From NCBI GenBank assembly GCA_016872855.1, contig VGYV01000003.1:1-40988 (forward strand): DNA of 40,988 bases, given 5' to 3'. This document shows, piece after piece, positions 1 through 40,988 of this stretch (position 1 is its first letter; the number at the start of each line of letters is the position of its first letter). Under the pieces are notes generated by a model that ran no database searches, was not told the origin of the DNA, and saw nothing but the letters and a program-made list of their open reading frames with translations. This DNA comes from Planctomycetota bacterium. GTDB taxonomy: Bacteria > Planctomycetota > PUPC01 > DSUN01. The translations under genes and the position numbers were made by a program.

Positions 1-1014
1 ACGCCCACCGTCACGCTTCTGGTGCCTGCGTACAATGAAGAACGCGCTCTGGCCGCGAAGCTGGATAGCTGCGTGGCACTCGACTACCCGAAGGACAAGC
101 TCCAGGTGGTCGTCCTGAGCGACGGCTCGACCGATGGCACGGCCGCCATCGCCGCGCGCTATGCGCAGCACGGCGTCGGCCTGATGGCATTCGCCGAAAA
201 CCGCGGGAAGCTGGCCGTGCTGCGCGACGGGTTGGCCGCAGCGAAGGGCGAGATCGTGGCCTTCTCCGACGCCGCGAGCCGGCTGCGGCCCGACAGCCTG
301 CGTCGCCTCGTCCGCCCCTTCGCCGACCCCGCGGTCGGCTGTGTGAGCGGCGTCTACCAGGTGCTCCGCCCCGAAGCGGCCCAGCTCGGGGGCGAGGAGG
401 GCTTCTACTGGCGGTACGAGACCTTCATCAAGCTGTGCGAGAGCGAACTCGGCAGCACCCTGGGCGCACACGGCTCGCTCTACGCCATCCGCCGCGCGCT
501 GTGCCCCGACCTCAGCCGCATCCGCGTGAACGACGACTACGAGATTCCCGTCCACATCGTCGCCGGCGGCCATCGGGCGGTCTACGCGCCCGACGCCGTG
601 GCGTGCGAGGAGGCGGCCGAGATGGGCGGCTTCGCACGCCGCGTGCGCATCGCCGTGGGCAACTGGCGCCAGCTTCGCCTCCTCGGCCTCCTCCTGTGGC
701 CCCCGAGGCCCTGGCTCCTCTTCACCTTCGCCGCCCACAAGCTCCTGCGGCTCCTCGGCCCGTTCTGCCTTGTGTCCGCGTGGGCCGTCAACCTCTTCCT
801 CCCCGGGCCGCTCTACTGCGCCACCCTGGCCGCCCAAGGCACCTTCTACGCCCTTGCCGTTGTGGGCGCCCTGTCGGCTTCCACTCCGCACTCCCTCCGC
901 CTCTTGAAGCTGCCGTTCTACTTCTGTATGATCAACGCAGCTTACGTGGTGGGCCTGGCTCGCCTCGTCACAGGACGAGCCCGAGTCCGCTGGAACGCCC
1001 CGCGAGGGGCGTGA
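1..1014 (+). CDS. Glycosyltransferase family 2 (5' end outside window)
   Basis: Frame open from base 1 (TPTVTLLVPAYNEERAL...VVLSDGSTDGT...); GT2 N-terminal motif; C-terminal hydrophobic segments; TGA at 1012-1014. Confidence 0.9.
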   Translation, partial: TPTVTLLVPAYNEERALAAKLDSCVALDYPKDKLQVVVLSDGSTDGTAAIAARYAQHGVGLMAFAENRGKLAVLRDGLAAAKGEIVAFSDAASRLRPDSLRRLVRPFADPAVGCVSGVYQVLRPEAAQLGGEEGFYWRYETFIKLCESELGSTLGAHGSLYAIRRALCPDLSRIRVNDDYEIPVHIVAGGHRAVYAPDAVACEEAAEMGGFARRVRIAVGNWRQLRLLGLLLWPPRPWLLFTFAAHKLLRLLGPFCLVSAWAVNLFLPGPLYCATLAAQGTFYALAVVGALSASTPHSLRLLKLPFYFCMINAAYVVGLARLVTGRARVRWNAPRGA

Positions 1015-1026
1015 AAGGATGCAGTA

Positions 1027-1688
1027 TTGGGCTCCGTGGGTGAGAGGGTTCGGTCGCACTTCCACGCGACCGCGGCCGAGTTCGACGCGATCTACACGGG
1101 CGACAAGGCCCGCCTCGGTCGCTGGCTCGATCGGCGGCTGCGGTGGGACATGTACGAGCGCTTCCGCCGCACGGTGGCCGAATGCTCGGAACCGGGCCTG
1201 CGCATCCTCGATGTGGGCTGCGGCTCGGGCCGCTTCAGCGTGGCCGTGGCGAAGGCGGGAGCCGCCGAGGTGGTCGGCCTCGACTTCGCGGAGAGCATGC
1301 TCGACATCGCCCGCCGCCTGGCCGAACGGGAGGGCGTGGCGGACCGCTGCCGCTTCCTGAACGCCGATTTCATGGAACACAAGTTCGACCAGCCCTTCGA
1401 CATCACCCTCGCCATCGGCCTCTTCGACTACGTGGCCGACTGCCTGCCGTTCCTCCGCAAGATGCGGAGGCTGAGCCGAACGAAGGTCGTCGCCGTCTTC
1501 CCGCGCAAGTGGACGTGGCGCGCCCCCGTCCGCAGGCTGCGGCTCGCACTCCGCGGCTGCCCCGTCTACTTCTTCACCAAGCCCCAGGTCGAGCGATTGA
1601 TGACGCAGGCCGGCTTCGCGCGCTTCACCATTGACCGCCTGGGCAAGCTCTACTTCGTCGTCGGCCATTGTGGCGGAGGGGCAGCCTG

Positions 1689-1689
<1 letters not shown>
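1027..1689 (+). CDS. Class I SAM-dependent methyltransferase
   Basis: ILDVGCGSGRFSVAVA motif I; TTG start; 3' end overlaps next ATG (ATGA). Confidence 0.85.
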
Positions 1690-3211
<1,522 letters not shown>

Positions 3212-3236
<25 letters not shown>

Positions 3237-4285
3237 GGAATGCTCATCAGGGCCATCGAGACCGCAAAGCTGGCCGCGACCAAGGTGACGGAACCCAGGG
3301 GAATGCCCACCCACGCGTTCGGCCACAGACCCGTCAGCCCCGCCTCCCGCTGCGCGTGCAGTAGCGCCGGATGCATCAGGTAGACCCCCAGCGTCGCCGG
3401 CGCGAGCCCCCTCCCCACCGCCTCCCCCCACCACCCCGTCAGCCGCCACCGCGTGAACACCGTGCCCAGGACCACGAACACCGCCAAGTGCAGCGTCACC
3501 CCCGCCACGTCGCACAGCGCGTTTCCCCCGAGCCGCGAAGCCATCCCCGACCCCGCCACCGCGAGGCACTGCCCGCCCACTACGGCCAACAGCGACCCCG
3601 CCACGGCCGCCCACCCGAGCCGCAGCCCCCGCCCCGTCAGAAGCGTGTCCCGCAGGCAGTAGCCGGCGAAATAGAAGCCAATGTAAGGCACGAAGCGCGT
3701 CGCCGCGTTCTCCTCGGAAGCCGACCCCACCACGATGGCGGTGAACTTGTAGGCGCACCCCAGCCCCAGAGCCAGCCCCGCGAACAGCATCAGCTCCCCC
3801 CGCCCCGCCGTCCGCGTGATCGCCCGAAACGCCGGGGTGAACAGGTACAGCCCCACGATGATGAACGCGAAGTGCAGGTGGTAGAACGGCCTGCCCGAAA
3901 GCAGCAACTTCACGGCGTAGGAGGGGACGAACGGCTCGCCCTGCACCACCACGCGATGGGCCAGGTAGAACAGGCACCAGAAGGCGAACGGGATGCCGAT
4001 CCGCCGCAGCCGCTTGCCGTAGAACGCCCCCAGCGGCTCGTCCCGGGCCGGGTCCAGCAGCAGCGCCCCGCTGAGCATCACGAACACCGGCACGCACCAG
4101 ATCGTAGCCGAGTACGCCACGTTGGAGACCAGCCAGTCCACCAGGCCGATCTTCCCGTAGCGCTGGTTCCCCGACGACGCCACGTGGAACACGCACACCC
4201 CCGCGGCCGCCGCCACCCGCAACAGGTCGCCGTACGGCAGCAGCCGCGGCCCGACCTTGCCCGATGGAGAGGTGGGAGCAGCCAC
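3212..4285 (-). CDS. Acyltransferase family 3 (OafA/NodX-like) membrane protein
   Basis: DLLRVAAAAGVCVFHV N-terminus, multiple TM segments; converges on and overlaps the upstream deacetylase by ~25 bp. Confidence 0.8.
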
Positions 4286-4440
4286 GCGGAGAGCACTCCA
4301 GAACGCGGTAGGAGCGACGCGGAAAGGCTACCATCGCGGCCCCCGCGTGTCAAACGGTGGGTGCGTGTGCTCTCGTTCCGGGGGCCGGCCCCGCCTCGGG
4401 GGTCCGCCAGGACCTCCGCCGCTCGCGTAGTGTGTTGACG

Positions 4441-4646
4441 GAGCGTGCGGTCCTGGGCCTCAGGGCGCGGGGATGAGCAACATTGCGAAGTTGTTCAACT
4501 CTGCAATGTTCTCCCAGACCGGCTGGGCAGCAGAGCCGCTCCTGGAGCGTGCCGAGGGAGCGGGCGGTCCTGGGGCTCGGGGCGCAGGGAGGAGAAACAT
4601 TGCAGAGTTGTTCAACTCTGCAATGTTCTCCCAGACCACCTGGGCA
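4441..4646. repeat. Two direct copies (4441-4529 and 4558-4646, 117-bp period) of an ~89-bp unit, each centred on palindrome AACATTGCAGAGTTG-TT-CAACTCTGCAATGTT
   Basis: Aligned by eye without gaps, ~10 mismatches; copy 2 palindrome has perfect 15-bp arms. Confidence 0.9.
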
Positions 4647-4779
4647 CCGGCCCGCGCGGCGGCTCTGCGCGCGGTAGGCGACCCACCCGCCAGATCAGAT
4701 TGCATGCACCCCGAACGGCTTGCGGCGGAGCGGGCCATGGCCTATACTTTGGGCAACACCTCGACCCGAGGAAGCGCTT

Positions 4780-4854
4780 GTGGCACAGGCGCCCTCGGCT
4801 GTGCAGGCACCGGCGCAACCCACAGGAGGGCACAGCCGAGGACGGCTGTGCCAC
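4780..4854. repeat. Inverted repeat GTGGCACAGGCGCCCTCGGCTGTGC / GCACAGCCGAGGACGGCTGTGCCAC
   Basis: 25-nt arms, ~22 matches. Confidence 0.85.
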
Positions 4855-4885
4855 ACGGCTTGCTCCGACAGGCAGGACCTCTCTA

Positions 4886-5902
4886 ATGGCCGATGCAGAC
4901 CCAAGGCCGGCTTCCCAAGAGAAGGCCGTGCTCCGCCCGGGCGAGCCGATGGGGGAGTGGGATGCCTTCGTTGATTCCTCGCCCCAGGGCTGCATCTTCT
5001 GCCGCTCCTGGTGGCTCGAGGCGGTGGCGTCCGGGCAGTTCGAGATTCTCGTGCTCCGCCGCGGTGGGAAGATCGCCGCGGGCATCCCACTGGTCCACCG
5101 CCGCAAGTTCGGCCTCCGCGCACTCGGCATGCCGCCGCTCACGCAGAGCCTCGGCCCGCTCCTCGGCCCCCCGACAAGCGAGAACTACGAGAAGCAGCTC
5201 TCGAACGAGATGGAGCTTCTCACCGACCTTGCCGCGGCCATTCCGCGCGTGGCCCACTTGAGCGCCTACTGCCACTACAGCCTGACGAACTGGCTGCCCT
5301 TCTACTGGGCCGGCTACCAGCAGACCACCCGCTACACCTACGTGATCGAGGACATCAGCGACCCCGAGGCTGTCTTCGCCAACTTCGCCCACGCCAAGCG
5401 CAAGAACATCAAGAAGGCCGAGAAGCTGGTCGCCGTGCGCCAGGACATGCCGCCCCGCGAGTTCTACGGCCACCACGCCATGACCCTGCGGAAGCAGGGC
5501 GACGCCATCAACTACAGCTTCGACCTCTTCGAGCGCATCCACCGCGCTACCGCCGAGCGCAACGCCGGCAAAACCTGGTTCGCCGTGGACCCCGAGGGGC
5601 GCATCCACTCGGCCATCTTCGTCATCTACGACGCGCGCTCGGCCTACTACCTCCTGAGCACGATAGACCCCGAGCACCGCGGCAGCGACTCGGCGACGCT
5701 TCTGGTGCGCGACGCCATTGCCTACGTCTCGCGCTTCACGAAGCGGTTCGACTTCGAGGGATCGATGATTCGGGGCGTCGAGGGCTCCTTCCGCAAGTTC
5801 GGCGCGGTCCAGAAGCCTTACTTCCACCTATCGAAGAGCCGCCTGCTCCTCCGCGCCGCGCTTGCCCTGCGCGACTCCCTCCGCCGGCGCCGCGAGGGGT
5901 AG
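4886..5902 (+). CDS. GNAT/FemAB-like (BioF2-type) acyltransferase
   Basis: ATG at 4886 (MADADPRPASQEKAV); FANFAHAKRKNIKKAEK, GKTWFAVDPEGRIHSAIFVIYDARSAYYLL resemble FemAB/BioF2-like acetyltransferases. Confidence 0.75.
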   Translation: MADADPRPASQEKAVLRPGEPMGEWDAFVDSSPQGCIFCRSWWLEAVASGQFEILVLRRGGKIAAGIPLVHRRKFGLRALGMPPLTQSLGPLLGPPTSENYEKQLSNEMELLTDLAAAIPRVAHLSAYCHYSLTNWLPFYWAGYQQTTRYTYVIEDISDPEAVFANFAHAKRKNIKKAEKLVAVRQDMPPREFYGHHAMTLRKQGDAINYSFDLFERIHRATAERNAGKTWFAVDPEGRIHSAIFVIYDARSAYYLLSTIDPEHRGSDSATLLVRDAIAYVSRFTKRFDFEGSMIRGVEGSFRKFGAVQKPYFHLSKSRLLLRAALALRDSLRRRREG

Positions 5903-5966
5903 GACCGCCTGAAGGCGGGACTCCAAACAGCGGGGCATTCGTTCGGAGTCCCGCCTTCAGGCGGTC
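5903..5966. repeat. Perfect 22-bp inverted repeat GACCGCCTGAAGGCGGGACTCC/GGAGTCCCGCCTTCAGGCGGTC immediately after the CDS stop
   Basis: Direct reading; related copies near 12815, 27066 and 35236. Confidence 0.95.
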
Positions 5967-6241
5967 TTAGTACACCTCCACACGGAAAACTGTACACAAA
6001 GTCTCTCACGGCTCCCGCCCCCACTGGGCTTGCCCCAGTGGAGCGAAGGTTTGACCACTAGCTCCCGGGCGCCCTCACCCCCTTCTCCCCCTCTCCCTCC
6101 CCCGCCAGGCGCGGGGGGAGGGAGAGAGCGTGTGGCCGCGTGCGTAGTGGCCAGACCTTCGCCCCACCGACGCGAGGTCGGTGGGGGCGGCGCTGTTCCT
6201 CGTTGTTCATGTGCGCCTTTCACTGTGGACGTGTACTTAGC
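5967..6241. repeat. Composite nested-palindrome element: outer arms CTTAGTACACCTCCACA / TGGACGTGTACTTAG around GCCCCCACTGGGCTTGCCCCAGTGGAGCGAAGGT... and a CTCTCCCTC hairpin
   Basis: Read on both strands; inner 5' half recurs near 10717. Confidence 0.7.
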
Positions 6242-8181
6242 CCTGCCGGCTTCCTGCGGTAGAGGCGCATCAGGCCGCGGGGGCGGGAGGTGAAGACCAG
6301 GTCGTAGGCCGCGTCGAGCTGGCGGCGGACCGAGGCCGCGGCCGCCGCGTCGTGCTCGCCGCGCGGCGCTCCCCACACCAGCACGTAGTCCACCCGTCCG
6401 CCCATCCGCTCGGGATACGTCAGGAAGTCCACGTTCGGCCCCTCGGTGCCGAACTCCCCCTTTCGCCCAATGTGGACGAATGGCTGGAACTTGGGCCGGA
6501 AGAGCACGGGGAAGTAGCCCACGCAGGCCTCGTAGTTCATGAAATCCACCAGTCCCTTCCGCGACGCAATGTAGGCCGCCGGGTGCGCGAACGTGCATAT
6601 CTTCTGCGTCTGAAGCCGCCCGTCCGGCGTGATGCCCCTGTGGGCATACGAGATGGGCAGCACAGTGGAGTTCGCCTCGATCAGCGGCTCGACCGAGAGG
6701 TATTCCTCCAGATCGCGGTTCAGCTCGGCGTACTTCACCGTGAGGATGCCCAGGAGCGCCAGCGTGATGCCCGTGGCCCCAACCTTGGCGGCCCGCCGCA
6801 CCCATCGCGCGTGCTCGTGCGCCCCGAGCCAAAGGATGGCCAGGAAGAAGGGATACAGGGTCAGCCTCGGCGGGATGAAGGAGCCGCCCGAAAACGCCTT
6901 CGGCGCCACCAGGTACACCACCACGGCCAGCAGCGCTGCCACGGCGAAGCCATCGGAGCGCCGCTGCCGCGTCGCAAGCGTGACCGCCGCCAGGCCCGCG
7001 AACAGGCAGGTGACGAGCACCGACAGCCCGGCCTCGGCCATCGTGAACGAGAACAGCGGCCTCACGGCCAGGAGCACCAGCTCGCGCAGCGACGGCGCGC
7101 GCAGCGTCGCCCCGCCCTGCCGCGACGTGAACGACACGAGGAGCACCGCCGCCGGCAGCAGCGCCAGCGCGAAGGGCCAGGCCTGAGACCACGTGATGCG
7201 TGACGCGTGACGCGTGACAAGAAGAAACCGCCGCCAATTGGGGCGGCCGGGGCCGGCCTCGCCCAGCGCGGCAGCGAGGGCGGACCAGACCATGCTCACG
7301 CCAACCGCCAGGCACGCCATGACGAGCGACACTGGGTGGTAGAAGCACAGGAGCACGCACAGCGCGCTCAGCCCCGCCCAGCGCCCCACAGTCAGCCGCT
7401 CCCGATGCCTCAGCCAGTAGCCCACGACGAAGAAGAAGAGCGCCAGGCTGTAGCAGAAGCTGAAAAAGCCCATGTGCAGCGTGTAGTTGTAGATGAATGG
7501 GAAGCCCAGGAGCGCGAGCCAGCCTGCGTCGCCGGCCTCTGCGTGAGGCGGGCCAGGCCCCCGAACGCGGTCATTCCGAGCGGAGCCTTGCGTAGTCGAG
7601 GAATCTCTCTTTTCCCCAGCCCCAGGAGAGATGCCTCGACTTCGCTCGGCATGACCAACCTCATCATCGTCCGCCGCCCCGTCCGGGACAGGCGGGGGTT
7701 GTGGGCGGGGCGTCTCTGCCCCGCGCGGGGCAGGCTGCGGTTGTGGGCGGGGCGTCTCTGCCCCGCGCGGGGCACGGAGGCCCCGCCCACATTCACCACG
7801 ATCCATGGCGGGCAATCGGGGCCGGACCGAGCGAAGGGCGTAGCGGATGGCCAGCGGCAGGAGAAGCACGTAACCGCTCAGGAGAATCTTCTCTGCCACC
7901 CGCTCGGGCGCGACCCACATCAGCCCCACCAGCACCAGGTGGCCCAGCCAGGTGAGTTCCAGCCGGGGGTTCAGCTCGTAGTACTCGCGGAAAGCCGCCC
8001 GGTCGGGGCGATGATACTCCATGATGATGCGGCAGTTCTCGACGTGGACCGGCCCGTCCTGGGATGGGAAGTAGCGAAAGGCCCAGATGGGCACCAGGCA
8101 GGCCAGGGCCAGGGCGAGGAACCACAGGTTATCGCGGTCCCGAAGCCATTGGCGAACGGAGCCTATCGTTTGTACCACCAC
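6220..8181 (-). CDS. Polytopic membrane protein (possible glycosyltransferase) with large in-frame repeat insertion
   Basis: Many TM segments; CDQPVHVEN-like region FPSQDGPVHVENCRIIMEYH; GTG at 8181 proposed because the upstream ORF extension encodes a long inverted-repeat arm. Confidence 0.65.
   Translation of the reverse strand: MVVQTIGSVRQWLRDRDNLWFLALALACLVPIWAFRYFPSQDGPVHVENCRIIMEYHRPDRAAFREYYELNPRLELTWLGHLVLVGLMWVAPERVAEKILLSGYVLLLPLAIRYALRSVRPRLPAMDRGECGRGLRAPRGAETPRPQPQPAPRGAETPRPQPPPVPDGAADDDEVGHAERSRGISPGAGEKRDSSTTQGSARNDRVRGPGPPHAEAGDAGWLALLGFPFIYNYTLHMGFFSFCYSLALFFFVVGYWLRHRERLTVGRWAGLSALCVLLCFYHPVSLVMACLAVGVSMVWSALAAALGEAGPGRPNWRRFLLVTRHASRITWSQAWPFALALLPAAVLLVSFTSRQGGATLRAPSLRELVLLAVRPLFSFTMAEAGLSVLVTCLFAGLAAVTLATRQRRSDGFAVAALLAVVVYLVAPKAFSGGSFIPPRLTLYPFFLAILWLGAHEHARWVRRAAKVGATGITLALLGILTVKYAELNRDLEEYLSVEPLIEANSTVLPISYAHRGITPDGRLQTQKICTFAHPAAYIASRKGLVDFMNYEACVGYFPVLFRPKFQPFVHIGRKGEFGTEGPNVDFLTYPERMGGRVDYVLVWGAPRGEHDAAAAASVRRQLDAAYDLVFTSRPRGLMRLYRRKPAGLSTRPQ
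7540..7800. repeat. Composite repeat island inside the 6220-8181 gene: CATTCCGAGCGGAGCC.../...CTTCGCTCGGCATGAC inverted repeat plus two copies of TGTGGGCGGGGCGTCTCTGCCCCGCGCGGGGCA
   Basis: Protein stretch RGAETPRPQPQPAPRGAETPRPQ...HAERSRGIS...DSSTTQGSARND is low-complexity and interrupts the membrane domain. Confidence 0.85.
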
Positions 8182-8271
8182 CCTATGCCACCTCCAAGCC
8201 CTCGGCTCCCGCCTGCGGCGCCTGATTCTGACCCACCCCACGCCGTCCTGTAGCCCGCGAACGCGGGCGAG

Positions 8272-8438
8272 CCAGTCGTAGCCCAGGGCGACCGAAGGGA
8301 GCCCTGGGAGCAGACCCCACCACAGCCCCAAGCCCCCGAAGGGGGCGCTTCACGGCGTCTGAATCGCCCCTTTCAGGGGCTCTCCCGTTGGGGGGCCTCT
8401 TCCCAGGGCTCCCTTCGGTCGCCCTGGGCTACGACTGG
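8272..8438. repeat. Perfect 38-bp inverted repeat (8272-8309 / 8401-8438) CCAGTCGTAGCCCAGGGCGACCGAAGGGAGCCCTGGGA
   Basis: Arms are exact reverse complements; loop contains further small GC palindromes. Confidence 0.95.
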
Positions 8439-8455
8439 GTCACCCCCTTCGGGGG

Positions 8456-9709
8456 CTACCCGGGAGAGCCGTCCACGTGAACTGGCTGCGCCGCGGCGGC
8501 CGGCGCCTTGTCGGCCAGGGCCAGGTAGAGGGCCGCGCCCCAGATGCAGAGCACGGCCGGCAAGTGGAACCGCCAGGTGTACTCGGGGGCCATCACGATG
8601 GCCCCGACAAGGATGATTGCGGCGAGGGGCAACGGCAGGCCCCGTCCCTCGTCGGCCAGCCGCCCGAGGAGGAGCGTGGCCACGGGCAGCACGAAGACCA
8701 GATGATGGTCCCACGAGAATGGCGCGATCAGCACCATCGCCGGGAGACCCACGCACATGGCGTCGTCGAGCGCCGAGGCGGCGTCGCGCCGCCAGGCCCT
8801 GTGGACGGCCCAGGCGCTGGCGGCTAGGACGGCGAGCGCGGCGGCGTAGGTCAGGAGCTTCGCCAGCGCGGGATTCACCGTGATGGGGTTGCTCCATTGG
8901 GTCTGGGTGAAGAGCCGCGAGAGGAAGCCGTTGATGCTCTGGTTGCCTATCGCGGCGGGGTGGAAGAGCCCCGGAGGCGTCTCGCCGTAGCCTCCCCTCG
9001 GCAGCACCTCGCGGAACCACTCGGCCCAGGCCTCCCACGGCACAACGACGAGTGCGGCCACGCTGAGCGCGGCCAGCAGCAGAACCGTCTGGACCACCGG
9101 CTTGACCCGCCTCGCCAGGAGAAGGAAAGCCAGGATCAGCGCGGGATAGGTCTTAGCCATCACGGCCAGCGCGAGACAGAGAGCCGCTGCGAACGACCGC
9201 TCGGCCCTCAGACACGCCCAGGCCAGGCACAGCGCGCATGCCGCAACCAGGTTCAACTGCCCATAGGCGAACACCACCGTAAGAGGGTGGAACGTGACGA
9301 AGTACGCCACCACCACGGCGATGGCAACGGGTGATAGCGCCCGCCGCGGGTCGGGCACGCGGAATACGAGGAGCCACAGGAGTAATGCGGCCAAGGCGTG
9401 GTTGAGCACGAGCACGAGCAGGCGGGCGTGTTCGTAGGACACCAGGCTGAGCGGAGCAACCAGGAGGAGCGTGGGCGGAGGATACAGATAAGGGTAGACG
9501 GGCTGCGCGGGGAACAGCTTCTTGAGGAGTTCGGGATCGTAGGGCGACTTGTGGAGCGAGAAGGCGGCCCGGGCGGCGGAGTGGAACGACGGCAGGTCGC
9601 GGTTCCGCACGTGGCGGTAGCCGTACCCGTAGGTGATCAGGAACGGGGCGTAGAGGATGACGAGGAGGACCAACAGCCCGGCTCGCGGCTTGTGAACCCC
9701 TGGCGTCAT
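8456..9709 (-). CDS. Glycosyltransferase 87 (DUF2029) family polytopic protein
   Basis: LVLLVILYAPFLITYGYGYRHVRNRDLPSFHSAARAAF...YPYLYPPPTLLLVAPLSL; multi-TM. Confidence 0.8.
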   Translation of the reverse strand: MTPGVHKPRAGLLVLLVILYAPFLITYGYGYRHVRNRDLPSFHSAARAAFSLHKSPYDPELLKKLFPAQPVYPYLYPPPTLLLVAPLSLVSYEHARLLVLVLNHALAALLLWLLVFRVPDPRRALSPVAIAVVVAYFVTFHPLTVVFAYGQLNLVAACALCLAWACLRAERSFAAALCLALAVMAKTYPALILAFLLLARRVKPVVQTVLLLAALSVAALVVVPWEAWAEWFREVLPRGGYGETPPGLFHPAAIGNQSINGFLSRLFTQTQWSNPITVNPALAKLLTYAAALAVLAASAWAVHRAWRRDAASALDDAMCVGLPAMVLIAPFSWDHHLVFVLPVATLLLGRLADEGRGLPLPLAAIILVGAIVMAPEYTWRFHLPAVLCIWGAALYLALADKAPAAAAQPVHVDGSPG

Positions 9710-9730
9710 GGCAGCCCGTCCCCTTCCTCG

Positions 9731-10690
9731 CTAGTGGTACTCGAGCGGCGGGCTGTAGTAGGCACGCAGGAAGCCTTCGAGGGCGCGGTGAATGGGGTCA
9801 CGGGGGAGGGGAGTGCGGTTCGTCGTGAGGTCTATCGTGAGGGCGGCCTTGAAGTCGGGCGGCGGCGACCAGCCCGGGCGGGTGGCCAGAAGGATGACCC
9901 GCTTCCGCCCCGCGGGGGCTGGGAGGGCGCCATCGGAGGGGGCGCAGGCGACGAGGTAGTGGCGGCCGTGGAAGCGGAAGCTCAGCGCGCCATCGGGGGC
10001 GATGGCGACCGAGAGGCCCCATTCGCGGCGGAGGCGGGCCTCGGCGAAGTGGGCGAGCATCGAGCGCGCCGCGTCGTCGAGGGCGGCGGGGGTCATCGTC
10101 CGCCGCAGCCGCGCCATGGGGGCCACGACCTTCGCGGGGTAGCCCTCGGCCACCGAGCCGTCGGGGAGGTCCCGCTTGACGACCGACATGGCGTTGACGA
10201 AGCACTCGTTGCCGATGGTGATGCCGGGCTGGATGAAGACGCCTGAGCCGACCCAGACGCGGTCGCCGATGGTGACTGGGGCGAACTTGACCCAGTAGCC
10301 CTCGGTGTAGGGGAGGGCGGTGCCGTGGGTGACGATCATCGAGCGGGCGCCGATGGCCGACATGTCGCCGATCCGCACGTCCTCCCACACGTTCACCATC
10401 GTCTCGGCGCCGAGGACGGAGTGGCGGCCGATGGCGAAGGTGGCGGGGCCGTAGACGTGGACGCGGCCCCCGATGCTCGCGTAGTCGCCGATGAGGACCT
10501 CGCGGCACTGGAGCATTGCGAAGCCGCTGATGCGCGCGTAGTCGCCGATCTCGATGCGCTGGCCCTTGAGGAGCGCGAACCAGCCGATGCGGACGCCTCG
10601 CCCGATCTTCGCGCCGAAGCAGCGGCGCAGCAGCCACTTCTTCAGCCACGGCGGCGCAAGGAGCACGAAGGCGAGGAGCAGCTTGCGCAA
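9731..10690 (-). CDS. Left-handed beta-helix (hexapeptide) acyltransferase
   Basis: Hexapeptide repeats (IGDYARISGFAMLQC..IGDYASIGGRVHVYG..IGRHSVLGAETMV..); TTG start at 10690 preceded by AGGAG; upstream extension is repeat sequence. Confidence 0.85.
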   Translation of the reverse strand: MRKLLLAFVLLAPPWLKKWLLRRCFGAKIGRGVRIGWFALLKGQRIEIGDYARISGFAMLQCREVLIGDYASIGGRVHVYGPATFAIGRHSVLGAETMVNVWEDVRIGDMSAIGARSMIVTHGTALPYTEGYWVKFAPVTIGDRVWVGSGVFIQPGITIGNECFVNAMSVVKRDLPDGSVAEGYPAKVVAPMARLRRTMTPAALDDAARSMLAHFAEARLRREWGLSVAIAPDGALSFRFHGRHYLVACAPSDGALPAPAGRKRVILLATRPGWSPPPDFKAALTIDLTTNRTPLPRDPIHRALEGFLRAYYSPPLEYH

Positions 10691-10716
10691 GGGGCTTTCT
10701 CCTGATCGCTCTTCGC

Positions 10717-10880
10717 CCCCACTGGGCTTGCCCCAGTGGAGCGAGGGTTTGGACACTACCGCGAGGCCGCCCCCCTCACCCCCCTCCCTCTCAGGGAGGG
10801 GGCAGGGGGAGGGTTGGGGCCCGCGGCGCCCCACAGTCCAACCCTCACCCTACCCTCTCCCTGGAAGGGAGAGGGGTTGG
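10717..10880. repeat. Composite repeat: GCCCCCACTGGGCTTGCCCCAGTGGAGCG module plus CCTCTCCCTC-type palindromes
   Basis: Shares 5' module with 6016-6050; supplies the FkbH stop codon. Confidence 0.8.
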
Positions 10881-12796
10881 GGTGGTGAACCCCTGACCAG
10901 GGTGTGGGCGGGGTGGGCCGCCGCGAGGTCAAGAGTGTACGTCACCGTGCCGTCGGGCGCTTCCGCCTGCCGGGTGAAGCCGAGGTGGTCATAGAGGTCC
11001 TTGACCGGGGTGTTCTTTGGTGTGGGGATGTACTCGCCCACGATGCGCCCGTAGCCCAGGTCGCGCGCCCGCGCGAGCAATTCGTTGAAGAAGAAGCCCT
11101 CGACCGTGCGGCCTATGACGCGGCAGCTCATGAGCCAGGTGTCCACGCGCAGCGTTGGGACTTCTTCGTATCGTCCTCGTCCCTCCTCCTCGTCCTCGAT
11201 TCTTCCTGGCTTGGCCGCTGCGTCGCAGGCGCCGAGAGTCGAGGACGAGGACGACGACGAGGACGAGGACGAGGACGATTGGGGAAGAGCGATCAGGACA
11301 GAGACGAGGCCGTGGTCGCCGAAACGGTCGGCCACGCGGAGTGTGAGTGCGATGGCGCCGGGGAGGGCGGCCAGGCGGCGAATCTCTTCGGGCGAGTGGC
11401 GGCGCGTGGTGAGATTGAACTGGTTGGTCTTGGCCACAAGCTGGGCGCAACGGGCGAGGCTCGCCTCGTCAATCGTGCCGACCTGGGCGCGCATGTCGAG
11501 CGAGCGGAGATAGTCGTCGGTCGAGGCGAACGCCTGCTTGGCCTCGCGGCGCTTCCGTTCCTGCTGGTACTGGCGCCCCCGCTCGGCATCCTCCTGGGTC
11601 AGGGCGACGGCCTCGAACCACAGGCCGGCCTGGAGCGCCCGCACGTATTCGGCGGGGTCGAGGGGGACCTCGACGACCTCGACCTCGGGCAGGGCCTGGC
11701 GTATCTGCTCCCGTTCGGCCGGATCGTCGTCGAAGAAGACGAAGCTATCGAGGCCGAGGCCAAGCGTATCCGCGATGCGGCGGAGCATGGCGGGCTTGGG
11801 TTCCCAGCCGGCCTCGAAGGCCGCGAAGTCGTCGAGCTTGAGCACCATGTCGGGGTTGGAGCGGAACGGCTCGCGGGCGTCGTCGGGGTTGTTCTTGGAG
11901 GCGACGGCGAGGAGGATGCCGCGCTGGGCGAGGCGTTTCACGTGGAACTGGAACGCGCGATGGGCCTCGCCCTCGGGGCTGTCGCCGAGCGCGACCCCGA
12001 GTGGCCCGGCCTCGCCCACGATGCCGCCCCAGAGCATGTTGTCGAGGTCGAGGACGAAGACCTTCTTCGGCCCGGTGTGGAGGGCGCGGAGGGCGGCCCA
12101 GAGGTGTTCGGCCAGGAGGCAGGCCCCGGCGTCGCTGAACGGCTGCTTCGTCCAGTGGTAGCGGCGCGGGTCGTAGAAGCGCTCGCGGCCCATCGTGCCC
12201 GAGACTTGCTCGAGGTCCACAAAGAACGCCCCTGCGGGCAGGTGTTGCCGGAGGGCGTCGTTGGCCTGGCGGATGAGGGCGACGTCGCCACCGAGGTGGT
12301 GGCCGAGGGGGCCGGGCGTGACCCAGTCGTAGCCGACCTGGACGATGCGCGCGCCGAAGCGCTCCGCCGCGAGCACCCAGGCGCTCTGCCAGAAGGGCAA
12401 TTCGTCGCTGCCGCCGAGCAGCCGCTGGTTCCAGGGCAGGAAGACGACGGCCTGTGGGCGGGGCGTCTCTGCCCCGCGCATGGCGGGGGCCATGGCGAGG
12501 TCCTGAAGGATGCTGTCGTAGCCGCCCTCGGCCACCTGGATGAGTGTCCCATGCCGCCAGGCGACAGCGGTTAGCGCGGGCGCGAGCCACGAGGTGGTGC
12601 ACTGGCCGAGGAGGAAGACGCGGAGGGCGGGCGCAATCCCTTCCGCCAGCTTGGCAATGAGGCTGCCGGCCCGCTCCACCTGGTCGGGCGCGAGCTGGCC
12701 GCGGCGCAGGGCCTCGCGGAGGAGGGCCAGCGCCTCATCGGCCTTGCCCTCCTTACGGAGCCGCCGCGCCTCTTTCAGCACGCTGTCTTCCGTCAT
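10850..12796 (-). CDS. fkbH: FkbH-like HAD-IIIC phosphatase/glyceryl transferase
   Basis: KVFVLDLDNMLWGGIVGE, SKNNPDDA, FFDDDPAEREQI, DTWLMSCRVIGRTVE motifs; ATG at 12796 (MTEDSVLKEA). Confidence 0.9.
   Translation of the reverse strand: MTEDSVLKEARRLRKEGKADEALALLREALRRGQLAPDQVERAGSLIAKLAEGIAPALRVFLLGQCTTSWLAPALTAVAWRHGTLIQVAEGGYDSILQDLAMAPAMRGAETPRPQAVVFLPWNQRLLGGSDELPFWQSAWVLAAERFGARIVQVGYDWVTPGPLGHHLGGDVALIRQANDALRQHLPAGAFFVDLEQVSGTMGRERFYDPRRYHWTKQPFSDAGACLLAEHLWAALRALHTGPKKVFVLDLDNMLWGGIVGEAGPLGVALGDSPEGEAHRAFQFHVKRLAQRGILLAVASKNNPDDAREPFRSNPDMVLKLDDFAAFEAGWEPKPAMLRRIADTLGLGLDSFVFFDDDPAEREQIRQALPEVEVVEVPLDPAEYVRALQAGLWFEAVALTQEDAERGRQYQQERKRREAKQAFASTDDYLRSLDMRAQVGTIDEASLARCAQLVAKTNQFNLTTRRHSPEEIRRLAALPGAIALTLRVADRFGDHGLVSVLIALPQSSSSSSSSSSSSSTLGACDAAAKPGRIEDEEEGRGRYEEVPTLRVDTWLMSCRVIGRTVEGFFFNELLARARDLGYGRIVGEYIPTPKNTPVKDLYDHLGFTRQAEAPDGTVTYTLDLAAAHPAHTLVRGSPPQPLSLPGRG
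11167..11280. repeat. Simple-word inverted repeat (TCGTCC/GGACGA arms) inside fkbH encoding poly-Ser and an Asp/Glu/Arg stretch
   Basis: CGTATCGTCCTCGTCCCTCCTCCTCGTCCTCGAT ... GAGTCGAGGACGAGGACGACGACGAGGACGAGGACGAGGACGA. Confidence 0.9.
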
Positions 12797-12814
12797 CTGC
12801 CCTCCGTGGCCGGC

Positions 12815-12875
12815 GTTCGTAGTGCGGCCTTCAGGCCGTATCCGGCGCATACGGGCTGAAGCCCGCACTCCGAAC
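12815..12875. repeat. Inverted repeat GTTCGTAGTGCGGCCTTCAGGCCGTA / TACGGGCTGAAGCCCGCACTCCGAAC
   Basis: Direct reading; same family as 5903 and 27066 elements. Confidence 0.85.
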
Positions 12876-12887
12876 TTGTTCCTTCTC

Positions 12888-13286
12888 TCAGGCGCTCCTG
12901 GGCACGCGCTCGACCAGTTCCACGATCACGCCGCGGGTGTAGACGGGGGGGACGAAGTTGATGCGGAGCTCGCCCGCCTCGACGGCGGCCCCTTCGAGCA
13001 GCTCGACCCCCGCCGCCCGCAGCTCGCGGCTGCGGGCCGCAAGGTCGTCCACCTCGATGGCGATGTGATGCAGGCCGCCGAGCCCCTTGCTGAACCCCGC
13101 GAGCTTGCCGCCGCGAGGGATGATGAACTCGATGCCGGCGCCGGAGCCTTGGGTGAAGACGCATTCGGCCTCATATTCGGGCACGAACTGGCGGTGGCCC
13201 TCCCCAAGACCCAGGACGGAGAGGAGGAGGGCGAGCTGCGCCTCGTCCCGCACGATGATCCCGACATGGTGAAGCCTGGCGTTGCC
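12888..13286 (-). CDS. VOC/glyoxalase family protein
   Basis: MGNARLHHVGIIVRDEAQLALLLSVLGL...GLHHIAIEVDDLAARSREL (methylmalonyl-CoA epimerase-like fold motifs). Confidence 0.85.
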   Translation of the reverse strand, partial: GNARLHHVGIIVRDEAQLALLLSVLGLGEGHRQFVPEYEAECVFTQGSGAGIEFIIPRGGKLAGFSKGLGGLHHIAIEVDDLAARSRELRAAGVELLEGAAVEAGELRINFVPPVYTRGVIVELVERVPRSA

Positions 13287-13299
13287 CATTCGCGTGCTC

Positions 13300-13361
13300 T
13301 TGTGGCGACAAGCGTCCCGCTTGTCGGCCAACCGACCGCAACCGGGACGGTTGCGGCTACG
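13300..13361. repeat. Two adjacent small palindromes (GACAAGCG..CGCTTGTC; CCGCAACCGGGACGGTTGCGG)
   Basis: Direct reading, between VOC and ACP genes. Confidence 0.75.
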
Positions 13362-13593
13362 TCAGGCGGCGTTCGATCAGCGCAGAGAGTTCGCCAACGG
13401 TCTTGAAGCTGCCGACCTCGGAGCTGCGGAACGTGACGCCGAACTCGTTCTCGACGGCCACCACGAGCGACACGTGGCGGAGGGAGTCCCACCCCTCGAT
13501 GTCCTTGGGCGAGGTCGCAGGGGACACCGCCAGCTCGTCGTCCTCGAACACGTCGCGGAAGACGGCGTTCAGCCGCTCAAGGACATCGCTCAC
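13357..13593 (-). CDS. Acyl carrier protein
   Basis: VSDVLERLNAVFRDVF...IEGWDSLRHVSLVVAVENEFGVTF; phosphopantetheine DSL motif; GTG start. Confidence 0.9.
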   Translation of the reverse strand: MSDVLERLNAVFRDVFEDDELAVSPATSPKDIEGWDSLRHVSLVVAVENEFGVTFRSSEVGSFKTVGELSALIERRLT

Positions 13594-13999
13594 GCGCTGG
13601 CTCCTGCTCGCCACGGTCGCCGTCTGACTGGCAAGAAGCCTACCATCGGGGGCGTCACGTGTCAAACGGAGGGGGCACTGCTGGCCGTCAAGGTGTTCAC
13701 CTCGCCCCTCCCGCGAGGGCAGGTGAGCACCTTGCCGCCGTCTCCCCGTCGCGGCGCTGCGCGATACATGTGCCTGTTATTACGAGGCTTATGGTGAGCC
13801 ATCTGTCGCGGAGGCCAGGCCGCTTCAAGTTGTTCACCCCGTGTGTCACGCGCTGAACATCTTGACTATCTCGAGCGCCGCGACGGATGGCAAGGCTCGC
13901 GCCGCGGCGGCGCCGGGGTCAGGTTGCGGAGGGGCGGGGTGTGGATTATACTTTGTCTGCCGTTGCGCCCCCCGCCCCAAGCGGCCACATGAGGTGCTC

Positions 14000-15256
14000 A
14001 TGCGCGTCCTGGTCTTGGCGAGCCTCTATCCCCACGCGCAGAACGAGACTCTGGGCCTCTCGACGCATCGCCGCACGGTGGAGCTGGCGAAGCTGTGCCC
14101 CGTGAAGGTCGTGGCCCTCACGGGGTGCCCCGACCTGCCCGAGCGGGAGGTGTACGGGGGCGTGGAGGTGCTGCGGCCCCGCTGGCGGCGGGTGCCGAAG
14201 CTGGGGGTGTTCCTCGACGGCTATCGCTATGCGGCACGCGTTGCCCGGGTCGTGGGCGCCAGGTCGCGGGGCAGGGACGCCCCGCCTACAGTATCACGGG
14301 ACGGGGACGTCCCGCCTACAACGGGCATTGACTTCGACGTGATTGACGCCCATTGGCTCTACCCCGACGCCTTCGCGGCCGTGCGGCTGGGGCGGCGGCT
14401 CGGCAAGCCCGTGGTGGTGACGGGGCGGGGGAGCGACGTGGATGAGTTCCTCCTCCGCTGGCCGGTGCGGGTTTTCGCCCGCGCGGCGCTGCGCGGGGCG
14501 GAGCAGCTCGTGGCCCTCACGCGCCGCCACAAGGAGAGGATGGCCGCGGCGGGCGCGGCGGCGGAACGCATCGCGGTCATCCCCAATGGCGTGGACACCT
14601 CGCTCTTTTGCCCGGGCGACCGTGCCGAGGCGCGGCGGGCGCTTGGCCTGCCGCCCGACGGTGTGGTGCTCCTCTCGGCTGGCAGCATCGTCCACGACAA
14701 GGGCTACCACCACCTCATCGCGGGCTCTGCCCGCCTCGCACAGGCTGGAAGCCTGTGCCACCGCCAGCGTGAGGAGGGTGGCACAGGCATCTTGCCTGTG
14801 GCGGCCGGGCGGCTGTTCATTGCGGGGCCGGGGGATTACCGTGGGGCGCTGGAGCGGCTTGCCCGTGAGTGCGGCGTGGCGGAGCGGGTGTCGTTCTTGG
14901 GCCGCGTGGCGCAGACGCAGATGCCGCTATGGTATCGCGCGGCGGACCTCTTCTGCTTCGGGAGCTATCACGAGGGCTGCCCGAACGCCATCCTGGAGGC
15001 CCTGGCGTGCGGCACGCCAGTCGTCTCGACCGACGTCGGCGGCATCCCCGATCTCGTCGAGGAAGGGCGCTCGGGCGTCCTCTTCAAGCCGCGTTCCGAC
15101 GAGGCATTCGCTGCCGCCCTACGCACCGCGCTCGCGCGGCCCTGGGACCGGGCCGAGATTGCCGCCCTGGGCGCCCGACGCTCCTGGGCGCACGTGGCCG
15201 CCGAATACCTTGCTCTGTTCAAGCAGGTGTTGGCGCGGCAATCTGGGAGGGGATGA
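14000..15256 (+). CDS. Glycosyltransferase family 4
   Basis: MRVLVLASLYPHAQNE..., VIPNGVDTSLF, GSYHEGCPNAILEALACGTPVVSTDVGGIPDLV. Confidence 0.92.
   Translation: MRVLVLASLYPHAQNETLGLSTHRRTVELAKLCPVKVVALTGCPDLPEREVYGGVEVLRPRWRRVPKLGVFLDGYRYAARVARVVGARSRGRDAPPTVSRDGDVPPTTGIDFDVIDAHWLYPDAFAAVRLGRRLGKPVVVTGRGSDVDEFLLRWPVRVFARAALRGAEQLVALTRRHKERMAAAGAAAERIAVIPNGVDTSLFCPGDRAEARRALGLPPDGVVLLSAGSIVHDKGYHHLIAGSARLAQAGSLCHRQREEGGTGILPVAAGRLFIAGPGDYRGALERLARECGVAERVSFLGRVAQTQMPLWYRAADLFCFGSYHEGCPNAILEALACGTPVVSTDVGGIPDLVEEGRSGVLFKPRSDEAFAAALRTALARPWDRAEIAALGARRSWAHVAAEYLALFKQVLARQSGRG
14258..14322. repeat. In-frame insertion of two GGGACG(C/T)CCCGCCTACA modules in the GT4 gene
   Basis: Encodes RSRGRDAPPTVSRDGDVPPT between ARVVGA and FDVIDAHW. 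Confidence 0.8.
14737..14805. repeat. In-frame inverted repeat GCACAGGCTGGAAGCCTGTGCCACC / GGTGGCACAGGCATCTTGCCTGTGG in GT4
   Basis: Encodes LAQAGSLCHRQREEGGTGILPVAAG. Confidence 0.85.
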
Positions 15257-15338
15257 TTGGATGAATGGATGACTGGATGGGTGACCGAGAAGCCTAGTCT
15301 CCTCTCATTCATCCATTCATCCACCCATCCATTCACCC
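15251..15338. repeat. Octad-word inverted repeat (GGATGNNT)4 - loop - (ANNCATCC)4, copy 1
   Basis: GGATGATT GGATGAAT GGATGACT GGATGGGT ... ATTCATCC ATTCATCC ACCCATCC ATTCACCC; TGA stop of GT4 lies in word 1. Confidence 0.95.
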
Positions 15339-15375
15339 CCGCCCGGGGTCACAAGCTGGGCTGAGGAAGATAGGC

Positions 15376-16416
15376 GTGGGGAAGACCGTGCTGCTCCTGA
15401 CCGTTGACACCGAGTCGTCCATGGCCGGCGTGCGCCCGCTGCCGCCCGAGGCGATGGTGTGGGGGCGGGTGGGCGGCGGCACGTGGGGCATCGAGCGGCT
15501 GATGGACGCCTTCGACGCCCGTGGCTTCAAGGCGACATTCTTCGTGAGCACGCTGGAGGAACTGCACCACGGCGAAGAACACGTGAAACGCATCTGCTCG
15601 GCCATCCTGGGCCGCGGCCACGACGCACAGCTCCACCTCCACCCCAACTGGTGGAAGGGCGATTTCGCCCGCAAGCACCTCACCGACTACTCGCTTGACG
15701 AACAGACCGGGCTTGTTCGCCTCGCCACAGAGGCATATCGCCGCGCCTGCGGCACCGAGCCCATCGCCCATCGCGCGGGGGGGTTGCTCGTGAATGCCGA
15801 TACGTTCCGCGCCCTTTCATGGAACAGCATCCGCGTGGACGCCTCGGTCGCCATCGGCCATATTCCCTACGACCTCGGTGAGGGGGTGGAGCCACCCAAC
15901 GTCCCCCGCCGCCTCGGGCCGATCGTCGAGGTGCCTGTCACCACGTTCGCCCAGGTGCGCCTTGGCCCCTGGGCGCCCCGGCGGCACTTCGACCTCAATG
16001 CCGATTCGCTTTCGGAGCTGGAGTGGGTGGTGGACCGCGCGGCGGAGCAAGGCGCGGCAGCGGTGTGCCTGCTGATGCACAGCTTTTCGCTCATTCGCCG
16101 GGACCGAGAAGGAACTGACTTCTGGCCGGCGGAGGCCGAATGCCGCAAACTTGAGCGATTTCTCGACTATATTGCGGCTCGCGGCGACGTGGAGGCCGTG
16201 ACCTTTCGGGAGCTTGCCCGCCGCGTCGAGGCCGAGCCATCGCTCCTCGATGGGCCGGAGTTCGATGCGACGGCAGGCATCTTCCGCACGTGGCGGCGGA
16301 GCTGCGAGCGCTTCGGCGCGGGCTGGAAGAGCAAGGCATTCGCCGTGGGCCTCCCCCTCGGGCTGGCGGCCCTCGCGGCGCTGGCGATAGGAGCGCTCTG
16401 GTGGCTGATGTCCTGA
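15376..16416 (+). CDS. Polysaccharide deacetylase-like protein
   Basis: TVLLLTVDTESS, GFKATFFVSTLEE, GHDAQLHLHPNWW. Confidence 0.85.
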   Translation: MGKTVLLLTVDTESSMAGVRPLPPEAMVWGRVGGGTWGIERLMDAFDARGFKATFFVSTLEELHHGEEHVKRICSAILGRGHDAQLHLHPNWWKGDFARKHLTDYSLDEQTGLVRLATEAYRRACGTEPIAHRAGGLLVNADTFRALSWNSIRVDASVAIGHIPYDLGEGVEPPNVPRRLGPIVEVPVTTFAQVRLGPWAPRRHFDLNADSLSELEWVVDRAAEQGAAAVCLLMHSFSLIRRDREGTDFWPAEAECRKLERFLDYIAARGDVEAVTFRELARRVEAEPSLLDGPEFDATAGIFRTWRRSCERFGAGWKSKAFAVGLPLGLAALAALAIGALWWLMS

Positions 16417-17519
16417 AGCTCGCCGCGCGGCAGGCCGCGGCCTCCCTGGCGATGCGTTCCCGCCTCTGGCCGATGGTGCCGAAGGGCCGGGCTATCGTCC
16501 TCCGCTATCACCGCATTAGCGCCGAGCCGCGAGCCGCGAGCCACGAGCCACGAGCCTCTCTTCTCCAAGCTCGAAGCTCGAAGCTCGTGGCTCGAAGCTC
16601 CTCTCTCCCCTTGTCGCTGCCCGCCGAGGAGTTCGACGCCCAGCTAGCCTTCCTCGCCTCCCATTGCCAGGTGGTCAGCGCGGCGGAGATCGCGCAGGCG
16701 GCCGCCGAGGGGCATGATCTGCCTCCCGACGCCGTTGCCATCACGTTCGACGACGGCTACGAGGACAACGCCTCGGTCGCCCTCCCGCTCCTCCAGCGCC
16801 ACGGCCTGCGAGCAACCTTCTTCATCGCCGCCGGCTGGATCGGGACGAAGAACGTCCTCTGGTGGGACCGGCTGCACGACTACATTCGCCAGGCGGCCGA
16901 GCTGGGGGCTCAGCCGGTGGACTACCAGGGCCTCCCCAAGCCGCTCATCGCCGCACTCGATGCCGCCGACCTGCGGAGCCCGGGAGGCGCGGCGCAGCTC
17001 GAACGCGCCCTCGTCACCATCCTGGGCAGCATGCCAGTCCCCCCCGAGGAGACCGAGCACCTCGTCGAGAGCGTCGCCGCCGCCTTGGGCGCCGACATGG
17101 CCGACCCCGAGCCCTATCGCCCAATGTCCTGGGACCAGGTGCGCGAGCTGCACAAGGCGGGCATGGAGATCGGCTCCCACACCGTGTCCCACGCACGCCT
17201 GGCCCATGTCCCCGCGGAGAGGGCCTACGAGCAGCTCGAGCAGTCCAAGCAGGCCATCCAGCGGGAGCTTGGCGCCCCCGTGTCGCTCCTGGCCTACCCT
17301 GCGGGCAGCCACAACCAGGATGTGGTTGACCTCGCGGTGGAGGCGGGCTACCGGGCGGCCTTCACCACGGAGAGCGGCCCGGTCGCCCCCGGCGACGACC
17401 CGTTCCGCCTCCGCCGCATCGGCGTCGGCGCAGGAGCCTACCGCGGCGCCTTCTGCGGCTTCTCGCCATCGGTGTTTGGCCTTCAGCTTGGGCGCCTCGC
17501 GCGCAAGCGTGGGGGATGA
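16401..17519 (+). CDS. Polysaccharide deacetylase
   Basis: [61 protein letters not shown] start overlapping upstream CDS. Confidence 0.92.
   Translation: MADVLKLAARQAAASLAMRSRLWPMVPKGRAIVLRYHRISAEPRAASHEPRASLLQARSSKLVARSSSLPLSLPAEEFDAQLAFLASHCQVVSAAEIAQAAAEGHDLPPDAVAITFDDGYEDNASVALPLLQRHGLRATFFIAAGWIGTKNVLWWDRLHDYIRQAAELGAQPVDYQGLPKPLIAALDAADLRSPGGAAQLERALVTILGSMPVPPEETEHLVESVAAALGADMADPEPYRPMSWDQVRELHKAGMEIGSHTVSHARLAHVPAERAYEQLEQSKQAIQRELGAPVSLLAYPAGSHNQDVVDLAVEAGYRAAFTTESGPVAPGDDPFRLRRIGVGAGAYRGAFCGFSPSVFGLQLGRLARKRGG
16524..16600. repeat. Heptad-word inverted repeat inside the deacetylase: (GAGCCRC)4 ... (GCTCGNN)4
   Basis: Period 7 in both arms; encodes EPRAASHEPRASLLQARSSKLVARSSS. Confidence 0.9.
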
Positions 17520-17598
17520 CTGGATGATTGGATGGGTGGATGAATGCCAGAACGGGCCGGCCCTGCATCCATCCATTCATCCACTCATCCTTTCATCC
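17514..17598. repeat. Octad-word inverted repeat (GGATGNNT)4 / (NNNCATCC)4, copy 2
   Basis: GGATGACT GGATGATT GGATGGGT GGATGAAT ... ATCCATCC ATTCATCC ACTCATCC TTTCATCC; stop TGA at 17517 inside word 1. Confidence 0.95.
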
Positions 17599-17630
17599 TC
17601 CTGTCCCGTGTCACCAAGCTCTAAGCTGGG

Positions 17631-18662
17631 GTGCCGTTCTTGCCTAGAGTCAGCGTCGTAATCCCCGCCTTCAACGCCGAGCGGTATCTCCGCGTAACGC
17701 TGGAGTCCGTCCTGGCCCAAACGTATCGGGACTTCGAGGTTGTGGTGGTGGATGACGGGTCGAGCGATGGGACGGCGGAGCTGGCGGCTGGCTTCGGCGA
17801 GCCCGTGCGTGTCATCCGCCAGGCCAACGCCGGGCCGTCCGCCGCCCGCAACCACGGCATCCGAGAGGCACGCGGCGACCTCGTCGCTTTCATTGACTCC
17901 GACGACCTGTGGCTGCCGGAGAAGCTGGCCGAGCAGGTGCCACTGTTTGAGGAGGAAAAGGGGACAGGCTCCTTTTTCGCTCGGGAAAAAGGTGCCTGTC
18001 CCCTTTTCCGAGTGGGCCTGGCCTACTGCCACGCCGAGCGAATGGACGCGGATGGGCGGCCGCTGCCGACGGCCCAGGCGCCGAAGCCGGTCGGGCATGT
18101 CTTCAGGGACTTCCTGCTTCGGAACCACTGTCCGACCTCGGCTGCGGTGATCCGCCGCGAGTGCTTCGAGCAGTGCGGCTACCTGCCCGAGGACATGGTG
18201 TGGGCCGAGGACTGGCACCTGTGGCTGCGCATCGCCCGACGTTACGACTTCGCCGCCGTCCCGCGCGTCCTCGTGCGCCATCGCGTCCATCCCGGAGCGC
18301 TCACGAAGCACATCGAGAAAGCCTACTTGGGCGCACGCCGCGTGCTCGAGACCGCGCTGGAGCCACGCGACCCGCCGGAGCTGCGCGCCTTGCGGCGAAG
18401 CGGCCTCCACCGCCTCGACCGCAACCAGGCGCTCAACCTGTTGGCCCTGGGCGAGACGCGTGCGGCCTGCCGCTGCTTCCGCCGGGCCATCGGCAACGGG
18501 CCAGGCGACCCCCACGCCTGGGCGGGACACCTGTTGGCGCTCTTGCCGGGCTTTGCGCGGCGGCCCCTGATGCGCGCCTGGAAGCGCCGCGTGCCCTGGG
18601 TGCCCTGGGCCGCCGACGGCCGGGCCGAAGCCCGAAGGTGGATGGATGGTGCAGGCGACTAA
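17631..18662 (+). CDS. Glycosyltransferase family 2
   Basis: [42 protein letters not shown]. Confidence 0.93.
17953..18008. repeat. In-frame inverted repeat GGAAAAGGGGACAGG...CCTGTCCCCTTTTCC in GT2
   Basis: Encodes [19 protein letters not shown]; same family at 29911-29963. Confidence 0.9.
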
Positions 18663-19623
18663 GAACGCCGTGAAGGCCGCCTACAGCGGGGCGCTCTGGC
18701 ACTCCGGAGCGCTCGCCGCGTGGCTGCGGGTGCGCCCCGGCCGCTGCCGGCCGTGGATTCTCAACTACCACCACATCGCCCCCGCCGCGTTCGAGGACCA
18801 CCTCCGCTGCCTCGTCCGCCGCTACCGCATCGTCACCCTCGATGCCTGCGTGGCGGCTCTGGCCAGCGGCGAGCCGCTGCCGCCCAATGCCGTGGCCATC
18901 ACGTTCGACGACGGCTACCAACAGGTCTACACCGAGCTGTTCCCCTTGCTGGCCAAGTATGAGGCCCCAGCGACCGTCTTCGTGCCCACGACGCCCGTGG
19001 ATACGGAACAGCTCCTCTGGTTCAACACAGTGAAGGGTTGGGTCTACAACAAGTACGCCAAGGAAGGGGCCTCTCTGCGGCTCGGCGACCAAGAGTTCCC
19101 ACTGAGCGGGGGTCCCGAAACCGCTTACGTCGCTGTCATGCGGCACCTCAATACCCTGAGCGTCCGTCAGCGCGACGCGGTGCTCGCCACGCGCCTGGAA
19201 GACGAGGGTACGGTGCTGTACAAGTTCCTGGATTGGTACCGCCCGCTCACCTGGGACCAGATGCGCGCGATGCAGGGGCTGGTGACGTTCGGCGGCCACA
19301 CGCGGACGCACCCCTGGCTGAGCCGCCTGTCGCGCGCGGAGGCGGAGGACGAGATTCTCGGCTCGAAGGCCCGCCTCGAGGAGATGCTGGGCACGCCCGT
19401 GCGCCACTTCGCCTATCCCTTCGGCTCGCCCGATTCGTTCACGGAGGAGACGGTCGAGGTCCTCAAGGCGGGCGGATTCGTGAGCGCGGCGACGACCAGT
19501 CGCGGGCCGTGCAGGGCGGGCGTGTCGCCATTCGCCCTGCCGCGCATCCTCTTCGATGGCAGCGTGGGCGGCAAGGCCGTCGCCGCGCGCTTGAGCGGAC
19601 TCTGGCTCTTCGTCTCCACGTGA
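18646..19623 (+). CDS. Polysaccharide deacetylase
   Basis: [51 protein letters not shown]. Confidence 0.92.
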
Positions 19624-19657
19624 GGCAAAGGGCCGGGACAAATGGTACAATGCTAGC

Positions 19658-20482
19658 ATGAGCCAGAAGGCCGCGGTTGTTGAGCACTTTGACCGCTTTG
19701 CGGCGGACGACCGCTGGTCGAGCCTGTACGACGAGATCCGCGACCCGCTGGCCGCCCACAGCTTCCTGATGCGCAAGCGGCGGGTCGAAGAGCTGTCCGA
19801 GTCGCTCGTGGGGCCGGGTTCGCTGGTACTCGACGTGGGCTGCGGCACGGGCCTCAGCGCCCCCTTCTACATCGAGAAGGGCTGCCACTACCAGGGAGTT
19901 GACATCGCGGAGAAGATGATCGAGCAGGCGAGGGCCAAGGTGCAGGATGAGCGGGCCGCCTTCGCCGTGGGCGACGTCGAGGCCGGCCTCGCCTTCCCTG
20001 ACGGGCATTTCGACCTCGTCATCGGCCTCGGGCTGCTCGAGTACCTCGACAAGCTGGACGCCGCGCTCGACGAGCTGGTGCGGGTGACGCGCCCCGGCGG
20101 GAGTCTCATTCTCACGGTGCCGAACCGCAACTGCGTGAACTATTTCACGACCCGCGTCCTCGGCCCCGTCGTGTCGAGCGCCTGGTGGCTCGTCAAGCGC
20201 CTGCTGCGCCGGCCCGTCGAGAAGCACGGTGTCTACCATCGCCGCGTCACCGCGGCCCGCTTCGGCCAGTGGCTCGCCGACCGCGGCTGCGCGAAGACGG
20301 GGCAGGCCTACTACAATCTGGAGGTGCTCTTCTACCCGCTGCACCGCATCTGCCCCAGGCTGGCCTACGCCGTCAAGCGCCGCGCCGAGCGCCGCCACGA
20401 CAGTTGGATGCACATCTTCGCCACGGGCTACATCCTCCGCTGCCAGAAGGGTGGGGGAGGGGAGGGAGGCGGCGGTGCCTGA
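19658..20482 (+). CDS. SAM-dependent methyltransferase
   Basis: LVLDVGCGTGLSAPFYIEKG, FDLVIGLGLLEYLDKLDAALDELVRVTRPGGSLILTVPN. Confidence 0.92.
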   Translation: MSQKAAVVEHFDRFAADDRWSSLYDEIRDPLAAHSFLMRKRRVEELSESLVGPGSLVLDVGCGTGLSAPFYIEKGCHYQGVDIAEKMIEQARAKVQDERAAFAVGDVEAGLAFPDGHFDLVIGLGLLEYLDKLDAALDELVRVTRPGGSLILTVPNRNCVNYFTTRVLGPVVSSAWWLVKRLLRRPVEKHGVYHRRVTAARFGQWLADRGCAKTGQAYYNLEVLFYPLHRICPRLAYAVKRRAERRHDSWMHIFATGYILRCQKGGGGEGGGGA

Positions 20483-21542
20483 CGAACGGCAGCTAGGACT
20501 GGACACGGAGCAGCGGCACGGCCTTCTGGGCAAGGTGCGCCGCGGGCTGGGGATGTGGTGGCGCGGCGAGGCATCGCTCCGCCGCGTCGTCAACGCAGGG
20601 CTGTGCAACCTCTCGCTCCGCTGGCGCCTCAGCCGCGTCCTCGGCAGGCCATACTTCCTGATGATCGAGCCGACCAATGCCTGCAATCTCCGCTGCCCCC
20701 TGTGCCCCACGGGGCGCGGCACGCTGGGCCGCGAGGCTGCGTTCCTGCCCCTCGACCTCTTCCGGCGGTGCATCGCCGAGCTGGGCCGCACCCTCATCGA
20801 GGTCAACGTGTCCAACTACGGCGAGCCGATGATGCACAAGGACCTTCCCGCGATGATCGCCTGCGCGAAGGGGGCGGGCGCGCGCGTCTCCATCGGCTCC
20901 AACGGCCATTTCCTGAACGATGAGACGGCGCGAGAGCTTGTCGAGAGCGGCCTCGGCCTCATCTACATCTCCTTCGACGGCCTCGACCAGGCGACCTATG
21001 AGAAGTACCGCGTCCGCGGCCACTTCGACAAGGTCGTCGCGGGCGTCAAGTCCCTGCTCGCCCAGCGAAAGGCCCTCGGCAAGGCGAACCCCTTCGTCGA
21101 ACTCCAGTTCCTCGTGATGAAGCACAACGAGCAGCAGCTCGACGCCTTCCGCGCGCTCGCCGACGAGTTGGGCGCCGACCGCCGCGTCATCAAGCCCGTG
21201 AGCTTCAACGTCGCCGACTGGGATGACCCTGCCACCCAGGCGGCCTTCGGCGAGTTCTGCCCCGCAAGCGAGGAGTTCCAGGTGTATCGGCGGGAGGGCG
21301 AGGCCTGGCGCTGGAAGCGGGCCGAGCTGGCCTTCTGCACGGCCCCGTGGCGCTCGCTCACCGTGCTGGCCGACGGCTCGGTCGTGCCCTGCTGCCGCGA
21401 CCCGCGCGGCCACTACGCGATGGGCAACGTGAGCGACGGCGTGCTGCGGGTGTGGAACAACGCGCGCTTCCGCGCCTTCCGCAAGGCCCTCGCGCGCCGC
21501 CGCGGCCAGATGCCTATCTGCAAGGTCTGCCCCGGAGAATGA
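20475..21542 (+). CDS. Radical SAM/SPASM domain protein
   Basis: IEPTNACNLRCPLCPTG (CxxxCxxC), C-terminal Cys-rich VPCCRDPRGHYAMGNV...CKVCPGE. Confidence 0.9.
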   Translation: MPDERQLGLDTEQRHGLLGKVRRGLGMWWRGEASLRRVVNAGLCNLSLRWRLSRVLGRPYFLMIEPTNACNLRCPLCPTGRGTLGREAAFLPLDLFRRCIAELGRTLIEVNVSNYGEPMMHKDLPAMIACAKGAGARVSIGSNGHFLNDETARELVESGLGLIYISFDGLDQATYEKYRVRGHFDKVVAGVKSLLAQRKALGKANPFVELQFLVMKHNEQQLDAFRALADELGADRRVIKPVSFNVADWDDPATQAAFGEFCPASEEFQVYRREGEAWRWKRAELAFCTAPWRSLTVLADGSVVPCCRDPRGHYAMGNVSDGVLRVWNNARFRAFRKALARRRGQMPICKVCPGE

Positions 21543-21560
21543 GAGCCGAATGCCCGATTG

Positions 21561-21664
21561 GCAATCCGTAATGCGTAATTCGTAATCCGTAACAGGACAA
21601 GAAAAGACCTGGCCTTTTGCTCTCTTCTGGTTACGGATTACGGATTACGGATTACGCGATACGG
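21561..21664. repeat. Heptad-word inverted repeat (GTAATNC)n ... (GGATTAC)n
   Basis: CAATCC GTAATGC GTAATTC GTAATCC GTAAC ... GTTACGG ATTACGG ATTACGG ATTACGC GATACGG. Confidence 0.95.
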
Positions 21665-21672
21665 ACACAGCA

Positions 21673-22620
21673 ATGAACGATACGGTCCTGCCACCTGTTT
21701 CAGTGGTGGTCGCAGCCTACAACTCGCGCGACACGATGGCCCGCTGCATCGAGGCCCTTCAGAAGCTCGATTACCCCAGCTTCGAGATCATCGTGGTGGA
21801 CAATGCTTCCACCGACCACACGCGCGCCATCGCCAGCCGCTTCCCCGTGAAGGTGCTCGACGAGCCGCGCCGCGGCTGGCCCGCCGCACGCAACCGCGCG
21901 TGGCACTGGTCGAAGGCAGCATTCGTGGCGAACATTGACGCCGATTGCTTCGCCGAGCCGCAATGGCTGCGCGAGCTGGTCGCCGCACTCCTGGCCGACC
22001 CCGGGGCTGGCTGCGCCGTCGGCCGCACCCACGTCGAGCCGGGCAAGACCCTCGCCGAGCAGCACTACGCGGCCTGCGACCCGTTCAACATCGAGAAATA
22101 CGTGCAGGGCACGGAGCGGGCCTTCGGGCGGGCCTGCCCCTGGGGCGGGGGGAACAACTGCTTCCGCCGCGAGGTGCTCGAGGCCGTCGGCGGCTACGAC
22201 GCCGAGACCTACACCTCGGGCGCCGACCGCGAATACCACAAGCGCTTCGAGGGGGCCACGGGCCTCCGCACCGTCTACGCCCCGAAGGCCGTCATCTGGC
22301 ACGTCGCGCGCGGCTCCGTGCGCGAGCTCTTCCGCAACGCCGCCAAGTACGCCGCCGACGGCGTGGTCCAGGCTCAGTCTGACCCGAGCGTCGCGACGTA
22401 CCTGCGCGGCTACGTGCGGCGGAACGTGGGCTACATCGCCCGCAACGCCGCGGGCCTCGCCTGGCGGGCCGCCAGGTTCCTGGTCGGCTGCGAGACGCGC
22501 CTCCGCGTCGCCCGGCCCTTCTTCTACAGCGTGCAGGAGCTTGGCTCAATCTGCGGCTACTACCGCGGCCGCCGCCGAGTCCGCGCGTTGGCGAGGGAAA
22601 GCAGAGTCAAGGTAAAATGA
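21673..22620 (+). CDS. Glycosyltransferase family 2
   Basis: VSVVVAAYNSRDTMARCIEALQKLDYPSFEIIVVDNASTDHT. Confidence 0.92.
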   Translation: MNDTVLPPVSVVVAAYNSRDTMARCIEALQKLDYPSFEIIVVDNASTDHTRAIASRFPVKVLDEPRRGWPAARNRAWHWSKAAFVANIDADCFAEPQWLRELVAALLADPGAGCAVGRTHVEPGKTLAEQHYAACDPFNIEKYVQGTERAFGRACPWGGGNNCFRREVLEAVGGYDAETYTSGADREYHKRFEGATGLRTVYAPKAVIWHVARGSVRELFRNAAKYAADGVVQAQSDPSVATYLRGYVRRNVGYIARNAAGLAWRAARFLVGCETRLRVARPFFYSVQELGSICGYYRGRRRVRALARESRVKVK

Positions 22621-22691
22621 TTGCGCGGTAAAATGATAGGAAGAAGATCAGGCTTCTGGACCCTGTCATTCTACCCGGGATCATTTTGCCT
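22611..22691. repeat. Inverted repeat of AAAATGAT words (GGTAAAATGATTGCGCGGTAAAATGATAG / CTGTCATTCTACCCGGGATCATTTTGCC)
   Basis: GT2 stop TGA lies in first AAAATGAT; related to 24017-24100. Confidence 0.85.
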
Positions 22692-22693
22692 GT

Positions 22694-24028
22694 TTGCGCC
22701 TTCAGCCGAGGGAATCAGGGATCAACACGCCGGCTGTCGTCCTCTACATGAGCTACCTCGGCCTCGGGCTGGTGCGCGCCCTGGGGCGTGAGGGCGTGCG
22801 CGTCTTCGCACTTGACCCGCACCGCGATGCCCTGGGCATGAACTCCCGCTACTGCACGCCCGTCGTGACCCCCGACATCGTAGCCCGCCGCTCCGCGGCG
22901 GAATGCTGCCGCGTCGGAGACGCGGACCACGCCAAGGAGAGCGAAGCGCGCTACCTGGAGTTCCTGCTCGACTTCGGCCGCCGGCTGCCGCAGAAGGCCG
23001 TGCTCTATCCCACGGGCGACCCAACAGTGGTGCTCCTCTCGCGCGAGCGCGCGGCCCTGTCGCAGTACTATCACTTCGTCATGCCCGACCACGCGACGGC
23101 GCTGAAGCTGCTGACAAAGGACGGCTTGGACGCCGCGGCTCGGGAGCACGGCATCCCTGCTCCGCGCACCGTCATCCCCGCCGACCGCGCGGGGGTGGAG
23201 GCCGCGGCGCGCGAACTCCAGTTCCCCGTCCTCCTCAAGCCCGCCGAGAGCCACGCCTGGAAGGCCCCTGAGGTCGTCCGCCTCATAGGGGTGGGCACGA
23301 AGGTCATTCCCTGCGCCTCGCAAGGGGAACTGCTCGCCCGGTACGACACCCTCTGTGAGTGCAGGACTGAAATCGGAAATCGGAAATCGGAAATCGGAAA
23401 CCAGCCGAGGGTGATCATCCAGGAGATGATCCCTGGTGAGGACGAGCGTCTGGTCTACTGCTGCTTCTACGTCGGGCGGGGCGGCGAGCCGCTGGGCGTG
23501 TTCGCGGGGCGGAAGCGCCGCGTGCTGCCGCCCGGCCTCGGCTCGGCCAGCTTCGCCGAGAGCATGGCCGACCCCGCGCTCACCGACGTCACGCTGCGGC
23601 TCCTCCGCGCCGTGGGCTACCGCGGCCTCGGAGGGGTCGAGTTCAAGCTCGACCCGCGCGACAACACTTACAAGCTCATCGAGTTCAACGCCCGCTTCGG
23701 CCTTTGGGACGCGCTGGGCGCCCGCTGCGGGGTGAACCTGGCGCACATTGCGTGGCGGGACGCGCAGGGGTCGCCCGTCGAGCCGCGGCTCCGCTGCCGG
23801 ACGGGCGTGAAGTGGGTCTCGATGCAACGGGACCTGTCGGCGTTCCGGCTCTACCGTCGGCAGGGCAAGCTGAGCACGTGGCAGTGGCTCCGCTCGCTCG
23901 CTGGCGAGAAGATGTGGGCCGTCCTCGCGTGGGACGACTTGGCCCCCTTCCTCTCCACCGCCCCCAGCTATCTGTGGGGCCTTTTGGCGCCGAGGCTTGG
24001 GCTGCGAAGAGGTCGTAAGGCAAAATGA
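22694..24028 (+). CDS. ATP-grasp ligase-like protein
   Basis: FPVLLKPAESHAWK, VIIQEMIPGEDERLVYC, GGVEFKLDPRDNTYKLIEFNARFGLWDALG; start codon uncertain. Confidence 0.8.
   Translation: MRLQPRESGINTPAVVLYMSYLGLGLVRALGREGVRVFALDPHRDALGMNSRYCTPVVTPDIVARRSAAECCRVGDADHAKESEARYLEFLLDFGRRLPQKAVLYPTGDPTVVLLSRERAALSQYYHFVMPDHATALKLLTKDGLDAAAREHGIPAPRTVIPADRAGVEAAARELQFPVLLKPAESHAWKAPEVVRLIGVGTKVIPCASQGELLARYDTLCECRTEIGNRKSEIGNQPRVIIQEMIPGEDERLVYCCFYVGRGGEPLGVFAGRKRRVLPPGLGSASFAESMADPALTDVTLRLLRAVGYRGLGGVEFKLDPRDNTYKLIEFNARFGLWDALGARCGVNLAHIAWRDAQGSPVEPRLRCRTGVKWVSMQRDLSAFRLYRRQGKLSTWQWLRSLAGEKMWAVLAWDDLAPFLSTAPSYLWGLLAPRLGLRRGRKAK
22885..22925. repeat. Two adjacent perfect 7-bp-stem/3-nt-loop palindromes in the ATP-grasp gene (CCGCCGC-TCC-GCGGCGG; CCGCGTC-GGA-GACGCGG)
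   Basis: Direct reading; encodes ARRSAAECCRVGDADHA. Confidence 0.7.
23370..23397. repeat. Heptad tract (AAATCGG)4 in frame in ATP-grasp gene
   Basis: Four exact heptads; encodes TEIGNRKSEIGN. Confidence 0.95.
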
Positions 24029-24100
24029 TTGAGCGGCAAAATGATAAGATGGGAATCAGGGTCCGGATTCCTATCATTTTGCCCGCAATCATTTTGCCTT
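24017..24100. repeat. Inverted repeat AAGGCAAAATGATTGAGCGGCAAAATGATA / TATCATTTTGCCCGCAATCATTTTGCCTT
   Basis: Near-perfect ~30-nt arms; ATP-grasp stop TGA at 24026 within arm. Confidence 0.95.
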
Positions 24101-24131
24101 CTATCTGCTTGCCGCTTGCAGGCTTGGAGCA

Positions 24132-25568
24132 TTGCCGTTGAGAGTCGCACTGATCCAGCCGCCGATGGATTCGGACTACCCGCCCCTGAGCCTCGGCTCG
24201 CTCGCGGCCTATCTGGCGGCGAAGGGGCACGAGCCGCGCATCTTCGACCTCCAGGTGCCGGCCCAGCGGGCCGCCTGGCCCGGCTCGCTGGCGGAGTTCG
24301 AGCCCCGCCTTGTCGGCGTGACGGCCATGACCCCCACCATCGCGGCCGCGGCCGAGGTGGGCCGCGCGTGCAAGCAGGCGGCGCCCGACGCCACGCTTGT
24401 CCTCGGCGGCTATCACGTGAGCTTCCTGCCCGAGGAAACGATGCGGCGCTACCCCGCCTTCGACCTCGGCGTCGTTGGCGAGGGCGAGGTGACGCTGGCC
24501 GAGCTTTGCGACCGCCTCGAGGCCAGCCAGTCGCCTGAGGGAATCGCGGGCCTTGTCTGGCGGACCGATTGCAGATTGAAATCTGAAATCGGCAATCTGA
24601 GATCTGAAATCGCTCTGGGCCCGCCCCGCGAGCGAATTCGGGACCTCGACAGCCTGCCCTGGCCCCACGAGCACTACGACCTCGACCACTATCTGTGGTA
24701 CGGGGGCTACACTGGGCGCTGGACCTTCAAGTGCGCGAGCGCCATCGTCTCGCGCGGCTGCCCGTTCCGCTGCCGTTTCTGCGCCTCGCAGCGGTTCTGG
24801 TCCCACCGCTACCTCGTCGTCTCGCCCGAGCGCGTGGTGGACGAGATGCGGTGGCTGGCCCGCCACGGCGCGCGGAGCGTGTACTTCCGCGACAGCACGT
24901 TCAACGTCAACAGGAAATGGCTCCGCGAGTTCTGCGCGGCCAAGGGGCGGGCGGGCGTGAAGATGCGGTGGCTGTGCAACAGCCGGGTGGACACGCTGGA
25001 CGAAGAGCAGCTTGCCCTGATGGCCGAGGCGGGCCTCGAAGCGCTCTACTTCGGCGTCGAGAGCGGCAGCCAGCGCATCCTCGACTACTACGGCAAAGGC
25101 GTCACCGTCGAGCAGACCCGCGAGGCATTCCGCCTCTGCCATAGGCACGGCGTCGCCACGGCAGCCTACTTCATGATTGGCGCGCCCATCGAGACCCGGG
25201 CCGACATCGAGGAGAGCCGCAAGCTCGCCTACGAGCTGCGGGCGAAGTACACCTACTGGTTCATCTACACCCCGCTGCCGGGCGCCCCGCTCTACGACGA
25301 CTTCATCGAGCGGGGCTACAAGCCGGACTTCGAGCACTTCGTCTTCAGCCGCGCGACGATTCCCGTGGGCGACCTGGCCCCCGAGGAGCTGGAGGCCCTT
25401 CACCACGAACTCGTCGCCGAGTTCCGGCGGAAGGCCACGCGGGGCGAGGTCTGGCGCCGACGCTGGGAGATCCTCCGCTCGGTCCGCTCCTGGCGCGACG
25501 TGCGGCATCTGGGCCGCAAGCTCGCGCGACGGATCGGGCTGGGTGGTCGGGGACAAGTCGAGGGTTGA
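24132..25568 (+). CDS. B12-binding domain radical SAM protein (paralog A)
   Basis: LRVALIQPPMDSDYPPLSLGSLAAYLAAKGHE..., SRGCPFRCRFCASQRFW (CxxxCxxC); TTG start. Confidence 0.9.
   Translation: MPLRVALIQPPMDSDYPPLSLGSLAAYLAAKGHEPRIFDLQVPAQRAAWPGSLAEFEPRLVGVTAMTPTIAAAAEVGRACKQAAPDATLVLGGYHVSFLPEETMRRYPAFDLGVVGEGEVTLAELCDRLEASQSPEGIAGLVWRTDCRLKSEIGNLRSEIALGPPRERIRDLDSLPWPHEHYDLDHYLWYGGYTGRWTFKCASAIVSRGCPFRCRFCASQRFWSHRYLVVSPERVVDEMRWLARHGARSVYFRDSTFNVNRKWLREFCAAKGRAGVKMRWLCNSRVDTLDEEQLALMAEAGLEALYFGVESGSQRILDYYGKGVTVEQTREAFRLCHRHGVATAAYFMIGAPIETRADIEESRKLAYELRAKYTYWFIYTPLPGAPLYDDFIERGYKPDFEHFVFSRATIPVGDLAPEELEALHHELVAEFRRKATRGEVWRRRWEILRSVRSWRDVRHLGRKLARRIGLGGRGQVEG
24567..24615. repeat. Seven consecutive heptads GATTGCA GATTGAA ATCTGAA ATCGGCA ATCTGAG ATCTGAA ATCGCTC, in frame in radical SAM A
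   Basis: Exact period 7. Confidence 0.9.
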
Positions 25569-25578
25569 AAGGAGGCGG

Positions 25579-25666
25579 GGATGAATGGATGTATGGATGA
25601 ATGGATGAGTGCCAGAGCGCGTGCGGGTTCTGACATTCATCCATTCATCCACCCATCCAACCATCC
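25579..25666. repeat. Octad-word inverted repeat (GGATGNNT)4 / (ANNCATCC)4, copy 3
   Basis: GGATGAAT GGATGTAT GGATGAAT GGATGAGT ... ATTCATCC ATTCATCC ACCCATCC AACCATCC. Confidence 0.95.
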
Positions 25667-25681
25667 CCCTGGGGCTTTGGA

Positions 25682-27151
25682 ATGCGCGTGACGCTGGTGC
25701 AGCCTGACACGGGCGGGAGCTACCCGCCGCTGAGCCTGGGCTATCTGGCGGCCTACGTGGCCGCGCGGGGACACGAGGCGCGGATACTCGACCTCCAGGT
25801 GCCCGCGCAGCAAGCGCGCTGGGAACAACTCCTCGTCGAGTCGCGGCCGGACCTCATCGGCTTCACTGCCCTCACCCCGAGCATCCGCGGCGCGGGCGAG
25901 CTGGCCGCCCGCGCGCGCGAGCTGGTCCCGACCGCGAAGCTCATCGTCGGCGGCTTCCACGCCTCGATGGAGCCCGAGCAGACGCTCCGCGATTACCCCG
26001 CCTTCGACTACCTGTGCATAGGCGAGGGGGAGGAGACCCTCGCCGAGCTGTGCGAACGCCTCGATGCGGGCCGCTCGCCGGAGGGCGTCGCGGGGTTGGT
26101 GTGGCGTCGCGATTGTGGATTGGGGATTGCGGATTGCGGATTGAAATCGGAAATCGGAAATCGGAAATCGGAAATCGAGTTTGGGCCGCCCCGCGGGCGC
26201 ATCCTGGACCTCGATGCGCTGCCCCGGCCCCACGCCTTCTACGATCTGGATTACTACTTGGAGGCGGGCAGCTTCACCTACCAGTACGGCTACCGCTGCG
26301 CGTCGGTCATCGCGTCGCGCGGCTGCCCGTTCCGCTGCCGGTTCTGCTCGATCCCGGGCAAGTATGTCCACCAGTCGCCCGAGCGTCTGGCGGATGAGAT
26401 CGGCGAGCTGCTGGCGCGGGGGGCCGACGGCGTGTTCTTCCGCGACAGCACGTTCACGATCAACCGGGACTGGGTGCTGGCCTTCTGCGACGTCGTGCGG
26501 CAGCGGCGGATGCAGTTCCACTGGATCGCCAATGCCCGCCCTGACCTGGTGGACGCCGAGCTGCTGGCCGCGATGAAGCGGGCGGGCTGCTTCGCCCTCT
26601 GCTACGGCGTCGAGAGCGGGCGCGACCACGTGCTCGACTACTACGGCAAGGACCACACGGTGGCTGACACCCGCCGCGCCGTGGCGGCGACGAAGCGGGC
26701 CGGCATCCGCGTCGTCGCCTACCTCATGCTCGGCGCGCCCATCGAGACGCGGGCCGACATCGAGGCGAGCGTGGCCCTCGCCCGCGGACTAGGCGCCGAG
26801 CGCACCATCTGGAAAATCTTCGCCCCGCTCCCCGGCTGCGAAATCTACAACGAGCTGAAGGCCAAGGGGGTGAAGCTGGATTTCGACGCCATCCGCACCG
26901 ACCGGGCATCATACCCCCTGGCCGACATGACGGAGGCGGAGATCGAGGGGCGCTTCCGCGAGCTACAGCGTGAGTTCGCTTACGCACGCGACAGCCGCCT
27001 GCGCGTCTTCTGGCGCCAGCTCCGCCGCGTCCGCTCCCCCCGCGACGCCTGGCGCCTGGCCCGCCGCGTTTGTAGTTCCGCGTTCACGCGGTCTTCCCAG
27101 AAGCCGCCTGAAGGCCGAACTACGAACGCGGGGCGCAGTGGAGGGGACTGA
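25682..27151 (+). CDS. B12-binding domain radical SAM protein (paralog B)
   Basis: MRVTLVQPDTGGSYPPLSLGYLAAYVAARGHE..., SRGCPFRCRFCSIPGKYV; strongly similar to paralog A. Confidence 0.9.
   Translation: MRVTLVQPDTGGSYPPLSLGYLAAYVAARGHEARILDLQVPAQQARWEQLLVESRPDLIGFTALTPSIRGAGELAARARELVPTAKLIVGGFHASMEPEQTLRDYPAFDYLCIGEGEETLAELCERLDAGRSPEGVAGLVWRRDCGLGIADCGLKSEIGNRKSEIEFGPPRGRILDLDALPRPHAFYDLDYYLEAGSFTYQYGYRCASVIASRGCPFRCRFCSIPGKYVHQSPERLADEIGELLARGADGVFFRDSTFTINRDWVLAFCDVVRQRRMQFHWIANARPDLVDAELLAAMKRAGCFALCYGVESGRDHVLDYYGKDHTVADTRRAVAATKRAGIRVVAYLMLGAPIETRADIEASVALARGLGAERTIWKIFAPLPGCEIYNELKAKGVKLDFDAIRTDRASYPLADMTEAEIEGRFRELQREFAYARDSRLRVFWRQLRRVRSPRDAWRLARRVCSSAFTRSSQKPPEGRTTNAGRSGGD
26111..26178. 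repeat. Heptad tract (GATTGNN)5(ATCGGAA)4 in frame in radical SAM B
   Basis: GATTGTG GATTGGG GATTGCG GATTGCG GATTGAA ATCGGAA x4; position homologous to 24567 tract. Confidence 0.95.
27066..27129. repeat. Inverted repeat GCGTTTGTAGTTCCGCGTTCACGCGGTC / GCCGCCTGAAGGCCGAACTACGAACGC at the 3' end of radical SAM B
   Basis: Encodes C-terminal CSSAFTRSSQKPPEGRTTNAG. Confidence 0.85.
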
Positions 27152-27152
27152 G

Positions 27153-28128
<976 letters not shown>

Positions 28129-28130
<2 letters not shown>

Positions 28131-28249
28131 GGACATTTGATAAGGAAGGCAGGAATGCAGGAAAAGAGAAGAGGCATCGGGCCGCGGAGCGTACCGGCCA
28201 AGCCGGTTTCCCCTCCTTTCCTGCCTTCCTGCATTCCTTATAGGTCCTC
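28129..28249. repeat. Inverted repeat with GGAAGGCAGGAATGCAGGAAA-type arms
   Basis: GAGGACATTTGATAAGGAAGGCAGGAATGCAGGAAAAG ... CTTTCCTGCCTTCCTGCATTCCTTATAGGTCCTC. Confidence 0.9.
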
Positions 28250-28265
28250 TTGATGAGGCTTCGCG

Positions 28266-28691
28266 ATGATGGGGCCGGCGACGCATTTCCTTTTCGGCAT
28301 GCTGTGCGGGGCGGCGATTGGCGGGGTGGCCACGGCGCTGCGCCGCCGATGGCTCGCCTGGCTGCCCGCGTTCATCCTCGCCTGCGGCTTCTGGGCCGAG
28401 GTGCCGCTCCTCCTCGGCGCGCGCGACGCCACGCACCCGCTGGCCAATGTGTTCTTCGGCTACGCCTGGCTGCACCCCTGGCTCGAGGCCGACGAGGTGA
28501 CAGCTTTCTTCTTCGTCCTCGGCCTGGCCAACCTGATGCTCCTGGGGTGCCTGGCCTTCCTGAGCCGCTTCTTTGCCGCGGTGGACATGGTGCGGTGGGA
28601 ACGAAATCCGCCCCCATCGCCTCGGAGCAAACGGCGCCGGCGCCAACGCGAAACTCGAAACCCGAAACTCGAAACTCCCCGGAGGGGGTGA
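28266..28691 (+). CDS. Small multi-TM membrane protein
   Basis: MMGPATHFLFGMLCGAAIGG...RRRWLAWLP; 3' end consists of GAAACTC heptads. Confidence 0.65.
   Translation: MMGPATHFLFGMLCGAAIGGVATALRRRWLAWLPAFILACGFWAEVPLLLGARDATHPLANVFFGYAWLHPWLEADEVTAFFFVLGLANLMLLGCLAFLSRFFAAVDMVRWERNPPPSPRSKRRRRQRETRNPKLETPRRG
28650..28677. repeat. Heptad tract GAAACTC GAAACCC GAAACTC GAAACTC
   Basis: Exact period 7 at 3' end of 28266-28691 CDS. Confidence 0.92.
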
Positions 28692-28698
28692 CGCGGCG

Positions 28699-31600
28699 AT
28701 GCCCATGCCCCAGGTGCACTTCGCGGTCGGCATGGGGGCGGCGGCGCTCCTGGGCCTGCCCATGCTCCTCTGGCGCCGCCGCTGGCTCCTCTGGCTCCCG
28801 CTGCTGATGACCCTGTGCGGCGGGGTGGCCCTGCTGCCCGACGTGGTGACGCGGGGGAGGGATTTCCTGGCCGGGCCGGGGCACGGGCGGGGACATGGCC
28901 CGGCGGCCAACGCCCTCTTCCTGCACACGTGGCTCGACCGGCAGCCGGCGCTCTGCACGCGGGCGGCGTCGGACCTAGCGTTCCAGGCCGTGGCGCTGAT
29001 GTACCTCGCGTGCGCCGTCGGCTACGCAGGCTTCCTGCGCTGGGGCCTCCCGCGAATGGCCGAGGCCGAGGAGGCCCTGGCGCGCCTACGGCGCGAGACG
29101 GCGAGCTACCGCGCCGTGGCCCCCTTCGTGGGTGTCCTGCCGCTCCTCGTGGCCGGCGCCGCGGTGGTCTGGATGCTCTGGCCCGCGCGGCACAGGGAGG
29201 CAGAGGGTCCACAGGCGCTCGACGCGGGGCAGTGGGCGCAGCTCGTCTCACGGCGCATGGGCGTCTCCCCGGGCCAGCGGCTCGGCATCGTCCACGCCGC
29301 GTGGGACCGCGAGGGCGCATGGCTGTGCGGCGACCTGGGGGCGATGGTGGCACCCGGCGGGCCCAGCGTGGCCGAGCTTGTCGAACAGGCCAAGGCAAAC
29401 GGCTGCGACTTCGTGGCGCTGCTCGATAGCGCAGGCCCTGCCGGCCTGGCGGCGGCGCGACAGAAGCACCCCGACATGGCCCTCGTGGCGGGCCTGGTGT
29501 GGGACGCGCCGACGAAGCGAGGGGCCACACAAACCGTCGTGCTGCTGCCGCCGCAGCCGCGCGAGGCCGAGGCGCTGGCTGACTTCCGCCGGCGGTTCGC
29601 CCGCCCGGGGGTCTCGGCGGAGGAGGCCCTGCGATGGCTCGACGCCCACGCCGCCTCGCCCAAGGCCCAGCCCGTGGTTCTTGCCTGCCCATGCGCCGGC
29701 GGGGAGGGCTGGCCCGACCTGTTCTCGTGGCGGCGGACGAATGGGCTGTTCGTCGGCTTCCTGGGTCTCCCGGGCGCCGAACGCCTGTCGGCCCGCGATG
29801 CGCGCAGCCAGTGGGACCCTCGCGTGGCAACGGTGGGCGGCGCGTGGGACGGGTTTCTCGACCGCGGCTTCGGCCTGTGGGGCGCGGCGACCGCCTCGGG
29901 CTTGGGGGCGAAAAGGGGACAGGCACCTTTTCCCCAGGCGGAAAAGGAGCCAGTCCCCTTTTCCCCAGGCGAGTTCGCTCGCACCCACGTGTGGTGCCGC
30001 GGGCGCGGGCCTGAGGCCGTGTTGGAGGGCCTCCGCGGCGGCTGCGCCTGGGCCGTCGAGGGCGCCATCGTGCGCGCCCTGGACTTCGGGGTCATCGCCC
30101 CCACGCTCGAGCGCCCCGCGCGCATGGGCGAGGTGGCCCGCGTGGCGCCCGGCGACGAGGTGACTGTCGAGCTTGACCTTGATGTGCCGCCCACCGACTT
30201 CGCCGGGCGGCCCAACCAGCTCGACGAGGTGGAGCTGGTGTCGAACTTCGACGGCGATGCGGAGGTTGTGGCGCGCTTCCGCAACGTGCGGGAGCAGCGC
30301 CGCATCGTCCACCGCCTGCCGCCCGCCGCCGACAACAACGGCGGCCTCGGCTTCTACGTCCGCGCACGCGGCTGGCGACGCCTGGGCGACGACGCCAAGC
30401 TGTGCTTCTACACCAACCCCATCCGCGTCCTCGTGCGGGCCGGGCTGCCGCCGCCAACGCCCGTCGCCGCACCCGTCCGCGTCGCCGGTGGCACAGGCAT
30501 CCCGCCTGTGGCCCCGCCCACCCCGCCGCCCACAGGCAAGATGCCTGTGCCACCGGTCTCTCCGCCCGCAGCGGACGACGTGCGGGCCAGGCTCGCCGCC
30601 ATCGGCCTCCCGCCGAGCGTGCAGCCCATCCGCGTCGAGACGTTTCAGAAGCCGCCCGGCCGCCAGTGGCGCGGCGCCCACGTGAGCATCATTGGCGACC
30701 GCGGCCCCGCCCTGGCCGACGAGGAGCTGCGCGTCGAGCTCCTCCAGCGCATCCCCCTGGGCGAGGCCACGCGCCTGTTCTTCCGGTGCTACGCTGTGGA
30801 CTGCCCCCGCCTGGCCCTCGTGGCGCGCCCAGGCGGCGGAGGCGCCCCGGGCCAGGCCGCGCGCGAGCTGCCTGACCGCCAGTGGGTCGCGTTTGACCTC
30901 GCCTTCGGCGACGATCTCCTGCCCCTCCGCGCGGCCGCGGCCCGCCTCCGCCCGCCCGCCGAGGTCCAGGCCATCGAGTGGACCGCTGCGCGCCTGGGGC
31001 CGCTCTCCCGGTTCTACATCACCGACGTCGCGGTTTACGACCCCACGCCCGCCAGCCATCAGGAGCTGGCCCTGCGGCAGGCGGTGGAGTTGGACGCGGC
31101 GCTGCGCGAGACCGGCGGCCGAAGCGCTGCCCCCTCCGCCCGCCAGCGGGCCGAGGCCGCCCTCGGCCGCCTCGCCGCCTGGCGCGCGCGCCTCGACCCC
31201 CGCAAGGACCCCCTCGGCGCGGAGGACCTCGCCGCCGCACGCCGCGACCTGGCCACGCTGGCCGACGAGGTGCAACGCCTCCGCTGGCACGACGCAATGG
31301 CGCGCACCTTCGCCCTCCCCGACCCCAGGTTCGCCGTCACCTTCGCCCCGCCCGGCCAGCGCATCTCGGCGCGGAACCCCGCCTTCCGCCCGACCGTCCA
31401 GGTCGCCCGCTCGGGGGAGCTCGCCGCCGCAGGCGGCGAGGCCGAGAGCGTCCAGCTCGCCGTCGTCGCTCTCTGGGACAACCTCGAGGCCGTCGCCGTC
31501 GAGGTCTCCTCCTTCCTCCCGGTCGCGGGTGGCACGGCTGGCTTGCCCAGCCGTGGCGAGCCCGCGGCCGTCTCGCCCTCGCTGGCCCTCGTGGACGAGG

Positions 31601-33558
31601 TGGAGGTGCGCCCAGGCCCTTCGCTCACCCCCGAGCAGACGGGTTGGATGCCCGACCCGCTGCTGCCGTTCCAGCCCTTCGACGTCGAGCCGGGCGGCGT
31701 CCGCTCCCTGCTCCTCACCGTCGAGGCGCCGCCCGACCTGCCGCCCGGCGACTACGATGGCCAGGTGACGGTTCAGCCCCGTGGCCACGAGCCGGTGCGG
31801 TTGGCCGTGCGGCTGCACTGCTGGGGCTTCGCGCTCCAGGGGCAGCCGCTCGCCGTCGTCGGCCATCTCGACGAGCAGGCGCTCAGCGCACGCTGCGCCG
31901 GCGGCAAGCACGTGCCGCGACCCGTCCGCGACGCGCTCTACGGCTTGCTCCTCCGCCACCGCGTGTGCCCGGTGCCGCTGCTCGGGGGCACCGAGGCGGC
32001 GGACGTCGAGGAGGCGCTCTACTGCGCCGAGCGCGGCGCGGCGCTCGTCGTCCTCCGCGAGGCATCCTCGGCCGCCGTGGCGCCCAACGAGGCCGAGGTG
32101 GTTCGCGCGGCCCAGGCCACCGACAAGCTCTTCGACGCCAGCGGGCGGCGCTGCGGCGCGCTCCTCCTGCCTCTGGCGCCCCCCGACGAAAAGACCCGCT
32201 CCCGCATGTCCGCCCTCGGCCGCGCCCTCGCCCGCGAGCACCCCGCCCTCCTCCTCTTGGCCGGCGGCGACGGCGAGCCGCCCGGCGACCTCATGGCCCA
32301 CGTCTGGCGCCGACCCCTCGGCACCGACCCGCCACGCCGGCCCCACGACAACGATGTGGACGTCCGCCTCTCCCGCACCGCTCGCCGCGAGGGCTGGGAA
32401 CTCGTCGCCGCCACCCCCGACTCCACCGTGCCCAGCCTCCTCCTTACCTGCCCGCTCCACCACGTCCGCCTCCTCCCCTGGCTCGCCTGGCAGCACGGCA
32501 TCCGCGCTCTCTTCCTCCGCAACCTCACACGCTGGCGCGAAGACGACGACCTGCGCGACGGCGTCCTCCTCTACCCCCCTGTGGGCGGGGCGTCCCTGCC
32601 CCGCGCGCCTGTGGGCGGGGCCTCCGCGCCCCGCGCGGGGGACGGAGCCCCCGCCCACAACGAGCCTTGCGGCTCCCTCCGCCTTGTAGCCCTCCGCGAC
32701 GGGGTGGAGGACTACGCCTGCCTTCGCCACCTGTGGGACCGCGCGCGGCTCCTGAGGGCGCGCAGCGCCGAGCGCCACGCCGCTCTCCTGGCCTCCGCCG
32801 AGCGCCTCCTGGCCGACGCCGCCGCTGGCATCGGCTCCCTCGAGCGCCCCTGCCGCGACCCCCAGGTGCTCGCTGCCCTCCGCACCCAGGTCTGCCGCGA
32901 GGCCGAACGCCTCGAAGCCGCCTGGTGGGCCGACGTGGACGCGGCGAAGGACCTCCCGCCCCCGCCGCCCGAGGTCGCCGCCAAGCCAGGCGACGCCCAT
33001 GTCGCCCTCACTTGGGCCAGAAGCCCCGACCCCAGGGTCGCCGCCTACAACGTCTATCGCGCCCGCGACCCGCGAGGCCCCTTCGTCCGCCTCAACCCCG
33101 CCCCCGTCGAGGGCCTCGCCTGGAGCGACCGCTCCGTGGCCGACGGCGTGGCGTATCACTACCTCGTCCGCTCCTGCCGCGACGAGCTGGTGGACGGCCC
33201 TCGCAGCCCCGCGGCCTCGACCGTCACGCGGCCGGCGCCGCGCGTGGTCTGGCTGCCCGGCGCCGCGCCGCGGCCGGGCGCGCCCGGGCCGCTCCGCGTC
33301 GCGGTCCGGCTCGAAGGGCCGGGCACCGCCGGCCTCCTGCCCCTCGTGCGTCCGCAGCTCGCCTACACCGTCGGCTCCGCCGCCCTCAGCGCCTTCGAGA
33401 ACATGAACCGCCAGGAGGACGGCACCTGGGCGCTCGACGTGCCCGACCCTGGCTGGGGCCACCTCGCAGGCAAGGCCCTCCGCCTCCAGGCCCGCATCGT
33501 GGACCGCCAGGGCCGCATCGTCGCTGCCCCCATCGAGCGCCTCGTGGCCATCGAATGA
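28699..33558 (+). CDS. Large protein: N-terminal TM module, PHP-like region, DUF4091/GH123-like region, C-terminal fibronectin type III
   Basis: ATG 28699 MPMPQVHFAVGM; LVEQAKANGCDFVALLDSAG (PHP-like); LTVEAPPDLPPGDYDGQVTV and LRLVALRDGVEDYACLRHL (DUF4091-like); GDAHVALTWARSPDPRVAAYNVYRA (FnIII). Confidence 0.7.
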   Translation: MPMPQVHFAVGMGAAALLGLPMLLWRRRWLLWLPLLMTLCGGVALLPDVVTRGRDFLAGPGHGRGHGPAANALFLHTWLDRQPALCTRAASDLAFQAVALMYLACAVGYAGFLRWGLPRMAEAEEALARLRRETASYRAVAPFVGVLPLLVAGAAVVWMLWPARHREAEGPQALDAGQWAQLVSRRMGVSPGQRLGIVHAAWDREGAWLCGDLGAMVAPGGPSVAELVEQAKANGCDFVALLDSAGPAGLAAARQKHPDMALVAGLVWDAPTKRGATQTVVLLPPQPREAEALADFRRRFARPGVSAEEALRWLDAHAASPKAQPVVLACPCAGGEGWPDLFSWRRTNGLFVGFLGLPGAERLSARDARSQWDPRVATVGGAWDGFLDRGFGLWGAATASGLGAKRGQAPFPQAEKEPVPFSPGEFARTHVWCRGRGPEAVLEGLRGGCAWAVEGAIVRALDFGVIAPTLERPARMGEVARVAPGDEVTVELDLDVPPTDFAGRPNQLDEVELVSNFDGDAEVVARFRNVREQRRIVHRLPPAADNNGGLGFYVRARGWRRLGDDAKLCFYTNPIRVLVRAGLPPPTPVAAPVRVAGGTGIPPVAPPTPPPTGKMPVPPVSPPAADDVRARLAAIGLPPSVQPIRVETFQKPPGRQWRGAHVSIIGDRGPALADEELRVELLQRIPLGEATRLFFRCYAVDCPRLALVARPGGGGAPGQAARELPDRQWVAFDLAFGDDLLPLRAAAARLRPPAEVQAIEWTAARLGPLSRFYITDVAVYDPTPASHQELALRQAVELDAALRETGGRSAAPSARQRAEAALGRLAAWRARLDPRKDPLGAEDLAAARRDLATLADEVQRLRWHDAMARTFALPDPRFAVTFAPPGQRISARNPAFRPTVQVARSGELAAAGGEAESVQLAVVALWDNLEAVAVEVSSFLPVAGGTAGLPSRGEPAAVSPSLALVDEVEVRPGPSLTPEQTGWMPDPLLPFQPFDVEPGGVRSLLLTVEAPPDLPPGDYDGQVTVQPRGHEPVRLAVRLHCWGFALQGQPLAVVGHLDEQALSARCAGGKHVPRPVRDALYGLLLRHRVCPVPLLGGTEAADVEEALYCAERGAALVVLREASSAAVAPNEAEVVRAAQATDKLFDASGRRCGALLLPLAPPDEKTRSRMSALGRALAREHPALLLLAGGDGEPPGDLMAHVWRRPLGTDPPRRPHDNDVDVRLSRTARREGWELVAATPDSTVPSLLLTCPLHHVRLLPWLAWQHGIRALFLRNLTRWREDDDLRDGVLLYPPVGGASLPRAPVGGASAPRAGDGAPAHNEPCGSLRLVALRDGVEDYACLRHLWDRARLLRARSAERHAALLASAERLLADAAAGIGSLERPCRDPQVLAALRTQVCREAERLEAAWWADVDAAKDLPPPPPEVAAKPGDAHVALTWARSPDPRVAAYNVYRARDPRGPFVRLNPAPVEGLAWSDRSVADGVAYHYLVRSCRDELVDGPRSPAASTVTRPAPRVVWLPGAAPRPGAPGPLRVAVRLEGPGTAGLLPLVRPQLAYTVGSAALSAFENMNRQEDGTWALDVPDPGWGHLAGKALRLQARIVDRQGRIVAAPIERLVAIE
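29911..29963. repeat. In-frame GAAAAGGGGACAGGCACCTTTTCC.../GGAAAAGGAGCCAGTCCCCTTTTCC inverted repeat
   Basis: Encodes AKRGQAPFPQAEKEPVPFSPG. Confidence 0.88.
30485..30556. repeat. In-frame inverted repeat CCGGTGGCACAGGCATCCCGCCTGTGG / CCACAGGCAAGATGCCTGTGCCACCGG
   Basis: ~25/27 matching arm bases; encodes AGGTGIPPVAPPTPPPTGKMPVPPV. Confidence 0.9.
31529..31562. repeat. Short in-frame palindrome GGTGGCACGGCTGGCTTGCCCAGCCGTGGC
   Basis: Encodes GGTAGLPSRGE. Confidence 0.75.
32580..32659. repeat. In-frame GTGGGCGGGGCGTCCCTGCCCCGCGC repeat island
   Basis: Encodes PVGGASLPRAPVGGASAPRAGDGAPAHN; same family as 7700-7790 and 12453. Confidence 0.85.
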
Positions 33559-33763
33559 GGGGGTGTCATTTGACAGCATGTGTTTAGCGAGGAGGGCGCT
33601 TTTCTCCCTCTCCCTCGGGGAGAGGGTGGGGTGAGGGTGCTTGGGCTCCCGCGAGTTGCAGGGAAGGCACCCTCACCCGCCCGCCGATGGCGGGCGACCT
33701 CTCCCCGAGGGAGAGGTCGAGGCCCTCCGAGCCAAGGCTAAACGCGTACACTTGACACCCCCA
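33556..33763. repeat. Composite nested element: outer arms GGGGGTGTCA...GTTTAGC / GCTAAACGCGTACACTTGACACCCCC enclosing CCCTCTCCCTCGGGGAGAGGGTGGGG...CCTCTCCCCGAGGGAGAGG
   Basis: Read by eye; starts at the stop codon of the large CDS. Confidence 0.8.
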
Positions 33764-33781
33764 TTCCAAAGGAGGTCTATC

Positions 33782-34594
33782 ATGTCTCTTCACCGAAGTG
33801 TCCCACCCATCCTGCTGCTGGCCGCCGCGGCGCTCGCCGGCGGCGTGCCAGGCCGCGAGCCGCCGCCAAACTTCCCCGACATCGTCGCCCGCGTCCGCTG
33901 CGGCATCGGCGCCGTCGGCACCCTCAACCCCGCCAAGCGCCCCGCCCTCGAGTTCCACGCCTCAGGCTTCTTCCTCGACGACCGCGGCCGCTTCCTCACC
34001 GCCAACCACGTCCTCGACGCCATCGCCGAGCGCAAGCGCCTCGCCGACCTCCGCGTCTTCCTCCCCAGCGACGCCGACACCAACGGCCACCCCGCCACCG
34101 TCCTCGCCCGCGACCCCAAGCACGACCTCGCCCTCCTCGAGGTCAAGGGCGGCCAGTTCTTCCCCCTCGAACTCGGCGACTCGTCCCGCGCCCGCGAGGG
34201 CCAGGCCATCGCCCTCACGGGCTTCCCCTTCGGCTTCTTCCTCGGACTCCACCCCACCACCTGCGTCGGCATCATCAGCGGCATCAGCCCCATCGCCATA
34301 CCAGTCGCCAGCAGCAAGCTCCTCGACGGCGACACCATCGAGGCCCTCCGCAACCCCTTCAACGTCTTCCAGCTCGACGCCACGGCCCACCCCGGCCACA
34401 GCGGCGGCCCCCTCTTCGACCCTGCCACGGGCAAGGTCCTCGGCCTCGTCAACAGCGGCTTCATCCGGAAGACCAAGGAGAAGGTCATCTCCACCGGCAT
34501 CAGCTACGCCATGCCCATCCACCTGGCCAAGCCCATGCTCGACGAGGCCCTCAAGCCCAAGCCCGGCCCCCTGCCCCTCAAGGTGGACAAGTAG
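33782..34594 (+). CDS. Trypsin-like serine protease (S1C/HtrA-like, no PDZ seen)
   Basis: Signal peptide; LTANHVLDA (His), HDLALLEV (Asp), AHPGHSGGPLFD (Ser). Confidence 0.85.
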   Translation: MSLHRSVPPILLLAAAALAGGVPGREPPPNFPDIVARVRCGIGAVGTLNPAKRPALEFHASGFFLDDRGRFLTANHVLDAIAERKRLADLRVFLPSDADTNGHPATVLARDPKHDLALLEVKGGQFFPLELGDSSRAREGQAIALTGFPFGFFLGLHPTTCVGIISGISPIAIPVASSKLLDGDTIEALRNPFNVFQLDATAHPGHSGGPLFDPATGKVLGLVNSGFIRKTKEKVISTGISYAMPIHLAKPMLDEALKPKPGPLPLKVDK

Positions 34595-34598
34595 CAGC

Positions 34599-35288
34599 AT
34601 GGCAGAGGCAATGGGAGAGCACGATGAGGCCCGGCTCCACCTGGAGGTGGACGGCTCCGAGCTGCTGGTGAGCGTGCCCGTGCCGCTGGGGCCACGGACG
34701 CTCCTCGACCTTCTCCCGGCGGCGCGCGCCATTGCCCAAGCGCTCGCGGCCCACGCCGCTGAGGCCGCCGCCGCCCGCGGCCGCACCATCACCTGCCGCC
34801 GCGGCTGCGCCGCCTGCTGCCGACAGTACCTCAGCATCTCCGTGGTCGAGGCAGAGGCCCTCGCCCGCGCCGTCGCGGGCCTCCCCGCGCAGCGCCGGGA
34901 CGCCGTGCAGCAACGTTTCGATGCGGCGCTCCTCCGGCTCGAGCAGGCCGGCCTCCTCGACCCCGGCGCGCCCCGCGGCGGCCGACGCATCACCCTGCCG
35001 CCCCGTGAGACCCCGGCGGCCACGGTGGCGGCCACGTCACGCCGCTACTTCGGCCTCGCAATCCCCTGCCCACGGCCGCCAAGTGACAAGCAACGCGGCC
35101 TTCGGCCGCAACCAAACTCCAAACCTCAAACTCCAAATCCCAAACAAACCCCAATGCCCAAGCTCAAACGGCTGAACTGGGGCGCTGGTGCCAGGCCTTC
35201 AGGGCGTGTTGCCCAAATCCCCTTCAGGGGGATAGACCCGTTCGGAGTCCCGCCCTTAGGCGGATTGGGGCAGGAGAAGACCGCCTGA
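34599..35288 (+). pseudogene. YkgJ-like Cys-cluster protein, apparently truncated by repeat sequence after ~35080
   Basis: TITCRRGCAACCRQYLSISVVEAEALARAV ... ATSRRYFGLAIPCP then low-complexity repeat-encoded tail DKQRGLRPQPNSKPQTPNPKQTP. Confidence 0.6.
35113..35147. repeat. Heptad tract CAAACTC CAAACCT CAAACTC CAAATCC CAAACAA
   Basis: Period 7. Confidence 0.85.
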
Positions 35289-35345
35289 AGGCGGGACTCC
35301 CAACGAGTTCACCCTTTGGGCGACACGCCCTAAAGACCTGACACC
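35187..35345. repeat. Nested palindrome: outer GGTGCCAGGCCTTCAGGGCGTGTTGCCCAAA / TTTGGGCGACACGCCCTAAAGACCTGACACC; inner GGAGTCCCGCCCTTAGGCGG / CCGCCTGAAGGCGGGACTCC
   Basis: Direct reading. Confidence 0.9.
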
Positions 35346-35464
35346 ATTCCCGAGCACGGCGAATTGGGCCGTGGGGGCCTGGGGGCCGCAGGGTGAACGC
35401 AGGGGGCCGCGCCGGGCGAAGGGGTGACTCTGTCGCGCACCAGCATGGTGGTGGCCAGGAGTTG

Positions 35465-35484
35465 GCTCTTTCGCGCGAAAGAGC
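35465..35484. repeat. Perfect 20-bp palindrome GCTCTTTCGCGCGAAAGAGC
   Basis: Direct reading. Confidence 0.9.
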
Positions 35485-35574
35485 ACAAACCCGCAGCTCC
35501 CTACCGCACTCGCGCCGGAGGAGAATGCTCCTGGCCCCGTCTCTGCCAGCTCGCTCTCGATGGGCAGGCAATGG

Positions 35575-36639
35575 TCAGCGGCGCACCCCGCGGTCGCCCG
35601 CGGGCGGGTCCGGCTTGCGACGCGGCGGGGCCGCCATCAGCGCTTCGATCTCGCCGGCGACCTGGCGCGCGGTCCTGTCCTCCTCAAGCGCCGAGATGTA
35701 CTGGTGCAGGGGGTTGTTCGGGGCCTCCCGCCACTCGTGGGTGCCGTTGGGGAAGATGTGGTTGTGGCCCTCGGTGACGAGCTTCCAGGGGGCACCCGTG
35801 CCGCGCACGGCGACGAGCACGGCGATCGGGTCGGCGCTATGGCGGTTCTTCGCCTCGCCCCCAAAGTACAGCTCGTAGACTCGGCGGACGGGGTTGTCCT
35901 TCGGGAGCTCGGTGAGGCGCTTGCCACTGGCGAGCGAGTCTGCGAACTCGCCGCCGCCGGTGAAGGTGATGAGGGTGGGCCAGGCGGCGACGGCGCGGAC
36001 GGTGGATTCGGGGTCGGGCTTGAAGTTGCCCCAGCGGCCGGGGTCGCGGTCGGCGGGGTAGCGGGTGCCCATGCACACCCAGTGCTTCACCTTGCGCGCG
36101 GCCAGATCGCGGCCGGTGAGGGGCGAGAGGCCGTCGGGCTGGGATTCGAGCAGGTAGCGGAGATTCGTCACGTCGCCGACGGTGACGATGACCACGGCCT
36201 TGTCGGGCTGGGCGGCGAGGAGCTTGCGGTAGAGCGTCGTGGCGTCGGGCGTGGCGTCGCCGCGGGGGACGTCGTTGGGGAACTCCTTGGCGATCTGCTC
36301 GGCGTAGCGCGAGCGGGGCTTGTGCGCGGGGGGGCCTTTGGGCACGCCGATGGGCAGGTCGGGCCGGCCGTAGTAGGTGTTGATGGCATCGGTACAGGGG
36401 GCCGAGAAGGGGTGCGTGGCCGAGCACATTGTCGCCAGAATCTCGGCCTCCCCCTTGTCGGCCAGGGCGTGGAGGATCGCCAGCGCCGCCGCATCGTCGC
36501 AATCGCTGTCCATGTCGGTGTCGAAGATGATCCGCACGGCCTCGGCGGCGCGGGCGGCGAATGACGCGCCGCAGGCCAGCACGATGGCCAAGAGAAGCAC
36601 GACACCGGGCGAGCACTTCCCCATTTTCTCACGCCTCAC
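35575..36639 (-). CDS. Nucleoside hydrolase family protein, secreted
   Basis: VRIIFDTDMDSDCDDAAALAILHALAD (Asp cluster), signal peptide. Confidence 0.85.
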   Translation of the reverse strand: MRREKMGKCSPGVVLLLAIVLACGASFAARAAEAVRIIFDTDMDSDCDDAAALAILHALADKGEAEILATMCSATHPFSAPCTDAINTYYGRPDLPIGVPKGPPAHKPRSRYAEQIAKEFPNDVPRGDATPDATTLYRKLLAAQPDKAVVIVTVGDVTNLRYLLESQPDGLSPLTGRDLAARKVKHWVCMGTRYPADRDPGRWGNFKPDPESTVRAVAAWPTLITFTGGGEFADSLASGKRLTELPKDNPVRRVYELYFGGEAKNRHSADPIAVLVAVRGTGAPWKLVTEGHNHIFPNGTHEWREAPNNPLHQYISALEEDRTARQVAGEIEALMAAPPRRKPDPPAGDRGVRR

Positions 36640-37670
36640 GGTTTCAGGATGACGCCAATGGCCTCGCCGGGCGAGGAGACGAGTTTCTCGCAGGCGGCGG
36701 GGGCCTGGGCAAGGGGCACGATGTCGGTGATGAGGGGCTTGACGCGGAGGGTGCCTTCGGCGATGGCGCGAAGGCTCTCCTCGAGGTTCCGCTGGGTGGT
36801 CCAGGGGACGAAGACGGGCGGGTAGTCGGCCCCGTGCTCCCAGGCGTCGTCGTGGTAGCCTGGGCCTGGGCGGGCGGAGGAGCGGATGGCCACGTTCCCC
36901 AGGTCGGCTGCGAGGCCGAGGGTGACGCGGGCGCCGCCGACGGCAACGATGCGACCCCAGCGATGGCCGTCGGGCGCGGGCCTCATCATCTCATAGAGCT
37001 GCCTGGCCGCCTCGGTCGCCTCCCCGCCGAAGGCGAGAATCCCGCAGTCGAGGCCATGGCCGCGGCAGAACTCGGCGACGCGCGGCACGGGGTTCCCCTC
37101 GGCCACGTTGAACGCCGCGTCGGCCCCCGTGGCCTTCGCGATGTCGAGGCGCTTCGGAAAGCGGTCGAGGCCGGCGACGTGGGTGCCGCTGAGCTTGGCG
37201 AACTGCACGCAGAGCTGCCCTACGACGCCGAGGCCACAGATAGCGAAGTTCTCGCCGAACTGTGGCTCGGCTCGGCGGATGCAGTGGAGGGCGGTCGCGG
37301 CCAGGTGGCAGAACGCCGCCTCCTCGAACGACACGCCCTCGGGGATGGGCACCGTGAGGTTCACGGGCGCGACCGTATGGCTGGCGTGGAGTGCGAAGCC
37401 GCCGCCCATCGTCGCCACGCGGTCGCCCACCATGAACCGCGTGACCCCCTCGCCCAGCTTGATGATCGTGCCCCCGTTCTGATAGCCGAAGGGCCGGGGC
37501 GGGGCATCCGTTGGGTTCTTCCGCCGAGCCGGCACCCCGCCAAGCTCCGTCCCAGGGCTGATGAGCGACGCGGCGACCTCGATGAGCACCTGCCCCGGCT
37601 TTGGCTCGGGGATTGGCTCCTCGATCACCGCGAACTGCCCTCGCCCATCAATCGCTGCCACCCTGCGCAT
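36636..37670 (-). CDS. Zinc-type alcohol dehydrogenase-like (MDR family) protein
   Basis: EPIPEPKPGQVLIEVAASLISPGTE..., FAICGLGVVGQLCVQFAKLSG; overlaps nucleoside hydrolase start. Confidence 0.85.
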   Translation of the reverse strand: MRRVAAIDGRGQFAVIEEPIPEPKPGQVLIEVAASLISPGTELGGVPARRKNPTDAPPRPFGYQNGGTIIKLGEGVTRFMVGDRVATMGGGFALHASHTVAPVNLTVPIPEGVSFEEAAFCHLAATALHCIRRAEPQFGENFAICGLGVVGQLCVQFAKLSGTHVAGLDRFPKRLDIAKATGADAAFNVAEGNPVPRVAEFCRGHGLDCGILAFGGEATEAARQLYEMMRPAPDGHRWGRIVAVGGARVTLGLAADLGNVAIRSSARPGPGYHDDAWEHGADYPPVFVPWTTQRNLEESLRAIAEGTLRVKPLITDIVPLAQAPAACEKLVSSPGEAIGVILKP

Positions 37671-37720
37671 GCTCACCCTCGCTTTCAATGCCCATTCCGA
37701 GGTCGTTGCTCAACAGGGCC

Positions 37721-38668
37721 TCAGCGCCGCATGGATGATAGCTCCTGTTGCGCCCACCGAAGCACCTCCATTGACCTTGGATCCTCCGGATTCCGCTGGA
37801 GGAGCGCAACCGCTTCGTCCAGGTGGGTCCTTGCCTCTTGCGTCTCACCAAGACGCCCAAGACAACGCCCAAGGAAGAAACGGATTCGACCGAGGAAGTA
37901 CCGATCCGGAGAGTTGTCCGTCGGCAACTCTTGGACCAGCTGGAGAACCGTCCGGAGGCTCCCGGCCGCTTCGCTGTAACGACCATCAGCGGATAGAGCG
38001 ATCCCGAGGTTGAAATGGGCTTCGGGCCACGACGGAAACAGATTCGCTGCCGATGAGTAGCAATCGATGGCGACCTTGTTCTGGCCGATAGACCGGTAGT
38101 AGTTGCCCAACTGGAAGGAGGCCAGCGCACGTCCGTCGGTGGACATCTCTTGTGAACTGAGCAATGAAATCACGGCGGCAGTACGGAGGGCTGATCCAGG
38201 ATCGGAAGAGAAGCGAGAGCGTTGGAGCTGACTGACTAGATATTCAATCTGGCTTGTCTCCGGGGGCTGGGGGCTAGGTCGCCTGACCGAAGATATGCGC
38301 CTTACCGACGAAGTCTGTAGCCTCATGTCCTGGGGTTCCGCTGCCTGGCGTTGCGGCGTACTGGTCTCGATCGCGGCGGCAGCCGACTGGAACTGGCGCT
38401 CGATGAACGTGCGGAGGGCTGGGTCGCCGAGTAGAGTCTGGATCATTCGTTCGAGGGGTGACTGTCTGATCGTTCGCAGGAGGAGCGCGAGGCCCGGCAA
38501 TAGCACGGCTAGCACTGTAGCTCCACCCAGACACCACGTAGCCGCGATCGTAAGGGCCTTAGCGCAAGCCCATGCTATGCCAACCGAGGTGACGCCCAGA
38601 GCCGCAATCAGTGCGACGTCAGTCCTGATCGAGCTCGCTGCCTTGAGGGACTTGGATAACTCATCCAT
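37721..38668 (-). CDS. TPR-containing membrane protein
   Basis: ATG at 38668 (MDELSKSLKAASS); two TM segments; AIDCYSSAANLFPSWPEAHFNLGIALSADGRYSEAAGSLRTVL. Confidence 0.8.
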   Translation of the reverse strand: MDELSKSLKAASSIRTDVALIAALGVTSVGIAWACAKALTIAATWCLGGATVLAVLLPGLALLLRTIRQSPLERMIQTLLGDPALRTFIERQFQSAAAAIETSTPQRQAAEPQDMRLQTSSVRRISSVRRPSPQPPETSQIEYLVSQLQRSRFSSDPGSALRTAAVISLLSSQEMSTDGRALASFQLGNYYRSIGQNKVAIDCYSSAANLFPSWPEAHFNLGIALSADGRYSEAAGSLRTVLQLVQELPTDNSPDRYFLGRIRFFLGRCLGRLGETQEARTHLDEAVALLQRNPEDPRSMEVLRWAQQELSSMRR

Positions 38669-38846
38669 CGTGGAGCCCCTGCCGTAAGTGGAAAGCCGCT
38701 TCGTCATGGCAGACCACATAGCTACCCCGCATGATAGCGACCTGAATCGCGGAGCGCAAACACGGCGAGCGACATTGCACCCGGCAAACACTCCGGGTAT
38801 GCTTGAACCTCTCTGGGGCCGCTCCGCGCAGCCTTCGATCCTCTCG

Positions 38847-38939
38847 GGTGCCACGCCCAGACTTGTTTGGGCGTGGGAGCAAGGGGTGAACGCGAGGGTG
38901 AGGAAGACACGCCCAAGCAGCAGCTTGGGCGTGGCACCT
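38847..38939. repeat. REP-like hairpin doublet 5' of the transposase
   Basis: GGGTGCCACGCCCAGACTTGTTTGGGCGTGG and GACACGCCCAAGCAGCAGCTTGGGCGTGGCACC. Confidence 0.92.
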
Positions 38940-38959
38940 GCAGCGTATGGGGACCGACC

Positions 38960-39523
38960 ATGGACGGCGTGGTGGTGAGGAAGGCCTGTCGGCGGTACAA
39001 CGACCCCGGGAATGCGCACGAACTGACATTCTCCTGCTTCCAGCGTCGCCGATTTCTGAGCAGGGATAGGACGCGGCTCTACCTCCGGGATGCCATCCTG
39101 ACTGCCAAGGTCGAGCATGCCTTCGACCTCCTTGCCTACGTGTTCATGCCCGAACACGCCCACATTCTCATCTGGCCTCGCGGAGAGCAATACGATGTCT
39201 CGGCCATTCTGAAGTCGGTCAAGCAACCGGTTGCGCGGAGGGCGGTCCTCTACCTGCGCCGGCACAATCCGCAGGGGCTCAGATGGCTTGCGACGGGGCA
39301 GAAGGATAAGCCGTACCGGTTCTGGCAAGCTGGCGGAGGGTACGACCGGAACATCATCAAGTCAGCAACCATTCGGCAGGCCACGGAGTACATTCACAAC
39401 AACCCTGTCCGCCGGGGACTTGTCCAGGCTCCGGAGGACTGGTATTGGTCGAGCGCCCGCGAATGGGTCGAGCCCGGAACCGGCCCGTTGCCGGTGGACA
39501 GGGCCTCGTTCCCCTCAACCTGA
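38960..39523 (+). mobile_element. REP-associated tyrosine transposase (RAYT, Y1/TnpA_REP family)
   Basis: AHELTFSCFQRRRF, VFMPEHAHILIWP (HUH), EYIHNNPVRRGLVQAPEDWYWSSAREW. Confidence 0.93.
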
Positions 39524-39547
39524 GGGCACTGTCGGAAACAAGAGGCG

Positions 39548-39697
39548 CGGGTGCCACGCCCAAACTCGTCTGGGCGTGCAAGTGAAGGGTGGACGCCAAG
39601 GTGGAGAAGACACGCCCAAGGAAGAGCTTGGGCGTGGCACCCGCGCTTCTCCTCGGGAGGTCAATGGGTGCCACGGGCAAACTCGTTTGTCCGTGTC
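39548..39697. repeat. REP-like hairpin doublet plus a third diverged hairpin 3' of the transposase
   Basis: GGGTGCCACGCCCAAACTCGTCTGGGCGTG, GACACGCCCAAGGAAGAGCTTGGGCGTGGCACCC, GGGTGCCACGGGCAAACTCGTTTGTCCGTG. Confidence 0.92.
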
Positions 39698-39740
39698 TTT
39701 CGCAACACGAAGTGGGTAGGGATTCTGACACCTGCGCGCG

Positions 39741-40988
39741 TCATTGCTTGGGCTTCTTTGCGGCCTGGTCGTCGAGGAAGCGGCGCACGTCGTCGTCGGA
39801 GTCGGTGCCGTAGACCTCGATCTCGTCGAGGCGCGCGGGGGGCCGACTAGAGTCTATGATGACCACCCGCACCCAGCGGGCGACCACGGGCGCCAGGTCG
39901 AACGCCCTGTGGCCGTGCAGCGCCGGCCCTGTGCAGTTGACGACGCGCTGCCAGGAGGGCGCCGCGGAGTCGGGATTGTACTCGGTGGCGGCGAGGATGT
40001 CGAAGCGCTTCGCCGCGCGGTCGTTGTACAGGATGGTGTGCTCGTTGGTGAGGACTACGCGGCGGATGAGGCGGGCCGCGCCGAGGTCAATCTCGGCCCA
40101 CGACGGCTCGGTCCTGGCGACCCAACTGTGCTTGTTGTTGTAGAGGCCGTCGCGGAGGTGCGCGGTCTGGTAGCGGGGGTCGGCGCCGTCGCGCCAGACG
40201 GATGAGGCGGCGGCCGCTACCCGCGGGAGGAGGGCGAGGTTGGCCCATCCCTCCTTGCTCTGGCGGGGCGCCGGGTCGTCCCAGTCTGCCGCGGCCTCGA
40301 GCTGTGCGCCGGCGGCGGGGTTCGAGGCGAGCCAGGCGGGGTCGAGGCGGCCCGTGATGCGGAACTCCTCGATGGCCGTGGCGGTGAACCAGGCGCCCAG
40401 CCCGAGCGAGCCGGCCGTGTAGTCGCGGTCGTTCGCCTCGATGCAGAACTCGCCGTCCACCCAGACCTTGATAGAGGTGCCGACGCGGAGGATGCGAAAG
40501 GTGTGTGCGACGCCGTCGGGGCACTTGGCCGGCCGGTGCCGCAGGCGGTTCCACCCGTTGTCCTTGAAAATCTTCTGCTCGTAGCTGGCCAGGGACACGC
40601 CATAGTAGTGCTCGCCGGCATTGCAGAAGTTCACGCTGCAATCGCACTCGGGCTGGAAGGCCTTGGTGACGCGCCAGGTGCCGGCGAGCTCGATGTCGCC
40701 GGTGAAGGGGGCGAGGAACATGATGCAGTTGCCGCCCGGTCCGCCGAAGCGCACCTCGCCGTCGGCCATGGACGGCTGCCCGCCGGTGGCGTGACGCCAG
40801 TCCTGCAGTTCGGCGGGGTCGGCGAAATCGTAGCGAAGCTCCACCCGCCCATCGGGCAGGGGCTTGAGCGCGCCGTGGAACGGCCCGCGGACCTCGGGTG
40901 GCGGGGGCGGAGGGTTGGGCTTGGCGGGGGGCGTGGGCCGCGCGACGGTCTCGGTCACGGGCTTCAAGGGCTTGTGCGGCTCGCCATC
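39741..40988 (-). CDS. LamG/DUF1080-like plus F5/8 type C (discoidin) domain protein, N-terminus beyond window or near its end
   Basis: LEYDFADPAELQDW-type start of LamG-like domain; WAEIDLGAARLIRRVVLTNEH...WVRVVIIDSSRPPARLDEIEVYGTD. Confidence 0.75.
   Translation of the reverse strand, partial: DGEPHKPLKPVTETVARPTPPAKPNPPPPPPEVRGPFHGALKPLPDGRVELRYDFADPAELQDWRHATGGQPSMADGEVRFGGPGGNCIMFLAPFTGDIELAGTWRVTKAFQPECDCSVNFCNAGEHYYGVSLASYEQKIFKDNGWNRLRHRPAKCPDGVAHTFRILRVGTSIKVWVDGEFCIEANDRDYTAGSLGLGAWFTATAIEEFRITGRLDPAWLASNPAAGAQLEAAADWDDPAPRQSKEGWANLALLPRVAAAASSVWRDGADPRYQTAHLRDGLYNNKHSWVARTEPSWAEIDLGAARLIRRVVLTNEHTILYNDRAAKRFDILAATEYNPDSAAPSWQRVVNCTGPALHGHRAFDLAPVVARWVRVVIIDSSRPPARLDEIEVYGTDSDDDVRRFLDDQAAKKPKQ

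Follow-up and report, generated by a model that had tools for sequence, protein, structure and literature searches.

Heptameric repeats of bacteria are over-represented for a reason that is unknown, and published descriptions place nearly all of them between genes. STRR heptamers of filamentous cyanobacteria are tandem heptanucleotides dispersed in the genome, as are the tracts described here, and to our knowledge no in-frame insertion of them into conserved enzymes is known. The function of the GGGAATC heptameric repeats of Xanthomonas and of the GGGGA(C/T)T repeats of Nostoc is likewise unknown (Rehm et al., 2015, PMC4692102), and among the TAACTGA repeats of the Beggiatoaceae the largest class ends 1 nt ahead of a start codon (MacGregor, 2015, PMC4679880). 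In the Planctomycetota bacterium studied here, conserved and probably essential enzymes have taken up heptads in frame, at a site that has been used repeatedly. Since the copies landed without breaking the reading frame, repeat DNA has been turned into extra protein loops.

Heptad inverted pairs in two tandem B12-binding/radical SAM paralogs

The window, which is the whole stretch of 40,988 nucleotides that was analysed, contains two proteins in tandem with a B12-binding and a radical SAM domain, paralogs A and B, which are 51-52% identical in the alignment (Table 1). Paralog A is listed with a TTG start, and an alternative downstream start is possible near 24165. Both proteins harbor a heptad tract at identical codon positions, and the flanks match residue by residue, as the original prediction had stated. 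The tracts are not plain tandem arrays as had been thought, since each consists of two heptad arms that form an inverted pair with GATTGAAATC at the centre, and both have the form (GATTNNN)n-GA-(NNNAATC)n. Tract A reads GATTGCAGATT-GA-AATCTGAAATCGGCAATCTGAGATCTGAAATC and tract B GATTGTGGATTGGGGATTGCGGATTGCGGATT-GA-AATCGGAAATCGGAAATCGGAAATCGGAAATC. The expected number of seven heptad-phase units is correct for tract A, whereas tract B has 10 rather than about nine. The difference in length is exactly 21 nt, i.e., three heptads, and three is the fewest 7-nt units that preserve the frame.

Table 1. Positions of the paralogs, their tracts and further heptad repeats in the window.
Feature	Position	Strand	Remarks
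Paralog A, B12-binding domain + radical SAM protein	24132..25568	+	Pfam PF02310, PF04055; ORF; gene call
Tract A, heptad inverted pair, encodes DCRLKSEIGNLRSEI	24567..24611	+	45 nt; net +11 codons vs homologs
Tract A left arm, GATTGCAGATT	24567..24577	+	
Tract A right arm, (AATCNNN)n including one GATC	24580..24611	+	
Paralog B, B12-binding domain + radical SAM protein	25682..27151	+	Pfam PF02310, PF04055; alignment
Tract B, heptad inverted pair, encodes DCGLGIADCGLKSEIGNRKSEI	26111..26176	+	66 nt; net +18 codons
Tract B left arm, five GATT cores	26111..26142	+	
Tract B right arm, five AATC cores, GGAAATC units perfect	26145..26176	+	
Mixed GATTACG/GATTCCA heptads in called gene	1797..1828	+	
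Single AATCGGC arm in called gene 1689-3236	2888..2919	+	same repeat family
Second heptad hairpin family, AATCCGT arm, loop, TTACGGA arm; intergenic	21549..21665	+	
Single AATCGGA arm in ATP-grasp-like gene 22748-24028	23371..23395	+	same repeat family
Single AATCGGC arm in called gene 27138-28130	27709..27740	+	same repeat family

Among 78 aligned homologs, taken from this genome and from its phylum, the linker, measured from GLVWR to DLD, comprises 19-21 residues in 64 members. It has 31 residues in A, 38 in B, 38 in a third paralog, C25, and 56 in a fourth, L226. Homologs did not have an equal length at this position, which would have refuted the original prediction, but about 20 residues; relative to them the tracts are insertions. 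The usual turn of the linker is R-x-D/E-G-x-V/I-x-x-N-P-P-R, and the additional residues sit between Asp and Ile/Val. The junction codons in A, B, and C25 coincide, with GAT (Asp) on one side and ATC/ATT (Ile) on the other. In the predicted structure of paralog B, for which A was the sole partner sequence, the mean pLDDT is 47 and the loop is not placeable.

Several other repeats lie close to the two genes. Between paralogs A and B (25577-25668) there is an octamer hairpin, (GGATGAAT)n ... (ATTCATCC)n, which is built like the heptad hairpins but has period 8; with a strict pattern, 1.55 Mb of the genome yielded 15 octamer hairpins. A short way upstream of paralog A (24017-24100) lies an inverted repeat, GGCAAAATGATT ... 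AATCATTTTGCC, which contains a direct repeat. The C-terminal tail of paralog B is encoded in part by a GTAGTTC ... GAACTAC hairpin (27072-27123), and a similar peptide (83%) is encoded by another ORF on contig C411. Paralog B has at least 27 matches in its genome, a few of them to repeat-encoded peptides only, and belongs to a large B12/radical-SAM family.

A dispersed repeat family within and between genes

The pattern AATC(NNNAATC)3 has 298 matches in the 8.9-Mb assembly and none when read backwards, and the hairpin pattern has 112 with none for the reversed control. Moreover, 46 of the 49 perfect tandem arrays (at least four copies, periods 4-15) have period 7, counted in 1.55 Mb of sampled contigs, many of which were selected for carrying tracts. 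The heptad tracts are therefore beyond chance. AATCGGC and AAATCGG are the prevailing units; the arms differ in heptad words and number, and the loops range from 2 to more than 90 nt. The second heptad hairpin family of Table 1 has the opposite arm order (AATCCGT ... CCAGA, loop, TCTGG ... TTACGGATT) and is often found near gene ends. There is a weak tendency of the arms to be mismatched at heptad position 5 (24 of 28, about 19 expected, P ~0.02), which is absent from other genomes, where the arms agree at all three spacer positions. A search of the window against Rfam at gathering thresholds gave no match to a known RNA family.

Within the phylum, 65 of 393 sampled genomes have the hairpin pattern, mostly in few copies; it is absent from the sole genome of the same family, the contig of which lacks the linker region. 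It is also found in all ten named genomes searched, e.g., with 227 matches in Acidobacteria, 136 in Chloroflexi, and 106 in Desulfococcaceae. As these ten, one of which is Planctomycetota bacterium E44_bin39, were reached via loci already matching the pattern, they show its presence in other phyla and not its frequency. The family thus has a patchy distribution in Planctomycetota and extends to other phyla. BLAST of the tract flanks against the 1.55 Mb gave no empty site at high DNA identity, only the A/B pair and other repeats.

Of 56 sampled elements of the main family, 30 lie in called genes, 22 are intergenic and four are located at gene edges. The genes were called with a simple home-made finder based on codon usage, and several hosts were confirmed by Pfam, namely carA, alanine racemase, rsmA, asparagine synthetase, and a ketoacyl synthase. 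Since coding sequence makes up 86% of the sample, genes are still avoided per base. The tract in carA lies in the linker between its two domains, and alanine racemase has about 54 residues where chains in the PDB have 9, i.e., about 45 extra. In another tract-rich planctomycete, which is identical to E44_bin39, only two of 28 arms are inside genes, so that the position in coding sequence seen here is unusual. Elsewhere in the sample (L211:11374-11405) a heptad tract codes for the leader part of a pilin-like protein with N-terminal methylation (NRRSEIGNRKSAFTLIELLVV).

Unpaired AATCGGM arms are oriented with the genes, with 24 sense and three antisense (two-sided binomial P ~5e-5), which split into 15 vs. 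1 within genes and 9 vs. 2 in intergenic regions. Furthermore, an ATG follows exactly 4 nt past the last AATC in 28 of 86 arms, compared to two at all other offsets within 8 nt. Arrays that end 4 nt before starts in heptad phase are L205:4152-4183, L207:1846-1870, and L254:14357-14381. A part of the phased ATGs are clearly real starts (guaA, MTHDTILILDFGSQ) and others lie outside a coding context. The same start-codon phase has been reported for TAACTGA repeats (MacGregor, 2015, PMC4679880). Neutral insertion does not account for the strand bias and the start-codon phasing, and starts may act as seeds.

Repeated entry into one loop and proposed origin of the tracts

The third paralog lies on another contig (G000:C25:24020-25411) and is 36% identical to B. 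Its tract, GATGGCAGATGGCAGATT-GA-(AATCGGA)n, lies at the same codon as tracts A and B. In a FastTree phylogeny computed without the linker region, A and B are sisters (support 1.0), and C25 falls within a clade of 13 homologs with 20-residue linkers and no tract (0.995). In L226 a different hairpin repeat of the CCCTCTCCC...GGGAGGGGG type occupies the same site, which explains the length of its linker. Since C25 is nested among tract-less homologs and the L226 repeat is unrelated, the insertions at this loop were repeated and independent. The loop is thus a permissive site that has received no fewer than three separate insertions, by repeats of two kinds, all in one genome, and the heptad hairpin itself has entered the same loop of three related enzymes in frame on at least two independent occasions. 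The original prediction had offered two explanations, a tract older than the duplication and rewritten in place, or an insertion hotspot. For the wider family C25 and L226 decide in favour of the hotspot; the A/B pair alone fits either, as the data are compatible with one old insertion kept recognisable by slippage or with two younger ones.

A dispersed heptad element is the likely source of both tracts, which would have landed or been seeded as copies of it, drifted by slippage and been filtered for in-frame positions in tolerant loops. Such an element would consist of a left arm (GATTNNN)n, a loop of at least 2 nt and a right arm (NNNAATC)n. It would arrive in the linker that connects the B12 domain with the radical-SAM domain, at a surface turn that is normally R-x-D-G-x-I/V, or would grow there out of a short seed, in either case between the codons for Asp and Ile. 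A tract could survive there because both strands of the heptads are stop-free in all three frames, because the encoded peptide (KSEIGNR or DCGLRIA type) would lie in a loop that tolerates it, and because the frame is kept only if the length changes by three heptads (21 nt). Read directly, AATCGGA, AATCGGC, GATTGCG, and GATTGCC are free of stops whatever the frame, whereas one frame of the centre GATTGAAATC contains a stop, and A, B, and C25 share the same allowed frame. Replication slippage inside each arm would afterwards change arm length and words, and the filter would retain only in-frame copies in tolerant loops, presumably with a near-neutral effect on the enzyme. The same loop was entered independently in C25, and in L226 by the different hairpin repeat.

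Among the other explanations we give hardly any credence to the one in which this subfamily natively has a long, variable linker and the heptads are no more than a low-complexity loop at the codon level. Interdomain linkers frequently vary, but elsewhere in the family this one is tightly kept at 19-21 residues, and the tract codons end in A/T, in a genome whose third positions are about 10% A+T. Tracts of the same kind also occur in all sorts of genes and between them, and the dispersed repeat family already contradicts this reading. A single insertion before the A/B duplication, rewritten by slippage in each copy, with C25 as a separate and later event, is possible, although we lean against it. 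It would agree with A and B being sisters that share left and right junction codons and the frame through GATTGAAATC. However, fourfold-degenerate sites of A and B are 57% identical with 41% expected from composition, which is near saturation, and yet the right arm of B consists of five perfect units. The tracts therefore either postdate the duplication or are actively maintained, as an unmaintained tract from before the duplication should have decayed; slippage could preserve the regularity. Moreover, identical junctions arose independently in C25 and are therefore no proof of common descent; they could also reflect a native GAT...ATC seed or gene conversion between loci.

Such a seed is central to a further explanation, to which we attach a comparable, minority share of belief, namely that the array grows in place by heptad slippage and template switching, with no transposition. 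GAT and GAAATC, together with their inverted complement, already occur in the local codons for D-G-E-I (GAT GGN GAA ATC), all three tracts are bordered by Asp GAT and Ile ATC/ATT, period 7 predominates, and the preference for an ATG at offset +4 looks as if NNRATG were a unit. On the other hand, terminal CATTGCC/GGCAATG units are also found away from starts (carA) and resemble the end of an element, and words common to distant loci and other phyla suggest a spreading sequence. It is unlikely that the tracts are functional RNA or DNA sites, regulating translation or transcription, whose coding copies were selected for this role. The sense orientation of unpaired AATCGGM arms, several of which end 3-4 nt before a start, e.g., that of guaA, would fit, as does the similar behaviour of TAACTGA repeats, for which such roles were proposed (PMC4679880). 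But these start calls come from the simple home-made gene finder, the affected genes have no common theme, and tracts A and B are hundreds of bases away from any start. Folding of tract B is no better than that of shuffles (z 0.05) and that of tract A is weakly better (z -1.8), so that selection for RNA pairing of these two tracts is unsupported. Some other copies fold better than shuffles (z about -4.5).

Beyond the reading preferred here, copies of a dispersed element in tolerant loops, we tentatively propose a wider one, about which we are rather doubtful: the stop-free and thus coding-compatible heptad inverted repeats, present in several phyla, might in this planctomycete lineage invade conserved enzymes in frame on a large scale, with growth phase-locked to landmarks such as starts or GAT...ATC seeds, and might so form a slippage-driven, transposase-free source of loops. 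The origin can be tested directly, as coding copies should differ between strains by 21 nt only and intergenic copies by any multiple of 7.

Comparison with described repeats

Like the Xanthomonas and Nostoc heptads, of which there are about 180 per genome, the repeats described here are dispersed and have an AATC core with a variable remainder, and they form inverted pairs, 70-75 in those genomes compared to 112 hairpin matches here (PMC4692102). However, 89-93% of the former are intergenic, whereas 30 of 56 sampled elements lie within called genes here, and instead of quadruplex-capable G-runs there are mostly GGC/GGA units and no G-runs (PMC4692102). The direct TAACTGA repeats of the Beggiatoaceae share the dispersed, start-oriented heptads and the starts in heptad phase (MacGregor, 2015, PMC4679880). 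They have stops in all forward frames, lie almost exclusively between genes and include one inverted pair in 170, whereas the heptads described here are stop-free and mostly paired or in genes (PMC4679880). The Rickettsia palindromic elements (RPE) are also palindromic and occur in frame in conserved protein genes as well as between genes, but form families of 105-146 bp with conserved sequence, in contrast to the arrays of 45-150 nt with variable length and words found here (PMC2229807).

Heptads in inverted pairs (PMC4692102), start-oriented heptads (PMC4679880), and palindromes in Rickettsia genes (PMC2229807), the nearest counterparts of these tracts, were thus already known. In the literature searched, subscription journals excepted, no description of stop-free heptad hairpins in conserved enzymes was found. 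New is the combination, in which hairpins of stop-free heptads have entered conserved enzymes in frame time and again, among them several paralogs at one and the same loop. The idea of a palindrome that invades proteins, as in Rickettsia, is thereby carried over to a phylum that is free-living, and to an element whose sequence is not fixed.
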